Source: Candidatus Electrothrix rattekaaiensis | GTDB lineage: Bacteria; Desulfobacterota; Desulfobulbia; Desulfobulbales; Desulfobulbaceae | NCBI GenBank assembly: GCA_032595675.1 | Contig: JAVQMD010000001.1 | Span: 310,001 to 374,000, forward strand | DNA: 64,000 nucleotides | Direction of reading: 5' to 3' | Shown here: piece after piece, positions 1 to 64,000 of the stretch | Layout: every line of letters starts with the position of its first letter | Numbering within the stretch: the stretch's first letter is position 1 | Notes under the pieces: model-generated | Seen by the model: only the letters and a program-made list of their open reading frames with translations | The model's database searches: none | What the model was told of the DNA's origin: nothing | Position numbers and translations under genes: made by a program

Positions 1-3000
1 AGAACTTGACCGCCGGAAGCTGTAAAGTTTATATCTCCGTCAATAGTAGCATCATTGCCTGGATTGGGGTCTGCACCATCTATTGTCTCCTGCGTTGGAG
101 TCCATGTGTCGGTAGCCAAGGTACCAGTGGCTCCAGTTTCACCCTGTGTTAAAACATTGATGCGATAGCCCTGTCCATCAGGCAATCCTGTAAACTCATA
201 AAATCCGTTGGCATCTGTGATGATTTCCAAAGGATCGCCGTTTGAATCCAATAAAACATTACCAGTGTTCGGATCAGTGAGCTGCACGGTAATACCGCTC
301 AGGCCGTTTTCACCATCTTCCTGTTCACCGTTCCCGTTGACATCTTCCCAGATATAGCCGGAAACTGCTCCGGTATCAATTCCGTAGCCGAAATCTATAT
401 TGGAAGCATCATCGTAGGTTCCTGTTCCACCAACTTTAAGAAACCCATCAACATTCACATTATTTAAACTGTCCGAGTCACTTGGATTAGACCACCATTG
501 GTCGTCTGCGGTCCCCGAACCTGAAGTCGGTGTGCTGGAAGCATCGGAAGGTGCCGCTGTAATATCTCCGCCATAAGGTGTAGTTGCCGGAGCCTTTACA
601 TAGTAATAGCCTTCTGTGACGCCTTCAAAGATGTAATTACCATCTGCGTCAGTCGTGCTTGTTGCCACAACAGCCCAGCTTAACGAGTTAGTGACACACT
701 CATTGCCGTCCATATTCGTTTGAATTATACCAGTATCTGTTTCAACACAAGCCCATAACTCCACAGTCTGACCAGGAAGGTAGGTGTCTACGGCTGAATT
801 ATCACCTGTAGTAGAGTCCCAGCCATCGGAATTTTTATCAGAAAACAAAGTCCCGCTGATGTCGATTGCCGGTACAAGATACACCTCTGCTGTTGCTTCG
901 CCGGAGTTGACTATCCGCCCGTCACCCATCTTGGCATCGCCGTCCGCCACTCTGGCGGTGTTCTGAATATCATTCAGTGTACCTGTAGTGCCGTTAATAC
1001 CTTTCATGGTCACGGTAACCACTTTTGACTCCCCAGGAGCAAGCGGTCCGAGATTATCCCATACCTGGGTTGTGGTAGTACCACTGTCGATCCAGCTATC
1101 TCGTTCAGGAGAAGAACTTTGATAGCTCAACTGTGTATTATTGTATTCGTCCTGCAGTTTGACTTCGGTAATGATATCATTGCTGCCTGAAGCACATGGT
1201 TCGGAGGAGGTGACCTGAAGAGTAACAGCATCCACCTCTAAGTACAGAGTATCTGCCCCTCCCCCCTTAGCCGTTTGAAGTGTTATTCGAAGGTCTGCTA
1301 TCTCCGACCATTGCCAAGTTTCAGTGGTACGATCTCCATAAAGATCAGTATAGGCGTAGGTTGAACCTGTAATAATATCCGCAACAGAAAGTGGTACAGA
1401 AGTAACTTCTTCAGTAAAAGCCCCTGGCGGGTCGGTTTTATAAATAGCTGCGGTTATTGTTTGGGAAGTAATCGCTCCTGAATCAGCACGGAGTTGCGGG
1501 CTATGCACAATCATTTGCACATCAACAATCGATCCTGCAGCGACCGGCGCAGTAAACCCACCCCAGATTTCTGGATCTGCCTGACTGGAAATAGTAGCCA
1601 CAGCCGACTCACCGTCAATACTGTAAACATTATCTTGGTCGGACCAAGCAGAGTTATTGGCTGGTGACTCATTGAAAGATGGAAACAATGTATAAACACA
1701 CTGCCCACCAACATTAGTACCGCTTGCAGGCAACCGGTTTTTGACGGTCAAATTATAGGTAATATCTTCACCATCTCCATAAGGCCCCGCACCGTCCACG
1801 GCAACTTTCGTCACTTCCAGCGGCGGCAAGAAACCAAAATCCACACCAGTCACGTCCGTCACATCTACAGGTGTAGTATCAGCAGGCAATACTATTGACG
1901 TCGTTGGTACAGCACCACCTGTCAAATCACCGTCATTATCATCAACAACAACAATAAACTTGGCATCAGGAAGATTGGTAAAACTATAGTCACCGGTTGT
2001 TCCGTCAACAGTGCTGGTCGTTACCGATTCTCCCCACTGTATATCACCGTCATCAAGCTCACCGTCACCGTTTACATCATAATACAGCGTGACGGTAACA
2101 GAACCCTCTCCGCCCTCACTGCCGTCCATAACACCGTTCGCCGCTGTACCGTCTCCGGTGGTGCCGGAGTCATCAAGAAAAACCGTGCCGCTTATCGTCT
2201 TGTCACCCTCAATCAGGGTAACCGCATCATCCTCATCAAAACACGGCCCGGAACCGATAGCTGCGCAACCGGTATTGGAAACAAAGGGCTCGGTATAGCT
2301 GCCCGGCACAATTGCCTGAAATTCGACCTTCATCGTATTCGCCCCGGCACTGTCGTCCGATGTCAACGGGGCATCCATACGCCACTCAATATCAGTTACC
2401 GTTCCAGGCGAGGCGGGTTCAGTGGTGGACCAAGTTGTTCCGTCGTCTGTGGAGTAGAGTATAATTCCGGTCTGCGTAACCCCGCTGGCATTAGCTGCAA
2501 ACTTGGCACTTCCGGCTGCATAATCAACCCCGGCTGGTATTGAATCGCGAATAACCAATGGAGCACCATAGTCAGGATTACCGACTGAAACAGTTAAAGC
2601 ATTTCCATCCTTATCTTGATAGCTATTAGGGTTTGTAATTTCAATCTGATAGGTGAGCGTTGAACCCAGAGCCGCTGTTTCCGGTGAAACGCCTTTTGCG
2701 ATGGAAGCCAACGGCTCCTGCGTCGTAATCTGAAAAGCCGTCCCATAATCCCCACTGAACTTCTCATTCAAAAAACCTGAAGCAACTTCCTGATACGGAG
2801 TCAGCGTCCCTGTACATTTTCCGTTGAGCGCAGCATATTCGTAAAAGACCAAGCCAACCACACCGGTGTTGTCCGGTATATTTTCAAAATACATCTGATC
2901 TTTGAAGGGAATAAGCTTCTCGCCCCCGCCGCTTAATTTAACAATCAGAATTCCGTAGGTTCCAACAAGGCGAAAACAGCCCGGATCATACACATCAGGA

Positions 3001-3971
3001 ATACCTACCGGCTGCAACCAAGCGTTTTGATCCGGCACCCCGTCGCCGTTGTTGTCAAACCCCTGGTTCACGTTTCCCAAATCGTACCAAATCCCCTGGG
3101 TTTCAAAAACCTGACCAGGAAAAGGATTTGAACCGGTCGGGGTCCAGGTATCCCAACCGAAAGACTCTGCAATAGCGGCCTTATACTCTTCCGGCACCTT
3201 GTTGTCACCGTTGGGCCAGATTTTATTGGCTGCTGCGGAAATTTCGCTGCGCAGGGTCAGGTTGCGGGAATCCTCAGCTTCGAGCGCGGCTCCTTCATAG
3301 GAGCCAGTGGCCCAGATGTCATACGACAGGGCAATATCATCCGCAGTTGTGCTGCCGCCGGTGATGGCCGTGGTGCAGGGAGGCTCCTGAGAAACAAAAT
3401 CTGTTCCTGGGCCGGGGTCTGCATCGACATTCACGCATCGCGGATAGGAGACCACCCAGTACTCAGTCCTGCATTCACCCGGTTGCAAGGTGCCCACCCA
3501 GGCTCGGCTGGCATCTTCATTATTGGCAAAGGAACCTGATTCGTGAGTCAGTGAGTATGTTCCCGTTCCCGCTCCTCCATTGGAAACATGATCCGGGGCT
3601 CCGGCGACGCTACTGTCGTACTCCGGGTATGTCCCCGGTGTCTTGGTAGCATAATCACCGATGTAGACCTGCACCTCATCCATCACCTTGTCCCCATCGT
3701 TACAGACCTTGGCCCCGAGGGTGGCCGCTTCCGGCGCATAGGTGGCAGGCGTGGTCACATTGGAATCAACCACAAGGTTATAGGCGGAAATAATCTCAAT
3801 GCGGAGATTGCCGGTTGGGTCAGGGTTGGCCGCCTGCGCCGCCGTAACCGAAAAAACCATTAACACTGAGACCGCAATGATCACCCGATATAAAAGGCTA
3901 CCCGTTAAACCCGCCCCGGAACTTTTGCCCGGTAGCCGCTTCTTGATATATTTTTTACTCTGTGCATTCAT
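1..3971 (-). CDS. Large secreted SdrD/DUF11-repeat surface protein, C-terminus cut by the window edge
   Basis: About 1,323 codons are readable from the ATG at 3971 down to base 1 without a stop, so the C-terminus lies outside the window. A GGGGG ribosome site stands 7 nt before this ATG. Residues 30-44 are hydrophobic and end in AQA, giving a likely signal peptide. After a unique N-terminal part come a DUF11-like region (about 420-590, opening LASIAKGVSPET), an SdrD B-like domain (about 592-700, starting ISGTVFLDDSG and containing Ca-loop-like DVNGDGELDDGD), a second DUF11-like region (from about 717), then two more B-like domains (from about 1035, ISGTLFSDKNSDG; and about 1200, VSGYIWEDVNGNGEQEDGE). 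Such proteins are calcium-stabilised cell-surface or matrix stalks; a ligand cannot be named. No sorting motif can be judged because the end is missing. Monocistronic as far as seen, divergent from the response regulator. Confidence 0.85.
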   Translation of the reverse strand, partial: MNAQSKKYIKKRLPGKSSGAGLTGSLLYRVIIAVSVLMVFSVTAAQAANPDPTGNLRIEIISAYNLVVDSNVTTPATYAPEAATLGAKVCNDGDKVMDEVQVYIGDYATKTPGTYPEYDSSVAGAPDHVSNGGAGTGTYSLTHESGSFANNEDASRAWVGTLQPGECRTEYWVVSYPRCVNVDADPGPGTDFVSQEPPCTTAITGGSTTADDIALSYDIWATGSYEGAALEAEDSRNLTLRSEISAAANKIWPNGDNKVPEEYKAAIAESFGWDTWTPTGSNPFPGQVFETQGIWYDLGNVNQGFDNNGDGVPDQNAWLQPVGIPDVYDPGCFRLVGTYGILIVKLSGGGEKLIPFKDQMYFENIPDNTGVVGLVFYEYAALNGKCTGTLTPYQEVASGFLNEKFSGDYGTAFQITTQEPLASIAKGVSPETAALGSTLTYQIEITNPNSYQDKDGNALTVSVGNPDYGAPLVIRDSIPAGVDYAAGSAKFAANASGVTQTGIILYSTDDGTTWSTTEPASPGTVTDIEWRMDAPLTSDDSAGANTMKVEFQAIVPGSYTEPFVSNTGCAAIGSGPCFDEDDAVTLIEGDKTISGTVFLDDSGTTGDGTAANGVMDGSEGGEGSVTVTLYYDVNGDGELDDGDIQWGESVTTSTVDGTTGDYSFTNLPDAKFIVVVDDNDGDLTGGAVPTTSIVLPADTTPVDVTDVTGVDFGFLPPLEVTKVAVDGAGPYGDGEDITYNLTVKNRLPASGTNVGGQCVYTLFPSFNESPANNSAWSDQDNVYSIDGESAVATISSQADPEIWGGFTAPVAAGSIVDVQMIVHSPQLRADSGAITSQTITAAIYKTDPPGAFTEEVTSVPLSVADIITGSTYAYTDLYGDRTTETWQWSEIADLRITLQTAKGGGADTLYLEVDAVTLQVTSSEPCASGSNDIITEVKLQDEYNNTQLSYQSSSPERDSWIDSGTTTTQVWDNLGPLAPGESKVVTVTMKGINGTTGTLNDIQNTARVADGDAKMGDGRIVNSGEATAEVYLVPAIDISGTLFSDKNSDGWDSTTGDNSAVDTYLPGQTVELWACVETDTGIIQTNMDGNECVTNSLSWAVVATSTTDADGNYIFEGVTEGYYYVKAPATTPYGGDITAAPSDASSTPTSGSGTADDQWWSNPSDSDSLNNVNVDGFLKVGGTGTYDDASNIDFGYGIDTGAVSGYIWEDVNGNGEQEDGENGLSGITVQLTDPNTGNVLLDSNGDPLEIITDANGFYEFTGLPDGQGYRINVLTQGETGATGTLATDTWTPTQETIDGADPNPGNDATIDGDINFTASGGQV

Positions 3972-4343
3972 AATGCATCCCCCTACGCCTTCTATTTACC
4001 ATCTCACGATGCATACATTCTCTATTTTTGATTATTATTTCTTTTCTATTCTGTAGAATAATTCTAAAACGTTATGTCTCTATTAATATCTATTCTTTTT
4101 ATCGACAAAAAACAATGGTGGAAAAAAAGGCATAGAAGAGGTATAAAACATACCCAATTATTATCTTTTAACCAAGCGGTATTGTACAATTTTTAATACT
4201 AAACTGCAACTCGATATAAAATTTTATACAGCCTCGCCCGTCAATCCAACATAATTATAACGGAGAAACGGAGAAACGGAGAAACGGAGAACACAGCACG
4301 ACCAGATAAAAAAATTCTTGCTAGCTGGTATCAAAGAGGAAAA
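3972..4343. other. AT-rich divergent intergenic region
   Basis: About 370 bases between the divergently transcribed surface-protein gene and the response-regulator gene. It must hold both promoters. It is strongly AT-rich and contains the 8-bp tandem repeat listed separately. No convincing RNA gene or ORF is seen. The response regulator has a good ribosome site (AGAGGA) ending 5 nt before its ATG. Confidence 0.5.
4261..4292. repeat. Four tandem copies of an 8-bp unit (CGGAGAAA)
   Basis: The unit CGGAGAAA is repeated three times exactly and a fourth time with one end change (CGGAGAAC). The array ends 51 nt before the ATG of the response regulator. Perfect short repeats of a length not divisible by three can change copy number by slippage, and here a change would alter promoter or leader spacing rather than a reading frame. 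That role is inference. Confidence 0.85.
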
Positions 4344-5216
4344 ATGAAAAATAAAACGAGAGACCCTCAACCAGATGTACTGATTATAGACGATGATAAC
4401 GGAACCCGACTGACCATAAAGCATATCGTTGAATCAGCCCAGTATCAGACAAGAACAGCAGCCGGGGGGCATGATGCCCTCAAAATGGTTCAGGAAAAAC
4501 TACCAGACATTATTATCCTTGATCTGGTGATGCCAGCAATGGACGGCTATGAAGTCTGCCGACACCTGAAAGCAGATCCCCGGTCTGCCAAGGTACCGAT
4601 TATATTCCTAAGCGGCTTGCCTTCTGCTCAAAACAAGCTCAAAGCCTTTGAGGCGGGCGGGGTTGATTATATTGTCAAGCCATGCAGTACGGTTGAGCTC
4701 CTTGCTCGGCTGCATACCCATCTTGCCCTGCAACGTACCCAGAATTCTCTGGCAGCGGAGGTGCAGAAGCAAACCGTTGAACTGGAAGAAAAAAACAAAG
4801 AACTTCAAGAAACAAATCTTGTCCTCAAACGTTTGCTTCGCGAAATTGAAGAAGAAAAAAAGGAGGTGAGTCGTATTATGCAAACCAACATTGAGCGCCT
4901 CATACTCCCCGACCTTGCCAGAATGGTCGAGGCTCCAGAGCAACAGCGCTATCAACTGCGAGATACTATCCAGACCAATCTGCGGGATCTGTCCAGCTCG
5001 GTGACTGGAAAAGATGTGGACGCATATTTCCTTCTCACGCCAACCGAATTACGGGTGCTGAATTGTATTCGCCAGGGGCGTTCGAGCAAGGAGATTGCCC
5101 AATCCTTAAACATCTCTCCTCAGACAGTGGCGACGCATCGAAAAAAGATCCGCAAAAAACTGAATATTTCGGGAAAAAAAATCAACCTGAACTCCTTTGT
5201 AAACCGATTGGAGTAA
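4344..5216 (+). CDS. Response regulator: receiver, coiled coil, LuxR-type HTH
   Basis: 290 residues. Residues 11-128 form a receiver domain with acid pair D16/D17, phospho-acceptor D60 in LDLVMP, S90 and K112 in VKP. Residues 130-175 are a charged coiled coil, an unusual long link. Residues about 225-272 form a LuxR-type helix-turn-helix (LTPTELRVLNCIRQG followed by SKEIAQSLNISPQTVATHRK). The protein should bind DNA after phosphorylation. No histidine kinase gene is adjacent, so it is an orphan regulator; the nearest kinase in the window lies 50 kb away. Start chosen at ATG 4344 because AGAGGA lies just upstream. An 8-bp tandem repeat lies in its leader. Confidence 0.93.
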   Translation: MKNKTRDPQPDVLIIDDDNGTRLTIKHIVESAQYQTRTAAGGHDALKMVQEKLPDIIILDLVMPAMDGYEVCRHLKADPRSAKVPIIFLSGLPSAQNKLKAFEAGGVDYIVKPCSTVELLARLHTHLALQRTQNSLAAEVQKQTVELEEKNKELQETNLVLKRLLREIEEEKKEVSRIMQTNIERLILPDLARMVEAPEQQRYQLRDTIQTNLRDLSSSVTGKDVDAYFLLTPTELRVLNCIRQGRSSKEIAQSLNISPQTVATHRKKIRKKLNISGKKINLNSFVNRLE

Positions 5217-5257
5217 CTCGTCCCAGTGAATCCAAACAACCCGCCTAAGCAACCCGT

Positions 5258-7438
5258 TTAATCCCTCGTCTTTGCCAACACATCACTGATCGAAAGGGCA
5301 TAGGGGTGATGTTTACGGAGAAAAAGAGGCATGGCATTTCGAGCATTTCTGGCCTCATCCATGCTGCTGTACACACCGTAGCAGACAAAGAGCGTTGGTG
5401 GCAGAGTATCCCGGCGGAGAATGGAGAGTTTCCTTGTATGCTCCTGATATTCTTCCCGGATAATCATATTTTTTATTTTATCAGCAGCATCGTTCGAGGA
5501 CAAAACAAGCAGCTGGACAGTAAATTTATTTCCGTATGTTTTCTTAGTCCATCGGTTGCCGACCCCGAGATATCGGGCAAAAAGCTGATCAGCCTTGTCA
5601 GTCTTGTCAGCCTTGGTTGAATGAGGCAGGGGCGTAACCGGCGTTATCTCAACTTTTGGTACCCGTATTATATCAGGTTTCCGCACAGGAACAGCAGCAG
5701 GAGTTTGAGCTTGTTGCCGGGTAGAGACAGCTGGCGCAACAACTCCACGGGCAGAAGCAACAGGAACCAAGGTCTTGGGTTTCGGCGGGGCTGTTGCTGC
5801 TTCTTCTTTTTCCTTTTGCTCGGATGATCGAGCAGGTTTTTCAGCGGCAGGTGGCCGCCTCTTCTTCATACCCGGTGCGAGTTCAATAATCCAGGTGGGC
5901 TTAATAACCGGGAGCTTCTTGGCCGTTGCCAAGGCCTCAGTGCGGACCTCGTCATCAGGAGCAGAAGCAGTCTGTTCGGACGGGGTTCGCTCATCAGGAG
6001 CAAGCACCGACCTCGTTTCCATCAAGGTTTCCTCTACCGCCTCAATAACAACCTCTGGAACGATTTCGGGAACGATCTCTGCAACGACTTCTTTGTCGGT
6101 TTTGTCGATTTTTTGTTCATCAAGCTGAATAACCTTGTTCTGCTCAGTATCTGCTTGCTGAGGTGTTTTCTCCTCCGGCAGAGACTGCGCCGTATCCTCT
6201 TGAGCAATCGTTGCTGGCACCACGATAAGGTCTTCTTTTTCCTCATCGCCGTCCTTTCTCTTAAATTCAGGACGCTGAGGAATGGGGAGGGAGAGGAGTG
6301 AAGGCTTCTCCGCTTCATTTTGTTCCGTTGAAGATTGCAAAGAGATGACTTCAGTTGTTGTCTCTTCCGATGTTGTTTCTTCCAATGCAAAGGGCAATGG
6401 GACCTCTTTGTCCTTTTCTGGCAAGGCGAGTTGAATTTCCGTGTTTTCCGGCTGAAGATTGATCGACTCCTGAACAACCTCCTGTGGTGCTTCCTCTTGA
6501 TTGGAAAAGAAAGAGGTCTGACCAAAAAAGAAGAAGACGAGCAGGCACAGGGCAAGGAGGAGCAGCAGCCCTGTGTACCGCCCACTAGACTCCTCATCGT
6601 CGAATCTCCCAGGAAAGGCGACAGGGTCATTCGGCACGGTGACATGAACAGGCAGGACAGAATCGGCCCCGGCAGCAGCAGCAGTCTCTAGGGCCGCCTC
6701 AGCAATTCCATCCATAATGCCGGGAAGGCCTTGACCAAGAAGAAAGATCTCCTGCACGGCTTTCTCGGAAAAAACAGCATCTTTACGTCCCGTTCCGCCT
6801 CCTGCCGCTTTGAGACGATAAGCAAGATACGCTCCTGTCTCCTCTGATGAAAAAGCCTCTAGCCTATATGATGATACAATCCTGACACCTTCACAGTAGC
6901 CGCTTAACTGCTCAAGAGAGCTATTCAGGGCTGGCTGACCAATCAATATCGCCTGCACCCCATAGTCCTTGTTCAGCTCATTCAGCAAGCGAAACAGACG
7001 CTCCAGCGTGGCAAGGAACATTTTCTCCGCCTCATCAATAAGCAGAAGAACACGTTTTCCTTTCTCTTTCCGGGTGCTCAGCAAGGTCTGCAGAACAGCG
7101 GTGATGTCCTGCTCTATCATGTCCTGCTCTATATCCACCGACAAAGGCATCCCCAATTGCAGGCAGACCCGCCCGAGGAGTTCATCAAAGGAACCGACCG
7201 GATTCTCCAGATAAACGACCTTGTACGAACTCCCGTCCAGGCGATGCCGAATCAGTTGACAGCAAAGCGTCTTTCCAGATGCTTTGGGGCCGGTAAGGAG
7301 CATTGCCGCATTCCCCTGCTGAAGATCATTACGCAGATCTTGCAGGATATTTTTTCGCCCGGCCTGAGCAAAAAATACGTCTGGATTCGGTTTCCGAGTG
7401 AACGGCGGGTGTTTGAGACCAAAGTGTTGGAGATACAT
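5258..7438 (-). CDS. ExeA/DamX-like AAA ATPase with membrane segment and SPOR-like C-terminus
   Basis: 726 residues. The N-terminal 270 residues match the ExeA/MshM/DamX-type ATPase module: the opening MYLQHFGLKHPPF, Walker A GPKASGKT at 50-57 and Walker B LLLIDEAEK near 132. A single very hydrophobic segment (LLLLLALCLLVFFFFG, about 290-306) follows, then a long Glu/Pro/Lys-rich stalk of about 330 residues, and a C-terminal domain of about 80 residues with a SPOR-like pattern. This predicts a cytoplasmic ATPase anchored in the inner membrane with a periplasmic peptidoglycan-binding tip, as in DamX/GspA-class proteins that act in division or envelope-machine assembly. Partner genes are not adjacent. 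The ribosome site before ATG 7438 is weak, so the start is only fairly sure. Confidence 0.82.
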   Translation of the reverse strand: MYLQHFGLKHPPFTRKPNPDVFFAQAGRKNILQDLRNDLQQGNAAMLLTGPKASGKTLCCQLIRHRLDGSSYKVVYLENPVGSFDELLGRVCLQLGMPLSVDIEQDMIEQDITAVLQTLLSTRKEKGKRVLLLIDEAEKMFLATLERLFRLLNELNKDYGVQAILIGQPALNSSLEQLSGYCEGVRIVSSYRLEAFSSEETGAYLAYRLKAAGGGTGRKDAVFSEKAVQEIFLLGQGLPGIMDGIAEAALETAAAAGADSVLPVHVTVPNDPVAFPGRFDDEESSGRYTGLLLLLALCLLVFFFFGQTSFFSNQEEAPQEVVQESINLQPENTEIQLALPEKDKEVPLPFALEETTSEETTTEVISLQSSTEQNEAEKPSLLSLPIPQRPEFKRKDGDEEKEDLIVVPATIAQEDTAQSLPEEKTPQQADTEQNKVIQLDEQKIDKTDKEVVAEIVPEIVPEVVIEAVEETLMETRSVLAPDERTPSEQTASAPDDEVRTEALATAKKLPVIKPTWIIELAPGMKKRRPPAAEKPARSSEQKEKEEAATAPPKPKTLVPVASARGVVAPAVSTRQQAQTPAAVPVRKPDIIRVPKVEITPVTPLPHSTKADKTDKADQLFARYLGVGNRWTKKTYGNKFTVQLLVLSSNDAADKIKNMIIREEYQEHTRKLSILRRDTLPPTLFVCYGVYSSMDEARNARNAMPLFLRKHHPYALSISDVLAKTRD

Positions 7439-7890
7439 TACTCTATGTATAAGAAAAAAAATTATGCCAAAACAGTCACCATAATGACATGGAGCACCAG
7501 CAGCCCGAACTGTTCGATTGACACCTGTATAATTTCAGCGTAATCTGTGATTCGGTACAATGCTCACTGGAATGATCACTGGAATAATTACTGGCTCCTG
7601 CACCTCAGGAGGTGAAACACTGTCTCATTATTCGCCAAGCGAGTCTTTCTGTAAACAGATTTTCACAGACTTCTGCTTTTTAGAAGATACAGTAACATGA
7701 TAAACAGCAGAGAAAGAACAGGCTCGTTGTCTGTTGTCTGCACCGCAGGAACCCCTAATCCACCTGTATTCTCTTCTACAACACAGTACATACAACACAA
7801 CACAACAAAAAGGAAAAGAAATACTTTTACAGTATCAGCCCCCCGGTTTCAAGTCCCTTTTCACATAACCCTCTAACTAGGAGATGCCTC
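7439..7890. other. Divergent intergenic region with one good promoter-like site
   Basis: About 450 bases between the ATPase gene (minus) and the DUF4139 gene (plus). It holds short imperfect direct repeats around 7560-7595 (ACTGGAAT-type) and a consensus-like promoter at 7518-7546, listed separately. No ORF or RNA gene is supported. Confidence 0.4.
7518..7546 (+). promoter_or_regulatory. Sigma-70-like promoter candidate
   Basis: A perfect -35 hexamer TTGACA (7518-7523) is followed after 17 nt by TAATCT (7541-7546). It points toward the DUF4139 gene, but transcription would leave a leader of about 335 nt, so it might instead serve a small unannotated transcript. Confidence 0.35.
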
Positions 7891-9336
7891 ATGATCCATA
7901 CCCTATGTCTGTGTTTGCTTATTCTGCTCCCCCTCACTGCTGCTTCTGCCATGCCTGAAAAAAATGAAAAAAATTCCAAAGAAATCGTATCATCCCTTGA
8001 TGACCAAGATTCTGTTGCCGTCACCATCTATAATCAGGATCTTGCCCTGGTCCGGGATGCCCGGAAAATCAGCCTGAAACCGGGCCAACAAACCCTGGCC
8101 TTTCGCGAGGTCAGTGCGCAGATTCGTCCGCAGACCGCCTTGCTGGCTGCGCCGGGCCTCCGAGTGCTGGAGCAGAATTTTGAGTATGACCTGCTCACCC
8201 CTCAATCCTTGCTGGAAAAATATGTGGGCCAAAAGGTGCTGCTGGTCAAGACCCATCCCACCACAGGTGAAGAAACCAAGCAGGAAGCCACGGTTCTCAG
8301 TAACGGCGGCGGCACTGTCCTTCGGGTCGGGGATCATATTGAGTCTGGTATTCCGGGCCGCCTCATTTTTCCCGCTGTCCCGGAAAATCTGCGGGATCGT
8401 CCTACCTTGACCATGCTGGTGGAGAGCAAGAACAGCGAGCCGCAACCGGTGGTTCTTAGCTACTTGACCGGTGGGCTCTCCTGGCAGGCCGATTATGTGG
8501 CAGAACTCGGGCCTGACGATACCAGCCTTGATCTCAACGGCTGGGTCACCCTGAAAAACGAAAGCGGTGCGACCTATGAGAATGCCCAGCTCAAGCTGGT
8601 GGCCGGTGATGTAAATCGGGTACGGGAGAGAATGCAACCGGTGATGATGGCACGGGGAGCCGTTCTTGCGGAATCTGCAATGGACAGCGGCATGGCCGAA
8701 GAATCCATGTTTGAATACCATCTTTACACCTTGGGCCGTCCCACCACCATCAAGGAAAAGCAGTCCAAGCAGGTTGCGCTGATGCAGGCTGACAGCGTGC
8801 AGGTGAAAAAAGAATTTGTTCTGAACGGCCAGAATTATTATTACAGCAACAAGGCCGGAGACCTGGGAAAGAAAATAAAGGTCGGGGTCTTTGTTGAGCT
8901 GAAAAACAGCAAGGAGGCCGGAATCGGTCAGCCACTGCCTGCTGGCATTATGCGGGTCTACAAAAAAGACAGCTCCGGTAGCCTCCAATTTGTTGGGGAA
9001 GATCGGATAGATCATACCCCGGAAAATGAAACGGTCCGCCTGAAATTGGGTGATGCCTTTGATGTGACCGCAGATAAGAAACAGACAGACTTTCAAAAAC
9101 TGTCCGGGTTCAGCCGTTATAATTATGCCTTTGAGAGTGCCTTTGAGATTGTCCTGAAAAACGCCAAGGATGAAGCCGTGACTGTCCGAGTGCAGGAACC
9201 GGTGCCCGGAGATTGGGAGATGGTGGAAGAATCAGCCCCGCACGTCAAGGAAAGTGCCAGTGCTGCGGTCTGGCAGATCACGGTGGAACCGAAATCCAGT
9301 ACCGTCCTGACATGGCGGGTAAAGGTGAAATATTAG
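7891..9336 (+). CDS. DUF4139-family secreted protein
   Basis: 481 residues with an N-terminal signal peptide (hydrophobic 4-19, cleavage likely after ASA). The mature part starts with VAVTIYNQDLALVRDAR, the typical opening of the DUF4139/DUF4140 family, and contains the central GLSWQADYVAEL segment seen in these proteins. The C-terminal 90 residues look like an immunoglobulin-like beta domain (WEMVEES, TLTWRVKVKY end). The family has no agreed biochemical role; periplasmic or surface placement is expected from the signal peptide. Start supported by TAGGAG 7 nt before ATG 7891. The following glycosyltransferase gene begins directly after its stop, so the two are probably co-transcribed. Confidence 0.85.
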   Translation: MIHTLCLCLLILLPLTAASAMPEKNEKNSKEIVSSLDDQDSVAVTIYNQDLALVRDARKISLKPGQQTLAFREVSAQIRPQTALLAAPGLRVLEQNFEYDLLTPQSLLEKYVGQKVLLVKTHPTTGEETKQEATVLSNGGGTVLRVGDHIESGIPGRLIFPAVPENLRDRPTLTMLVESKNSEPQPVVLSYLTGGLSWQADYVAELGPDDTSLDLNGWVTLKNESGATYENAQLKLVAGDVNRVRERMQPVMMARGAVLAESAMDSGMAEESMFEYHLYTLGRPTTIKEKQSKQVALMQADSVQVKKEFVLNGQNYYYSNKAGDLGKKIKVGVFVELKNSKEAGIGQPLPAGIMRVYKKDSSGSLQFVGEDRIDHTPENETVRLKLGDAFDVTADKKQTDFQKLSGFSRYNYAFESAFEIVLKNAKDEAVTVRVQEPVPGDWEMVEESAPHVKESASAAVWQITVEPKSSTVLTWRVKVKY

Positions 9337-10026
9337 TTGTCCATGTTTTCCATGAATACGGTTATTGTTATTCCGGTCTATAATGAGGCCAAGGCTGTGG
9401 GTCAGGTCATTGAGGATGTCCGGGCCCACGGTTTCCCTCATATCATTGTGGTTGACGACGGCAGCACGGATGAGAGCTGGTGCGTAGCCTCTGCCCATGA
9501 CGCGTTGGCAATTCGCCTCAAGGTAAATCGCGGCAAGGGTGCTGCGGTCAAGACCGGTATCATGGCGGCCAATCTGCTGGATGCGGACGTGGTGGTGACG
9601 ATGGACGGTGATGGGCAGCACGATCCTGCGGATATCAAGCCGTTGATCACTCCGATCCTTGAGGGGGACAGTGATGTTGTGCTCGGCTCCCGCCTCCTCC
9701 ATCGGGAGGACATGCCTTTTATCAAGGTGATCGCTAACAACGTCGGCAACTTTTTCACCTGGCTGTTCTACGGCCTGCTGGTCTCGGACAGCCAGTCCGG
9801 CTTTCGCGCCTATTCCCGCTATGCTGCCCTGATTATTGATACTAAGGCGGATAAGTATGAATACGACAGCAAGGTGATCCGCGAGATAAAAAATAATCGC
9901 CTCCGCTTTACCGAAGTTTCGGTGCAGACCCTCTACACCTCATACTCCAAGGGAAAGAAGAATAAGCAGGGCTTTCTTAACGGCCTTGTGACCCTGTATA
10001 GGATGGTTTGGAAGCTGATTGCCTGA
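9337..10026 (+). CDS. Family 2 glycosyltransferase (DPM1/polyprenyl-phosphate sugar synthase type)
   Basis: Up to 229 residues. The N-terminus shows the GT2 hallmarks VIVIPVYNEA, VVDDGSTDES, MDGDGQHDP (DXD-type nucleotide-sugar/metal site) and SDSQSGFRAYSR. No transmembrane C-terminus follows, so this is the soluble short form that transfers a sugar from a nucleotide donor to a polyprenyl phosphate or similar lipid. The start is uncertain: TTG 9337 directly follows the upstream stop and has AAGGTG 9 nt before it, whereas ATG 9343 and ATG 9352 are in frame but lie farther from that site; ATG 9352 gives the usual family N-terminus. Probably translationally coupled to the DUF4139 gene. Confidence 0.9.
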   Translation: MSMFSMNTVIVIPVYNEAKAVGQVIEDVRAHGFPHIIVVDDGSTDESWCVASAHDALAIRLKVNRGKGAAVKTGIMAANLLDADVVVTMDGDGQHDPADIKPLITPILEGDSDVVLGSRLLHREDMPFIKVIANNVGNFFTWLFYGLLVSDSQSGFRAYSRYAALIIDTKADKYEYDSKVIREIKNNRLRFTEVSVQTLYTSYSKGKKNKQGFLNGLVTLYRMVWKLIA

Positions 10027-10070
10027 GAGCAGGGAGAGAAATTCATCTCCCGTCTCTCTGCTCTTTTCCT
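10026..10070 (+). terminator. Rho-independent terminator after the glycosyltransferase gene
   Basis: AGAGCAG (10026-10032) pairs with CTGCTCT (10058-10064), with an inner GGGAGA/TCTCCC helix, and is followed by TTTCCTTTCC. It begins at the stop codon of the glycosyltransferase gene. Confidence 0.7.
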
Positions 10071-10148
10071 TTCCTCCGGCGCGAGCACATCGTCTCTATC
10101 ATCTTCTCTTTCTACGTTTTTTTGTTTCTCTGTAATCAAAGCAGGTAA

Positions 10149-10484
10149 GGAGTGTTGTTTATCAGCGAAAGGTTCTTGATAACCAACAAAGGTTTGTTTG
10201 CTATCAACAAGGAGATGTTTGTAAGCAACAAAGAGTTGTTGATTACCAAGAGAACGTTGTCAGCTCTTAATAAAAGGTTCTTGGTTATCAGGAGAAGGTT
10301 GTTGATAGCTGACAAAGAGTTGTTTGCTCTTAACAGAAGGTTCTTGGTTATCAATAAAAGGTTGTTGGCTACTAACAAGAAGCTTTCGGTTATCAACAGA
10401 AGGTGTTTGTTAATCAACGAAGGAGTGTTTGCTCCTGAAAGAAGGTTGTCTCTTATTAAGAAAAGGTTGCTGCCTTCAAGAGGA
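10149..10484. repeat. Sixteen degenerate tandem 21-bp repeats
   Basis: The sequence divides into sixteen consecutive 21-bp units with a core like AGGTTNTTGGTTATCAACAA. Because 21 is seven codons, reading frames stay open on both strands and give mock heptads (RFLVINK-like on plus, NLLLITK-like on minus). The plus-strand frame (10152-10663) runs on past the array and its TAA overlaps the ATG of the first methyltransferase. I treat the array as a DNA element rather than a gene because units vary at all codon positions, both strands are equally open, and no ribosome site is convincing. Twenty-one bases is two helical turns, so any protein bound per unit would sit on one face of the DNA. The array marks the left edge of the AT-rich island. 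Confidence 0.85.
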
Positions 10485-10660
10485 ACGGGAACGTTTTGTT
10501 TAACAGCAAGAATCTATTACCGTCAAGAGGATGGTAATTTTGAACTATTAATACTGTTAAGTGGACCGCACAATAAGATCAACCGCATCTTATTGCAGAT
10601 TCCGTTGGGTGTCAAAAAAATAGATTTAAGGAAATTTGATCACAAAGGATATTGGATTTA

Positions 10661-12019
10661 ATGACTAAAAAAAAATACAGAGTCCTATCTCTTTTTTCAG
10701 GTGGAATGGGACTTGATTTAGGGCTTGAACAAACTGGGCGTTTTAAAACAATTATATGTATTGAAAAGGAGAAGGCGTTTTGTGATACAATTCGACTTAA
10801 TCATAGCAAAGGAAGACTTCCAAAGAATTTAAAGATAGTAGAGGCTGACATATCAAAACTTGATCCAAAGCAAGTTTTCTCCGACTTAAAAGTAGATCCA
10901 AAATCTATTGATGTTGTTGTTGGTGGTCCTCCCTGTCAATCCTTTAGTACCGCTGGGCGTCGTGGCACGATACAAGATCCAAGAGGTACCCTATTGTGGG
11001 ACTTTCTCCGTTTCATACAGTACATCAAACCTAAAATGTTTTTGATGGAGAATGTTAGAGGGTTGCTATCAGCAGCTTTGAAGCATAGGCCAATTGCAGA
11101 ACGCCCTGAACGAGGAGGCGAACCACTTACTGACGAAGAAGTGCCTGGATCCGTAGTTAAATTATTTGCTCAAGATTTAGCAAACCTTGATGATATCGGT
11201 TACAACTTAGATGTTTTCGAAGTAAACTCAGTGAATTACGGGGCGCCGCAAATTAGAGAACGAGTTCTCTTTGTCGGAAATTGTTACGGAAAGAAAGTTG
11301 AATTTCCTCAGCCGACACACGGAAATAACACGAGCAAGAAGAATGTATCTAAGCAATTAACCTTGTTTGAAGAAAAAAACATTCGTCTTCCATGGAAAAC
11401 ATTAGGCGATGCAATAGGTGATTTTGATGAGAATGATCCCACTGTATTGGATTTTAGCCCAAGAAAAAAAAGTTTTTTGGCTATGGTGCCACCCGGTTCA
11501 AATTGGAGAAGCCTTCCAGAAGAAGTTCAAAAAGAGTCAATGGGTAAAGCATGGTATGCCAAAGGCGGACGTTCTGGCTGGTGGCGCAGACTCACCTTTG
11601 ATTTGCCTTCACCTACTCTCGTAACAATGCCGAATCATGCCAGTACTTCTCTCTGCCATCCTACTAAAACACGAGCGTTATCAATAAAAGAATATGCAAG
11701 GATTCAGGAGTTTCCAGATGATTGGGAATTTTCAGGTACGGTTTCTCAACAATATGCACAAGTGGGAAACGCTGTACCAGCAAGATTAGGAAATGTTGCA
11801 GGAAATGTTATCGCAACAGAACTAGATTCAATAATCAGTAATGGTATTAAAAAGCATAAACAGGCTACTTCTGATCCACGAATTGTATATATTCAATCTC
11901 ATGTAAGAGCCAGACAATGGTTCAAAGATGGGAAGGTACATATATGGTCTGATGGAGCCAATAATGATAACGCGTGTTATGCGTTACCAAAAACCACCAA
12001 AAAGGTTAACTCAATATAG
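10661..12019 (+). CDS. C5-cytosine DNA methyltransferase, first restriction-modification pair
   Basis: 452 residues from ATG 10661. Motif I is LFSGGMGLDLGLEQTG, motif IV is GGPPCQSFS with catalytic Cys92, motif VI is MENVRG, motif VIII is QIRERV, and motifs IX-X are near the C-terminus (KEYARIQEFP, QVGNAVPARLGN). The enzyme should methylate carbon 5 of cytosine in a specific site read by the region between motifs VIII and IX (about residues 215-320). ATG 10661 is preferred over the in-frame TTG 10652 because AGGAT lies 10 nt upstream of the ATG. The endonuclease gene follows after 2 nt. The gene is AT-richer than the flanking core genes, in keeping with horizontal gain. Confidence 0.95.
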   Translation: MTKKKYRVLSLFSGGMGLDLGLEQTGRFKTIICIEKEKAFCDTIRLNHSKGRLPKNLKIVEADISKLDPKQVFSDLKVDPKSIDVVVGGPPCQSFSTAGRRGTIQDPRGTLLWDFLRFIQYIKPKMFLMENVRGLLSAALKHRPIAERPERGGEPLTDEEVPGSVVKLFAQDLANLDDIGYNLDVFEVNSVNYGAPQIRERVLFVGNCYGKKVEFPQPTHGNNTSKKNVSKQLTLFEEKNIRLPWKTLGDAIGDFDENDPTVLDFSPRKKSFLAMVPPGSNWRSLPEEVQKESMGKAWYAKGGRSGWWRRLTFDLPSPTLVTMPNHASTSLCHPTKTRALSIKEYARIQEFPDDWEFSGTVSQQYAQVGNAVPARLGNVAGNVIATELDSIISNGIKKHKQATSDPRIVYIQSHVRARQWFKDGKVHIWSDGANNDNACYALPKTTKKVNSI

Positions 12020-12021
12020 AT

Positions 12022-12993
12022 ATGGCAAAAAGACGCGCTGAATTACCAAGACCAGAAGCAAGAGTGATTTCTAAAACCTCTTTACTTCAGCAACTGCAGG
12101 CTGTTGACTCAAACCAAAAATGTAGGGAACGAGTTTTACGTCTCGAGAACGCGTTTCGTAGTAAAATAGACTCTCACATAACATCATTGCCTTCAGGTGA
12201 TGCAATGTTTCGAAAGTTTAATACCAGTCCTTATGTACTCTTGATCCACGCAAGGCAAAAACAATATACAAAAATTAGCGACATTGAATCCGATATACTG
12301 CCAGCAAAACAATTTTCTTCAATGGAAACGTCTGCTGGACGTATGGTGGAGGAGGTGGTTCTTCCTGAATATGGATGGTCTGTTGTCCCCAGTGAAATGC
12401 ATACAGCAAACTCGGCATTGGATGGAAAAAAGCAAGACCCTGATATTTTTAGACTGGTTACGTTAAAAAGCGGGCCAAGATGCCTTAATGATGAAATGAG
12501 CGAGAATTTTGCCGATGCAATTATCGGCAATTATCAAGAATGGGTAAGCGAATCTGGGTTAAATCATATTGATTTTACGTACGGTGTCCTTTATGGCACC
12601 CAGAAAGTTTCAAACAAGAAAGATTGGCATATTCTCAGAAATATAAAAGAAAAATCGTTTACTTCGATGACAGTTTTACCAGATAACCAGTGGAACTGCC
12701 AGTTTGTAGATAATGGAATTACCGTTGATGTTACAGTACGAATTGGCCTTGATTGGTGGCACCACCTTGGTGGTGATCTTTGTTTTGTCGAAGTGTTCAC
12801 GGCCCTTATTCGAGCCTGTATCAACGCAGGATTACAGGATGATACAAATTACAATTATACCATATCCGACTTGGGTAATATCGTAGAAACAAGCTGCATT
12901 GATGAGAATTTCAATGTATCCCTTTTGCAGCGAAGCCAATTACCATGGTTATTTCTTATGGCTCTGCATTTTTGTGATTCGCTATCAAACTAA
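12022..12993 (+). CDS. Probable type II restriction endonuclease paired with the upstream methyltransferase
   Basis: 323 residues, starting 2 nt after the methyltransferase stop. I cannot assign a named family with certainty. The part METSAGRMVEEVV supplies a likely acidic helix, and DPDIF followed by TLKSGPRCLND fits the variable PD-(D/E)XK signature seen in many type II endonucleases, in which the KSGP-x-x-N stretch follows the catalytic lysine. These residues lie around 105-165. Position, spacing and the lack of any other partner make it the cognate nuclease of the methyltransferase. The target sequence cannot be read from the protein. Only 36 nt separate its stop from repeat copy A. Confidence 0.72.
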   Translation: MAKRRAELPRPEARVISKTSLLQQLQAVDSNQKCRERVLRLENAFRSKIDSHITSLPSGDAMFRKFNTSPYVLLIHARQKQYTKISDIESDILPAKQFSSMETSAGRMVEEVVLPEYGWSVVPSEMHTANSALDGKKQDPDIFRLVTLKSGPRCLNDEMSENFADAIIGNYQEWVSESGLNHIDFTYGVLYGTQKVSNKKDWHILRNIKEKSFTSMTVLPDNQWNCQFVDNGITVDVTVRIGLDWWHHLGGDLCFVEVFTALIRACINAGLQDDTNYNYTISDLGNIVETSCIDENFNVSLLQRSQLPWLFLMALHFCDSLSN

Positions 12994-13028
12994 AATCACC
13001 CAAAAAAAATCAGCGGACGCAAAAAGCC

Positions 13029-13140
13029 GGAGATTAGAGGCCAGACCACGATAACATCCCTGTTCAATGAACAAAACGGCAAACATAGCCGAACAAAAAA
13101 CTACAGCCGATTGCAAAGAAAGATTACCAAGAAAACCGAG
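13029..13140. repeat. Island repeat, copy A
   Basis: Starting with GGAGATTAGAGGCCAGACCA, about 86 bases match copy B (15338 on) with only a few changes, and a second short match (GAAAGATTAC) continues after an indel. Inside are small inverted repeats TGTTC-AAT-GAACA and CGGC-N-GCCG. Copy A lies just downstream of the first endonuclease gene and upstream of the second methyltransferase. Farther right, CGGCTTTTT (13174-13182) pairs with AAAAAGCCG (13021-13029), so the element may be bounded by an inverted repeat. Confidence 0.85.
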
Positions 13141-13252
13141 CTTGAGTATCGTTTAATTTGAAGGCTGTCGTTTCGGCTTTTTTGGCAGCTTACTGCGACG
13201 TTATGCACAAAAAGCAACCTCACATTAGATATTAAATATAGGTAAATAGAAA

Positions 13253-14434
13253 TTGAAACAAAAGCTTTTAGTTGATCTATTTGCAGGTGCGGGTGGTTTA
13301 TCCTGTGGATTAGAAATGGCAGGCTTTAAGCCAATATTGGCAAATGAAATTGATCCAAAATATGCAGAGACATACAAATATAATCATCCTGATACAGAGG
13401 TTGTGGTTGATGATATACGAGCTGTAAATGATATAAACTTAAAGGAAAATATTGGCTTGAAAGCTGGCGAGTTAGATTTGATTGCAGGTGGACCACCATG
13501 CCAAGGTTTTTCTATCAATGCTCCAATTAGAAGTCTGGACGATAAACGAAATCATTTATTTAAGGAGTATTTGAGAATTGCAGAAGCTCTCAGCCCCAAA
13601 GCAATCTTAATAGAAAATGTACCTGGAATTATTTCTTTAGGAAAAGGTACTGTTGTAGAGCAAATATACAAAGAACTTCATAGGATGGGTTACAGTATAA
13701 GTCATAGGATATTGTTCGCAGGTCATTATGGTGTACCTCAAATGAGGTTCCGAACGACATTTATTGCAATTAAAGGAAGAGAGAAAAAAATTATTTTCCC
13801 TGAACCGACTTATGACGCTAAAGCAGTTGCAAACTTTACCGGTGCTAAAGAGCTTTGTATGGATATTATGCCGTTGTTTGCACAGTATTTAAAACCCCAG
13901 ACTAATGTATGGGATGCGATATCAGATTTACCAGAAATTGAACCGGGTAATGGTGATGGTTTATTCAATTATCCAACAAATTCAAAAAGTAATTATCAAA
14001 CAATACTTCGAACAGGTTCTGACCATATTGAAAACCACATTTGTTCAAATCTTGGTAAAATTAATTTAGAACGACTTAAACATATTCCACAAGGTGGAAG
14101 TTGGCGAGACATTCCATTTGATTTGTTACCGACAGGACTCAAACGTGCCCGTCGAAGCGACCATACCAAACGTTACGGGAGGCTACATCCAGATGGTTTA
14201 TGCTCTACTATTTTAACCAAATGCGACCCGCATTGGGGGAGTTTCTTTCACCCAGTACAAGATAGAGTTCTATCTGTTAGGGAAGCAGCGAGAATTCAAT
14301 CTTTCCCAGACACATATATTTTTTACGGCAGTACTACCCAACAATATGCACAAGTTGGTAATGCGGTGCCTCCTTTTTTGGCAAAAGCAATTGGAGAGAC
14401 CATTTTACAAATGATCGGGAGTGGCCATGAGTAA
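13253..14434 (+). CDS. C5-cytosine DNA methyltransferase, second restriction-modification pair
   Basis: 393 residues. Motif I FAGAGGLSCGLEMAGF, motif IV GGPPCQGFS with catalytic Cys83, motif VI IENVPG, motif VIII QMRFRT, and C-terminal motifs REAARIQSFPD and QVGNAVPPFLA are all present. The predicted action is C5 methylation of cytosine within a recognition site shared with the downstream NotI-like nuclease. The start is TTG 13253 with AGGT 9 nt upstream; no ATG occurs before motif I, so a non-ATG start is required. It overlaps the next gene by 8 nt, showing translational coupling. It is only distantly like the first methyltransferase, so the two systems are not a recent duplication. Confidence 0.94.
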   Translation: MKQKLLVDLFAGAGGLSCGLEMAGFKPILANEIDPKYAETYKYNHPDTEVVVDDIRAVNDINLKENIGLKAGELDLIAGGPPCQGFSINAPIRSLDDKRNHLFKEYLRIAEALSPKAILIENVPGIISLGKGTVVEQIYKELHRMGYSISHRILFAGHYGVPQMRFRTTFIAIKGREKKIIFPEPTYDAKAVANFTGAKELCMDIMPLFAQYLKPQTNVWDAISDLPEIEPGNGDGLFNYPTNSKSNYQTILRTGSDHIENHICSNLGKINLERLKHIPQGGSWRDIPFDLLPTGLKRARRSDHTKRYGRLHPDGLCSTILTKCDPHWGSFFHPVQDRVLSVREAARIQSFPDTYIFYGSTTQQYAQVGNAVPPFLAKAIGETILQMIGSGHE

Positions 14435-15335
14435 AAAGAGAGATTTAATTGAGGTTTTTGGATATAGTCCTGATGACTTAACAAATAGTGTAAGGGTTCT
14501 TTGGAGTATGGGAGGGTGTCCGTTTACCAATAAAGGGTGTATCAAAATCAATCATGATCAAACCATCACCTATGGAACATGCAGTGTCACTTCACCGTAT
14601 GGTGATATTATTATTTGTCCAAACAGGCTATACGTTAATAACTATGAAGTATTAGCCAAAGTAAGCCATGACTCTTTTGGTAATAAAATACCGTTTCTAA
14701 TGTATGACCAATTCATTGAAGAAAGAGCTTTATATAAAGAATGTATAGTCGCACTCGGAAAAAATTCCGGAAAAGAGATACAAGTCGGTCGAGCATTGTC
14801 AATGGATTGGGTTTTGGCACATATTTCAGAAGCAAAATTAGTTGAGTACGTTGGAATAGAAGTTCAAAGTATCGACATTACAGGAAACTACCGTGACGCT
14901 TGGCATTCTTATAAAAACTTCACAAAAAATTCCGATAGAAATGCACTTCCATCCTCTCAACATGGTTTAAATTGGGCGAATGTCCATAAACGATTAATTC
15001 CTCAAATAATACGAAAGAGTGTTGTTTATTCACGATCAAAGCTTGTAACCAAAGGTCTTAATTTTATACTTCCAGATATTGTCTATAAAAAATTTGAAGA
15101 AGTGGTAGGAGACGATATTCCTTTATTAGACACTCAAAGTCATGACACTATAACTGTATACACATACGAACTTGGTAAGCCCGCTCCGTATGGTCATCAA
15201 AGGGAGTTGATTCAGGTTAGAAAGTTGAGATTTAATTTGGATGAGTTTTCAAATCGTTTCTTATCTGGACCAAATCTACCCAGTGGCGAGGATTTAGATC
15301 AAGTTGTTAAAAATGTTCTTGGGGTTGGAGATTAG
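14427..15335 (+). CDS. NotI-family restriction endonuclease
   Basis: 302 residues from ATG 14427 (GGGAG lies 5 nt upstream; a GTG at 14421 is also in frame). The N-terminus has the Cys4 pattern GGCPFTNKGCIK ... YGTCSV, matching the iron-binding Cys4 fold known from NotI. The core carries MDWVLAH and GIEVQSIDITGNY, where an Asp and the Glu-x-Gln pair correspond to the variant PD-(D/E)XK site of NotI. These family facts are established for NotI; application here is by motif. It should cut unmethylated DNA at the site protected by the overlapping methyltransferase. The actual target of this homologue is not deducible. Stop is 3 nt before repeat copy B. Confidence 0.82.
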   Translation: MSKKRDLIEVFGYSPDDLTNSVRVLWSMGGCPFTNKGCIKINHDQTITYGTCSVTSPYGDIIICPNRLYVNNYEVLAKVSHDSFGNKIPFLMYDQFIEERALYKECIVALGKNSGKEIQVGRALSMDWVLAHISEAKLVEYVGIEVQSIDITGNYRDAWHSYKNFTKNSDRNALPSSQHGLNWANVHKRLIPQIIRKSVVYSRSKLVTKGLNFILPDIVYKKFEEVVGDDIPLLDTQSHDTITVYTYELGKPAPYGHQRELIQVRKLRFNLDEFSNRFLSGPNLPSGEDLDQVVKNVLGVGD

Positions 15336-15337
15336 CG

Positions 15338-15478
15338 GGAGATTAGAGGCCAGACCACGATAATATCCCTGTTCAATGAACAAAACGGCAAAAATAGCCG
15401 AACAACAAACTACAGCCGACCGCAAGAAGCGGCGCAGCTGATTAGCTGCGTTGAGCCTGAAAGATTACTGAGAAAAAA
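15338..15478. repeat. Island repeat, copy B
   Basis: Second copy of the element at 13029. Relative to copy A it has an extra stretch that contains a perfect hairpin CGCAGCT-GATT-AGCTGCG (about 15433-15450), after which homology resumes at GAAAGATTACTGAGAAAA. It sits between the NotI-like gene and the ATPase gene. The pair of copies therefore encloses the second restriction-modification pair as a unit of about 2.3 kb. Confidence 0.85.
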
Positions 15479-15534
15479 GGCCCTCGTTGAAAAAAATGGA
15501 CGAAATTATACTCAGAGGGAAAGGAAGATAAATA

Positions 15535-16719
15535 ATGAAAATTACACGGTTGGATATTGAAGGCTTCCGCTCCCTACGCAATGTACGTTGGGTTCCTGGA
15601 GATCTTAATGTAATTATCGGACCCAATGGGACTGGTAAATCAAATTTGTTACGATTAATGGAACTAATTTCTGTATCTGCACAGGGAAAGCTTGGTAAGT
15701 ATATTCAATCGTTGGGTGGAATGGACCCTATCGTTTGGGATGGCACTGCAACTTCCATAAAGTTTGCCCTTGAATCAATTCCTGAGGGAGGAGAGCTAGG
15801 ACCTGAACATTACGAACTTGAATTAGCAAGGCTTGGAGCTGGAAGTTCGTATAAAGTTGAAAAGGAACTTTTAATCAACTCGCATAAATTAAAGAAAAGT
15901 ATTGAAAAAAAACCATTTAAATTTCTAGAAAGGTTCTCGAAGACAGCAGTTATTTTTGATGAAACTGAGCGTACCTTTACTACTCCTGAAGAATTTGTCT
16001 CTGAGGAGGAAAGTCTTCTTTCAATAGCGTCAGGACCATTTATCAATAATCACTACATACCACCTTTTCAACGAGAATTGGCCTCTATTGCTGTTTATCA
16101 TGATCTGCATACGAATAACGATGCCTCTGTTCGTCAACCTGCTATCTCTCGTATGGAAAAACGGGTTGATCCTGACGGACAAAATCTCATTTCTGTTATG
16201 CATACGCTTTACACAGGTGATCGTAATTTCAAAAAAGATATTAATTCGGCCATGCGAGCTGCATTTGGTGATGATTTCGAAGAGCTAATTTTTCCGCCTG
16301 CGTCTGATCAGAGAATTCAAATGCGAATTCGTTGGAAATCGTTGAAGCGCGAGCAATCAGCTGCTGAACTTTCAGACGGAACCCTGCGTTTTTTGTTTTT
16401 GTTAACGGTACTGGCAAGTCCATCACCGGCTCCAGTTATTGCGATTGATGAACCGGAAACAGGGTTGCATCCATCCATGTTGCCCTTGGTTGCAGAGTAT
16501 GCGGTTGATGCATCGACTCGATCCCAAGTTATTTTCACGACGCATTCCCCACAATTTTTGGATGCTTTCGTGGAGACTCAGCCTACAACAACTGTAGCAA
16601 CATGGGAAAATGGTGAAACCATATTGAAAACGCTCAAAGGCGAAAATCTTAATTACTGGCTAAAAGAATACTCTCTGGGGGATCTTTTTAAATCTGGGGA
16701 ACTGGAGCAGATGATATGA
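15535..16719 (+). CDS. AAA (ABC/OLD-like) ATPase, probable defence-system subunit
   Basis: 394 residues. Walker A GPNGTGKSN at about 31-39 inside MKITRLDIEGFRSL..., ABC-type signature-like LSDGTLRF near 281-288, Walker B VIAIDEPETGLHP and the H-loop FTTHSPQFLD place it in the AAA_15/AAA_21 (RecF/OLD-like) group. Such ATPases often act with a TOPRIM or DUF4276 partner in phage defence (for example OLD and PARIS systems; established for those families). Here the partner gene overlaps its stop codon but is truncated. AAGGAAG lies upstream of ATG 15535. The location right after two restriction systems supports a defence role by context. Confidence 0.85.
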   Translation: MKITRLDIEGFRSLRNVRWVPGDLNVIIGPNGTGKSNLLRLMELISVSAQGKLGKYIQSLGGMDPIVWDGTATSIKFALESIPEGGELGPEHYELELARLGAGSSYKVEKELLINSHKLKKSIEKKPFKFLERFSKTAVIFDETERTFTTPEEFVSEEESLLSIASGPFINNHYIPPFQRELASIAVYHDLHTNNDASVRQPAISRMEKRVDPDGQNLISVMHTLYTGDRNFKKDINSAMRAAFGDDFEELIFPPASDQRIQMRIRWKSLKREQSAAELSDGTLRFLFLLTVLASPSPAPVIAIDEPETGLHPSMLPLVAEYAVDASTRSQVIFTTHSPQFLDAFVETQPTTTVATWENGETILKTLKGENLNYWLKEYSLGDLFKSGELEQMI

Positions 16720-16949
16720 GATTTATTTTTTTTGTCGAAGGCTATACTGAGCATAAGTCACTACCACAATTTTTTAAAAAATGGCTTGATCCAAGATTAA
16801 TAAACCCTGTCGGAATTCGAACTATCCGCTTTGACGGATGGCCTGAACTTGTAAAAGACGCACCTTTGAAAGCAAAGATGCATCTGAATGGACCTGATAA
16901 AGACGATATTATTGCTGTCATTTCTTTGGATTTGAAGCGTTATATGTAA
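16716..16949 (+). pseudogene. Truncated DUF4276/TOPRIM-like partner of the ATPase
   Basis: 77 codons, starting with ATGA overlap on the ATPase stop. The start MRFIFFVEGYTEHKSLPQFF shows the VEG-x-TE motif of DUF4276/TOPRIM-type proteins, and IIAVISLDL near the end looks like the strand that normally reads ISLLDLYG. Full members have about 200 residues. The frame stops right after this strand and hemG starts 15 nt later, so the C-terminal two thirds are gone, most simply by a deletion. The module is therefore probably inactive, unless the missing function is supplied elsewhere. Confidence 0.65.
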
Positions 16950-16964
16950 ACCAAACCTAAAACA

Positions 16965-17495
16965 ATGTCTAAAATTCTTCTCATATACTCGTCAACAGAT
17001 GGTCATACGGAAAAAATCTGTTTACGCCTCAAGCAAGTCCTCGAAACCCGGAATGATCACGTCACCCTTGTTTCTATCAATAATGCAAACACTAACGACC
17101 TCAACTCATTTGACAAAATAGTCATCGGCGCAAGTATTCGTTACGGGAAACACAGCAGGCAGACGTATGCATTTATTCAAAACAATCAGGAAACCTTAGA
17201 AGGTAAACCTAACGCCTTCTTTTCTGTCAACGTTGTCGCACGTAAACCGGGGAAAAACACACCTGAAACAAATCCGTATCTCCAAAAATTCCTCAGACAA
17301 ATAACCTGGAAACCAAAGAAAATCGCTGTTTTTGCAGGGAAAATAGAATATCAGAAATATACATTTTGGGAACGTCTTATGATCCGCCTCATTATGTGGA
17401 TAACAAAAGGTCCGACCGATCTAAAAACAAATATTGAATTCACAGATTGGAACCAAGTTGATGACTTTGGACAAGTTGTTCATGAAATGCAATAA
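16965..17495 (+). CDS. hemG: Flavodoxin-type protoporphyrinogen IX dehydrogenase
   Basis: 176 residues, close to the 181 of the Escherichia coli enzyme. The flavodoxin FMN loop (YSSTDGHTEK) opens the protein, then ASIRYGKH, FFSVNVVARK and NPYLQKFL, and the membrane-contact helix MIRLIMWITKGPTD near 140-153, all characteristic of HemG. The enzyme oxidises protoporphyrinogen IX to protoporphyrin IX at the membrane and passes electrons to menaquinone. No other heme gene is near. The start ATG 16965 lacks an obvious ribosome site. Base composition remains AT-rich, so it may have travelled with the island. Confidence 0.9.
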   Translation: MSKILLIYSSTDGHTEKICLRLKQVLETRNDHVTLVSINNANTNDLNSFDKIVIGASIRYGKHSRQTYAFIQNNQETLEGKPNAFFSVNVVARKPGKNTPETNPYLQKFLRQITWKPKKIAVFAGKIEYQKYTFWERLMIRLIMWITKGPTDLKTNIEFTDWNQVDDFGQVVHEMQ

Positions 17496-17560
17496 AACAG
17501 ACAGGGGTGAACGTGAAAGACGCCGAAAATATACCTTAATGAATAATTGGAGGCAAGACC

Positions 17561-19699
17561 ATGAGAATAACAATTGCATATAATCTTCGCACCGATGATA
17601 CAGAAGCCACGGCTGAACTTCTGACTGAAGCGGATATTAATCGAATACACAAGGCCATCAGCAGCCTGCAACATACCGTCACCGTGGTTGAGGTTTCAGG
17701 AAAACCCAATGCGGTGATTGAGCGCCTTCTTGAAAGTGAACCCGACCTTATCTTTAATTTAGCTGAAGGAACCATCGGCAGTTCAAGGGAGGCTTTTTAT
17801 CCCGGCTTGTATGAGCAAATGGGTATTCCGTTTACCGGAGGAAATGCCTCTCTTCTTCATCTCAATCTCGATAAACATCTCGCAAAAACCGTCCTGTCTT
17901 CTCATGGAATCAGTGTTCCGAGAGGCGTTTTACTGACTGGAAAAGAACTTGATCTGCCGGAAGATTTACAATATCCCCTGATGATTAAACCGAATTCAGA
18001 GGGATCAAGCAAAGGAATCACCCAGGATTCTGTTGTGGAAACAAGAGATCAGGCCCTGGAAAGAATACATCGTCTTATAGGTCATTATCCTGCCGGTCTT
18101 GTTGTTGAAGAATATATCGGAGGCCGTGAACTGAGCGTTCCTTTCCTGGAAAGTTTTCCGGGGAAATTACTGGATATTGTTGAACACACCTTTGATCTCG
18201 GTAAAATCGGAGGGAAATACAATATTTACGATTATGACATGAAGCAGGGCGGAGAAGCCGCACAAGCGGTCAAAGTTATTTGTCCGGCAATGATAACTTC
18301 AGAAGAAGAAAAAACTATCACGAAAATGGCCCGTGAGGTTTTTGATATCATGTCCTGCCCTGATGTCGGCAGGGTGGATATTCGCTTACATACAAACGGG
18401 AAACCCTATTTCATTGAACTTAATCCCCTGCCGAGTCTTCATCCTGATGCCTCCCTGATGACTGCGGCCAGATCACGCGGTCTTGAATTCCGCGATGCCT
18501 TACGTTTAATTATTCGTTCAGCTGCCCGCCGTTACGGACTTGCCATAAAATCTGTCAAGCAGACCCGAAAAAGTGACGTCACCTCTGAAATTCCTCGCCC
18601 GAATGCGCGGGATATCGGCATTCAAATCGGACGGATGTCGCCCGGAATTCATAATGCCATTACCGATGTGAAAGGTGTTCGTGTCGGTCATTTTTCACGA
18701 AGAGAAGATAATGTGCAAATTCCCGGCAGCACAGCAACAGGCAATGTACGCACCGGTGTGACAGCAATTATGCCTGCTGGTCAGGCGTATGCAAATCGGA
18801 TAGCGGCTGGCGGTTTTATTTTAAACGGTGTCGGAGAAATGGCCGGGTTAACCCAGGTTATGGAGACCGGCTGGCTGGAAACGCCGATACTGTTAACAAA
18901 CTCCCATTCCGTTGGACGGGTTCATGATGGTGTGGTTAACCATATGCTGAAAAAGTACCCGCAACTCGGTATCAAAACCGATGTGGTTTTACCGGTCGTG
19001 GGTGAAGCGGACGATTCTTTTTTAAATGATGTCAGAGTGGGAACATGTTCAGCCCAGGACGCCATCAAGGCTATTGAATCAGCATCATCCGGCTCGGTAC
19101 AACAGGGATCAATCGGGGCCGGAACCGGTATGACCAGCTTTGATTTTGCGGGAGGAATTGGAACATCTTCTCGTATTGTTTCTGTTCATGAAGGTGATGC
19201 CTTTACGGTGGGAGTGCTTGTTCTTTCCAATTTCGGTAAAATGCGTAATCTCACAATCGACGGCGGTGTCATCGGGAGAACACTGGACAAGGAGTTTGAT
19301 CAGGCCGGTCGCCGGGAAGTGTCAGAAGGATCAATCATTGTTGTGGTGGCGACAGATATCCCTCTTATAACGAGTCAGCTGAATCGGGTGGCAAAACGAG
19401 CCGCTCTCGGCCTCGGGCGTACCGGTTCCTATGCGGCATCAACCAGCGGCGAAATAATTATTGCCTTTAGTACGGGAAATCGTAAACCCCGAGTGCATAC
19501 CGCCCGCAGTAATTTTATGCAGTTGCGCTGTATCTCCGATCATGCGATCAATACACTGTACGAAGCAGTTATTGAGGCAACTGAAGAGGCGGTTATCAAT
19601 GCCATATTCTGTTCTCATGGAATGAACGGGCGCGAACAGCGCTGGTGTCCGCCGATTCCACATCAACGTGTTGTCGAACTCTTAAACAAAGGGAAGTGA
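17561..19699 (+). CDS. ATP-grasp (D-Ala-D-Ala ligase-like) protein fused to a P1/DmpA-type peptidase
   Basis: 712 residues, two enzymes in one chain. Residues 1 to about 335 are an ATP-grasp ligase of the D-Ala-D-Ala ligase class: NLAEGTIGSSREAFYPGLYE, IKPNSEGSSKGI, VEEYIGGRELSVP and FIELNPLPSLHPD. Residues about 355-712 are a P1-family (DmpA/BapA, S58) aminopeptidase: NAITDVKGVRVGH, GVGEMAGLTQV, TNSHSVGRVHDG and GTGMTSFDFAGGIGTSSR. Family members self-cleave before the nucleophile; here the likely bond is Gly534-Thr535. Ligase plus N-terminal peptidase suggests making or editing of a D-, beta- or otherwise unusual peptide. GGAGG stands 8 nt before ATG 17561. The amidohydrolase gene follows 4 nt after the stop. 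Each domain call is strong; the joint role is inference. Confidence 0.88.
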   Translation: MRITIAYNLRTDDTEATAELLTEADINRIHKAISSLQHTVTVVEVSGKPNAVIERLLESEPDLIFNLAEGTIGSSREAFYPGLYEQMGIPFTGGNASLLHLNLDKHLAKTVLSSHGISVPRGVLLTGKELDLPEDLQYPLMIKPNSEGSSKGITQDSVVETRDQALERIHRLIGHYPAGLVVEEYIGGRELSVPFLESFPGKLLDIVEHTFDLGKIGGKYNIYDYDMKQGGEAAQAVKVICPAMITSEEEKTITKMAREVFDIMSCPDVGRVDIRLHTNGKPYFIELNPLPSLHPDASLMTAARSRGLEFRDALRLIIRSAARRYGLAIKSVKQTRKSDVTSEIPRPNARDIGIQIGRMSPGIHNAITDVKGVRVGHFSRREDNVQIPGSTATGNVRTGVTAIMPAGQAYANRIAAGGFILNGVGEMAGLTQVMETGWLETPILLTNSHSVGRVHDGVVNHMLKKYPQLGIKTDVVLPVVGEADDSFLNDVRVGTCSAQDAIKAIESASSGSVQQGSIGAGTGMTSFDFAGGIGTSSRIVSVHEGDAFTVGVLVLSNFGKMRNLTIDGGVIGRTLDKEFDQAGRREVSEGSIIVVVATDIPLITSQLNRVAKRAALGLGRTGSYAASTSGEIIIAFSTGNRKPRVHTARSNFMQLRCISDHAINTLYEAVIEATEEAVINAIFCSHGMNGREQRWCPPIPHQRVVELLNKGK

Positions 19700-19703
19700 A
19701 GCA

Positions 19704-20714
19704 ATGAAAGTCATTGAGAAATATAACGACAGTCTGCACAATCCATACTGGAAGTATCAGCTCGGACCGGAAACGTATGAAGTAAAGGATACGCCTTTTC
19801 GTGTTGAATCCATAAAAAAAGCCCTTCGTTCAGATGAACGATTTGAGTTCCAGGTTGCCAAACAATTCCCGGAGCGTTTCATTTCCAGGCTGCATCCGTA
19901 TCACGATTATATCCGTAAAACCGGATTAAGCTTACACAATGATGACGAGGAATTTTATCCCGATCTTTTTCCCGGTGAAGGGGCAAATCTGACCAAAAAG
20001 ATTGATTCACCGCTCTGGGGCGGGATATGGTGTACTGATGCGGTCACGCCGATTATGCGTAAGACCTATGAGGTTGCTCGCGCTTCCGCTGAAACCGCCT
20101 TAACCGGAGCGGAATTACTGCGTGAAGGGCAGGAGAAAACCGTGTACGCCTTGTGCCGACCTTCAGGACATCATGCAGGCCCTCGTGTTTTTGGCGGGTA
20201 TTGTTATTTTAATAATGCAGCCACAGCAGCCGAGTATTTATTGCCCGAGGGAAGAGTAGCTGTTGTCGATATTGATTATCATCACGGCAATGGCACGCAG
20301 GAATTTTTCAATGAAATAAAATCGGTCTTTACCGCATCGATTCATTGCGACCCTTCCAACGAGTACCCGTATTTTTGGGGATATGCCGATGAACAAGGAA
20401 CAGGTCAGGCCGTGGGGACAAATCATAATGAACCGTTGCCCAAGGATACCAGTTTAGAGCAATACAGCGCGGCAGTTGACAGGATTATAGAAAAAATACG
20501 TGCCTTCAACCCTGCGTATTTAATTATTGCTGCTGGCTTTGATACGCATATCGATGATCCTATCGGGGGTTTTCAACTTCTCACGGAAGATTATATCGCC
20601 ATTGGTCAGCAGTTCAAGTCCTTGGAAATACCGACCTTGGTTTGTCAGGAAGGTGGATATAATGTTGAGAATCTCGGGAATTGTGTAAAGAATTTTCTTG
20701 CGGGGTTGATGTAA
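19704..20714 (+). CDS. Histone-deacetylase-superfamily amidohydrolase (acetylpolyamine amidohydrolase-like)
   Basis: 336 residues. The class signature residues are visible: RPSGHHAG with His156/His157, the zinc site DIDYHHGNGTQ (Asp191, His193), AAGFDTHIDDP with the third ligand Asp, and the C-terminal QEGGYNVENLG. Bacterial members of this class deacetylate acetylpolyamines or related acylated amines (established for AphA-type enzymes). The N-terminal region (MKVIEKYNDSLHNP, long insertion WGGIWCTDAVTP) resembles the polyamine branch more than AcuC. It is 4 nt downstream of the ligase-peptidase fusion, so one mRNA encodes a ligase, a peptidase and a deacylase. Substrate is not known. Confidence 0.87.
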   Translation: MKVIEKYNDSLHNPYWKYQLGPETYEVKDTPFRVESIKKALRSDERFEFQVAKQFPERFISRLHPYHDYIRKTGLSLHNDDEEFYPDLFPGEGANLTKKIDSPLWGGIWCTDAVTPIMRKTYEVARASAETALTGAELLREGQEKTVYALCRPSGHHAGPRVFGGYCYFNNAATAAEYLLPEGRVAVVDIDYHHGNGTQEFFNEIKSVFTASIHCDPSNEYPYFWGYADEQGTGQAVGTNHNEPLPKDTSLEQYSAAVDRIIEKIRAFNPAYLIIAAGFDTHIDDPIGGFQLLTEDYIAIGQQFKSLEIPTLVCQEGGYNVENLGNCVKNFLAGLM

Positions 20715-20760
20715 GCTTTCTTGTTGACACGGGTACGGCATTGCCGTATAAATAGCTATT

Positions 20761-21072
20761 ATAATTTTTATTGAAACTTCAATTTTTACAAAATATATTC
20801 AGGAATACCTTTCCGATGACGAGTATTCCGCTTTACAGCTCTTTCTCAAAGAACACCCTGAATCAGGAAATATTGTCCCCTCAGGCGGCGGGGTAAGAAA
20901 GCTGCGCTGGTCGGTGAAAGGGAGAGGTAAGAGAGGCGGGCTTCGGGTAATCTATTATTGGAAAAAATCTGAAGACGAAATCTGGATGTTGACGGTGTAT
21001 TCCAAGACTGAAAAAGAAAGCATCCCAGCGCATATTCTTAAAAAGATTGTACAGGAGATCAAAAATGGCTGA
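20761..21072 (+). CDS. HigB/RelE-like toxin without a standard start codon
   Basis: An open frame from 20752 to the TGA at 21070-21072 encodes about 103 residues that clearly look like a HigB-type RelE-superfamily toxin: IFIETSIFTKYIQEYL near the start, RKLRWSVKGRGKRGG and LRVIYYWK in the middle, LTVYSKTEK near the end. The family N-terminus would begin at about 20761, where the codon is ATA; the preceding codon is ATT and no ATG, GTG or TTG occurs in the first half of the frame. Either a rare start (ATA/ATT) is used or the start codon was lost by mutation. The antitoxin gene overlaps its end by 8 nt. Confidence 0.7.
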   Translation: MIFIETSIFTKYIQEYLSDDEYSALQLFLKEHPESGNIVPSGGGVRKLRWSVKGRGKRGGLRVIYYWKKSEDEIWMLTVYSKTEKESIPAHILKKIVQEIKNG

Positions 21073-21352
21073 AAGAAATATAGGGCTGGAGATTCTGGAG
21101 GGCGTAAGAGAAATAAAAGAATACAAGAAAGGGAATCTTTCCTTGAAAACTTCTCGGCTGTCCGATCCTTCTCCTCCGCGAACAATCAGGGAAAAATTGC
21201 ATCTTTCACAGATTGCTTTTGCGAATTTGATGGGGGTCAGTGTCAGGACTTTGCAGGACTGGGAACAGGGCAGGAGAAATCCTAAAGGGCCTGCCAAGTC
21301 TCTGCTCAGAATAGCTGAACAGAACCCCGATGCTTTTTTAACCGTGTCCTGA
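21065..21352 (+). CDS. HigA-like XRE-family antitoxin
   Basis: 95 residues from ATG 21065, with GGAG 8 nt upstream; a TTG at 21047 is also in frame but less likely. The helix-turn-helix covers about residues 45-80 (KLHLSQIAFANLMGVSVRTL then QDWEQGRRNPKGPA). The toxin-first order with overlap is the HigBA arrangement. The protein should bind and repress its own promoter and neutralise the toxin. Confidence 0.85.
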   Translation: MAERNIGLEILEGVREIKEYKKGNLSLKTSRLSDPSPPRTIREKLHLSQIAFANLMGVSVRTLQDWEQGRRNPKGPAKSLLRIAEQNPDAFLTVS

Positions 21353-21411
21353 CTGTAACAGTTCGGATCTCTCTATTGTCCTGCCGTGGGTAATTGGGGG
21401 TCTGCCCCTGA

Positions 21412-21612
21412 TTTGCTCCACCGGTTAATTCCACATCAGCATCCCAAGAGGTATGCTATGGATATATAGCCACAAGATCCCTGATAAAGCTGTACGCTGA
21501 TCTCGAAAAAACCGGTTTCAATATCGAGTCCATAGATTATCGAAATATCGGAAAGGAGATATTTCTATGGGTTACGGTAAGCAAGCCTCTGATAGAAACC
21601 GAGAACCGCTGA
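21412..21612 (+). pseudogene. Open fragment without a start, probable gene relic
   Basis: A 66-codon stretch free of stops reads like protein (DLEKTGFNIESIDYRNIGKE then IFLWVTVSKPLIE) but begins just after a stop and has no start codon or ribosome site. I do not recognise the family. The rest of 21353-21729 shows nothing clear; no promoter or RNA is convincing. Confidence 0.35.
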
Positions 21613-21729
21613 TGCCTTTCACGGCAGCTTACCTCAAGTGCTCAACAGGCAACAGAGGATCAGCAATTACCGAGCAAAAGCCGTGGCCCAGCCCTGCGTT
21701 AACTCAATCCACCTGTCCCATTAGTAATC

Positions 21730-22878
21730 ATGGATACCGCAAATAACCTGTTCACAGAAACCATCGTCAACGGCCTCTCCCTGAAAAACAGATTTATCAG
21801 ATCAGCAACTTGGGAAGGGCTCGCCACCCCGGAGGGTGCGGTCACGCCAAAGCTTATCGACAGGATGGTATCGCTTGCACAAGGTGGTGTCGGTCTCATT
21901 ATAGCAAGCCATTCCTATGTTTCTAAAGAAGGCCAAGGCACTCCCTGGCAGATCGGTATCCATGAAGACAGCCTTGTCAACGGACTCAGCAAGATGACCT
22001 CGGCAGTCCATGAAAATGGCGGCAAGATACTCATACAGCTTGCCCATGCCGGTCAATATGCTGTAACGGACCTCACCAAGCAAGCGGCATTAGCAGTATC
22101 TCTCCCTTCTCCCCAGCCTGACTTTCCCTGCAAAGAAATCACACAAGACGATATCTCATCCCTCATCATTTCGTATGCCCAGGCCGCCCAACGAGCCAAA
22201 CACGCTGGCTTTGACGGTATTCAACTCCACTCTGCCCACGGTTACCTCCTGAGCCAGTTTTTATCCCCGGCCTATAACCATCGAACCGATGAATACGGTG
22301 GTGATATCAAGAATCGAACAAGAATACATCGCGAAATCTTGCAGGCAATCAGGGAGGATGTTGGCAGAGATTATCCTGTCTTCATAAAAATGAACTGCGC
22401 TGATTTCATAGCAAACGGGCTGGAAGCAGATGATTCCTTACAGGCAGCAAAAATTTTCGCTGATGCAGGAGCTGACGCCATTGAAGTCAGTGGCGGCATA
22501 GTCAGAACCGGTAAACTCTCGCCAAGCAGGCCCGGCATAACAAATCAGGAGAAAGAGGCGTATTTCAGAGAATATGCGCACAAATTGAAAGCAGCAATCA
22601 GCGTTCCCCTTATTCTCGTCGGTGGAATCAAATCCTTTGAGGTTGCCGCTGAAATTGTTTCGGAAGGAATTGCCGACTACATCTCCATGAGTAGAGCCTT
22701 GGTCAGGGAACCGGATCTGATCCTTCGCTGGCAGAACGGAGACCTCCGGCCTGCGCAATGTCGATCAGACAATCTCTGTTTCACCCCAGGCTTTGAGGGC
22801 AAGGGCGTCTACTGTGTTAGCAAGGAGCTGGAGGAGAAAAAACTCTCTGCATCCCAGCTCAAAAGCGAGTACAGTTAA
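21730..22878 (+). CDS. Old-yellow-enzyme-family NADH:flavin oxidoreductase
   Basis: 382 residues forming a TIM barrel with FMN-site signatures: NRFIRSATWEG, IQLAHAGQY, the substrate-binding HSAHGYLLSQFLSPAYNHRTDEYGG and, near the end, VGGIKSFE and ISMSRALVREPDLI. A cysteine-containing tail (CRSDNLCFTPGFEG) replaces the usual C-N-x-C form. The length fits short OYE members, without the iron-sulfur and pyridine-nucleotide domains of enoate reductases. It likely reduces activated alkenes or related electrophiles with NAD(P)H. The start ATG 21730 has no clear ribosome site. Confidence 0.9.
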   Translation: MDTANNLFTETIVNGLSLKNRFIRSATWEGLATPEGAVTPKLIDRMVSLAQGGVGLIIASHSYVSKEGQGTPWQIGIHEDSLVNGLSKMTSAVHENGGKILIQLAHAGQYAVTDLTKQAALAVSLPSPQPDFPCKEITQDDISSLIISYAQAAQRAKHAGFDGIQLHSAHGYLLSQFLSPAYNHRTDEYGGDIKNRTRIHREILQAIREDVGRDYPVFIKMNCADFIANGLEADDSLQAAKIFADAGADAIEVSGGIVRTGKLSPSRPGITNQEKEAYFREYAHKLKAAISVPLILVGGIKSFEVAAEIVSEGIADYISMSRALVREPDLILRWQNGDLRPAQCRSDNLCFTPGFEGKGVYCVSKELEEKKLSASQLKSEYS

Positions 22879-22907
22879 TCAGCCCCACGATAAAGCGCAA
22901 CATTCCG

Positions 22908-23306
22908 ATGCCTCCAACCGTTTCAAGTCTAAGATGTTTTTGCAAAAAGCATCTGCTCATTCTTCTCGGCTGGTTCTTTGTTGCGCTTGGGATTATAGGC
23001 ATTCTGCTTCCTATACTTCCTACCACGCCATTTTTGCTTATCGCCTCCGCACTCTTCTCCAAAAGCTCGCCAAGGTTTCACCGAATGCTCCTGAATAACG
23101 CTTGGTTCGGTCCGATCATACAACAATGGGAAGAAAACAAGACCATGTCACGAAAAATAAAATACAAAGCTTCTTTCGTGATTATTTCAATCTTTCCAAT
23201 ATCCATAATATGCCTGGAAAAGAAGCTGCATCTCCAGCTCTTATTAATCGGCATCGCTTTCGTCCTCCTTTTCTTTCTTTGGCGAATTAAAGAACCGCCT
23301 GAGTAA
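22908..23306 (+). CDS. YbaN-like inner-membrane protein (DUF454)
   Basis: 132 residues with three or four hydrophobic segments. The N-terminal GWFFVALGIIGILLPILPTT followed by PFLLIASALFSKSSPRFH is the DUF454 signature, and GPIIQQWEENK the conserved middle part. Function of the family is unknown. Its start is 29 nt downstream of the flavin reductase stop, so co-transcription is likely. The ribosome site is weak. Confidence 0.85.
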   Translation: MPPTVSSLRCFCKKHLLILLGWFFVALGIIGILLPILPTTPFLLIASALFSKSSPRFHRMLLNNAWFGPIIQQWEENKTMSRKIKYKASFVIISIFPISIICLEKKLHLQLLLIGIAFVLLFFLWRIKEPPE

Positions 23307-23410
23307 AGCGATGAGTACGAGAGCAAGGGTGACACATCGTTGCAGCAGTTCTCGTTATCAGGTAAACTGCTCGAAAGTGGCGGAAACAACAGCACGCAAA
23401 CCACGGGAAC

Positions 23411-23545
23411 CTGCACCTCTGCGGCTTCGGCTGGCAGGGGATTGGTATCAATGATATGCATAAGCAGGCCTGGGAAATGGCTAAGCGTATTTTGGCAGGG
23501 TATCAGGAGGAGCAGGAGGAGGATGTTAAGGGGGTTTATTTTTGA
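23411..23545 (+). repeat. Duplicated gene-end relic, copy 1
   Basis: This 135-bp stretch encodes an open tail (CGFGWQGIGINDMHKQAWEM then AKRILAGYQEE) ending in a TGA at 23543. The same sequence recurs at 25634-25769. The remainder of 23307-23659 has no ORF. The tail vaguely recalls the C-terminal FAD-binding end of HemY-type oxidases (weak). Nothing upstream of it continues the frame as a gene, so it is a relic. Confidence 0.7.
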
Positions 23546-23659
23546 CTATATACCGACCCCCGCCCGCTTTTTATAACCAAAAGGGCATCTTCGATTGTGA
23601 TTGACGTTCAATTTGAATACGGTTTACCCTATTGATTTATGAGAAAGTACTGCTCGAAA

Positions 23660-24358
23660 TTATGAATTGCCTTCGTATTTTCTGAAATAATTATTAGCTC
23701 GGGGGCGGAATAGAAAAAACACAATAATTGCCGATAAAAAAACATTTGGAATTATTTCGGCCTTCACTGGAGATGTTATCATCTGAATTATTAAACTGAT
23801 AACCACCCAGACGATATAGAGCAGTCTTGCCCAGTTTTTTCCCTTAAGCATTGCAACACCGCTTATCAGCATGATGATGAATGGAGTATATATCAATATA
23901 ACATGGAGAAAAAAGGAAATCGGGTTTTCTGCTGCTTCTGGATCAGCTGGAGAATTATAGAAATCTATGGTAGTAACCACCAAAGAAAACACTCCTGTTA
24001 TGATGGAAATCCAGCAGATTACAGTAATAGATTTCGGCTTTGAATGGACAGTGTCTTTTTCCTGTCTTATGTTTTCGCCGCGATTCAGCCAACGGTATAG
24101 AAAAAAAGCTAAACCGATACTGTTTAAGACAAGAAGGACGGGGAAAAATAGCGAACTGACCGGGAGGAGGCCGAGCCACGCAAGGAGACTACTTGGGAAC
24201 CAGACCACAAAGGATGCATAGTAAACAAAAGGATCGAAGGTGGGACCCGTCGGAATATTTAATTCAGCTACAATAATTACCCACATCCAGAGGCTCAATA
24301 TGCAATGCAGCACTCCAGCAGAACAGACACTCAATATCTTTACAGTATTCTTTTTCAT
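23660..24358 (-). CDS. Multi-pass membrane protein of unknown function
   Basis: 232 residues with about seven hydrophobic segments (about 8-30, 45-65, 68-90, 113-132, 147-167, 173-193, 198-216) and a charged cytoplasmic loop at 93-110. I do not recognise the family. No cysteine, histidine or charge motif suggests an activity. It is the only minus-strand gene in this stretch and lies between the two relic copies. Start ATG 24358 is the natural one. Confidence 0.65.
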   Translation of the reverse strand: MKKNTVKILSVCSAGVLHCILSLWMWVIIVAELNIPTGPTFDPFVYYASFVVWFPSSLLAWLGLLPVSSLFFPVLLVLNSIGLAFFLYRWLNRGENIRQEKDTVHSKPKSITVICWISIITGVFSLVVTTIDFYNSPADPEAAENPISFFLHVILIYTPFIIMLISGVAMLKGKNWARLLYIVWVVISLIIQMITSPVKAEIIPNVFLSAIIVFFLFRPRANNYFRKYEGNS

Positions 24359-24577
24359 TTGATAATCTCCTCAATTATCTGTCGTTGAATTAATGTCCCA
24401 TGCCGATCACTCTTTGCCAACTATCTGACTTCAATGCAATCCATGCAGCGATCTTCTTTTTTTTTGTCATGTATGTAAAACTAACATGAATTTATTTTTG
24501 ATTCCATGCCCTCATAATTCAAAAAGCGGAACTTTGCTGTCATAAGCATAAAAAACATCCATTATGAGGTGAATTTC

Positions 24578-25603
24578 ATGCCGTCTTCCCAAGATATGCC
24601 ATCGCATTATCGTATGTTGAGCAGTATGGGAACTGTCGCTGTCTTTTTTGCTGCCTATCTTGGCTTGTCCGTTGAACAGGTCGGCAAAGAAACCGGCACT
24701 GATCCCGTTCGACTGATGGACCCTGACAATTACCTGTCTGAAGATTTTTTTAGAAAATTCTTTCAGATGCTGATCAATAATTTTCCAGAAAGAAATGTGG
24801 CCCTAGAGCTGGCAGGAATTGCACCGATTTCCTACTTCGGCACACCGGGGAGGCTCCTGCTTCGTGCTTCTGATGCGCAGACCATGCTGGAGCTGTTTGT
24901 CGCCCATTGCGATTTGCTTGCGGATCGTCTTGAAATAAAAGCTGTTCCCGGTTCAACAGAAACCTTTTTTCGTACCAGTCAGCCGTTGAGCGAGGTTGAT
25001 CAGGGGATGGGGGCGGAAATCGGACTCGGAATCGGGGCGCGAATCACAAAGGAGTGCTTTGGTGAGGGGCTGTTGACCCGTGTCCAGTTTCGTCATAAGG
25101 CACGGGGAGATGTTTCCGCCTATTGGGATTTTTTCGGTGTTTCGGTCAGCTTTCAAGCTGAGTTCAATGCGCTGGTACTCAGCACCCGTGAGCTGAAAAA
25201 ACGGTCGAATCGGCGAGGGAGTCAGGAAGTGCGGTGTTCACTGGAACAGAGGCTGCAGCGGCTTCGCCAGGAACTCGGTTTGGATTTGGCTGACGGAATT
25301 GCGGATATCCGCCGGGCTGCCATGTGTAATGCGATCAAGGGGGATTACTCGGTGGCCGGACTGGCTCGGAGTATGGGCATGAGCACTAGTACCCTGCAAC
25401 GACGTATGCCTGTTGGTATTCAGGCGGGCAGCCTGTTGGAGGAGGTCAGGTATGTCAATGCGATGGGGATGTTGGCCGATAAAAGCCTCAGTATTGATGA
25501 CGTGGCTTTTCGGCTGGGTTTTGAGAGTGACCGGGGATTCCGTAAGGCCTTTAAACGTTGGTCCGATAAGACTCCGGCTGAGGCGAGAAGAGAGATGAGG
25601 TAG
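24578..25603 (+). CDS. AraC-family transcriptional regulator (Arabinose_bd/OruR type)
   Basis: 341 residues from ATG 24578 (GAGGTG lies 6 nt before; an in-frame GTG at 24569 would add 3 residues). The N-terminal 190 residues fit the ligand-binding domain of the OruR/ArgR-like branch (YLSEDFFRKFFQMLINNFPE, SYFGTPGRLLLRASDA). The last 100 residues hold the two AraC helix-turn-helix units: YSVAGLARSMGMSTSTLQRR and LSIDDVAFRLGFESDRGFRK, ending in the family motif FKRWSDKTPAEAR. It should regulate nearby or distant metabolic genes; its target is unclear. Upstream AT-rich DNA (24470-24560) likely holds its promoter. Confidence 0.9.
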   Translation: MPSSQDMPSHYRMLSSMGTVAVFFAAYLGLSVEQVGKETGTDPVRLMDPDNYLSEDFFRKFFQMLINNFPERNVALELAGIAPISYFGTPGRLLLRASDAQTMLELFVAHCDLLADRLEIKAVPGSTETFFRTSQPLSEVDQGMGAEIGLGIGARITKECFGEGLLTRVQFRHKARGDVSAYWDFFGVSVSFQAEFNALVLSTRELKKRSNRRGSQEVRCSLEQRLQRLRQELGLDLADGIADIRRAAMCNAIKGDYSVAGLARSMGMSTSTLQRRMPVGIQAGSLLEEVRYVNAMGMLADKSLSIDDVAFRLGFESDRGFRKAFKRWSDKTPAEARREMR

Positions 25604-25633
25604 GCACTGGCTTTAGATCAATGCTGCGCTTGC

Positions 25634-25769
25634 CTGCTTATCTGCGGCTTTGTTTGGCAAGGGTATCGGCATCAATGATATGCATAAACAGGCATGGGAG
25701 ATGGCGAAGCGGATTCTGGCAGGGTATCAGGAGGAGAAGGAGGAAGGGGTTAAGGGGGGGTATTTCTGA
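25634..25769 (+). repeat. Duplicated gene-end relic, copy 2
   Basis: Matches 23411-23545 at most positions over 136 bases and ends in the same coding tail (INDMHKQAWEMAKRILAGYQ) with a TGA at 25767. One extra base after CAAGGG shifts the frame relative to copy 1, confirming that it is not a functional gene. It begins 30 nt after the AraC gene stop. Confidence 0.7.
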
Positions 25770-25819
25770 AATAGGCTTGTTGCGTTATCGGGGAGCGGCG
25801 GCGCAGTGGAATGTAGGTT

Positions 25820-26035
25820 TGAACAAATCTCAAACGTTCGTTGCAGGGAAACTCGAATGTACGTATGAGAGAGGGAGATAAGTAGTTAGGAGGGAGGCTC
25901 GCAAGTACTTATCTCTCTCCTTCCTAAGTAGGCAGTTTTGAATCTCACAAACGTTATTGACTTTATCTCATACGCACTATCGAGATTATCTCACAAGTAC
26001 TTGTGAGATAAAGTCACATGTATGATTGAGATTGG
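25820..26035. repeat. Palindrome-rich non-coding island
   Basis: A perfect 26-bp palindrome occupies 25986-26011 (arms TTATCTCACAAGT and ACTTGTGAGATAA). A second, overlapping inverted repeat joins GACTTTATCTCA (25959-25970) with TGAGATAAAGTC (26004-26015). Upstream, GAGATAAGTA (about 25874-25884) pairs with TACTTATCTC (about 25906-25915), and ATCTCA-(C)-AAACGTT occurs at about 25828 and 25942. TCTCA/TGAGA words are very dense. Together this fills most of the 508-bp gap before 26112; there is no ORF. It may be a decayed mobile repeat or a cruciform-forming regulatory block. Confidence 0.75.
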
Positions 26036-26111
26036 GTGGGGAATGCCGCAGACTACCAGAGTAAAAAAGCAGAATTCGGTAGTGCTGTTGGGTATTTTGT
26101 GATTCCCCTCG

Positions 26112-26755
26112 TTAGTCATTATTCAACGCATACTGTACAAGCGATTTACCGTATTCGTTCATGTTATAAATAACGCCACCGCTGTCTTCGTCATCAAACG
26201 TCCCGCCATCAAGTCCTCCGTTAGACAAGAATCCGACAGATAGCAATGTTTCTGCTATTGGTGAATTGTTTCCTTGCGGGCCTTCTGTAAAGGTTTCCAA
26301 TAGTGATAGATCTTGCACGTAGCAACGGTCAATCATTGAACAAATCCTAAATGCAGTTGTTTCGCTAATATGTCTAAAATATAAGCACCAATAATTTTGG
26401 CGATTAATTTGGGCGTTGCCATATCTTCAGCCCTTTCGAGCAACAGAAGAATTGCCTCTCCAAATTTATGTTTTTGCTCTGGGCATTCCATCTTATCAAT
26501 AAATTTCCTGCGATCATTATCTGAGGCCTCTGATAAAGTTTTCAGAAAGATTAATATCTTACGAAGGAATAAAGCTGATTGAATATCGCTTCCTGCTTTC
26601 AAAAGCCCGAAAAATGTTCCCACTATGGGGATATCGCGTAACGTACCTGCTTTTAATGCAGAGTCTAGTGCCGTTTCGGAGATTGTACCCAAAACATCAG
26701 CCAGTGACTGCGTAGCAATCGAATTGGTTAATGATATATCTATAGATTCGTTCAT
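26112..26755 (-). pseudogene. Uncharacterised gene split by a frameshift
   Basis: Two overlapping frames (26333-26755, 140 codons; 26112-26336, 74 codons) look like one protein. The first reads ETALDSALKAGTLRDIPIVG and GEAILLLLERAEDMATPKLI, then IIGAYILD. Immediately after that point the next frame gives ISETTAFRICSMIDRCYVQD, which continues naturally into the second ORF. A single missing base near 26355-26370 (in GACATATTAGCG) would restore a protein of about 215 residues. Uncharacterised proteins with this 'DIPIVGT... alpha-helical ... MIDR' layout are familiar to me but have no known role. It may be a true mutation, a sequencing error or a programmed shift. Confidence 0.6.
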
Positions 26756-27146
26756 TTATTTTTTTGATAAATAGGTAAGGCTAATAGCATGGATAACTTA
26801 GAAAGTTATATAGGATATATCTGAAAAGGAAATCGAAATAAGTAGATGTTCCTTCGCACGGTAACACCAACGAAACCTGATTGTCAACAGTGAGTTGCTT
26901 GCTGTCCCTCGAATAAAGAAAGAAATTCTCTGCCCCTTATCCCGCCGCTCCTCCTGCTGAAAACTTCCCCCTATCACAAAAAAGAATCATTCCCTTTAGG
27001 GCGAAAGAATGCTATAGACAACCCCTTGTAATGTGGTATATGCGTTGTGCATTTTTTTTCAAAAAAACTAAAATTAAGGAGTGGTTCAGCTTGTTTATGC
27101 CGGTCTGTGCTCATATGGCCCATGAAGGAGATGATGACAAAGAAAG
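26756..27146. other. Upstream region of the SulP gene with a possible leader peptide
   Basis: About 390 non-coding bases. GAAGGAG (27124-27130) is followed at once by ATG 27131 and ATG 27134, which open a very short frame (MMTKKDEKI, stop at 27158-27160) overlapping the SulP start codon at 27147. The strong ribosome site is 16 nt from the SulP ATG, too far for good direct use, so translation of SulP may depend on reinitiation from the short frame. Nothing else is recognised. Confidence 0.35.
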
Positions 27147-28724
27147 ATGAAAAGATTTAAATTCATAGAGCATAAAAGAGGGACGATTAAAGACGATATC
27201 CTTTCCGGATTGACGGTTGCCATAGCCTTGGTTCCAGAAGCGGTCGCCTTTGCCTTTATTGCCGGTGTTTCCCCAGTCGTCGGTTTATACGGAGCCTTCA
27301 TGATGGGCTTGGTGACTTCGGTGATTGGCGGTCGTCCGGGAATGATCTCCGGTGCCACCGGTGCCACAGCCATTGTTATGGTGTCCTTGGTTAAAATAGG
27401 AACAGAAATGGGAGGGGAGGGCGCAGGCTTGCAATACCTCTTTGCCACGCTTCTACTGGTCGGGGTACTTCAGGTTCTGGCCGGGGTTTTTCGCTTTGGC
27501 AAGTTTGTTCGTCTCATCCCTCATCCGGTGATGATGGGCTTTGTCAACGGGCTGGCCATAGTCATTTTTCTTGCCCAACTGGACATGTTCAAGGTTGACG
27601 GCGCATGGATGCAGGGAATGCCTCTCTATACCATGCTCGGGCTTGTTGGCCTGACCATGGCCATCCTTTATGTGCTGCCCAAGTACACGACCAAGGTACC
27701 GGCAGCCCTTGTTGCTATTATCACTGTTGCCCTCTTGGTCATCTTCACCGGGATTGAGACTGCAACGGTCTTGTCCTTTGTCCAGGCAAAAGGTGGAACC
27801 GGTATTCAGGCAGGTTTACCCGTCTTTCATGTTCCGGCGATTCCCTTCACTTGGGAGACCCTGTATTTTATCTTCCCGTATGCCGCGATCATTGCCGCAG
27901 TGGGTCTGATTGAGTCCTTGATGACCTTGAACCTTATTGACGAACTGACTAATACCCACGGCAACAGCAATAAAGAAAGTATTGCTCAGGGAGCGGCAAA
28001 TATTGTGAACGGTTTTCTGGGGGGAATGGGTGGTTGCGCCATGATCGGCCAGAGTATCATTAATATCAAGTCGGGCGGACGTGGTCGTCTCTCCGGGATT
28101 GTGGCGGCATTATCCCTGCTCGTGTTCATCCTTTTCGGCTCATCATACATCGAGATGATTCCGGTGGCGGCCTTGGTCGGCCTGATGTTCATGGTTGTTG
28201 TTGGTACCTTTGCCTGGAGTACCTTTGGTGTCCTTGATAAAATCCCTCTGTCCGATGCCCTGGTTATCCTTCTGGTAACAATCTTAACGGTCATGTTTGA
28301 TCTGGCCATTGCCGTGCTTGCCGGTGTTGTTGTTTCCGCACTGGTTTTTGCCTGGGAAAACGCCATTCGCATCAGGGCCAGAAAGCGTATTGATGAAAAC
28401 GGGGTAAAGCATTATGAGATATTCGGGCCGCTCTTCTTCGGTTCCGTGCAGATGTTCAACAGTAAGTTTGATGTAGAAAACGATCCTGATGAGGTCATTA
28501 TCGACTTTAAGGACTCCAGAGTTGCTGACCATTCCGGTATTGAAGCTATTAATAAATTGGCTCAGAAATATGAGCAGGCAGGGAAGAACATCAGCCTTCA
28601 GCATCTCAGTCCTGATTGTCGGAAACTCATCCATAAGGCAGATAAACTTATTCAGGTCGATATTATAGAAGATCCTGAGTACATAGTTGCCGCTGGCGGG
28701 TTTGAGGATTACTCGCCTGTGTAG
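27147..28724 (+). CDS. SulP-family inorganic anion transporter with STAS domain
   Basis: 525 residues. The start DDILSGLTVAIALVPEAVAF is the SulP signature, followed by about ten to twelve membrane segments to residue 410 and a cytoplasmic STAS domain (about 420-520) with VIIDFKDSRVADHSGIEAIN, where the Ser lies in the anti-sigma-antagonist-like phosphorylation position. SulP proteins import sulfate, bicarbonate or other anions, usually with Na+ or H+. The lack of an adjacent carbonic anhydrase leaves the anion open; sulfate would suit a sulfur-cycling host. A hairpin follows the stop codon. Confidence 0.93.
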   Translation: MKRFKFIEHKRGTIKDDILSGLTVAIALVPEAVAFAFIAGVSPVVGLYGAFMMGLVTSVIGGRPGMISGATGATAIVMVSLVKIGTEMGGEGAGLQYLFATLLLVGVLQVLAGVFRFGKFVRLIPHPVMMGFVNGLAIVIFLAQLDMFKVDGAWMQGMPLYTMLGLVGLTMAILYVLPKYTTKVPAALVAIITVALLVIFTGIETATVLSFVQAKGGTGIQAGLPVFHVPAIPFTWETLYFIFPYAAIIAAVGLIESLMTLNLIDELTNTHGNSNKESIAQGAANIVNGFLGGMGGCAMIGQSIINIKSGGRGRLSGIVAALSLLVFILFGSSYIEMIPVAALVGLMFMVVVGTFAWSTFGVLDKIPLSDALVILLVTILTVMFDLAIAVLAGVVVSALVFAWENAIRIRARKRIDENGVKHYEIFGPLFFGSVQMFNSKFDVENDPDEVIIDFKDSRVADHSGIEAINKLAQKYEQAGKNISLQHLSPDCRKLIHKADKLIQVDIIEDPEYIVAAGGFEDYSPV

Positions 28725-28725
28725 T

Positions 28726-28757
28726 GCCGGGTGCGGGAAGGCTCCCGGCTGTGTTTT
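28726..28757 (+). terminator. Weak rho-independent terminator candidate after SulP
   Basis: GCCGGG (28726-28731) pairs with CCCGGC (28744-28749), followed by TGTGTTTT. It lies 2 nt after the SulP stop, between convergent genes. The U tract is short. Confidence 0.45.
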
Positions 28758-28818
28758 CGCATTCCAGATCGTTTGGGCAATGTCTCTGCGATCTGGTTGC
28801 AAAATGAAAACCACCCCT

Positions 28819-30708
28819 TCAATCGGTAGACTGTTGTGACGGCTTGGTCGATATTTCGCCAGTTGTATCCTGTCCCTCGGCTGGTTGATCCTTGTCCTGT
28901 CTCTCAGATGGTCGATCCTGTATCCCTCCCTTGAGCAGGGATTTGGCAATGTCGGCACTAAAGCCGTTGATCTGGTTCAGGGCGTCAAGCAATTCAAGGT
29001 GGATTTCGTGGGTCTCCACCGACTGTTCTTTCATGTCCAACAGGCGTCGGAGATGGTGGTGGCGCAACCGTTGACTGAGCCGGTCATAGCGTTTTTTCTT
29101 TTTTCGAACCTTGCGAGCCAGGATGCTGTCAGAAGCAACCATCATTTGCTCCAGTCGATTGAGCTGTTTGCCGATCTTCTTATGGTAGCTGATCAGTTCC
29201 TGGCGTCCTTCCTCGGAAAAGTCAGCGTCCAGCAGCCCTTTCTTTTTCGCCAAGGGCACCATCTGGCGGACGATGATATCGCCGATACTCTCCATACTAT
29301 CCAAGAGGGATAACAGGGCGTTGACCTCACTGGCCTGCCCCTCAGCCAGTTTCTGACGGCTGATTTTGAGCAGGTACTGGCGTATTTTTTCTTCTAAGAA
29401 GTTGATCTTCTGCTCCCGCATGGCAATGCCCTGCAGCAGGTCCAGTTGCTCAGGATGGATCTCGTCACGAGGCAATTGGTCATTGGCGGTGATAAAGGGC
29501 AGGATGGCCGCGTTATGCATGCGGCGGAGGATTTTGGCCATGCGGGCGATCTCGGCATGGGCCAGTTCCAGGGCAATTGCCGGGGTGGAGACAAGGGAAT
29601 CCTCCAGATGCCGGGCCGCAGGTTCAATGCCCCTTTCTCTGGGTTTGTCGGGCATGAGGCGAAGGATGGCATGGGCAAAGAGATCGATGAAGGGGAGGAA
29701 ACAAAGAGCGATGCCCACGTTAAAGACCGTGTGCGCATTGGCGATCTGTCGGGCCGTTCCCGAGTCGAATAGGGCGGCCAGAGAACGGATCATGTCGGCA
29801 AAGGATCCTAAAAAGGGCACGATGAGCAGAACCCCGACTACCTTAAACAGGACATGGGCCACAGCCACCCGTTTTGCCTCGCGTCGGGTGCCGATGCAGG
29901 CCAGCAGGGCGGTGACGCAGGTTCCGATATTGGCACCTAGGGTGACCGCAATGCCTCCTTCGAGGCTGATCAGTCCCTGCTGGGCCAGGACGATGACCAC
30001 GCCGGTGGTGGCACCGGAACCTTGGACAAGGGCCGTGAACACCGTCCCGGCCAGGATGCCCAGGAATGGATTTTCCATGGATTTCATCATGTCGATGAAC
30101 TGGGGGTACGTGCGCAACGGCTTCATGGAATCGCTCATCAGCTTCATACCGTAAAAGAGGATACCAAAGCCTAACAGGATATCGCCGATGCTCTTGATTT
30201 TTTCACTCCTGCCGAACATGCGCACGCCAAAGCCTACGGCGATCATGGCCAAGGCATAGTCGGTCACTTTGAAGGCGACCAGTTGGGCCGTGATGGTGGT
30301 GCCGATGTCTGCCCCCAGAATGACGCTCAGGGACTGGGCAAAGGTCATCAGTTCGGCCTGGACAAAGCTGACCAGCATCACGGTGGTGGCACTGGATGAC
30401 TGGATGACCGTGGTGACAAAGGCACCCATCAGTAGACCTATGAACCGGTTTTTGGTCAGAGCGGCCAGAATGGAGCGCATCTTGTTGCCAGCCGTTTTTT
30501 TGAGCCCCTCGCTCATCAGTTCCATACCGTACAGGAAAAAGGCGAGGCCACCGGTTATCCCCAGAAACAACATCACCCAGGAGATGGCTTCGGCATCATT
30601 GTTGTTACCCGCCCAAATCGGTCCTGCGGGAAGAAGGACAGTCAGGACTGCCAAGGCTAAGGCGACAACAGGAATCTTGCCTAGAATTTTGTCTATATTC
30701 GTGGTCAT
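28819..30708 (-). CDS. Na/Pi cotransporter (NptA/YjbB family) with PhoU-like tail
   Basis: 629 residues. Two inverted membrane repeats each carry the QSSS-type motif: VIQSSSATTVMLVSFV near residue 98 and QGSGATTGVVIVLAQQG near 235, with GADIGTTITA and GANIGTCVTAL after them. Residues about 375-580 are alpha-helical with PhoU-like character (PhoU-like helices: LLDSMESIGDIIV, LEQMMVASDSI). The last 40 residues are charged and Gln/Asp/Pro-rich. The protein should move phosphate with sodium, often as an exporter or low-affinity importer. Convergent with the SulP gene. Confidence 0.92.
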   Translation of the reverse strand: MTTNIDKILGKIPVVALALAVLTVLLPAGPIWAGNNNDAEAISWVMLFLGITGGLAFFLYGMELMSEGLKKTAGNKMRSILAALTKNRFIGLLMGAFVTTVIQSSSATTVMLVSFVQAELMTFAQSLSVILGADIGTTITAQLVAFKVTDYALAMIAVGFGVRMFGRSEKIKSIGDILLGFGILFYGMKLMSDSMKPLRTYPQFIDMMKSMENPFLGILAGTVFTALVQGSGATTGVVIVLAQQGLISLEGGIAVTLGANIGTCVTALLACIGTRREAKRVAVAHVLFKVVGVLLIVPFLGSFADMIRSLAALFDSGTARQIANAHTVFNVGIALCFLPFIDLFAHAILRLMPDKPRERGIEPAARHLEDSLVSTPAIALELAHAEIARMAKILRRMHNAAILPFITANDQLPRDEIHPEQLDLLQGIAMREQKINFLEEKIRQYLLKISRQKLAEGQASEVNALLSLLDSMESIGDIIVRQMVPLAKKKGLLDADFSEEGRQELISYHKKIGKQLNRLEQMMVASDSILARKVRKKKKRYDRLSQRLRHHHLRRLLDMKEQSVETHEIHLELLDALNQINGFSADIAKSLLKGGIQDRPSERQDKDQPAEGQDTTGEISTKPSQQSTD

Positions 30709-30846
30709 AGTTTTTTCAAAGAGTTATCTTGAAGTCAGCAATATTAAAAAGTTGCGTGGAACTGCAAGGTAAGATGTTTCTTGCATTTTTATACGATACC
30801 ACAACTCCACTCTTACGCGTACCCGAAAAGACAAACTGTGATACCG

Positions 30847-31674
30847 ATGTTGAACATTTCCGAAACACTCTGTAACGCCGAAAAGATCGGCATCATTGCG
30901 CTGCTGTCGGCGTTGCTCTGCGCTGTTATGGCCCCGGTTCTGATACCCCTTCCTTTATTATGTTTCCTGCTTCTTTGCTTTCTTGCCCCATTTTTTCCCG
31001 AAATCAGTTTTTTCCTGCCAATCATCAGTAGGGCACAAGCCGGAACAGAGGGGATTGTCCTGACTTTTGATGATGGACCGTCCCCGGCATCGACTCCGGC
31101 CCTGCTTGAGCTGCTTGCCCGTTACCGCCTGCCTGCAACTTTTTTTGTTATCGGTAAACAGGCTGCCGAGCATCCAGATCTGATTGAGCAGATTCTGGCT
31201 GCCGGACACAGCATCGGCAATCACAGCTGGGATCATGATTACTTTCTCATGTTGCGCAGCAGCAAGAGGATTCAGCAGGATCTTCACAAAACCCAGGAAG
31301 TGCTGGCTCATCAAGGAGTTCGCCCCTTGCTTTTTCGTCCTCCGGTGGGTATCACCGGCCCGCGCCTGAAAAAAGTCCTGAAGCAGGAGAACCTTATTGC
31401 GGTAAACTACAGCTGCCGCGCCTTTGATCGGGGAAATCGCCATATTGGCGGTTTAAGCGAAAAGATTATCAGCAAATTGCGGCCCCGTGATATCATCATG
31501 CTTCATGATCTTCCTGCCTTTCAGAAAGAAGACAGCGAATTGCTGCGCAGGGAATTCGACCGCCTATTCAATATGTTGGCAACAGAACATACAGTTATTC
31601 CTCTGGAAGAGATCCTGCAACGCCCGGTGATGCGCCTGGGAAAGGGAAGAAATCTACCGGGAACAGTCTGTTGA
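30847..31674 (+). CDS. NodB-type polysaccharide deacetylase, membrane-anchored
   Basis: 275 residues from ATG 30847. A hydrophobic N-terminal region (about 15-60, with two adjacent segments) is followed by the NodB domain: LTFDDGPSPASTPAL with the catalytic Asp pair, GHSIGNHSWDH with the His ligands, and RPPVGITGP. Zinc-dependent removal of acetyl groups from sugar polymers at the cell envelope is expected. An in-frame TTG at 30781, with AAGG about 10 nt upstream, would add 22 residues; I prefer the ATG. Adjacent to the PagL-like gene, with which it may share an envelope-modifying role. Confidence 0.86.
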   Translation: MLNISETLCNAEKIGIIALLSALLCAVMAPVLIPLPLLCFLLLCFLAPFFPEISFFLPIISRAQAGTEGIVLTFDDGPSPASTPALLELLARYRLPATFFVIGKQAAEHPDLIEQILAAGHSIGNHSWDHDYFLMLRSSKRIQQDLHKTQEVLAHQGVRPLLFRPPVGITGPRLKKVLKQENLIAVNYSCRAFDRGNRHIGGLSEKIISKLRPRDIIMLHDLPAFQKEDSELLRREFDRLFNMLATEHTVIPLEEILQRPVMRLGKGRNLPGTVC

Positions 31675-31697
31675 CTTTTTCAGCTCTGTTATATAAT
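31671..31697 (+). promoter_or_regulatory. Promoter for the PagL-like operon
   Basis: TTGACT (31671-31676) overlaps the stop codon of the deacetylase gene and TATAAT (31692-31697) follows after 15 nt. The spacing is slightly short, but both boxes are close to consensus and the leader to ATG 31780 would be about 75 nt. Confidence 0.5.
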
Positions 31698-31779
31698 AAT
31701 GCTGAGATGCTATCAATTGGAGCCGAATCGGTCGGGTTTTCCTCTGCCGTCCCGTGAATTCATCAAACAAGAGTCAATT

Positions 31780-32391
31780 ATGATAAAAGACCGTTTGCAG
31801 TCCGTCCGTTTTCTTTCCTGTATGTTCTGTCTTCTTGGTGCTGTTCTTTTGAGCAGGGGCACGGCGAATGCAGCAGATCTCGTTAATCCCTTTGATTTTT
31901 CCCAGGACAGTTGGGTGTTCTTTGGCGGTTATGGTCAGTCTGTTCCCGGTTGGGGCAAGACTGAAGAGCGGGTAACAACCCTGGAGCTGATTCCCCGTTA
32001 TCATCACCGGATCATAGACAATATGGGCTCTGGTTGGTACAGAGGCTTTCATTCCCTCTTTCTTGAAGTACCGCTTTCTTTGGTACTCAGCCCTGATGAG
32101 TCCGCCATGCTGGCAATAAATTTCCTCGGTGCCTATACCTTTACCGCAGACCCGATCTGGCAGCCCTATTTATTCGGAGGCGGCGGGCCAGTCTATAATT
32201 TTGCTGATATTCCAGGCATGGGCGCGGAACTCGAAGGAAATTACCAGTTCGGCATCGGTCTGGAATATGCCTGGACGGAAAATCGCAAATTGCTTGTGGA
32301 GTCACGCTACCATCATATCTCCAATAACGGCAGTGAAGAACCTAACGTTCCCCTTAATGCCTATAAACTTCTGGTGGGCGTGACTTTCTGA
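31780..32391 (+). CDS. PagL-like lipid A 3-O-deacylase (acyloxyacyl hydrolase family)
   Basis: 203 residues from ATG 31780. A signal peptide ends near NAA (residue about 28). The rest has the alternating beta-strand pattern of an eight-stranded outer-membrane barrel, and SRYHHISNNG carries the His-Ser pair of the PagL active site, with the aromatic-rich C-terminal strand ending in VGVTF (terminal Phe as in outer-membrane proteins). PagL removes the 3-O acyl chain from lipid A. A longer reading starting at 31699 is possible but would put the signal peptide inside. The stop codon abuts the next start (TGAATG), so it is in an operon with the next two genes. Confidence 0.8.
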   Translation: MIKDRLQSVRFLSCMFCLLGAVLLSRGTANAADLVNPFDFSQDSWVFFGGYGQSVPGWGKTEERVTTLELIPRYHHRIIDNMGSGWYRGFHSLFLEVPLSLVLSPDESAMLAINFLGAYTFTADPIWQPYLFGGGGPVYNFADIPGMGAELEGNYQFGIGLEYAWTENRKLLVESRYHHISNNGSEEPNVPLNAYKLLVGVTF

Positions 32392-32811
32392 ATGAAGAAG
32401 GAGCAGAACGACAGAGAAGAGAGCGTCACCGATGGGCTGCACACGGTCAGTTACGTTGCCGATGCGCAGGGTGAGCAGGAATTGATTTCCGGATCAGTCT
32501 GGCAACCGGTGAATATTGTCAATCGCCAAGCCTGGGAGGAGATAGAGGAGCACATTGCTGCCTCCAAGGAAAAGATTGCCCAAGGGCGAGTGAGCTGTCT
32601 TCGTTATTACATGATTGCCAACCAGATGGATATCGGCCTCCTGGCCAAATACACGGGTCAGGCCCGCTGCCTTGTCCGCCTTCATCTTCTTCCCTTTATT
32701 TTCTGCCGACTGGGCCGGAAGAGGCTCGACAGGTATGCAAACGTCTTTCTTGTCTCCTCGGAAGATCTGATTCAAGGGATCCTCAAAGAGCCTGTTTACA
32801 ACCAAGAGTAA
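32392..32811 (+). CDS. Unrecognised 139-residue protein between PagL and BtrH-like genes
   Basis: No known domain is recognised. It is soluble, with no signal peptide, and its central part reads RYYMIANQMDIGLLAKYTGQ then RCLVRLHLLPFIFCRLGRKR, rich in Arg and Leu. MDIGLLAKYTGQ may be helix-turn-helix-like, so a small regulator is possible but not shown. It starts at the base after the PagL stop, and the BtrH-like gene follows by 44 nt. Gene order suggests a linked function. Confidence 0.6.
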   Translation: MKKEQNDREESVTDGLHTVSYVADAQGEQELISGSVWQPVNIVNRQAWEEIEEHIAASKEKIAQGRVSCLRYYMIANQMDIGLLAKYTGQARCLVRLHLLPFIFCRLGRKRLDRYANVFLVSSEDLIQGILKEPVYNQE

Positions 32812-32855
32812 CCAGCAGTAACTCATCTATCGTCCCTGAAGAGCTAAGAAGTCTT

Positions 32856-33884
32856 ATGCAACTTGACCTGTTGATTGATTTTCCCCATACCCAATCCGCT
32901 CATTGTGAAAGCGGTGCTGCTGCCAGCCTGCTCAACTGGCATGGAATAAAGCTTTCCGAGGCCATGACTTTTGGTATCGGGGGCGGTCTTTTTTTCGGCT
33001 ATTTCCCCTTTATTCGGATCAACGGTCTGCCCTTGGTGACCTACCGGGCTGCTGCTGGTCATATTCTCAAGCGTTTTGGTAAGATTCCCGGCATCACGAT
33101 GTTTGAAAAGCGATTCAGGAATCAGGACCAGGCAATGGCGGAGCTAGATGCCGCTCTTGCAGAGTCTATTCCAGTGGGCTTGCAGACCGGGGTTTTCTGG
33201 CTGCCTTATTTTCCCAGAGCCTTGCGTTTTCATTTCAATGCCCATAATTTGGTGGTCTATGGCAAGGAGGGCGATGAGTATCTGATCAGTGATCCGGTCT
33301 TTCCTCAGCCAGTGCGCTGCCCGGCCCAGGATCTGGCCCGAGCTAGGTTTGCTGTCGGTGCCCTAGCACCCAAGGGCAAGATGTATTATCTGGCTCAGAC
33401 TCCAGACCAGCTGGATTTACAACCGTTGATTCGGCAGGGTATCCAGTCTATCTGCCGGATGATGCTCGGCAGTCCTTTTCCGCTCATTGGGGTCAAGGGG
33501 ATACGCTTTCTGGCCGGACGACTGGTGCGTTGGCCTGAACGTCTCGGTAAGGAGAGTGCTGAACTGCATCTCGGCCATACCGTGCGGATGCAGGAGGAAA
33601 TAGGTACTGGTGGGGGCGGCTTTCGTTTTATGTATGCTGCCTTTCTTCAGGAGAGCGGTAAGGAACTGCAAGATCAGGCCTTGCTTGATGCAGCGACCCT
33701 CTTTACCGAGGCGGGTGATCACTGGCGGCAATTCGCGGTTATGGCGGCCCGGATATGTAAGGGACGGGGCAGGCTGGATGACACCTACCCCGCTATGGCT
33801 GAGAGGATCATGGGCTGCGCTGACTTGGAAGAGCAGGCTTTCCGGCGATTGAAGGACTGGCTGCGCGAGAAGCCGGGATCATAA
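32856..33884 (+). CDS. BtrH N-terminal / DUF4872 domain protein
   Basis: 342 residues. The first 150 fit the BtrH N-terminal domain, a cysteine-peptidase-like fold: AHCESGAAASLLNWHGIKLS with a candidate nucleophile Cys14, EAMTFGIGGGLFFGY, and FNAHNLVVYG with a candidate His. The rest (from about 180) fits the DUF4872 helical domain. BtrH of butirosin synthesis moves an acyl group from an acyl carrier protein to an amine (established). Here no carrier protein or NRPS is near; the acyl or aminoacyl acceptor may be an envelope lipid, which is inference from the PagL neighbour. Ribosome site is GAAGAG. Confidence 0.8.
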   Translation: MQLDLLIDFPHTQSAHCESGAAASLLNWHGIKLSEAMTFGIGGGLFFGYFPFIRINGLPLVTYRAAAGHILKRFGKIPGITMFEKRFRNQDQAMAELDAALAESIPVGLQTGVFWLPYFPRALRFHFNAHNLVVYGKEGDEYLISDPVFPQPVRCPAQDLARARFAVGALAPKGKMYYLAQTPDQLDLQPLIRQGIQSICRMMLGSPFPLIGVKGIRFLAGRLVRWPERLGKESAELHLGHTVRMQEEIGTGGGGFRFMYAAFLQESGKELQDQALLDAATLFTEAGDHWRQFAVMAARICKGRGRLDDTYPAMAERIMGCADLEEQAFRRLKDWLREKPGS

Positions 33885-33954
33885 AGCGAATAAAGCAAAG
33901 GAACCTGCGTCCGATAGGTCAAAAAAATCAAGGAAAGATCAGGGGGGTAGGGGG

Positions 33955-34374
33955 CTATAGGGATGTCGAGCAGAGTAGAGCAATAAGGAACAGGAGAAGA
34001 CCTGTCAGGCAAGGTCCGGGATGAGATTTTTTTTGGGGTGGAGCAGGGGGATAGGGCAACATATCTATTCGTTCTTTTCCTATGCTGCTTTTTTCTTTGT
34101 TCGGCGAAATATCTCCCGGCCCTTCAGTCCTCTCCGCTGTGGGGGCTTGGCGAACTTGCACCTTCACCTCTAGGCCTGCCCGGCGTAAGGTAAGAGCCGC
34201 CTTTTTAACTTTTTCTTTATCATCGGAACAGAGCAGCTTTCTCGGCTTGCCGTTCAGCAGCGATTGTTGGACCTGCTCTTCAGACAGCTTTGTTATTCGC
34301 TGAATCCGAGCGATACTTTCTTTTTCCTCAGACCCGAACAGCAGGTGTCCAGATGAGATCAGCTGATATTTCAT
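33955..34374 (-). CDS. Small C-terminally anchored protein with an Arg/Lys-rich alpha-beta N-domain
   Basis: 139 residues. Residues 1-75 form a compact domain (KYQLISSGHLLFGSEEKESI with RAGLEVKVQV near its end) similar in layout to the 'F-x-G-x-G-F' N-domain that precedes membrane segments in many uncharacterised envelope proteins. Residues 76-118 are a Pro-rich linker and 122-138 a hydrophobic anchor (LTGLLLFLIALLCSTS). Function unknown. It follows the PhnD-like gene by 12 nt and is likely in the same transcript. Confidence 0.6.
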   Translation of the reverse strand: MKYQLISSGHLLFGSEEKESIARIQRITKLSEEQVQQSLLNGKPRKLLCSDDKEKVKKAALTLRRAGLEVKVQVRQAPTAERTEGPGDISPNKEKSSIGKERIDMLPYPPAPPQKKSHPGPCLTGLLLFLIALLCSTSL

Positions 34375-34386
34375 GGCGGCTCCTGC

Positions 34387-35289
34387 TTAACGAATTCGTC
34401 GCCCGGTGTATCCGCCGCCTCTGAGCTCTGATTGAACGACTTCAATGTCTGTGTAGTCAAGCGGATCAACCCAGCCTGTGATCCGGGCTGCCTTCAGAAT
34501 CTTGTCTCCCGGTTGTATGGCCTTGAGTGCATCGGCAAGCTGATGGGCTAGGGTATTGCCGACAGCTGCGGTTTTGGCCAAAGGAAAACCCGGATACAGC
34601 TCTGTCGAGCATACATAAGGAAAATCAGGGTAGTTTTTTTGGCGCAGGATTTTTATATCCCTCATGTTTATCTCCCCTGCTTTTGCCATTCTCTCCAGAA
34701 TACTTGCAGGTACGGTGCCAGCGTCAACTCGTCCACTAAGGACCGCTTTCACTACAGCATCGGGTTTGTCAAAGAAACGCAGCGTGTGCAGAAAGGGGTA
34801 GGGGTCAATGTCCGCATTGCGGAACTCTTTTTCCGCCATCTGCCAGCCGCCAAAGGACCAACGTTGTAAGGCACCAAATTTTTTTCCGTTGAGATCGGTT
34901 AACTTATTTACAGCCTGATTCTCTGCTCCTGTAAAGAGCACCGCGCCGACTGAATCGGCATTGATAAGTTTCATGGTCAAGATTTCACTTGCACCGTATT
35001 GCATCTTGGCACTTATAAACATGGAAGGGTCAGCGGTAAAAAAATCAACCTTTCCTTTCTTGACAGCGGGCAGAACATCTTCGAACTCCAGAGGCAGAAT
35101 GCTCACCTGTCTCCCGAGTTCTTGGGTAAGATATTTTTCAGTGCCTTCCCAGTTTTTCTTGAAACCTAACGGTCCTCTCCAAGAAAGGATGCCTATTTTG
35201 ACGGTATCATCAGTATTTTTTTGGGCAGCTAAACTTGGTGCGATAAAGATGAGTAACAGAGCAAGTACTGCCAGGATTTTTTTTATCAT
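34387..35289 (-). CDS. PhnD-like phosphate/phosphonate-type periplasmic binding protein
   Basis: 300 residues with a signal peptide (residues 1-21, ending SLAA). The mature part reads KIGILSWRGPLGFKKNWEGT, FEDVLPAVKKGKVDFFTADP and DLNGKKFGALQRWSFGGWQM, the PhnD/SsuA-like fold. No ABC permease or ATPase is next to it, so it may be a solitary sensor or chaperone-like binder, as in TtrS/PhnD-type signalling. GAGGAG lies 7 nt before ATG 35289. A GEMM-like RNA motif lies about 220 nt upstream in its leader. Confidence 0.85.
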   Translation of the reverse strand: MIKKILAVLALLLIFIAPSLAAQKNTDDTVKIGILSWRGPLGFKKNWEGTEKYLTQELGRQVSILPLEFEDVLPAVKKGKVDFFTADPSMFISAKMQYGASEILTMKLINADSVGAVLFTGAENQAVNKLTDLNGKKFGALQRWSFGGWQMAEKEFRNADIDPYPFLHTLRFFDKPDAVVKAVLSGRVDAGTVPASILERMAKAGEINMRDIKILRQKNYPDFPYVCSTELYPGFPLAKTAAVGNTLAHQLADALKAIQPGDKILKAARITGWVDPLDYTDIEVVQSELRGGGYTGRRIR

Positions 35290-35509
35290 TATTTTCTCCT
35301 CTTTTTTATCTTTATCTTATTTTCCTTTGCTTTCTTTGTGGTATAGCCCGGAGCAGGAGACCGTCTTATGCACAAGTCGGTTTTGAAGAGGCATGGGAGG
35401 AGAAATTCAAGCAGAAAGGGTGACTATCCATATGACCAGCGGTTTGAGCCAGCCAGATTTCTCTGTTCATTGATGTCATAATTCGATATTTTCAGACAAC
35501 GATAAGTAC

Positions 35510-35595
35510 AAGGGGCAACCCGGCGGTCTCCTCCCGAGAGATCCGTGGCTTTCCGACACCGCCTCGCGACGGCTGTGGCTTTGTCAGCTTTCCAT
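35510..35595 (-). ncRNA. GEMM-like riboswitch candidate (c-di-GMP class I) in the leader of the PhnD-like gene
   Basis: Read on the minus strand, GACAAAGCC is followed by a stem CCGUC/GGCGG closed by a GCGA (GNRA) tetraloop (35559-35572), then GGAAAGCCACGG (35543-35554), a second stem with UCUC/GAGA pairing, and the closing GCCGGGUUGCC (35513-35523). Two stems, a GNRA loop and the terminal GCCGGGUUGCC match the c-di-GMP-I fold. The first strand differs from the usual ACAGGGCAAACC, so it may be a divergent member. A promoter starts just upstream (35651-35680). The gene served is the PhnD-like one, about 220 nt downstream; the expression switch in between is not visible. Confidence 0.55.
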
Positions 35596-35650
35596 TTTTA
35601 ACAGGAAAGCAGGGTTCCAGCTTTATGCAGCATGCTCAACCCTTTCTTAT

Positions 35651-35680
35651 ATAATCAGGCATGGTGGGTAAAAAAGTCAA
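35651..35680 (-). promoter_or_regulatory. Promoter for the riboswitch/PhnD-like transcript
   Basis: On the minus strand TTGACT (35675-35680) is followed after 18 nt by GATTAT (35651-35656), embedded in GATTATATAAG. Transcription would begin near 35640, about 45 nt before the RNA motif. Confidence 0.5.
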
Positions 35681-35699
35681 GTTTTTTTATGGATAACGA

Positions 35700-36144
35700 G
35701 AGGGAACACCGGGGTATATTTAGATAGAAAATGAAAGGAGCAGGGCTTCTCGTGGCAAGAGGACAGGATTTCTTGTTATATAATATCTTTTGTGTCAGAG
35801 GGTTGTTCGACCGGGCAGGTTCTTGTTGTATCGCATAATAATACAGGGTGGTTTCCGCCTGCTCTTCCTGTTGGGTTATAAGGGGTCATTTGTGCTCGTT
35901 GTCTGTATAAAAATGATTCAATTCGGGGGAGATGTTTTAAAGTGAGGGGAGAGTATCTGTTTTTGAGGAGACGATGTGATATGATCAATGATCATCAATG
36001 CTGTTTGTGTCGTGATTCTTATAAATCTTGGATTGCCGGGAGCGTTTGAGGTTGACGGTCGGTTGTCGGGTTAATTACAGGATAAGGGCTATCTTTTTGA
36101 TATAGAGAGGCTTCTCGTAAAAAGAGGAGCAAGGAAAAGCGAAT
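35700..36144. other. Upstream region of the RND operon
   Basis: About 445 bases between the riboswitch promoter and the RND adaptor gene. It holds a short palindrome TGATCAATGATCA near 35980-35993, a possible operator, and a TTGACG box near 36051. No ORF or RNA is convincing. Confidence 0.3.
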
Positions 36145-37332
36145 ATGCAGGTAAAAAAAATAGGCTTGGTCCTCGTGCGCATTCTTCTTTGTCTGCTGAT
36201 TATTGCTGGCGGTGTCTTCGGCATGAAAAAGCTGAAGCAAATGAAAAAACCGCCGCAAAAGGTAGAAAGGAAAGAACCTGCCCTGCCGGTTCAGGTTATT
36301 CAGGTACATGCGAAAACGGTTCCGGTGAGTATCTCGGGATACGGGGAGATTGTTTCTCGGACCGAGGTCACTCTGCCCGCCGAGGTGACCGGTCGTGTCA
36401 CTTTTGCTCATCAAGATCTGCGGGCGGGAGCTGTTATCGAGAAAGGAGAAATCCTGTACAAAATCAATGAGCAGGATTTTCGCCTGAACTTGGAAAGTGC
36501 GCAGGCCCGTTTGAAAACCCTGGTTCGTGATCTTGAGCTTGCCCGCAAGGAATATGCGCGGGTCAGGAATCTGTATGCAAAGAAAAAGGTCGGGACCGAG
36601 TCCTTGGTGGAAAAAGGGGAGCAGGCGGTCAACGCCATGAATAATCAGATCATTCAGGTGAAACAGAGTATTGATCAGGCAAAGCTTCAGCTTTCCCGCT
36701 GCGTTATCCGCGCTCCGTTTACCGGTCGGGTGACAGAGCTGTTTGCGGATAAGGACGAATACGTGACCCTGGGAAAAAATCTGCTCACCCTTACGGATGA
36801 CAGCGATCTTGAAATCCAGGTGCCTTTGGACAGTCGTGATGCCCTGGAATGGCTGCACTTTCAACCCGGCAGGGAAGGCTCTTCCTGGTTCGGTTCGTTG
36901 GAAAAAACCGGCTGTACCGTGACCTGGACTGAAAAAGAAAACCTGCATACACAGGGGTATCTTGATCGTGTGATCCTTTTTGATCCCCAGACTAGAAGCC
37001 TGACCGTGGCGATTCGTCTGCAACCGGATAAGGATGCTTCCTTTCCACTGGTTCAGGGCATGTTCTGCCGGGTGGATATTGAAGGACGTTTTTTGGAAAA
37101 TGTTTTTGCGCTTCCCCGAGCAGCAGTGAGTTTCGAGCAGACAGTCTATGTTGCGGAGGAAAATCGTCTGCACACCCGCAAGGTGGAAGTGGCGCGGACC
37201 GAGGAAAGTACGGCCTTTATCAGCAGCGGTCTACAAGAAGGGGAACAGGTCATCGTTACCCGGCTGGAAAATCCGTTGGAAAACAGCCTGATTCGGATTG
37301 AAGGACCGGACAGCGGAGAGACGGAAAAATGA
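36145..37332 (+). CDS. RND efflux periplasmic adaptor (HlyD/AcrA family)
   Basis: 395 residues. One N-terminal membrane segment (about 7-27) is followed by the lipoyl-like halves (GEIVSRTEVTLPAEVTGRV at 73-91; RCVIRAPFTGRVTELFADKD near 190-209), the coiled-coil hairpin between them (about 110-185) and beta-barrel/membrane-proximal domains with LVQGMFCRVDIEG. It links the inner-membrane pump to an outer-membrane channel. AAGGAAAA precedes ATG 36145. Its stop overlaps the pump start (ATGA), so the two are one operon. No TolC-like gene is adjacent. Confidence 0.93.
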   Translation: MQVKKIGLVLVRILLCLLIIAGGVFGMKKLKQMKKPPQKVERKEPALPVQVIQVHAKTVPVSISGYGEIVSRTEVTLPAEVTGRVTFAHQDLRAGAVIEKGEILYKINEQDFRLNLESAQARLKTLVRDLELARKEYARVRNLYAKKKVGTESLVEKGEQAVNAMNNQIIQVKQSIDQAKLQLSRCVIRAPFTGRVTELFADKDEYVTLGKNLLTLTDDSDLEIQVPLDSRDALEWLHFQPGREGSSWFGSLEKTGCTVTWTEKENLHTQGYLDRVILFDPQTRSLTVAIRLQPDKDASFPLVQGMFCRVDIEGRFLENVFALPRAAVSFEQTVYVAEENRLHTRKVEVARTEESTAFISSGLQEGEQVIVTRLENPLENSLIRIEGPDSGETEK

Positions 37333-40300
37333 AAAATTTTCTTGCAGCCTTTGCCTCGAATACGGTCTTTGCCAATATCGTTCTACTGATGATCATGGTG
37401 GGCGGCATCATGGCCCTGTCCACCATGCGACGGGAAAATTTTCCAGAATTCTCTGTTGATAAAATAATGATCCGGGTTGCGTATCCCGGTGCCGACCCGG
37501 AGGAGGTGGAAGAGGGGATTGTCCTGAAGATTGAGGAGGCCCTGGAAGGTGTTGAGGGGATCAAACAGTACACCACTACGGCTGCCGAGAATATGGGGTC
37601 AGCCCTGGTGGATGTCCGGGAGGGGAGCGATATCACCGAGGTCCTTGATGATGTAAAATCCAATATTGATGCTGTTTCCACTTTTCCGGTTGATGCGGAA
37701 AAACCGGTGGTCACGGAAGTGACCATGCGCAATTCCGTGGTACTGCTGGCCCTGTCCGGCAGGATGTCCGAAAAACAGCTCAAGGCCCAGGCGGAACGCC
37801 TGAAGGATGAGATTCGTTCCTTGGACGGTATTTCGCAGGTGGATACCTTCGGCACTCGTGATTACGAGATTTCCATCGAGGTTTCCGAAGAGCAGCTTCG
37901 CCGCTACGGACTGACCTTTGCTCAAGTGTCCGAGGCAGTGCGCCGATCCAGCATCAATCTGCACGGGGGCACCCTGCGCACTGAAGAGGAAGAAATCCGC
38001 CTCCGCACGGTGGGACGGAAGTATACCGGAGAGGAACTGGCTGAAATTATTGTGCGGGCAGATGCCTCGGGTGAGCTGCTTCGGCTTGGGCAGTTGGCGA
38101 CCATTCGGGACAGCTTTACCGAAGACCCGATCATCTCCGAGGTAAACGACGAACCTGCCGCCTTTGTCATGGTTTTTAAAACCCAAGAGGAGGATGCCAT
38201 CCATATTGCCGACACTGTCCAGCAATACGTAGAAGAGAAGCAGACCCTGCTGCCTCCGGGGGCGCATCTGGAAATTTTTTATGATAACACAAGGGCATTG
38301 CGGGCTCGAATCAATCTGTTGACCAGAAACGGAATAGTGGGGCTGATCCTAGTGTTCTGTCTTCTCTGGCTTTTTCTTGATCTCCGTCTCGCCTTCTGGA
38401 GCGGCATGGGAATCCCTATCTCTCTTTCCGGAGCCATGTTCATTCTCTGGTACATGGGCGAAACAATGAACATGATTTCTCTGTTTGGGGTCATCATGGT
38501 GCTCGGCATTGTGGTGGACGATGCCATTGTGGTGGGCGAAGCCATTTACGTTCATCGGAGAAAGGGGCAGTCTCCCTTGCGGGCCGCAGTGGAGGGCGTT
38601 ACCGAGGTTGCCATGCCGGTGTTTGCGGCCGTGACCACTACGGTGGTGGCCTTTATTCCGCTGGCCTTTGTCGGCGGGGTCATGGGGAAATTTATTGAGA
38701 TCCTGCCCACCGTGGTTATTGCCAGTCTGCTGGTTTCCCTCTGGGAATGTCTCCTCCTACTGCCTGCCCATCTCAGTCATCTTCCGGACTTGAATCGCCC
38801 CGCTCCCAAATGGAATCCTTTATATCAGCTCCAGCGGCTTGTCCGGGCTGCGCTTGAACTCTTTATCAATCGAATATATATTCCCTTTCTTGCCTGGGCC
38901 TTGAATTGGCGGTATATCTTTCTCGCTCTCTCTATTGCCTCTCTTCTGCTGGCTGCGGGATTGGTTCAGGGCGGGTTGGTCAAATTTCAGGTCTTTCCGA
39001 AAACAGACAGTTTTGTGGTCACAGCTAATGTTTCCTTTCCTGATGGAACGCCGCTGGACGTGACGCTTCAGGCGTTGAAAAGGATTGAGCAGGCTTTTCT
39101 CCGGGTGGCCGGTCGCACGCAAACGGTGAGCGGTGACCCCTTGATTGAACAGCGGATGATCCTAGTCGGTCAGAGCCTGAGTTCCTTGCAGCGGGGACAG
39201 ACAGGATCGCATCTCGGCTCGGTCCAGTTCATCATGCTTCCCGAAGAAAAACGAGGGGTGCATTCAAACGACCTCATGGTCGCCTGGGAAGAGGAAAGCG
39301 GTTCCGTTGCCGGGGCAAAATCATTGACCTTTGAAGGAGAATCACACGGGCCGGGCGGTGCAGAGCTGGAGTTCTGGATTCAGGGAAACAAAATGCCGGA
39401 TATTATCGCCGCTTCCGAGCAGGTCCAGGAAAAATTGCGCAGCTACAGCGGGGTTGTTCAGATACGTTCCGATAATACTCCGGGGAAAAATGAATTTCGC
39501 CTGACCCTCAAACCGGAGGCTAGGGCACTGGGTTTGACGGTTGAGGATTTGGCCTTACAGGTCAATGCTGGTTTTTACGGGAGAGAGGCGTTTCGGGTGC
39601 AGCGGGGGCAGGATGATATTCGGGTGAAGGTGCGTTATACGCAGGAAGAGCGAAGCCGGATCACGGATTTTCAGCAGATGCGCATCCGTACTTCCGGCGG
39701 GCAGGAAGTGCCCCTGCTTTCCGTGGCGGATATGGAATTCGGGCCGGGATTTTCCGTCATTACCCGCACTGACGGTCTGCGTCGAGTGGCGGTCACTGCG
39801 GATGTGGACCCGAAACGGGCCAATGCCCAGGAAGTCTTTGCTGATCTGGCTGTTTTTTTTCAGCAGCTTGAGCAGCGGTACCCAGGTCTGCACGTTTCCA
39901 CCCAGGGGGAAAAGAAAAATATGCGGGAATCTTTTGCCCCGCTCAAAGTCACTGTGCCCTTGGCCGTGCTAGGGATTTTTGTTATCGTGGCCACGGTTTT
40001 TCGTTCCTATATCCAGCCCCTGGTTATCCTGGTGAGCATCCCTTTCGGTATTATCGGAGCTATTCTGGCCCATCTCCTGCTGGGCTATGATCTGTCAATG
40101 ATGTCCATGTTCGGTATGGTCGCCCTGACCGGAGTGGTGGTCAACGACGCCATTGTTCTTATCGAGCGTATTAATGAAAATTTGGCCGAAGGTATGTCTT
40201 TTCATAATGCGGTGCTCAAGGGAGGGGCACGCCGTTTTCGCGCCATCCTTCTGACTTCCGTCTCCACGGTAGGCGGGCTGGCTCCCTTGATTATGGAGAC

Positions 40301-40511
40301 TGATATGCAGGCCCAGTTCCTTATTCCAATGGCCCTGTCCCTGGCAGGCGGGGTTGTCGGATCGACTGTCCTGACCTTGGTACTGATCCCCAGCCTGTTG
40401 GCAATCGTCAACGACGGCCGCCGGGTGATCGGACGTTTGCAGACCGGTATATGGTTGGAACGCGAGGCGCTGGAACCTGCCGCTGCGAGAAGGGTGGATC
40501 GGATGGAATAA
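37329..40511 (+). CDS. RND-family efflux permease (AcrB/HAE-like)
   Basis: 1,060 residues with the twelve-helix, two-porter-loop layout. Conserved parts are FPEFSVDKIMIRVAYPGADP, EEGIVLKIEEALEGVEGI, LGIVVDDAIVVGEA (the helix-4 DD pair of proton transfer) and MVALTGVVVNDAIVLIERIN in the second half. It is a proton-driven exporter of unknown substrate; the sequence is of the divergent environmental HAE type rather than the multidrug AcrB itself. The next gene begins inside or just past its 3' end. Confidence 0.95.
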   Translation: MKNFLAAFASNTVFANIVLLMIMVGGIMALSTMRRENFPEFSVDKIMIRVAYPGADPEEVEEGIVLKIEEALEGVEGIKQYTTTAAENMGSALVDVREGSDITEVLDDVKSNIDAVSTFPVDAEKPVVTEVTMRNSVVLLALSGRMSEKQLKAQAERLKDEIRSLDGISQVDTFGTRDYEISIEVSEEQLRRYGLTFAQVSEAVRRSSINLHGGTLRTEEEEIRLRTVGRKYTGEELAEIIVRADASGELLRLGQLATIRDSFTEDPIISEVNDEPAAFVMVFKTQEEDAIHIADTVQQYVEEKQTLLPPGAHLEIFYDNTRALRARINLLTRNGIVGLILVFCLLWLFLDLRLAFWSGMGIPISLSGAMFILWYMGETMNMISLFGVIMVLGIVVDDAIVVGEAIYVHRRKGQSPLRAAVEGVTEVAMPVFAAVTTTVVAFIPLAFVGGVMGKFIEILPTVVIASLLVSLWECLLLLPAHLSHLPDLNRPAPKWNPLYQLQRLVRAALELFINRIYIPFLAWALNWRYIFLALSIASLLLAAGLVQGGLVKFQVFPKTDSFVVTANVSFPDGTPLDVTLQALKRIEQAFLRVAGRTQTVSGDPLIEQRMILVGQSLSSLQRGQTGSHLGSVQFIMLPEEKRGVHSNDLMVAWEEESGSVAGAKSLTFEGESHGPGGAELEFWIQGNKMPDIIAASEQVQEKLRSYSGVVQIRSDNTPGKNEFRLTLKPEARALGLTVEDLALQVNAGFYGREAFRVQRGQDDIRVKVRYTQEERSRITDFQQMRIRTSGGQEVPLLSVADMEFGPGFSVITRTDGLRRVAVTADVDPKRANAQEVFADLAVFFQQLEQRYPGLHVSTQGEKKNMRESFAPLKVTVPLAVLGIFVIVATVFRSYIQPLVILVSIPFGIIGAILAHLLLGYDLSMMSMFGMVALTGVVVNDAIVLIERINENLAEGMSFHNAVLKGGARRFRAILLTSVSTVGGLAPLIMETDMQAQFLIPMALSLAGGVVGSTVLTLVLIPSLLAIVNDGRRVIGRLQTGIWLEREALEPAAARRVDRME

Positions 40512-40594
40512 TCCTTGTCGTTGCAGAATACCTTGCTGAACGAACAGGCTGTTCGATTCAACACCGCCAAAAAAAGAAGAGCTGGTACCCCTTC

Positions 40595-42625
40595 ATGCAG
40601 AGTCTAAAAAATAACAGCAGAACTATGACCCTTCCTCCCTTCTTCTCCGGTGCAATCCTCCTCTTCTGGGGCTGGCAGACCGGCCTCATCCTCTTCGCCC
40701 TTCCAATGGCAGTGATTCTCGAAGGGTCGAGATACGTTCAAACAAAATGGGATCTCTCCCTGTCTGAGTTTAATCGAATCACTGATATCTGCACAATCCT
40801 GCTGGCAGGTTTAGCTGTTTTCCTTCTCACAACCGATGCTGCTAGGGTTGCGATGAAAGTCCTTAAATGGTTGCCTGCAATCTGTTTTCCTCTGTTCGCT
40901 GCCCAGGTATACAGTGTGGCAGGAAGAGTTGACATGCGATCTCTGATGCTCCTTGCCCGCAATAAAGCAGTTGCATCAGATAATAAACCCAGAACGATAG
41001 ATATAGCTCCTCCCTATGCCGCTCTTTGCCTGCTTGCGGCTGGGACTGGTAACGTGAAAGACGGAAGCTTCTTTATCGGCTTGCTTCTGTTTACAGCATG
41101 GGCACTTTGGCCGCAGCGATCCAAACGTTTTTCCCCAGCCCTGTGGTTTTTGCTCCTGGCACTCATTGGAGGGGCAGGATTTGCTGGCCAAGTCGGGGTG
41201 TACCATCTCCAAAAAGTGGCCATGAAAATGGTCAGCAATTGGTGGCTTGCTAAAAACAGCGATCCGTTTAAACGAAGTACCTCAATGGGTGATATCGGAG
41301 AACTCAAGCTCTCTGACCGGATTGTTTTCCGGGTCACGCCTGGTGACAAACCCTTTCAGCCGGTCCTGTTGCGGGAATCAAGCTATAACCTGTATCGCGG
41401 CACAACCTGGCACGCATCTCCGGCACAGTTTTCCAATGTCACAGCAGAAAACGATCAAACGACCTGGAACCTTCAAGCAGCTCCGGGGAGCGGTAAGTCA
41501 TTCACGATCTGGAGTCCACTCGCCAATGAGAAAGGGATGCTCACCTTGCCTCTGGGAACTTATCAATTACGAAATCTTCCTGTAACGATCTTAAAAAAGA
41601 CTCCTTTGGGGGCTGTTAAGGTCGAAGATGGTCCTGGCTTGATCGGCTATCAGGTACGCTATAATTTAGATATAACCGGAGACTTGCCACCATCAGAAAA
41701 AGATCTGATTGTTCCTTCAGAAGAATTGCCTGCGATCCAGCAGATCATAAAGGAGCTGCATCTCCAATCCACGAAGCCTGAAGAAATACTCCCGGTGCTC
41801 GCTGATTTTTTTGAGAATGAGTTCAATTATTCCCTAAAGTTGCGGGCTGCTGAACAAGGAAGAACCTCATTAGCAACCTTTTTACTTACCTCCCGTGCTG
41901 GCCACTGCGAATACTTTGCTACAGCGACAGTCCTGATCCTCCGTGCCTATGGCATCCCGGCCCGTTACGCCACAGGATGGTCCGCCCATGAACCGAGCAA
42001 GTTAGGAGAGCAAATCGTGGTACGTGCTCGGCATGCCCATGCCTGGACTGTGGTATACATGAACGGGGTATGGCGTAATCTGGACACCACTTCTTCTTCC
42101 TGGATTGAGATAGAAGATGCAGCTGCCTCCAATATGCATTTTCTCCAGGATCTTTGGTCATTCATGATCTTTAAATTTTCCCAATGGCGCTGGGGAACCG
42201 AGGAGGGGGTATTGAAAAAATGGTGGTGGATCCTTCTTATTCCACTTGTGATTATTCTTGCCAGAAGACTCCAGGCTGGCAAAAAAATTCGCCGAGTACA
42301 AACAGGTGCCAAAAACAAATCAGAACTGAGTCTGGAAAAAGATGGGCCATTTTACCGGATTGAGCAACGTTTGAATGAGTTAGGTTTTGAACGGAATCCC
42401 TGGGAGCCTCCCCTCAGCTGGGTTCAGCGTATGAGTCTAACAGGATCTCTGGAGATAATTTCTGATAGCCTTCACTCCTGTCTTTGCCTCTACTATCAAG
42501 GGCGATTCGGCAAAAAAGGACTGACAGCTCCACAGCAGGCTCAGTTAGAAAAAGAGGTTGATGTGGTGCTGAAACAACTTCAGGGAGAGCTTTGGATGAA
42601 TAAAGGAAAGGAAGAGATTGAGTGA
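40595..42625 (+). CDS. TgpA-like membrane transglutaminase-domain protein
   Basis: About 676 residues from ATG 40595. Several hydrophobic segments occupy the first 210 residues; the periplasmic core carries the Cys-His-Asp triad of transglutaminase-like proteases (SRAGHCEYFATATV, RARHAHAWTVVYMNG, WRNLDTTS), then one more membrane helix (about 547-563, WWWILLIPLVIILA) and a cytoplasmic tail of about 100 residues. This is the DUF3488-transglutaminase layout of TgpA. The frame is open to 40451 inside the pump gene, but the earlier part is not protein-like; an internal ATG at 40625 is another option. Role in these families is peptidoglycan or protein modification, not settled. Confidence 0.85.
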   Translation: MQSLKNNSRTMTLPPFFSGAILLFWGWQTGLILFALPMAVILEGSRYVQTKWDLSLSEFNRITDICTILLAGLAVFLLTTDAARVAMKVLKWLPAICFPLFAAQVYSVAGRVDMRSLMLLARNKAVASDNKPRTIDIAPPYAALCLLAAGTGNVKDGSFFIGLLLFTAWALWPQRSKRFSPALWFLLLALIGGAGFAGQVGVYHLQKVAMKMVSNWWLAKNSDPFKRSTSMGDIGELKLSDRIVFRVTPGDKPFQPVLLRESSYNLYRGTTWHASPAQFSNVTAENDQTTWNLQAAPGSGKSFTIWSPLANEKGMLTLPLGTYQLRNLPVTILKKTPLGAVKVEDGPGLIGYQVRYNLDITGDLPPSEKDLIVPSEELPAIQQIIKELHLQSTKPEEILPVLADFFENEFNYSLKLRAAEQGRTSLATFLLTSRAGHCEYFATATVLILRAYGIPARYATGWSAHEPSKLGEQIVVRARHAHAWTVVYMNGVWRNLDTTSSSWIEIEDAAASNMHFLQDLWSFMIFKFSQWRWGTEEGVLKKWWWILLIPLVIILARRLQAGKKIRRVQTGAKNKSELSLEKDGPFYRIEQRLNELGFERNPWEPPLSWVQRMSLTGSLEIISDSLHSCLCLYYQGRFGKKGLTAPQQAQLEKEVDVVLKQLQGELWMNKGKEEIE

Positions 42626-42738
42626 TTTGGAAAGATGAAGATATCCCCGTACAGCTAGCAAAAAAATGTACTGGGCCGCAGTATCCTGACATACATCATG
42701 TTGCCCTGATTGGCATCAATCTTCTCATAAACGGCTAA
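42622..42738 (+). CDS. Possible 38-residue protein coupled to the transglutaminase gene
   Basis: GTG 42622 overlaps the transglutaminase stop (GTGA) and GGAAGAG stands 6 nt upstream. The frame reads VIWKDEDIPVQLAKKCTGPQ then YPDIHHVALIGINLLING. I do not recognise it. It could be a real small protein or chance; the 3' end overlaps the convergent small gene by 4 nt. Confidence 0.25.
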   Translation: MIWKDEDIPVQLAKKCTGPQYPDIHHVALIGINLLING

Positions 42739-42932
42739 TCATCAAAAATCCCGCTCGGATCTCCCAAGGATCTTTTCAGGCATTCCTCAAGCAGCTCTCT
42801 CCGTGTCAATTTCAGATCAACACACGCTCGATCAATCAACGCTGCATACACAGGCTGAAAACGAATATGCGTTGAAACCAAGTTGGCATTCTCATCATCT
42901 TCCTGTTGACGACAAACTGAATCTTTTTCCAT
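42735..42932 (-). CDS. Small RHH-like protein of unknown role
   Basis: 65 residues from the ATG at 42932, chosen because AGGAGGT lies 4 nt upstream; an earlier ATG (42947) lies before that site. The C-terminal half (FQPVYAALIDRACVDLKLTR then RELLEECLKRSLGD) has a beta-strand/two-helix pattern similar to small ribbon-helix-helix DNA-binding proteins. It may regulate itself and the gene upstream (42973-43179), with which it forms an operon. Confidence 0.55.
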   Translation of the reverse strand: MEKDSVCRQQEDDENANLVSTHIRFQPVYAALIDRACVDLKLTRRELLEECLKRSLGDPSGIFDD

Positions 42933-42972
42933 AGTAACCTCCTTCATGTTATATAGGATAATATTTTAAAAA

Positions 42973-43179
42973 CTACAATGCGTCGCCAAGCAATGCAAGA
43001 ATAAAATCGCTCCGTGCAGACATCCCCTCTCGCAAATATTGAAATGTTTGAATAAGACGGTTATCGTACCTTGTGTCACGAAAAGCATTCCGTATCACGC
43101 CCCACAAATTTCCACCGACGATGAGATAGAGGCATTTCCCAAGGAAGGGAGTCGAATCTATCTGCACTGGTTTGTTCAT
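42973..43179 (-). CDS. Small uncharacterised protein
   Basis: 68 residues (MNKPVQIDSTPFLGKCLYLI then VGGNLWGVIRNAFRDTRYDN). GAGGA lies about 8 nt before ATG 43179. No family recognised. It precedes the small RHH-like gene by 40 nt on the same strand and diverges from the CPBP gene. Confidence 0.5.
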   Translation of the reverse strand: MNKPVQIDSTPFLGKCLYLIVGGNLWGVIRNAFRDTRYDNRLIQTFQYLREGMSARSDFILALLGDAL

Positions 43180-43215
43180 TTTTAATCCTCGTCATCTTAG
43201 GAGACACAGAGAATT

Positions 43216-43737
43216 ATGCCCGAACACCTCAAAAACAATCTGCTCAAGGGGTACCAAACATCCCCACTCCGGGAAATAAGGCTCTCTTTGGTACTGACAC
43301 TGCTCTTGGCCCTTATAGCCCTCCCCCTTGGATACCTAGGCTCTCTCTATTCCTTCCAGATGCTCGATGAACGAACTGCCTGCATTGCCTTCTTTGCCCT
43401 GTTTTTTTTTCCTGCCCTGTTGGAAGAATCTTTTTTTCGCGGTATCCTGATCCCCAACAACACCAAGCAACGGGGGGCAAGACTGATCCTGTTTTTTACC
43501 CTGCTCAGCGCGACCCTGTTCACCCTCTGGCACCCTCTCAATGCCTTAACGATAAATCCAGGAGCTCAGACATTATTTTGCGACCCATATTTTCTTGTCA
43601 TTGTCTTTTGCTTGGGTATCGTATGCAGCCTATCATATATCCTTTCCCGATCCCTTTGGGTGCCGATTATCATCCACTGGTTGACCGTAGTGGTCTGGGT
43701 TATTTTTCTCGGCGGTAGAAATCTTCTATTGAAATAA
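43216..43737 (+). CDS. CPBP-family intramembrane metalloprotease (CAAX/ABI type)
   Basis: 173 residues with four or five membrane helices. The catalytic Glu pair and Arg occur in LLEESFFRGILI (about 70-81), the His of the second motif in TLWHPLNAL and the third motif in VPIIIHWLTVV. Short for the family, which often has 200-300 residues, but all three motifs are present. In bacteria these membrane proteases are linked to peptide-maturation or immunity functions. No peptide gene is visible beside it. Confidence 0.85.
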   Translation: MPEHLKNNLLKGYQTSPLREIRLSLVLTLLLALIALPLGYLGSLYSFQMLDERTACIAFFALFFFPALLEESFFRGILIPNNTKQRGARLILFFTLLSATLFTLWHPLNALTINPGAQTLFCDPYFLVIVFCLGIVCSLSYILSRSLWVPIIIHWLTVVVWVIFLGGRNLLLK

Positions 43738-43787
43738 AGAAATCTCAAGCAGAAGAAGATCGTCTTCTGTCAGCAGCGGCCAGCATA

Positions 43788-43835
43788 AAAAAAGCCGATC
43801 AATCTTGACATATGCTAAATATGTCAAGATTGATC
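43788..43835 (-). terminator. Hairpin terminator after the IHF/HU gene
   Basis: A perfect inverted repeat with 17-bp arms (43797-43813 and 43819-43835) and a 5-nt loop lies 61 nt after the IHF/HU stop. On the minus strand it is followed by GGC and then TTTTTTT (43787-43793), which fits intrinsic termination, although the stem is AT-rich. Confidence 0.6.
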
Positions 43836-43896
43836 GACTTGAAACAGCAAGCGCGATCACAGGATATTGCAAGGGCGCCTTATTGTTACTCCTCAG

Positions 43897-44178
43897 TTAC
43901 TCCTCAATAAGAACTTCCTTGAGTGACTTGCTCATCGTGAAATGTAACGTTTTTCTTGCCGGAATATCCATCATCTTGCCGGTTTTCGGATTCTTCGTCG
44001 TGCGCGGCTTCCGCGTTCTCACTGAAAAACTCCCAAAGCCCCGAATTTCAACCCGTCGCCCTTCCGTCAGAGCTTGAGTTATATTTTCCAGTATAATGTC
44101 GACAGCCTGAGCTACATCTTGTTTATAGTAGCCGCCTAACTGCTCAGTAACCTCACTTACCAATTCACGCTTGAGCAT
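43897..44178 (-). CDS. HU/IHF-family DNA-binding protein (IHF-beta position)
   Basis: 93 residues. RRVEIRGFGSFSVRTRKPRT followed by KNPKTGKMMDIPARKTLHF is the arm-and-signature region of the HU/IHF family; the RNPRTG-like motif appears as KNPKTG. Dimers bend DNA. It lies directly downstream of rpsA on the same strand, the order of rpsA-ihfB in enterobacteria, which favours IHF beta, but the family cannot be split securely by eye. Confidence 0.88.
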   Translation of the reverse strand: MLKRELVSEVTEQLGGYYKQDVAQAVDIILENITQALTEGRRVEIRGFGSFSVRTRKPRTTKNPKTGKMMDIPARKTLHFTMSKSLKEVLIEE

Positions 44179-44282
44179 GTTGTGTCCCTTTTAAATAAAT
44201 CTGTAATTAATCATAATTCGTCATATCACCGCTACAAAAGATGCTCCTGTAGAGGGTGTTGTTCCTGTTATGCACCAACAGG

Positions 44283-44331
44283 AAAGGGTACGACTTTCTG
44301 TTCAATACAGCAACAAAAAGTCATACCCTTT
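44283..44331. other. Stem-loop between rpsA and the IHF/HU gene
   Basis: AAAGGGTACGACTTT (44283-44297) pairs with AAAGTCATACCCTTT (44317-44331) with one wobble, and CTGT/ACAG pair inside. No T tract follows on either strand, so it is more likely an mRNA-processing or stability element than a full terminator. Confidence 0.5.
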
Positions 44332-44357
44332 AGGTTGGGCCGCCAACAAAGAAAGCG

Positions 44358-46151
44358 TTATTTATCGGAAGATTCCTCTTCCTCTTCCTCTTCCTTTTTT
44401 TCTTCCTCGGTACTGGCAGCAGCCTTGAGCAGATCGCCAAAGGTAGAAGGCCCTGAGCTGGCTTTAGTCGCTGCCTGCTGTTGCTTCTGAGGAGCTTCCT
44501 GGGTATTGCTCTCCGTACTTTCTTCTCCCCCGTCCTCTTCCAAGGCTTTGAGAGAAAGACCGATTTTGCGATCAGCAGCAGATACATTAATAACAGCCGT
44601 CTTCAATATATCCCCTACGTTGAACATCCCAACCGGGGTTTTGATTTTTTCACGGCTGATTTCAGAAACATGCACCAAGCCCTCAATACCCTCTTCCAGC
44701 TGAACAAAAACGCCGAAATCTGTAATATTGGTAATTTTTCCTTCAACCAAGCTGCCGGTGGGATAATTACTCACCGCTGCCTGCCAAGGGTCTGGCTCCA
44801 GCTGTTTGACACCGAGAGAAAACCGCTCGTTCTCTTTGTCGATCTTCAGCACAACAGCCTGAATAGCTTCCCCTTTAGCATACTTTTCCGAAGGATGCTT
44901 AATCCGCTCGGTCCAAGAAAGATCAGAAACGTGGATCAGACCGTCAATGCCCTCTTCGATCCCGATAAAAACACCGAAATCTGTGATATTTTTTATCTTT
45001 CCTTCAATAACTGCTCCGATGGGGTAGCTCTCTTCCACCAGATCCCAAGGGTTGGGCTGGAGCTGTTTCATACCGAGAGAGATACGCTTGGTCTCGGCTT
45101 CCACCTTCAGCACCTGTACATCAATCTCAGAGCCGACGCTGACAATCTTGGATGGGTGACGCGGTTTTTTGGACCAGCTCATCTCGGAAATATGCACAAG
45201 TCCTTCCACGCCTTCCTCCAGCTCAACAAAGGCACCGTAATCGGTGATGGAAACAACCTTGCCGCTGACTCTTGCGCCTGTCGGATAGGTATCAGGAACC
45301 ATCTCCCACGGATCAGACTTGAGCTGCTTGACACCGAGAGAAACACGGTCGGAATCCTGGTCGTACTTGAGGACTTTAACCTCGATCTCCTCGCCCACAG
45401 TGTACAGCTTAGAGGGATGAGAAACCCGGCCCCAAGACAGATCGGTGATATGACAGAGTCCGTCCATGCCGCCCAGATCGATAAATAGACCGTAATCAGT
45501 AATATTGGTGATAGCACCGCAAATGGTCTGGCCCTCTTCCAAGGTCGCCCGCATCTGCTCGCGCAATTGCGAACGCTGGTCTTCCAGGATAGCTCGACGG
45601 GAAATAACCACGTTATTCCGCTTACGGTTGAACTTGAGGATTTTAAATTCAAAGCTTTCGCCGATAAGAGCATCCAAATCTTTCACCGGACGCAGGTCTA
45701 TCTGAGAATACGGCAGGAACGCGGGAACACCGATATCAACAGACATACCACCCTTAACCCTGTTGTCGATGCGTCCTTCAATAGTGCCGTCTTCTTCCTG
45801 GATAGTGGCGATCTTTTCCCAGACTTTAATGGCAATGGCCTTTTCGCGGGAAAGCAGCAGGCCTCCCTCTTCTTTCCTCTTTTCAATGAAGACTTCAAAT
45901 TGATCACCAATTTTAATCTCGCGATCAGGATCTTCTCTACGGAATTCTCCAATAGCGATATAGCTTTCCGCCTTATCACCAACGTCAATGAGTACCGCAT
46001 CGCTGTTCAGGTCAACGACTGTTCCGATCGCCACCTCCTGAACATTGATCACTGTATTGTTGTCTTCTTGTTCGAAGAGTTCAGCAAAGCTGATATCTTC
46101 CATGCCATCTTCTTCTGCCGCAAATGCGGGCTGAATTCCACTGTCAGTCAT
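44358..46151 (-). CDS. rpsA: 30S ribosomal protein S1
   Basis: 597 residues from ATG 46151; an in-frame GTG (46175) would add 8 residues. Six S1 RNA-binding repeats are visible, the last four with the classic form VEGKITNITDFGVFVQLEEG and GLVHVSEISxxK; the second and third have GAITNITDYGLFIDLGGMDG and GKVVSITDYGAFVELEEG. The start FAELFEQE matches the docking segment to the ribosome. A very acidic C-terminal tail (EEEKKEEEEEEESSDK) is present. S1 brings mRNA to the 30S subunit and is essential in most Gram-negatives. Followed by the IHF/HU gene. Confidence 0.97.
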   Translation of the reverse strand: MTDSGIQPAFAAEEDGMEDISFAELFEQEDNNTVINVQEVAIGTVVDLNSDAVLIDVGDKAESYIAIGEFRREDPDREIKIGDQFEVFIEKRKEEGGLLLSREKAIAIKVWEKIATIQEEDGTIEGRIDNRVKGGMSVDIGVPAFLPYSQIDLRPVKDLDALIGESFEFKILKFNRKRNNVVISRRAILEDQRSQLREQMRATLEEGQTICGAITNITDYGLFIDLGGMDGLCHITDLSWGRVSHPSKLYTVGEEIEVKVLKYDQDSDRVSLGVKQLKSDPWEMVPDTYPTGARVSGKVVSITDYGAFVELEEGVEGLVHISEMSWSKKPRHPSKIVSVGSEIDVQVLKVEAETKRISLGMKQLQPNPWDLVEESYPIGAVIEGKIKNITDFGVFIGIEEGIDGLIHVSDLSWTERIKHPSEKYAKGEAIQAVVLKIDKENERFSLGVKQLEPDPWQAAVSNYPTGSLVEGKITNITDFGVFVQLEEGIEGLVHVSEISREKIKTPVGMFNVGDILKTAVINVSAADRKIGLSLKALEEDGGEESTESNTQEAPQKQQQAATKASSGPSTFGDLLKAAASTEEEKKEEEEEEESSDK

Positions 46152-46394
46152 GGGTGTTTTTTTTCCCCTGTTCACCGGTCCATACCGGTCATCAGTATAA
46201 GCTCATTATTTATTTTTTCCAGCGCCCCCCATGGGCGGAGAATATAAACCCACAACTTTTACCAAAGATATTCCTGAAAAACAACTGTTTCATACTGAAA
46301 GACTGACTTTTTTTTATTGACCCAAGCTCTCCTTTCCCGATCAGGCTCTTCAACTGGACAAAATCCGGCTCTATCTCCCCTTAAAATGTAGACC

Positions 46395-47168
46395 TTATTT
46401 TTTCCCGTAAGAACTTAACTCTTCAAGGAGAGGGCCAAAAAGCTGTTCATAATACGGTATCGCCTTATGAAGCACCAATTGGAAATTTTTAAAGTCCTTA
46501 TCCGAGACCACCAGATTGGCACTGTTGGCAAGGGCCTGAATGTCATAAAGAGTCGTAAACTGCTGCCCTATAAGAATATAAAAAATCATCCTCCTTCTTG
46601 ACATGGGCATATCACGCATATAATTATGAAAAATTGATTCATTCAATGCCCCTCCCTCAAAGTCGGCATGAAACACAATAGTGGCAAAACTAATAGAGGC
46701 AACCTGATCAATGGCCTCCTGGGCTGAGGTTAGGGTAACCACCTGATAGCCGAGAGCCTCCATGGCCGCACCCAATTGATGCCTGATGCCCTCATCAGCA
46801 TGTAGCACCAAAGCCGTAGGAACATCGCGTACATGCTGATCATCCATAATGCCGCCTTGCTTTTCCTCCAGAAAATCCAGAGGGGGCGGAGGCGGGGGCT
46901 TAACAGTCTTAGCCTCGGCATCTGCTGGAACTGCAGCTTGCTTTTCCTTTTCCTTCTCCGGGGTCTTTTCAGGAGCCTTTTTCGGAGCTGCACTGGCAGC
47001 TCCCTGGACCTCTCCGGCAGCATCAAGCTGCATGGGTTTCTTGCAATGCGGGCATTTCAAAGGCAAACGCTTACCCGGCTTTAATGCCTTCAGAGCCTGT
47101 TCTATCTTTGCCGACTGGGCTGCATTAAACTTCAGCGCACCCTGGCAGTGGGGACAGTTACTGATCAT
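46395..47168 (-). CDS. Zinc-ribbon protein with a degenerate receiver domain
   Basis: 257 residues. Two CxxC pairs (NCPHCQG at 4-10; KCPHCKKP at 38-45) make an MJ0042-like zinc ribbon. Residues 48-108 are a low-complexity Ala/Lys/Glu/Pro linker ending in PPPPPP. Residues 115-245 look like a response-regulator receiver (TALVLHADEGIRHQLGAAME) but the phospho-acceptor Asp position reads IVFHADFEGG and the lysine motif is VVSDKDF, so phosphorylation is doubtful. Immediately upstream of it, in the same direction, is the PilU/PilT gene; it may be an adaptor for the motor. Confidence 0.7.
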   Translation of the reverse strand: MISNCPHCQGALKFNAAQSAKIEQALKALKPGKRLPLKCPHCKKPMQLDAAGEVQGAASAAPKKAPEKTPEKEKEKQAAVPADAEAKTVKPPPPPPLDFLEEKQGGIMDDQHVRDVPTALVLHADEGIRHQLGAAMEALGYQVVTLTSAQEAIDQVASISFATIVFHADFEGGALNESIFHNYMRDMPMSRRRMIFYILIGQQFTTLYDIQALANSANLVVSDKDFKNFQLVLHKAIPYYEQLFGPLLEELSSYGKK

Positions 47169-47249
47169 TCTTTTCTCCTTGCTTATACAACATATGCAAT
47201 ATCATCACGCAGCATCACAGCTTATTTCAGCGTATTCAGTGGAAACCCC

Positions 47250-48422
47250 TTATGCGTCCTCTTCTTCTTCTTGTTCCATGGCCAACCCGGAAATGTCGGT
47301 TGTGCTCTCGCCACGGGCCGCTTTAATATTATCCATACCCCGCTTGATCACACTGCGATTGGTGCAGTAGGTCATAGCCGCCTTTTCATCAATCAACCCT
47401 CTAGTAAAAAGATCCAATATATCCTGGTCAAAGGTCTTCATACTCAGGGTGCTCCCTTCCTGAATGACATTATAAAAGGTCTTTTCCGCCGCAACATCTT
47501 CGCCGTTCAGCAGGATATCCGTGACCCGCAGGCTGCTGTGAAGAATCTCCTGCGAGGCCACACGTCCTCCCCCGACCTTGGGCAGAAGACGCTGACTGAC
47601 CACCCAGCGGATGGTGTCGGCTAGGCGAACCCGGATCTGCTCCTGCTCATCATGCTCGAACATACCGATAATACGGTTCAGGGTTTGGCCCGCATCAATA
47701 GTATGGAGCGAGGAAAACACCACATGGCCGGTTTCCGCCGCAGTCAGGGCTATTTCCAAGGTTTCCCGATCACGGATCTCTCCGACCAGAATCACCTTGG
47801 GGGCCTGACGCAGAGCCGCCCGCAGGCCGCTGGCAAAGGTATCAAAGTCATCGCCCTGCTCCCGCTGATTAAAGGTCGCCTTTTTATGGGGATGGACATA
47901 CTCAATCGGGTCTTCCAGGGTAATAAGATGCACTGATCGGGTCTTATTGATCTGGTTTAAGATAGAGGCCAACGAAGTGGTCTTACCGGTTCCGGTTCCG
48001 CCAGTAAAGAGGATAAGGCCGTTGCGCTCTTCCGCCATCTCATAGAAACAGGGTGGAAAGCCAAAATCCTCGATAGAGGGGATCGTGGTTTCCAGCTTTC
48101 GCAGGACAGAAGAATAATAGCTCTTCTGGGTAAAAATATTCACCCTGAAACGTGCTCCCTCTCCCAGCACATAGGAAAGATCGCAGGAGCCTGTCCGCAC
48201 CAAATCGCCGAGCAGGCGTTGGTTGCCGTTAATCAAATTCAGGGCGAAGACCTCGGTCTGAAACGGAGTGAGTTTTTCCACGGGCGGCTCCACTTCAACA
48301 GGTGTCAACGCACCGTTGATTTCTACCTGGAGGCTTTTGCCCACCGTAATATTCAGGTCGGATACGCCTTTTTTTGTGCCCAGCATGGCGGCGACCCAGT
48401 AGGCGGTTTCCGGCTGTTTCAT
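47250..48422 (-). CDS. PilT/PilU-type pilus retraction ATPase
   Basis: 390 residues. The secretion-ATPase signatures are complete: Walker A TGGTGTGKTTSL near 140-151, Asp box ITLEDPIEYVH, Walker B ILVGEIRDRETLEIAL, and the His box GHVVFSSLHT. C-terminal residues are acidic (EQEEEEDA). The N-terminal region (VSDLNITVGKSLQVEINGAL) and length are closer to PilU. It should power retraction of a type IV pilus; no other pil gene is near in the window except the zinc-ribbon protein downstream. Confidence 0.92.
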   Translation of the reverse strand: MKQPETAYWVAAMLGTKKGVSDLNITVGKSLQVEINGALTPVEVEPPVEKLTPFQTEVFALNLINGNQRLLGDLVRTGSCDLSYVLGEGARFRVNIFTQKSYYSSVLRKLETTIPSIEDFGFPPCFYEMAEERNGLILFTGGTGTGKTTSLASILNQINKTRSVHLITLEDPIEYVHPHKKATFNQREQGDDFDTFASGLRAALRQAPKVILVGEIRDRETLEIALTAAETGHVVFSSLHTIDAGQTLNRIIGMFEHDEQEQIRVRLADTIRWVVSQRLLPKVGGGRVASQEILHSSLRVTDILLNGEDVAAEKTFYNVIQEGSTLSMKTFDQDILDLFTRGLIDEKAAMTYCTNRSVIKRGMDNIKAARGESTTDISGLAMEQEEEEDA

Positions 48423-48627
48423 AGATAACCTCGCTGTATCAGGTTGACCCGCCCGTCAGGGGCAGGGGTGGAAATGGTGTTTCCGAATTGACAAAAACGA
48501 TCATTATTGAATAGTATCGCTGGATATGAATGTAGGATTAGTATGAAACTGATTTTGGTAAACTGCAAGTGTTTTTTCAAGGCGGGTTCATTCGGGGCTG
48601 TTTCGCAAAATATCGTGGGATATGCGG

Positions 48628-48686
48628 CAGGGGCGGGCCTGCGTGTCTGCCCGGTATGAAAGGGCGATCACAAGGATCGCCCCTAC
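48628..48686. repeat. GGGGCGG...GCCCCTAC intergenic repeat
   Basis: Two hairpins in tandem: CGGGC/GCCCG and GGGCGAT-N7-ATCGCCC (48662-48682) followed by CCTAC. This layout is a known kind of short intergenic repeat of Deltaproteobacteria-like genomes. The rest of 48423-48822 contains only a 33-codon frame (48708-48809, MMSKDPIELRRVPANYL) preceded by GAGAGG, of doubtful reality. Confidence 0.6.
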
Positions 48687-48822
48687 TCTCATTGAGGCGG
48701 AGAGGTTATGATGAGTAAAGACCCGATTGAGTTACGCCGGGTGCCTGCCAATTATCTCTGCGGAAGAAGTGTTGTTTTGTTCCGCTCAATGAAGACATAT
48801 GCAATGTAACAGGAGATTCAGT

Positions 48823-49032
48823 ATGGAACTTTCGATCAGTGATGAAAAAACCAAAGAGCTGCTTACTGAAGTAGTTATTGAGCTGCTGAAAAGCAAACGT
48901 GATCTTATTTATGATGTCTTGCTGGAGGCACTGGAAGAGGTCGGGCTGGCAAATGCTATTGCCGAAGGCAGAACTGATGATTTTGTTTCAGAAGAGGAAG
49001 TCTTCTCAATTCTTGACGGAAAGGCGGAATGA
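48823..49032 (+). CDS. Antitoxin of a RelE/ParE-type pair
   Basis: 69 residues from ATG 48823, with AGGAGA 6 nt upstream. MELSISDEKTKELLTEVVIE and EEVGLANAIAEGRTDDFVSE then EEVFSILDG are typical of small acidic antitoxins paired with RelE toxins. Its stop overlaps the next start by 4 nt (ATGA). Confidence 0.8.
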   Translation: MELSISDEKTKELLTEVVIELLKSKRDLIYDVLLEALEEVGLANAIAEGRTDDFVSEEEVFSILDGKAE

Positions 49033-49298
49033 ACGTCAAGTTTGAAGCGCGATTCTCAAAAGACCTGCGGCGCATCAAGGACGGCAGCCTGCTGAAAAGG
49101 ATCAAAGAACTGATCGTGTCTTGCCAAGAGGCAGAAAGTCTGGCTGAGATCAGGCAGGTGAAGAAGCTCAAAGGGTACGACACGTTTTATCGGGTTCGAA
49201 TAGGTAATTACAGGATAGGGGTGGAACTTGTTCAAGACGAGCTTGTCTTTGTCCGCTGCCTGCATCGGAAAGAAGTGTACAGGTATTTTCCGCGATAG
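49029..49298 (+). CDS. RelE/ParE-family toxin
   Basis: 89 residues. The fold signature is FEARFSKDLRRIKDGSLLKR, VKKLKGYDTFYRVRIGNYRI then GVELVQDELVFVRCLHRKE. Arg and Lys at the ends of the central strands and the terminal RKEVYRYFPR fit the mRNA-cleaving RelE group. Translationally coupled to the antitoxin. Confidence 0.85.
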   Translation: MNVKFEARFSKDLRRIKDGSLLKRIKELIVSCQEAESLAEIRQVKKLKGYDTFYRVRIGNYRIGVELVQDELVFVRCLHRKEVYRYFPR

Positions 49299-49347
49299 CC
49301 TCCCGTTCGGCGTTGAAATATGTCATAAGGGACAGGAAGGTGAAGAC

Positions 49348-49470
49348 ATGAAAGCGGATATCGGCGACATAGTGGAACTCATCAGGGGTATTCCTGAGCA
49401 TCGGCTTCAGGCGGGAATGGAGGTCTGCATCAAAAAGATACGTTACTCTCTCAGAGGCAGAACCGCTTGA
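49348..49470 (+). CDS. DUF4926-like short protein or fragment
   Basis: 40 codons: MKADIGDIVELIRGIPEHRL then QAGMEVCIKKIRYSLRGRTA. The first 25 residues look like DUF4926 (DVVEL-x-IPE-x-GL-x-AGM), but the rest does not, so a frameshift or truncation after AGM is likely. It lies between two toxin-antitoxin pairs. Preceded by AGGAAGG about 8 nt upstream. Confidence 0.45.
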   Translation: MKADIGDIVELIRGIPEHRLQAGMEVCIKKIRYSLRGRTA

Positions 49471-49535
49471 TAGTTTCACGCAGCATGGATATACTTCGGA
49501 TATACACACTGTAATCTCAGACCAGGAGGTAGGCT

Positions 49536-49784
49536 ATGCTGTCCAAAGTTCAGAAGTGGGGTAACAGTCAGGGGATACGGATTCCTAAGTATCTGCTCGA
49601 GCATTCCCGAATAAAGATCGGCGAGGAAGTGGACATCTCGCTTCATGAAGGGAAAATTATTGTCGAACCGGTCAGGACAATACGCGGAAAATATGACATC
49701 AATGAGTTGGCAGGAAGAATGCCGCAGAAATACACTGTGGATGAAGAAGACTGGGGTGCTCCTGTTGGACGCGAGGAATGGTGA
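49536..49784 (+). CDS. mazE: MazE/AbrB-type antitoxin
   Basis: 82 residues. KVQKWGNSQGIRIPKYLLEH is the swapped-hairpin DNA-binding signature of MazE; the acidic C-terminus (VDEEDWGAPVGREEW) is the toxin-binding tail. GGAGG precedes ATG 49536. Stop overlaps the toxin start. Confidence 0.9.
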   Translation: MLSKVQKWGNSQGIRIPKYLLEHSRIKIGEEVDISLHEGKIIVEPVRTIRGKYDINELAGRMPQKYTVDEEDWGAPVGREEW

Positions 49785-50128
49785 TGGCTCAGTATATTCC
49801 AGAAAAAGGAGATTTCGTTGCCCTGACCTTTGACCCGCAGTCAGGACACGAACAAAAAGGTCGTCGACCGGCACTGATTATCAGCAATAAGGTGTTCAAC
49901 AAGGCGACCGGTCTTGCCATTGCCTGTCCCGTCACCAACACCTGTCGCGGCATCCCTTTTCATGTCGCAGTGCCTGAAACTTCGTCCTTAACCGGCTACA
50001 TAATGGTGGAGCAGGTCAAATCGATTGATTACAGAAGCCGTTGCGTTAAGCTGATAGAAAAGGCACCGACCGACACCCAGGCGGAAGTTCTTGCCATTCT
50101 GGATGCCTGCATCTATCAGGATGGTTGA
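49784..50128 (+). CDS. mazF: MazF-type mRNA endonuclease toxin
   Basis: 114 residues from ATG 49784 (GAGG 7 nt upstream; ATG 49778 is also in frame). YIPEKGDFVALTFDPQSGHE, QKGRRPALIISN, CPVTNTCRGIPFHV and VEQVKSIDYRSR match MazF in order. The start overlaps the antitoxin stop as TGATG. Confidence 0.92.
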   Translation: MAQYIPEKGDFVALTFDPQSGHEQKGRRPALIISNKVFNKATGLAIACPVTNTCRGIPFHVAVPETSSLTGYIMVEQVKSIDYRSRCVKLIEKAPTDTQAEVLAILDACIYQDG

Positions 50129-50216
50129 TGGTTTGTCTTTGACCGCCGCTCTGGATGCAGGCCAGTTTATACCGGTCTGGTGTGCAGCAACAGAACAGTG
50201 GGTTTCACCAGCGGAG

Positions 50217-50377
50217 CAGGCAGCCGAGTCGCATACTCATGGAACGAGCCGTTGCATTAGGCAGGAACAGATTGTTGCATTAGAGTGGAACAGGTCGTCG
50301 CATTAGTATGGAACAACTTGTTGCATTAGAGTGGAACAAATCGTTGCATACTCATGGAACTCATCAGTTGCATGAGA
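50217..50377. repeat. Seven degenerate tandem 23-bp repeats upstream of the ROCO gene
   Basis: Units of exactly 23 bp follow the pattern GGAAC-N7-GTTGCATTAGAGT: 50217-50239, 50240-50262, 50263-50285, 50286-50308, 50309-50331, 50332-50354 and 50355-50377, with a trace of an eighth (AAGGAACCGG). Twenty-three is not a multiple of three and the units contain scattered stops, so it is not coding. The array is 74 nt before the ROCO gene and fills most of the gap after mazF. Confidence 0.85.
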
Positions 50378-50450
50378 AAGGAACCGGCAGCCGAGGCAGG
50401 TGCAGGGTAATCCTGCCCGTTTTATCAATGAATGAGGTACGAAGGCGACG

Positions 50451-52895
50451 ATGAATGAAGAAGTATTGCAGAAGATAGAAGAGGCCAAGGCCAGCGGGGC
50501 GACGAAGCTTAACCTGAGAGGAAAAGGACTCACCACCCTGCCGCCTGAGATTGGTCAGCTCACGAATCTGACGAAGCTTAACCTCAGCTACAACCAACTC
50601 ACCAGCCTGCCGCCGGAAATCTGCCAGCTCACGAATCTGACGCTGCTTCACCTCGGCGACAACCAGTTCACCAATCTGCCGCCCGAGCTATTCAATCTCA
50701 TAAATCTGACGAAGCTTTACCTCGGCGATAACCAACTCACCACCCTGCCGCCGGAAATCGGCCAGCTTACCAAGCTGAAAGGGCTTGGCCTCAACGACAA
50801 CCAGTTCAGCACCCTGCCGCCGGAAATCTGCCAGCTCACGAATCTGACGGGGCTTGACCTCGACGGCAACCAGCTCACCAGCCTGCCGCCTGAGCTGTGC
50901 CAGCTCACAAGCCTGACGGGGCTTGACCTCAGCTGCAACCAGCTCACCGGCCTGCCGCCGGAAATCGGACAGCTTACTAACCTGACACACCTTCACCTCG
51001 GCGGCAACCAGTTCAGCAGCCTACCTCCAGAAATCTACAAGCTCACTAACCTGAATTGGCTTAACCTCAGCTACAACCAACTCACCGCTCTGCCGCTAGA
51101 AATATACCAACTAACTAACCTGACAGAGCTTTACCTTATCGGTGACCAGCTCACCAGCCTGCCACCGGAAATCTGCCAGCTCAAGAATCTGACGGATCTT
51201 TTCCTCTGGCACAATCCGCTCCTCTGCCCGCCAATAGAGATTGCCGTCAAGGGGATAAAGGTGATGGAGGAGTATTTCTCTGAACTGGAGAAAGGTCAGC
51301 AGGCACTGAACGAGGTGAAGATTCTCCTTATCGGCGACGGGGCCGCAGGCAAGACCTCCCTGGTCAAGCAGCTGCGTGGCCAGCCTTTTGACGAGCACGA
51401 GGACACCACCCACGGCATCAGCATCCAGGGCTGGGAACCGGAATGCGCGGGCAAGCAGATCAGGGCCAATGTCTGGGACTTTGGCGGCCAGGAGATACAA
51501 CACGCCACCCATCAGTTCTTCCTGTCCAAGCGGAGCCTCTATGTCCTGGTGCTCGACAGCCGCAAGGACGAGAGCGCGGAATACTGGCTGCGGCATGTGG
51601 AGACCTTTGGCGGGGACTCGCCGGTGCTGGTCGTGCTCAACAAGATAGACAGCAACCCCTCCTTTGATGTCAACCGACCGTTCCTGCGGGAGAAGTATCC
51701 CGGCATCTGCGGGTTCTTTCCTCTCTCCTGCAAGAGCGACAAGGGAGTCCCAGAGTTCAAAGAAGCCCTGCTGGCCGAGCTGGCCAGGATGAACATGCTC
51801 AGTATCATCTGGCCGACAAGCTGGTTTGCGGTCAAGCGCAAGCTGGAGCAGATGGACAAGCCCTACATCAGCGTGAAGGAATACACGGGCTATTGCGCTG
51901 CGGCAGGCATCACTGGCGAGGAGAGCCGGGAGATCCTGGCTGACTTCCTCCATGACCTGGGCGTAGCCGTACATTTCCGGGACTTCATTCTTGATGCTAT
52001 GAGCGTGCTCAACCCGGTCTGGGTCACCAATGCGGTCTATAAGATCATCACTTCCGAGGAGATGGCAGACAGCAAGGGTCTCCTGGCCCTGAAGGACGTA
52101 GGCAAACTCCTGCCGCAGAGTTGCGGGGAAAAACTCTGCTGCCCGCAGGAGACGCACGCATTCATCCTGGAGCTGATGCAGAAGTTCGAGTTGTGCTATG
52201 ATCTCGGCAGGGATGCTGTGCTCATCCCCCAGCTTCTGCCGGTGCCGGAACCGGAGCTTGCCTTTAACAAGGACGGCTCGCTGCGGTTCGCCCTCCATTA
52301 TCCCGACTTCCTGCCGCCCTCGGTCTTTCCCCGCTTCATGGTCAAGGTGCATAAGGATATTCACAATGAGACCCGCTGGCGCACCGGTGTACTGCTGGCA
52401 GACAAGCGGAGCGGGGCACAGGCAGTGGTCAAGGCGGATGTGGAGGCGCGGCGGATCAACATCTGGGTCCAGGGCCATACCCCAAGGGAGTATCTGCACT
52501 ATCTCCGCTACTTGCTGACCGACATCAACAGCAGCTTTGAGAAGCTCATTGTCAGCGAGCGCGTGCCCATGCCGGATGACCCGCAGCGTACTGCCGACTA
52601 CGAGACCCTGCTGAACTATGCCAAGGAGGACATCCCGTATTATATTCCAGAGGGAACGAGCAAGAAATACAGCGTGCATGAGCTGTTGGGCCTCGTGCAG
52701 CCCAAGGATAAGGAAGAGCTGGCACGAGTGGCGGAGAAAGCCAGCCCGCAGGATACGACAACATGGGCGGAGATGCTCGTCGAGCTTGTTGAACCGGAAT
52801 GGACGATCCCTATGGTCGGCATCAAGCTCAACCTGAAGGGCTTCTTTGAAAAGCTGCTGGAACGCCAGAAGCAGAAGCGCAAGCAGGGTAGATGA
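50451..52895 (+). CDS. ROCO protein: leucine-rich repeats, Roc GTPase and COR domain
   Basis: 814 residues. Residues about 18-270 hold eleven 23-residue leucine-rich repeats (consensus LTNLTxLxLxxNQLTxLPPE). The Roc GTPase follows: GDGAAGKT (295-302), WDFGGQE (G3), VVLNKIDSN (G4) and FPLSCKSDKG (G5). The COR dimerisation domain spans about 470-690. The last 120 residues are charged and helical. Bacterial ROCO proteins are dimeric GTP-regulated scaffolds; the effector and stimulus are unknown. Strong nucleotide repetition between repeats (69-bp period) makes it prone to copy-number change. The start ATG 50451 has a GGCGAC-like poor ribosome site. Confidence 0.93.
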   Translation: MNEEVLQKIEEAKASGATKLNLRGKGLTTLPPEIGQLTNLTKLNLSYNQLTSLPPEICQLTNLTLLHLGDNQFTNLPPELFNLINLTKLYLGDNQLTTLPPEIGQLTKLKGLGLNDNQFSTLPPEICQLTNLTGLDLDGNQLTSLPPELCQLTSLTGLDLSCNQLTGLPPEIGQLTNLTHLHLGGNQFSSLPPEIYKLTNLNWLNLSYNQLTALPLEIYQLTNLTELYLIGDQLTSLPPEICQLKNLTDLFLWHNPLLCPPIEIAVKGIKVMEEYFSELEKGQQALNEVKILLIGDGAAGKTSLVKQLRGQPFDEHEDTTHGISIQGWEPECAGKQIRANVWDFGGQEIQHATHQFFLSKRSLYVLVLDSRKDESAEYWLRHVETFGGDSPVLVVLNKIDSNPSFDVNRPFLREKYPGICGFFPLSCKSDKGVPEFKEALLAELARMNMLSIIWPTSWFAVKRKLEQMDKPYISVKEYTGYCAAAGITGEESREILADFLHDLGVAVHFRDFILDAMSVLNPVWVTNAVYKIITSEEMADSKGLLALKDVGKLLPQSCGEKLCCPQETHAFILELMQKFELCYDLGRDAVLIPQLLPVPEPELAFNKDGSLRFALHYPDFLPPSVFPRFMVKVHKDIHNETRWRTGVLLADKRSGAQAVVKADVEARRINIWVQGHTPREYLHYLRYLLTDINSSFEKLIVSERVPMPDDPQRTADYETLLNYAKEDIPYYIPEGTSKKYSVHELLGLVQPKDKEELARVAEKASPQDTTTWAEMLVELVEPEWTIPMVGIKLNLKGFFEKLLERQKQKRKQGR

Positions 52896-52902
52896 AACAC
52901 AT

Positions 52903-53166
52903 TTACGCCGCTGTCTCCAACTTGTTTTCACCCTGAGAATTCTCAATATCCCAAATGATTGTGTCGGAACTGAAGTCCTGCTCGTTCGGCCACATGATGC
53001 CGCGATGAGCGGGACGGACACGTTGAAAGTATGTTTCGTCTCTGAGATCCCTGAATGCGCTTCCGTTTAGATAGGGTTTCACATCAAATATCCCGGAGAC
53101 TCCGCTTTCGGTGAGGATTTCTATTTTGTAATCTTTCAGTGGAACGGCTTTAATAATAGTATCCAT
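52903..53166 (-). CDS. DUF2442-domain protein
   Basis: 87 residues. IIKAVPLKDYKIEILTESGV, FDVKPYLNGSAFRDLRDETY and DTIIWDIE match the DUF2442 pattern. DUF2442 genes are often paired with DUF4160 genes as a putative toxin-antitoxin-like unit; here the upstream DUF4160 gene survives only as a fragment, 12 nt upstream. Confidence 0.8.
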   Translation of the reverse strand: MDTIIKAVPLKDYKIEILTESGVSGIFDVKPYLNGSAFRDLRDETYFQRVRPAHRGIMWPNEQDFSSDTIIWDIENSQGENKLETAA

Positions 53167-53177
53167 CTCTTCCTCTG

Positions 53178-53279
53178 TTATCTTAAAGGATCAATTCTGA
53201 AAATAGGTTCACCGGCAACGGCCAACTTCCAATCGGCCAGCGGGTCTTCTCTATGGATTTCCATCCATGCCTGGACTAA
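53178..53279 (-). pseudogene. C-terminal relic of a DUF4160 gene
   Basis: A 33-codon tail reads VQAWMEIHREDPLADWKLAV then AGEPIFRIDPLR and a stop, closely matching the end of DUF4160 proteins. The codon just before it is a stop (TAA), and nothing upstream continues the domain. It is therefore a truncated former partner of the DUF2442 gene. Confidence 0.65.
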
Positions 53280-53498
53280 TTATCTCCCCCTACATTATGA
53301 AAAACAGGAACCAATATCGGCTTTCAGGATTTTTATCCCAGACATACTTTCTTTCCTCGTAAGATCGTATTACTATGCTTCCTCTTATTATGATGCAGCT
53401 TCATATCGCTGTCAACACCTTTGACCGCAGAGAGAAGACACTGCCTGCACTCGGAAAATAATGCAACCAATGCAATGGTAAAAAACAGGAGAAGCAAC

Positions 53499-55331
53499 AT
53501 GGCAATCCCCCTTCGCAGCAACGAAACAACCCAAGGCCGAAGAATGGCCGGTGCCCGTGCCCTGTGGCGGGCCAACGGCATGACCGAAGAACAGATCGGC
53601 AAACCCATCATCGCAGTGGTCAACTCCTTCACCCAGATGGTGCCGGGGCATGTGCATCTGCACGAGATCGGCCAGCAGGTGAAAAAGCAGATCGAAGCCC
53701 AGGGCTGTTTTGCTGCCGAGTTCAACACCATCGCCATTGACGACGGCATTGCAATGGGCCACGACGGCATGCTCTACTCCCTGCCCTCCCGCGAGCTGAT
53801 CGCCGACTCCGTGGAGTACATGTGCAACGCCCATAAGGTGGATGCCATGATCTGCATCAGCAACTGCGACAAGATCACCCCAGGCATGCTGATGGCGGCC
53901 ATGCGCCTGAACATCCCGGCTATCTTTGTCTCCGGCGGCCCTATGGAGGCAGGCCGGATCAAGGGAAAAGATCGTGGTTACGATCTGGTGGACGCAATGG
54001 TCTTGGCTGGAGACAGTTCCGTCTCGGACGAAGAGATTGCAGAGATTGAACGTGCCGCCTGCCCCGGTTGCGGTTCCTGCTCCGGCATGTTCACAGCCAA
54101 TTCCATGAATTGCCTCAACGAGGCCCTGGGAATGGCTCTGCCCGGCAACGGCACGGTCTTGGCTACCCATAAAAATCGTTTAAGCCTATTTGAACAAGCC
54201 GCAGCCCGTATCGTGGCCATGTGCGAGGCATGGTACGAAAAGGAGGATGCCTCGGTCCTGCCCCGTTCCATTGCCACCAAGGCCGCCTTTAATAATGCAA
54301 TGGCCCTGGATATCGCTATGGGCGGGTCCACCAACACCGTGCTTCATATTCTGGCTGTTGCCCATGAGGCCGGGGTAGATTTTACCATGCAGGACATCGA
54401 CGCACTCTCCCGCAAGGTGCCCAATCTCTGCAAGGTAGCCCCTTCGTCCCCGTATCATGTGGAGGATGTCAACCGGGCAGGCGGCATTCTGGGAATTCTG
54501 GGCGAGCTGGACCGGGCCGGTTTAGTGGACACGGCAGTGAGTAGAACAGACGGACTGACCTTGGCCCAGGCTCTGGAGCAGTTTGATATTGCAAGAGAGA
54601 CTGCCAGCGAAGCAGCCCGCACCCTCTACGCCAGTGCTCCGGCAGGCAAAGGGCGCAATCTGGTCATGGGTTCTCAGGACAGCATGTACGAGGCCTTGGA
54701 TACAGATCGCGAAAACGGCTGTATCCGTAATGCAGATCACGCTTATTCCAAGGACGGGGGATTGGCTGTCCTGTACGGTAATATCGCGGAGAACGGCTGT
54801 ATTGTCAAGACCGCCGGGGTTGACCCGTCCATCCTTCATTTTCAGGGCAGGGCCAAGGTCTTTCATTCTCAGGAAGCGGCCTGTGAGGGCATTCTGGCCG
54901 GAGAGATCACAGCAGGCGATGTGGTCTTTATTCTCTACGAAGGCCCCAAGGGCGGGCCGGGCATGCAGGAGATGCTCTATCCCACCTCTTACTTGAAATC
55001 TATCCACCTGGGAGCGGAATGCGCCCTGGTCACGGACGGACGCTTTTCCGGCGGCACCTCAGGCTTGTCCATCGGTCATGTTTCCCCGGAAGCGGCAGGC
55101 GGCGGGGCCATCGGTCTGGTTCGGGACGGTGATCCCATTGATATTAATATCCCGGAACGAAGCATTTCCCTTCAGATCAGCGATGAGGAACTTGCTCAAC
55201 GCAGGCAGGAAGAGGAAACGCGTGGAGATAAAGCCTTTACCCCAAAGCGGGAACGAACCGTGTCCAAGGCCTTGCAGGTCTATGCCCGTTTTGCCGCCTC
55301 AGCGGATAAGGGCGCGGTGCGGATGCTGTAG
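53499..55331 (+). CDS. ilvD: Dihydroxyacid dehydratase
   Basis: 610 residues from ATG 53499 with AGGAG(AA) just upstream; a longer frame reaches 53421 but its start does not match the family. [31 protein letters not shown], the cluster [29 protein letters not shown] and the C-terminal [19 protein letters not shown] are all diagnostic. The enzyme makes 2-keto acids from dihydroxyacids in valine, isoleucine and pantothenate synthesis and carries an Fe-S cluster. Other ilv genes are not near. A GTAGGGGC repeat follows immediately. Confidence 0.97.
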
Positions 55332-55425
55332 GGGCGTTTCGCGAAACGCCCTTACAACGAGATGAACGCCCTTACAACGGGGTGACATGAAACCCTGTAG
55401 GGGCAACGGCACGCCGTGCCCCTAC
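55332..55425. repeat. Two GTAGGGGC-type intergenic hairpins
   Basis: A perfect 20-bp palindrome GGGCGTTTCG/CGAAACGCCC at 55332-55351 is followed by CTTACAACG copies and a second hairpin GTAGGGGC...GCCCCTAC at 55397-55425. These sit between the convergent ilvD and kinase genes and may terminate transcription on both sides. Confidence 0.7.
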
Positions 55426-55453
55426 GAAACACTACGTTCGCCCGGCCACCGCA

Positions 55454-58400
55454 TCACCCAAAAAAACGATCCAGTTCCGCAAACACCGCATCCAATTCTT
55501 TTGTGACTCTGCGGAACTGCTCTTCTCTTTCCTTCTCCGGCCCATCTTCCCGACAAAGGGTCTCCAATTGTCGAGCCTCCTCCTGAAGCCGGGTTGCGCC
55601 CACGGTTGCGGCTATCCCCTTGAGGGTATGCGCCAATCGGAGCGGGACCTCGGGATCGTCTCCTGTTTGCGCCTCCTGAAAATGCCGGGAAAAATCGCTC
55701 TGGTCTTTGCGAAAAAGCTGCAAGACCTGCCGATAAATCTCAGGGTCGTTCATGGTATTTTTCATTCCCTTGCCAGCCTCAATACCTGCGAGACCGAAGA
55801 GACTCATCGGCTCCTTTCGGGCAGGTTTCTGCACCTCCTCTTGCTCTTCCTGCTCCTCGCGTACAGGCGACGTGGTCTCCGGGCAAATCAGGCGCACCAT
55901 CGTGGCAAACATCTCCTCTTCTCGAAACGGCTTACCTATATGCCCGTTCATTCCCGCCTTCTTACTCTTCTCCCGATCACCGACCATAACATTTGCTGTC
56001 AGGGCGATAACAGGCAGATCCTTGTATCGAGGATCTTTGCGTATCTCGGCGCAGGCCGTGTACCCATCCATCACCGGCATCTGAATATCCATAAGCACAC
56101 CGTCGAATTCCTGCTCGCTCAGGGCGGACAGGGCCTCTTCACCGTTGCTAGCAACAGTCACTTCCATACCTTGACGGCTTAGTATGAGTTCGGCAAGCTC
56201 CTGATTGATCTGATTGTCTTCCACTAGTAAAATCCTAACTCCGTGCAGGCGCCCGATGTCCTCGGCAACATCGGGTGTCTCCTCAATATGCGCAAGGGCA
56301 TTGCCGATTTTCTGGGGCAGAATAAACTGAAAACTCGATCCCTGACCATGCATGCTCTCGGCCCAGATCTTTCCGCCCATCATTTCGACCAGGCGTTTGC
56401 AGATGGACAGCCCTAAGCCGGTACCACCATACTTACGGGTAATGGAACTGTCAGCCTGACTGAAAAGCTGAAACAGCCTTTTCTGCTGTTCCGGGGTCAT
56501 ACCGATGCCGGTATCTGTTACACTGAAATGGAGGACCGCCTGTTTTTCTTCCTGCTCCATCAACTCAACAGAGACGGCCACGCTCCCCTTTTCCGTAAAC
56601 TTAATTGCATTATTGACCAGATTCACCAGGATCTGACCGAGACGCAACGGATCTCCCTGCAAGGCATCAGGGACATTATCGGCAATATCGACATGCAATA
56701 ACAAGCCGTTTTCAGCCGCCTTCAATCCTATGAGGTTATACAGATTTTCAAACACGGCATGGAGCTGATAGTGAATAATCTCCAGGCTCATCTTTCCGGC
56801 TTCAATCTTGGAAAAATCCAAGATATCATTCAAAATACCGAGCAGCAGTTCTGCGGAAATATGGGCTTTATCAATATAATTTCTCTGCTCATCTGTCAGC
56901 TCCGTTTCAAGGGCAAGTTTGGACATCCCGATAATGGCGTTCATCGGGGTGCGAAGCTCGTGACTCATATTGGCAAGAAATTTTGACTTGGCCTGACTGG
57001 CCGCCTCAGCCTGCTGCTGTGCGTCAATAAGGTCTTGCTCTATTTTCTTCCGAGCGGTTATATCAAGCACCGAACCGATAGACTGCGTAGGACTGCCGTT
57101 TTCGTGGTACTCGGTCTCGCCCCGCTCAAGCACATGTTTGATTCGCCCGTCTTTCATCAACAGCCTGTGTTCAAGACAAAAAGAACTCCGACTGTGTACG
57201 GACTGCGTATAGGTATCGCTGACTATCTGCCGATCATCAGGATGCACAACTTCAAGGAACGCGGTTAAGGATGCCTTGGCGGCGACAGGATCAAGCTCCA
57301 GAATGTGATACATCTCTGGCGACCATTCCTGCCCGTTATCAGGGAAATATTGTCGCCAGCTGCCGAGTCCGGCAATCTGCTGGGTCTGAGCGAGAAATTG
57401 CTCGCTCTTTTGCAGTTTTTTCTCCGCCAATCGCTCCGTGGTAATATCACGCCCTATGATGACCAGTGCCTTACGTTGTCCGTCTGGAAAAAACAGCGGC
57501 ATTTTTCTGACCTCGAAAATTCGCTCCTGCTCATCCTTCCCCAGGATTTTCTCAAGGTCGATAAACATCTCCTTTTCCTGCCAAGCTTTTTGATCACTGG
57601 CGATACAGGCAAGATGGGTCTTTGCCCACTCAGGCCGTGCGTCAGCAAGCTCGGCATCCGTCTTTCCCTGCCAGGGAAATCTTTCAACTTCAAACAGTTC
57701 CCGTGCTGTCCGATTGGTCAGCTGCCAACGGCCTTCTCCGTCCTTCAAAAAAGCAGCATCAGGCAAGGTCTCCATAAAGGTAATCAGCTGTTGACGACTC
57801 TCCTCCAGGACAGCACCGGATTCTGCCAGCTGGAGTTCCATCCTGCGCAACACATGGTAATAAATAATCAGGAGCAGGGCCGCCAGTCCCAGTAAGGTGA
57901 GAAGAAAAAAATTATTTATCCGCCGGGCAAACAAAAGTTCTTGTAACTCGTCCTGAACAAGAATCAGACTTCCTACATGTCTTCCAGCAACATCGACCAA
58001 TGGTCGATCATGGATCATGTAGAACATATTTTCCGGAAAAATAAAACGGTGCAGAAAGCTCTGAATGCGATGCTGCTGCACCTGCTCACTGCCGAGATAG
58101 GCAAACCGTTCCGGCAGGGTATTGATCATAATGACCCTGTCTGTAAACGCGGACCAATCGGCAGGACGGTTCAACATGGTCATGCCCAGTATCCAGCCTT
58201 GGCGTTCAATAAATTGCTTGTTCACCGTGAGCAGATAGCCATCCACCGTCTCGGATGGACGAAAAGCAGAGACTATCGAAGCCAGTTCTCTGCCCAATTC
58301 CAGATAACCGATCAGTTGTTCTCCGGTATACCAGGGAATAACTGCTCGCAAGGTCAGGGTTCCCAGCGGGCCGATTTCCAAACCGGAAGCAATTTTTTTG

Positions 58401-58891
58401 GTCTCGACTGCCTGCAGAAGCGTCAAACGATCAATCCTGTCTCCATAACGTTCCGGTTGATGCACCCTGAGAAAATTAATCCTATCCGGTGAATGAAAAT
58501 AAAAATGGGTTATCTTGTAATCCTGACTTAGGATATGCTCCAAAGAACGACTCGTTTTCAGGAGCATTTCTCGGTCTTCGGCCATGAACTGCTGCCGGAG
58601 CGCCGGATTTTCACGCAGCATGAATAGAAGTGATCTCAGATTTTTTTCCGCTTCACGGAGCCGATCAGAATAAATATCATCAACAGTTTCCTTCCATTCC
58701 TGATACCGAGTCGCATCCTGCTGCCGATACATCCAGAAAATCGAAAAAAGATAGACCAAGCCCAATAACACCATTCCGGCGAGGATATAGCAAAATATAT
58801 TATTTTTAATAGCATAGACACTCCGTGGCAGATCTCGCGCCACAGTGTCATTTTCTCTCTTTTTCCTCATGCTTTTCTGCTTCTCTCTCAT
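55454..58891 (-). CDS. Hybrid sensor histidine kinase (Cache, PAS, PAS, HisKA, HATPase, REC, Hpt)
   Basis: About 1,145 residues counted from ATG 58891 (an in-frame TTG at 58951 would add 20; another ATG lies at 58870). A membrane helix near 32-55 precedes a periplasmic dCache-like sensor ([20 protein letters not shown]) and a second helix near 326-347. Two PAS domains (about 365-485 and 495-620) follow, then HisKA with [11 protein letters not shown] (phospho-His644), HATPase_c with [13 protein letters not shown], a receiver with [11 protein letters not shown] (Asp935) and an Hpt domain with LAHTLKG (His1088). Signals thus run His-Asp-His, typical of relay to a separate regulator. No regulator is adjacent; the orphan LuxR-type regulator at 4344 is one candidate. 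Confidence 0.93.
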
Positions 58892-58951
58892 TTCTGCCTT
58901 GAATATGCAGCTCGTATCTTCACGGTATCTGTTTCTCTCTGAGATTTCCAA

Positions 58952-59250
58952 CTGCCATTAGGGGGGTATTTCGTGCTACTTAGCGGTACAAGGCGGTACA
59001 TCTCTCAGGTGCGGATATAATTCTCCGCAAGCAGTTCTGATGGGCCAGCAAGGTAGTCGCCCAGGAATATATCCAAATGTATTGCCGTTTTTTTTATCAT
59101 CGTGTAATGAGTATAACGAACTTTAATGCATAATATATTATTCTACACCTCGAAAACCGAAAAGCAAAGAAGGCGGCGTACATTTTCGTCGCCAGCAACA
59201 CGACCTTACAGCTTGCCCAACAAACAAAAATACATCGGCAGGAATTCACA
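58952..59250. other. Divergent intergenic region
   Basis: About 300 bases between the kinase gene (minus) and the VWA gene (plus). AT-rich around 59090-59140. No RNA gene or repeat is seen. The VWA gene has CAGGAA 7 nt before its ATG. Confidence 0.3.
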
Positions 59251-61065
59251 ATGCATATTAAAAAAATCATACCCGTTATTCTTCTTTTCGTCCTGACCGC
59301 ATGTTCTGACACGCCGAAAGAAGCAAAGGTTCAGGAGGCGAACACGACACAGCAGAAAACAACTGTTGCTCTCGATACGACATTGGATGAGAACAATATG
59401 ACCGGTGCGGCAAAGACCGAACCGTCGGCAAACCATCCTCCTGTTGAATCAGAAGAAGTGAGGACAAAAAAAGAAAAAATAGACCTTTTTCGTCCCTTTT
59501 CAAGCAGAGCGATGATGTCTTCGCCCGAAGAATCCCCATCAGTTTCTCCACCGGCCAATCCTATACCGAGTATGTCTCGCTCCATACCCGAATGGAATAC
59601 GGAATCCTATAATGCCCTGCAGGAAAACGGCTTCATCAGCACGGCCAATGATCCCCTGTCCACCTTTTCTATTGACGTGGATACAGCCTCCTACAGCAAT
59701 GTGCGCCGCTTTATCAACGAGGGAAAGCTGCCGCCCAAGGGTGCTGTCCGTATAGAGGAGCTGATCAATTATTTCTCCTATGATTACCCGCAACCTGATG
59801 GCGAACATCCGTTTTCCGTAACAACAGAGGTCGGTCCCTGCCCGTGGAACGACAGCCGCAAGCTGGTTCGGATCGGCCTGAAGGCAAAAGATATTGACAA
59901 AAAAGATCTCCCGCCGTCGAATCTGGTCTTTCTGATCGACGTTTCAGGTTCCATGTCCGCGCCCAACAAACTTCCTCTCCTGCAAAAGTCCATGAAAATG
60001 CTGGTCAAACAACTGGGTGAAAACGATCGGATTTCCATTGTGGTCTATGCTGGTAATGATCATGTGGTTCTGAACCCGACCCCCGGTTCTGAACAGCAAA
60101 AAATTATCACGGCCATTGATGCACTAGGTGCTGGAGGCTCAACCCATGCTTCCAGCGGTATTACCACGGCCTACCAATTGGCGGAACAGGTCCTTCTGCC
60201 CAAAGGAAATAACCGGATCGTCCTTGCTTCGGACGGCGATTTCAATGTAGGGATCACCAGTCGTGACGAACTGCAAAAGCTGGTTGAGGAAAAAAGAAAA
60301 TCAGGTGTCTACCTGACAGTCCTTGGCTTTGGTATGGGCAACTATCATGATGACACGATGGAAATTCTCGCAGATAAGGGGAACGGCAACTATGCCTATA
60401 TTGACAGCCTGCTGGAGGCAAAAAAGGTTATGGTCAAAGAGATGAGCGGTACGCTCTTTGCCCTGGCAAGCGATGTCAAAATTCAGGTGGAATTTAATCC
60501 GACCAAGGTCGGTGCGTACCGGCTGATCGGCTATGAGAACAGATCCCTTGCAGATGAAGACTTTAATGACGACAAAAAAGATGCCGGTGAAATCGGGGTT
60601 GGACACAGGGTCACGGCCCTGTATGAAGTAATCCCGGTTGGTGCTGCTGGTCAACCTTCTGTGGATCCGCTCAAATACCAACAGACCAAGAAGAGCGATC
60701 CTGTTTCAGATACACCTGATGCAGAGACGCCTGATTCAGAAACACCTGATTCAGAAACACAATACGCCGACGAGTTGATGACCGTTAAGCTCCGCTATAA
60801 GCCCCTCCAAACATCGGAATCTATTCTGCTCAGCACAGCGGTGAAGGATAACGAACTTGCCCTAGAGGACACGGGCAATGATTTCCGCTTTGCTGCCTCT
60901 GTTGCCGGTTTCGGTATGCTGCTCAGCGATTCCGAACATGCTGAGGCTGTCTCCTGGCCGCAGATCCTCACCCTTGCCAAGGGTGCAAAGGGCAAGGATG
61001 AAGAAGGTTATCGGGCCGAGTTCATACGGCTTGTCGAGACAGCTGAAATGCTGGCTGAAAAATAA
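59251..61065 (+). CDS. YfbK-like lipoprotein with von Willebrand factor A domain
   Basis: 604 residues. A lipobox (VLTACSD, Cys18) marks it as a lipoprotein. TFSIDVDTASYSNVRRFINE is the conserved N-terminal segment of the YfbK group, then the VWA domain with MIDAS DVSGSMS (about 230-236), GGSTHASSGI and LASDGDFNVG. Near residue 486 a short acidic repeat (DAETPDSETPDSETQ) interrupts the chain. A C-terminal domain closes the protein (EGYRAEFIRLVETAE). Function in bacteria is unsettled; metal-dependent protein binding at the envelope is expected. The next small gene follows after 15 nt. Confidence 0.9.
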   Translation: MHIKKIIPVILLFVLTACSDTPKEAKVQEANTTQQKTTVALDTTLDENNMTGAAKTEPSANHPPVESEEVRTKKEKIDLFRPFSSRAMMSSPEESPSVSPPANPIPSMSRSIPEWNTESYNALQENGFISTANDPLSTFSIDVDTASYSNVRRFINEGKLPPKGAVRIEELINYFSYDYPQPDGEHPFSVTTEVGPCPWNDSRKLVRIGLKAKDIDKKDLPPSNLVFLIDVSGSMSAPNKLPLLQKSMKMLVKQLGENDRISIVVYAGNDHVVLNPTPGSEQQKIITAIDALGAGGSTHASSGITTAYQLAEQVLLPKGNNRIVLASDGDFNVGITSRDELQKLVEEKRKSGVYLTVLGFGMGNYHDDTMEILADKGNGNYAYIDSLLEAKKVMVKEMSGTLFALASDVKIQVEFNPTKVGAYRLIGYENRSLADEDFNDDKKDAGEIGVGHRVTALYEVIPVGAAGQPSVDPLKYQQTKKSDPVSDTPDAETPDSETPDSETQYADELMTVKLRYKPLQTSESILLSTAVKDNELALEDTGNDFRFAASVAGFGMLLSDSEHAEAVSWPQILTLAKGAKGKDEEGYRAEFIRLVETAEMLAEK

Positions 61066-61080
61066 ACTGTACCTTTTACC

Positions 61081-61632
61081 ATGATCAGATTTCTCCCTGG
61101 AATCATCATTCTCCAGGCAGCTACGGCAGGACTCTCGTACCTTCTCATTACCGGGGGCCCTGTTACTGAGAACAATCTTCTTTTTGCGCTGATCGCGCTG
61201 GATGTGGCTTTTATTCTTCTCATGGCCCTTTGGTTTTCCTCTCTTGCCCGACAAAATAATTTCGCGGCCATGGAGTCGATTAAGGAGGCCCATGCCAAAG
61301 AACGGGAAAAACTCCGGGTCAATGCGGAGCGACAAAAAAACAGGCTTGCGAATAAAAAGCATAAGGAGATACTTAAAGAAACAAAACGGGCCTATGCAAT
61401 GGCGAATATGAAAGTGGGTACCGTTGTCACTGGCCTTGTTGTTCTGGGCGGCATACTGCTCTACAGCCAGTTCATCACCTTCGGTTCCATGCTGTTGACT
61501 GCTGGTGTCGGCGGTCTGCTGGGATACTTAGCCCGGGCAAAACAGGAAACCCTCTTCCGACGCAGAGAATCCGCTCTTCCAGAACTCTCGTCTGGAGCCG
61601 CTGGAAAACAAACACCAAAAAAATTGACTTGA
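61081..61632 (+). CDS. Membrane protein with coiled-coil middle, unknown function
   Basis: 183 residues: two helices (about 4-24 and 33-52), a charged coiled coil (about 58-108, ESIKEAHAKEREKLRVNAER) and two more helices (112-128, 133-151). The tail is polar. No family recognised. Located 15 nt after the VWA gene, so probably in its operon and perhaps its partner. Confidence 0.65.
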   Translation: MIRFLPGIIILQAATAGLSYLLITGGPVTENNLLFALIALDVAFILLMALWFSSLARQNNFAAMESIKEAHAKEREKLRVNAERQKNRLANKKHKEILKETKRAYAMANMKVGTVVTGLVVLGGILLYSQFITFGSMLLTAGVGGLLGYLARAKQETLFRRRESALPELSSGAAGKQTPKKLT

Positions 61633-62002
61633 ACACAGCAAGACAACAGAGAAGAATATAGGTAAAAAAAATTGTACTTTTATCTGCTTATCGTCATTTT
61701 TCTTCTGCATCTTCCCTTATTCAGGGGCGGGTACCCCTTCTGAAAGATGTGTTTTTTAGCATAAAAAAGTATCATTTTATGACAATTTGTTTTATTTTAA
61801 ATTTGAGGCGTAAGGGAATATAAAATTTTACCCGTTTATCGGCTTGTCTCTTCTGTGGCACCAAACTTTTTGTTGTCGACCCTACACAAAAAGAATGGCT
61901 TTTCACAGAGAGTCGATCGGCCTGATATCTGCGGATGATTTTTCCCTGAGCAAAACAAAACGAAAAGCTTCAATTAATTATGCTGCACAAGAGGAGGTTT
62001 GC
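61633..62002. other. AT-rich non-coding region
   Basis: About 370 bases, very AT-rich from 61740 to 61830. A T-rich/A-rich mirror stretch (TTTTTTAGCATAAAAAA near 61750) might be a weak terminator. A strong AGGAGG just before ATG 62003 marks the next gene. Nothing else is seen. Confidence 0.35.
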
Positions 62003-62440
62003 ATGAACTGGTTGACAAAAGCTGTAAGCATTGCCGTGCTGTCCGCTGTTATGGTCTTGGGTGGAACAACACAGGGGCGTACCCAGCCGTTTGATGTTGT
62101 TTTTATGGACAGTCTTTGGGGAACTGCTGTCGGCGGGATTGCCGGACTGTCTATCGGTCTACTGAGCGAAGATGACGGCGATGAAATTTTTTCCGACTAC
62201 ATGCTGAAAGGTATGGGAGTGGGCGCATTGGGTGGCCTGCTGTACGGTCTCTTTTATTACTCCCCGCCATACTACGGACAGGCGTATCTGAATAACGGGC
62301 AACCCAAAGGACTGCTTCACTTCAGCTCGAATGACAACATCTTGGCCGTACGCCCGGGCAAAGTTATCCCTCGGCAGGAATTCGACAAAGACCTGGAAGA
62401 ATCAAAATGGCGTTTTGATCTGTTTACCACGTCGTTCTAA
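62003..62440 (+). CDS. Small exported Gly-rich membrane-associated protein
   Basis: 145 residues from ATG 62003, chosen because AGGAGG lies 5 nt upstream and the first 23 residues form a signal peptide. The mature protein has glycine-rich hydrophobic stretches (GTAVGGIAGLSIGLL; GMGVGALGGLLYGLFYY) resembling glycine-zipper segments, and a polar C-terminus. Function unknown. A longer frame from 61844 is unlikely. Confidence 0.7.
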   Translation: MNWLTKAVSIAVLSAVMVLGGTTQGRTQPFDVVFMDSLWGTAVGGIAGLSIGLLSEDDGDEIFSDYMLKGMGVGALGGLLYGLFYYSPPYYGQAYLNNGQPKGLLHFSSNDNILAVRPGKVIPRQEFDKDLEESKWRFDLFTTSF

Positions 62441-62560
62441 TTCGTTGTTCGGTTCTGATTCGAACCTGTTGACCTTTTCTGCACAGAATCCTGAGCAGAA
62501 GACCTGCATCCGGGTATGATTTTCTCTTGCCGGTGAGACAGAGCGTATGGCATATTATAC

Positions 62561-62589
62561 AGCAGAGCCTTGTAGGGTCAGGCTCTGCT
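62561..62589. other. Perfect stem-loop in the gap before the beta-helix gene
   Basis: AGCAGAGCCT (62561-62570) pairs exactly with AGGCTCTGCT (62580-62589) around a 9-nt loop. No clear T tract follows, so a terminator is only possible. The rest of 62441-62808 holds no ORF or recognisable site. Confidence 0.5.
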
Positions 62590-62808
62590 TCGAGTTTGAA
62601 GATGTCAAAAATAAGCGGCACTGAAAAAACGATTCAGCTCTCGCAAGCTCTTCGAAATCAAACTGAAACAAGAAAAACACCCTTTGAACACGGTCTGTGT
62701 TCACCAAGTACATCCTCAACCAAGCTCAAAATAATCCGACATCCTGTACTTCTTAGCAGGATTTTTCACTTCAATACGTTTCATTGACTTCAGCTATCCG
62801 GTTTCCCG

Positions 62809-64000
62809 ATGACTTTTCTCGTACGGCATTTATTGCTCACCATTGTGTTCGCCATTACAACATGGCTCGTTGTTTTCCACTACTCTCCGGCAACAGCAAA
62901 AGTTATTTTCGTGCCCGACGATTATCCGTCCGTTAACGTGGCCATCCAGGCAGCACAGGAAAACGATACCATCCGGGTTGCAACGGGTAAATATCTTGAG
63001 CGTATCATCCTGCGTCCGGGCATTCTTCTGGAAGGCAGCTGGGACAGCAATTTTACAAAACGTGATCTGACAGCACATCCCACAATACTGGGGGGGAGTC
63101 CTATGGGGGGATTCTCGGTTTTCGGTGCAGATAAGGCGGTGATAGACGGCTTTATCATCACCGGTGGCAAGGCTCCGGTGATGATTGCGCCGGATGCGCT
63201 GATCGGCCCCGGTATCTATGCGAACGCCATTACCATCACCATAAGAAACAACATCATTTTCGGGAATAATGCCGCAGGCATCTTTCTCAGCTCTTGCAAT
63301 GCCACCATCTTCAATAATGTAATTACCGACAACGGGCAGGCCGGTATTTTTTTGGAAAAAAACAGCTCCGTCACTGTTCAGGGCAATCATATCAGCAAAA
63401 ATTTTACAGCCGGAATCAATGTCGGCGGCACCGAGCTGTCCAACATAACCATATCCAACAACATCCTTCAAAAGAATAAAAGAGCTGGCATCAACGCGAC
63501 CTGGGCAACAGGTGTCATCCGCAACAACCTTGCCTACGAGAACGGGCAAGCCGGTATACGCGCTGCCGCAACACCGATGCTCATTGCCAACAACACGGTC
63601 ACCGGCAATCAGCTTGCCGGAATTTCCGTCGGCGACCCTACTGTTGATCCAACAACGGCTAACGTGCAGGCCCCGGAAATAAAAAATAACATCATTACCC
63701 ATAATGGAGAGGCAGGTATTTACTCCAACGGTTCCGGCTATTCCCATAACCTCCTTTTTGCCAATAATAAGGTCAATGGATTTTATCCTGATTTCCTCTG
63801 GTACACCCGATTGCAGTTTGGCGGATATGAAGATATCGTTAGCCTGGAAAAAAACAAAAATATCTTAGCGGATCCGCTCTTTGTCAACCCAGCACAACAT
63901 GACTATCATCTCCGACCCGGCTCACCGGCAATCGATAGCGGAGATCCGAATGTCAGCTTTAATGATAAAAACTTCGGCCCTTCTCTGGGTGCTGACAAAA
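62809..64000 (+). CDS. Secreted right-handed parallel beta-helix protein, C-terminus cut by the window edge
   Basis: 397 codons are readable from ATG 62809 to the window end without a stop. A signal-like hydrophobic segment (about 6-25) is followed by VPDDYPSVNVAIQAAQENDT, the classic opening of right-handed beta-helix (NosD/pectate-lyase-like) proteins, and by many short repeats with NNI, NNxI and AGI turns (for example TITIRNNIIFGNNAAGIFLS; NHISKNFTAGINVGG). Near 340-395 the end-cap NPAQHDYHLRPGSPAIDSGD appears, typical of the last coil. The role may be polysaccharide binding, cleavage or surface adhesion; catalytic residues cannot be assigned. Upstream ribosome site is poor. Confidence 0.85.
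   Translation, partial: MTFLVRHLLLTIVFAITTWLVVFHYSPATAKVIFVPDDYPSVNVAIQAAQENDTIRVATGKYLERIILRPGILLEGSWDSNFTKRDLTAHPTILGGSPMGGFSVFGADKAVIDGFIITGGKAPVMIAPDALIGPGIYANAITITIRNNIIFGNNAAGIFLSSCNATIFNNVITDNGQAGIFLEKNSSVTVQGNHISKNFTAGINVGGTELSNITISNNILQKNKRAGINATWATGVIRNNLAYENGQAGIRAAATPMLIANNTVTGNQLAGISVGDPTVDPTTANVQAPEIKNNIITHNGEAGIYSNGSGYSHNLLFANNKVNGFYPDFLWYTRLQFGGYEDIVSLEKNKNILADPLFVNPAQHDYHLRPGSPAIDSGDPNVSFNDKNFGPSLGADK

Follow-up and report, generated by a model that had tools for sequence, protein, structure and literature searches.

The window, a stretch of 64,000 nucleotides from Candidatus Electrothrix rattekaaiensis, carries two plus-strand open reading frames, both with ATG starts and separated by 4 nt (Table 1). 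The first encodes a 712-residue protein in which a D-Ala-D-Ala-ligase-like ATP-grasp domain is fused to an S58 (DmpA/BapA-type) peptidase, and the second encodes an HDAC-type amidohydrolase. An earlier note on this DNA had described both the fusion and the closely following gene, and Pfam scans bore this out. Dala_Dala_lig_C (PF07478) matched fusion residues 133-318 (E 8.5e-28) and Peptidase_S58 (PF03576) residues 365-694 (E 6.4e-105; 351.5 bits versus a curated cut-off of 23.9); the only other matches to the protein at E 0.001 were ATP-grasp_3 and ATP-grasp_4. Rfam had no match near the unit, its sole match within the window being a c-di-GMP-I riboswitch at 35511-35589, and nothing but a tRNA was found in nine related loci. 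Around the unit there were 13 promoter-like sites versus 7.6 in shuffled sequence, and 11 terminator-like sites versus 4.4.

Table 1. Features of the two-gene unit, in window coordinates
Feature	Position	Strand	Basis
Fusion ORF, 712 aa	17561..19699	+	ORF listing of window
ATP-grasp (D-Ala-D-Ala ligase-like) half, residues ~1-328	17561..18544	+	PF07478; model-to-Ddl structural match
Ligase/peptidase linker, residues ~329-346, approximate bounds	18545..18598	+	Overlaps pLDDT <50 stretch 330-371
S58 (P1/DmpA/BapA-type) peptidase half, residues ~347-712	18599..19696	+	PF03576; alignments to 2drh, 1b65, 3n2w, 3n5i, 5tzb
Gly590-Ser591 codons, predicted self-cleavage site; beta-part from 19331	19328..19333	+	DmpA/BapA alignment; 32/32 invariant
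HDAC-type amidohydrolase, 336 aa	19704..20714	+	PF00850 E 5e-64; behind fusion in 33/34 checkable loci

Predicted active sites of the three domains

The best solved chains by sequence for the ligase half were D-Ala-D-Ala ligases, and the predicted model of the fusion matched Ddl over this half with Z 31.4 and rmsd 2.4 (295 residues aligned, 23% identity). The AlphaFold model had a mean pLDDT of 66 overall, with residues 330-371 under 50, and the peptidase half was modelled poorly; structural statements are therefore limited to the ligase half. The DdlB residues K97, K144, E180, E187, K215, R255, D257, E270 and N272 align with fusion K105, K143, E183, E190, K228, R271, D273, E286 and N288, respectively. 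None of the nine, which include those for ATP, Mg and catalysis, varies among the 32 aligned fusions, so that the residue check proposed in the earlier note came out in favor of an intact ligase. Ddl and the ligase half thus have in common their fold and the residues for ATP, Mg and catalysis (Lys/Arg), whereas the DdlB omega-loop Tyr216 is replaced by Gln229 at the same alignment position. The ligase half also fell under the cut-off of 25 NCBIfam models (25 of the 35 matches), the best being PRK01372 with 145.8 bits versus 243. One further, weaker ATP-grasp match, perhaps the true Ddl, is present in the window's genome.

For the peptidase half, the best solved chains by sequence were 2drh and 1b65 (DmpA), and chains named D-aminopeptidase were among the solved S58 relatives. 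The nucleophile position of BapA (S in 3n2w, A in 3n5i) and Ser250 of DmpA, which we take to be its nucleophile, both align with Ser591. The predicted cleaved bond is therefore Gly590-Ser591, and the fusion probably cuts itself there, as judged from sequence alignment. The earlier note had placed self-cleavage at Gly534-Thr535, 56 residues too early; position 535 is Thr in 31 of the aligned fusions and Ser in one, while Gly590 and Ser591 are invariant in all 32. Equally invariant are N557, E482 and S629, which together with G590/S591 align with DmpA N218, E144, S288 and G249/S250, presumably the oxyanion residue, a substrate residue, the second Ser, and the self-cleavage site and nucleophile, respectively. 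A cut at this bond would leave the whole ligase with the peptidase alpha-part (residues 1-590) and release a beta-part of the last 122 residues. The fusion thus shares with the DmpA/BapA/P1 peptidases (MEROPS S58) a full-length domain, the nucleophile Ser and three more DmpA residues; it differs in that the S58 domain sits behind an ATP-grasp and in having Asp484 where DmpA has Tyr146.

The nearest solved proteins by sequence to the 336-residue protein were acetylpolyamine amidohydrolases (6phr, 9gkz). Predicted zinc ligands D191, H193 and D280 and predicted catalytic residues H156, H157 and Y319, roles which we take from the HDAC family, do not vary across the 32 sequences. These sites are common to the acetylpolyamine amidohydrolases and HDAC-type enzymes; the difference here is that the gene lies directly behind the fusion. 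HDAC enzymes take off N-epsilon-acetyl groups. Among the scanned relatives of this protein (13 genomes searched), those of L191, L212 and L213 (39-42% identity over about 300 residues) carry a GNAT domain in the same chain, and the HDAC-GNAT gene of L191 adjoins a KamA-like gene and two ATP-grasps.

Distribution of the unit

Genome contigs were scanned for the fusion with two short N-terminal patterns. Fusions at 56-95% identity were found in records titled from 12 phyla, and five of the records (L072, L073, L077, L078 and L095) carry neither a MAG nor a candidate-taxon title; carrier genomes of Marinilabilia, Tangfeifania and Psychromonas are likewise not titled as MAGs. Because the fusion recurs in so many assemblies, these five records included, an assembly artefact, which the earlier note had allowed for, was rejected. 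Of the 34 loci that could be checked, 33 have the HDAC gene behind the fusion, the co-occurrence that the earlier note had proposed to look for. An adjacent HDAC gene is missing from the deepest-branching clade of fusions (G391, L091); the L091 contig runs on for no more than about 1 kb, and the G391 genome encodes a 41% HDAC relative at another place. The fusion and HDAC genes appear to move together. The fusion tree lacks L098, and L004 was left out, the same genome being represented by L052. The fusion reading frame is split at residue 438 in Ca. Electrothrix aarhusensis (L055/L089) and near residue 550 in L088.

A phage or plasmid origin was rejected after scans of viral contigs and plasmid records. 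The viral contigs gave four pattern matches, none confirmed as a relative, and of 730 plasmid records matching part of the protein, none spans 80% of it in one place. No DNA match to the unit was found in E. coli genomes.

The spread also bears on the idea that the unit is a small cluster for a secondary metabolite, with the ligase assembling a dipeptide and the S58 half serving as a tailoring hydrolase, the role of ThnT in thienamycin biosynthesis. Clusters of this kind often contain ATP-grasp ligases, and ThnT chains did match the S58 half weakly (E ~6e-5 and ~3e-6). However, matches to 2drh, DmpA and BapA were far stronger (E 1e-59 or better), and only the fusion and HDAC genes recur together across loci, the remaining neighbours mostly differing. 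We consider this explanation highly improbable.

Association with ablA and ablB

AblA (lysine 2,3-aminomutase) and AblB (beta-lysine acetyltransferase) are the enzymes of the pathway to the osmolyte N-epsilon-acetyl-beta-lysine (NeABL). In 5 of 37 fusion loci, ablB lay within the fetched stretch, and three of the five also hold ablA. The gene orders are ablB-fusion-HDAC (L068), fusion-HDAC-ablB (L073), ablA-ablB-fusion (L091), ablA-x-ablB-fusion followed by the contig end (L098) and ablA-x-ablB-fusion-HDAC (L100). NCBIfam cut-offs were passed by AblA in L091 and L102 and by AblB in L091, L068 and L098, as well as by the AblB copies of L073 (genome G467) and L100 (genome G492). Random placement would give about 0.14 such loci (P 4e-7, a rough value from rounded genome sizes). 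The four ablB-adjacent loci in the tree (L068, L073, L091, L100) fall on separate branches. In the window's genome, ablA and ablB share a contig with the unit, some 1.36 Mb away from it; AblA and AblB are encoded in six of eight genomes of the genus Electrothrix.

AblB also co-occurs with the unit at the genome level, being over cut-off in 39 of 41 carriers: 34 of the 35 genomes behind fusion loci, a set that counts a fusion remnant in G493 and, in G494, a match of 43 residues at a contig end, and five of six carriers in the window's family. Of the two AblB-negative carriers, G489 does pass the cut-off for AblA (positions 3-379 of 417), and the Electronema KV MAG (G057) has the unit and a match to neither protein. 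Non-carriers in four comparison sets, each built around known carrier genomes, had AblB in 2/67, 12/393, 27/66 and 12/165 cases, the last 12 including the remnant-bearing G493. In the class with 12/165, all nine carriers were AblB-positive (Fisher 9e-10, uncorrected for kinship); such values overstate the association, because carriers are related to each other, and the family of G471, for instance, contributes five carriers that are all Marinilabilia. Many AblB genomes do without the fusion (27/32, 12/14 and 12/21, with G493 again among the last 12, and 2/7 in the window's family), and the unit is therefore not needed to make NeABL.

Some of this co-occurrence could stem from a common saline, anoxic habitat. 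Taken further, the link might be mostly ecological, with the unit making and cutting an unrelated amide, such as a D-amino acid peptide, a glutathionylspermidine-like polyamine conjugate or a carnosine-like beta-alanyl peptide, in saline anoxic sediments where both gene sets are common. The 32 of 37 loci with no ablB in the fetched stretch, the acetylpolyamine amidohydrolases nearest to the HDAC-type protein and the D-aminopeptidase names among the S58 relatives would fit such a history. It sits poorly with the direct adjacency of ablB on separate branches, with the contrast between carriers and non-carriers in the one class, and with the neighbours of the ATP-grasp relatives: in 27 loci with such relatives, recovered with queries all from one locus (L062), some of them near relatives and with no random-locus control, a KamA/AblA-like aminomutase was present in 12 and a RimI-like acetyltransferase in 14, with neither in seven. 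We therefore judge a mostly ecological link to be quite unlikely, and a functional tie of the unit to beta-lysine/NeABL to be very probable. The earlier note had proposed an unusual amide that was D-, beta- or polyamine-linked; the ablA/ablB link favors the beta option, and for the other two we found nothing beyond family names.

A possible beta-lysyl amide cycle

As a specific role, we propose, at roughly even odds, that the unit is a mobile add-on to acetyl-beta-lysine metabolism, able both to make a beta-lysyl amide and to take it apart. AblA and AblB, encoded elsewhere in the genome, would supply NeABL; the ATP-grasp half would use ATP to activate the carboxylate of (acetyl-)beta-lysine and join it to an amine partner, yielding a beta-lysyl dipeptide or amide. 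In the reverse direction of flow, the HDAC-type enzyme would strip the acetyl from the epsilon position. The S58 half, self-cleaved at Gly590-Ser591, would split off the N-terminal beta-amino acid, so that beta-lysine and the partner are both recovered. BapA-type S58 enzymes do cleave N-terminal beta-amino acids. The HDAC-GNAT chains, together with the aminomutases and acetyltransferases near ATP-grasp relatives, point to beta-lysine separately from the ablB adjacency and co-occurrence. We hold this full mechanism of making and unmaking at a little short of an even chance.

By analogy, the unit would treat its solute derivative much as glutathionylspermidine synthetase/amidase (GspSA), which both makes and breaks its amide, treats its own product. 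In GspSA and trypanothione synthetase, as here, an ATP-grasp domain makes an amide and a second, hydrolase domain in the same chain breaks one, although those enzymes have another branch of ATP-grasp, a CHAP amidase, the opposite domain order and a polyamine substrate. Our sequence comparison was the Pfam scan, which at E 0.001 found neither a CHAP amidase nor a GspS-type ATP-grasp in the 712-residue protein.

Alternatively, the ligase could couple the amino acid, once released, to a partner that has nothing to do with osmolytes. The removal of N-epsilon-acetyl groups by the HDAC family, the accessory nature of the unit (absent from 27 of 32 AblB genomes of one family) and the apparent joint movement of its two genes are compatible with this; on the other hand, if the unit served degradation alone, it would be difficult to account for a same-chain ligase whose ATP and Mg residues are invariant. 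Further, a review (PMC1224877) reports little if any NeABL turnover in methanogens, and so lends no support to a breakdown branch, either here or in the make-and-unmake cycle. This alternative seems to us unlikely, and we return to the make-and-unmake cycle. The unit adjoins genes of the NeABL pathway in some loci and shares genomes with them, whereas the pathway itself, in the accessible portions of PMC1224877, PMC12776343, PMC9337991 and PMC3543383, ends at the acetylated amino acid, with no ligase, peptidase or deacetylase step mentioned. Nor did the titles and abstracts searched in the open-access literature yield a description of the fusion or of any such step. This accords with the earlier note, whose author knew of no described system of this makeup; for an enzyme that combines a ligase with a peptidase that probably processes itself, that search found no precedent.

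If the make-and-unmake cycle is right, it would extend the osmolyte pathway, which in the portions of the literature seen stops at acetyl-beta-lysine, by a further branch. The product may be an undescribed (acetyl-)beta-lysyl dipeptide or amide osmolyte, made and reversibly dismantled by one self-cutting chain with the deacetylase as the switch, and the unit an add-on that has passed among sediment bacteria of some dozen phyla, the cable bacteria among them; we rate this somewhat below an even chance. It would give a concrete metabolite to seek in Marinilabilia, Tangfeifania and Psychromonas. Whatever its role, the ligase-peptidase fusion may serve beta-peptide chemistry. A 2023 paper reports cable bacteria to be without osmolyte biosynthesis, although most of the Electrothrix genomes examined here encode AblA and AblB. 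Cable bacteria of the genus Electrothrix can probably produce an organic osmolyte of their own, a point of relevance to their life in salt water.

The two genes and their active sites

The earlier note had described a D-Ala-D-Ala-ligase-like ATP-grasp joined to an S58 (DmpA/BapA) peptidase in one chain, with a histone-deacetylase-type (HDAC-type) gene 4 nt further on, and the frames and domain matches bear this out. The ATP-grasp domain occupies fusion residues 133-318, and the structure model of this half agrees, its closest solved structures being Ddl enzymes (Z 31.4, rmsd 2.4, 295 residues). The S58 domain covers residues 365-694; the predicted structure model of this half is poor, but the domain is strongly matched by sequence (E 6.4e-105).

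Coordinates of the unit and of other features, by window, genome (G) or locus (L)
Feature	Position	Strand	Remarks
Fusion frame	window 17561-19699	+	712 codons; ATP-grasp and S58 peptidase
HDAC-type amidohydrolase frame	window 19704-20714	+	336 codons
AblB and AblA genes of the window's genome	G000:C1:1692917-1695002 (L142:8900-11057)	-	outside the window
HDAC and GNAT in one chain	L191:8138-10399		
HDAC and GNAT in one chain	L212:703-2439		
HDAC and GNAT in one chain	L213:694-2484		GNAT marginal (21.3 bits, cut-off 20.7)
Second, diverged fusion	L210 (G491:C206:1794-3896)		53% identity; genome already has one
Short frame	L102:7914-8378		fusion residues 1-102 joined to last 22 HDAC residues; adjoins ablA; the unit has apparently lost its interior, unless the contig is misassembled
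Two C5 cytosine methyltransferases	window 10652-15335		just upstream of the unit; likely restriction-modification genes, since a frame behind one gives a weak EcoO109I-type match (20.9 bits, below cut-off) and a type II restriction enzyme is strongly matched behind the other (PDLC03465, 501 bits)
AAA ATPase frame	window 15535-16719		match to HEC-01A-type candidate defence proteins, 209.8 bits
c-di-GMP-I riboswitch match	window 35511-35589	-	49.1 bits
LRR-Roc-COR (Roco) protein	window 50451-52895		814 aa; bacterial host

In an alignment with E. coli DdlB, the ligase half retains its residues for ATP, Mg and catalysis, with Gln229 at the position of the omega-loop Tyr216. Alignment of the peptidase half to DmpA and BapA predicts Ser591 as the nucleophile; Gly590, Asn557, Glu482 and Ser629 match Gly249, Asn218, Glu144 and Ser288, functional residues of DmpA. 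The DmpA Tyr146 position aligns with Asp484, which, as a guess, might suit a basic side chain. In the HDAC-type protein, H156, H157, D191, H193, D280 and Y319 are presumably the zinc and catalytic residues expected of the family. Gln229 and Asp484 aside, the checked active-site residues of ligase, peptidase and HDAC were invariant in 32 of 32 rows; those two were conserved at 90% or more in 29 rows. Because Ser591 is aligned as the nucleophile and is invariant, the predicted cleavage is at Gly590-Ser591 and not at Gly534-Thr535, the self-cleavage site proposed earlier. Self-cleavage at the predicted site would keep the ligase on a 590-residue alpha-part.

Carriers of the unit and its mobility

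Among 73 genomes of the window's family, the Desulfobulbaceae, the full fusion was found in G000 (the window's genome), G057 (Electronema KV), G059, G063 and G064, and in two frames in G058; in a sample of 395 phylum genomes it was full length, among the matches listed, in G000 and G391. A scan of genome contigs returned 39 loci, of which L101 has ATP-grasps only, L102 is a remnant, and L087, L098 and L103 are truncated at contig ends. Grouped by record title, the tree rows span 12 phyla, with 8 rows in no group, a count subject to the caveat that MAG bins may be wrong. The five carrier records not titled as MAG or candidate taxon (Tangfeifania diversioriginum DSM 27063, Psychromonas sp. MB-3u-54, two Marinilabilia salmonicolor and Marinilabilia rubra) are from Bacteroidota and Pseudomonadota only.

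A same-strand HDAC gene lies behind the fusion in 33 of the 34 loci in which the fusion 3' end is present; the exception, L091, reaches its contig end about 1 kb further on, and G391 (L056) likewise has no HDAC gene there. The gap, measured at 31 loci, had a median of -4 and a maximum of 668 nt, and at 23 of them it did not exceed 20 nt. Fusion and HDAC distances run parallel (r 0.90, reached by 0 of 2000 permutations), and the outer neighbours of the unit mostly vary between loci. In the tree, the Electrothrix fusions cluster with those of four Prolixibacteraceae and one Melioribacteraceae MAG (99/95), and the Electronema KV fusion with those of Psychromonas and two Kiritimatiellae (99/94); these different clades suggest that cable bacteria acquired the unit twice, separately. 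Of five genomes in KV's genus, KV alone has the unit; a MAG of the same name is placed near the brackish Ca. Electronema halotolerans in a section of PMC10030654. Overall, the unit is real, conserved, mobile and built from known families, and we found no description of the fusion, or of the unit's layout, in open-access literature.

Association with ablA and ablB

Lysine 2,3-aminomutase (AblA) and beta-lysine acetyltransferase (AblB) make the osmolyte N-epsilon-acetyl-beta-lysine (NeABL). AblB was above cut-off in 34 of the 35 genomes behind fusion loci, a set that includes G493 (remnant) and G494 (a 43-residue contig-end match); the sole miss, G489, has AblA, matched over positions 3-379 of 417. 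In the family, 5 of 6 carriers had AblB, and Electronema KV had neither protein above cut-off in its genome. Among non-carriers, AblB was found in 2 of 67 in the family (Fisher 8e-6), 12 of 393 in the phylum sample, which has some genomes in common with the family set (0.001), 27 of 66 in the family of the Marinilabilia genome G471 (0.015), and 12 of 165 in the class of G483, G493 being one of the 12 (9e-10); these Fisher values ignore kinship, and the comparison sets are centred on known carriers. The unit is accessory, because many AblB genomes are without the fusion: in the family this holds for 2 of 7, and in three other sets for 27 of 32, 12 of 14 and 12 of 21.

Within the fetched stretch, ablB was present at 5 of 37 loci and absent from the other 32, versus about 0.14 expected (P 4e-7, a rough value from rounded genome sizes, with loci taken as independent). 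The orders were ablB-fusion-HDAC (L068), fusion-HDAC-ablB (L073, Psychromonas), ablA-ablB-fusion (L091), ablA-x-ablB-fusion up to the contig end (L098) and ablA-x-ablB-fusion-HDAC (L100), gene x of L100 being sodium/solute-symporter-like at 166.4 bits, just below the 184 cut-off.

In the window's genome AblB scored 331.7 bits and AblA 778.7 bits. Both were above cut-off in 6 of 8 Electrothrix-genus genomes, this one included, in contrast to a section of PMC10030654 in which osmolyte biosynthesis is reported absent in cable bacteria. Sections of PMC1224877, PMC12776343, PMC9337991 and PMC3543383 treat AblA/AblB or the product without further steps, and in the first NeABL turnover in methanogens is described as little if any.

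Relatives outside the unit and a proposed beta-lysine role

ATP-grasp relatives outside the fusion, drawn from the best phylum-sample matches and from L101, were paired in 25 of 27 loci. A KamA/AblA-like aminomutase was found in 12 of the 27, a RimI-like acetyltransferase in 14, and neither in 7, counts without a random-locus control in which some loci are closely related and both queries came from L062, itself one of the 27. HDAC relatives at 39-42% over some 300 residues were found in G409, G245, G391 and G080 (13 genomes searched). All three scanned (L212, L191 and, marginally, L213) have GNAT domains, which puts acetylase and deacetylase in one chain, and the L191 protein has a KamA-like gene and two ATP-grasps as neighbours. 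There thus seems to be a second system that combines an aminomutase and an acetyltransferase with a deacetylase and ligases, in support of a beta-amino-acid function for this group of ATP-grasps.

HDACs take off N-epsilon-acetyl groups, and BapA-type enzymes cleave N-terminal beta-amino acids; this known chemistry fits such a role. In sum, genomic context gives good support to a functional link between the unit and beta-lysine, and for its reaction we infer, as the best account, that a ligase/hydrolase pair and a deacetylase would act on beta-lysine or its acetyl form.
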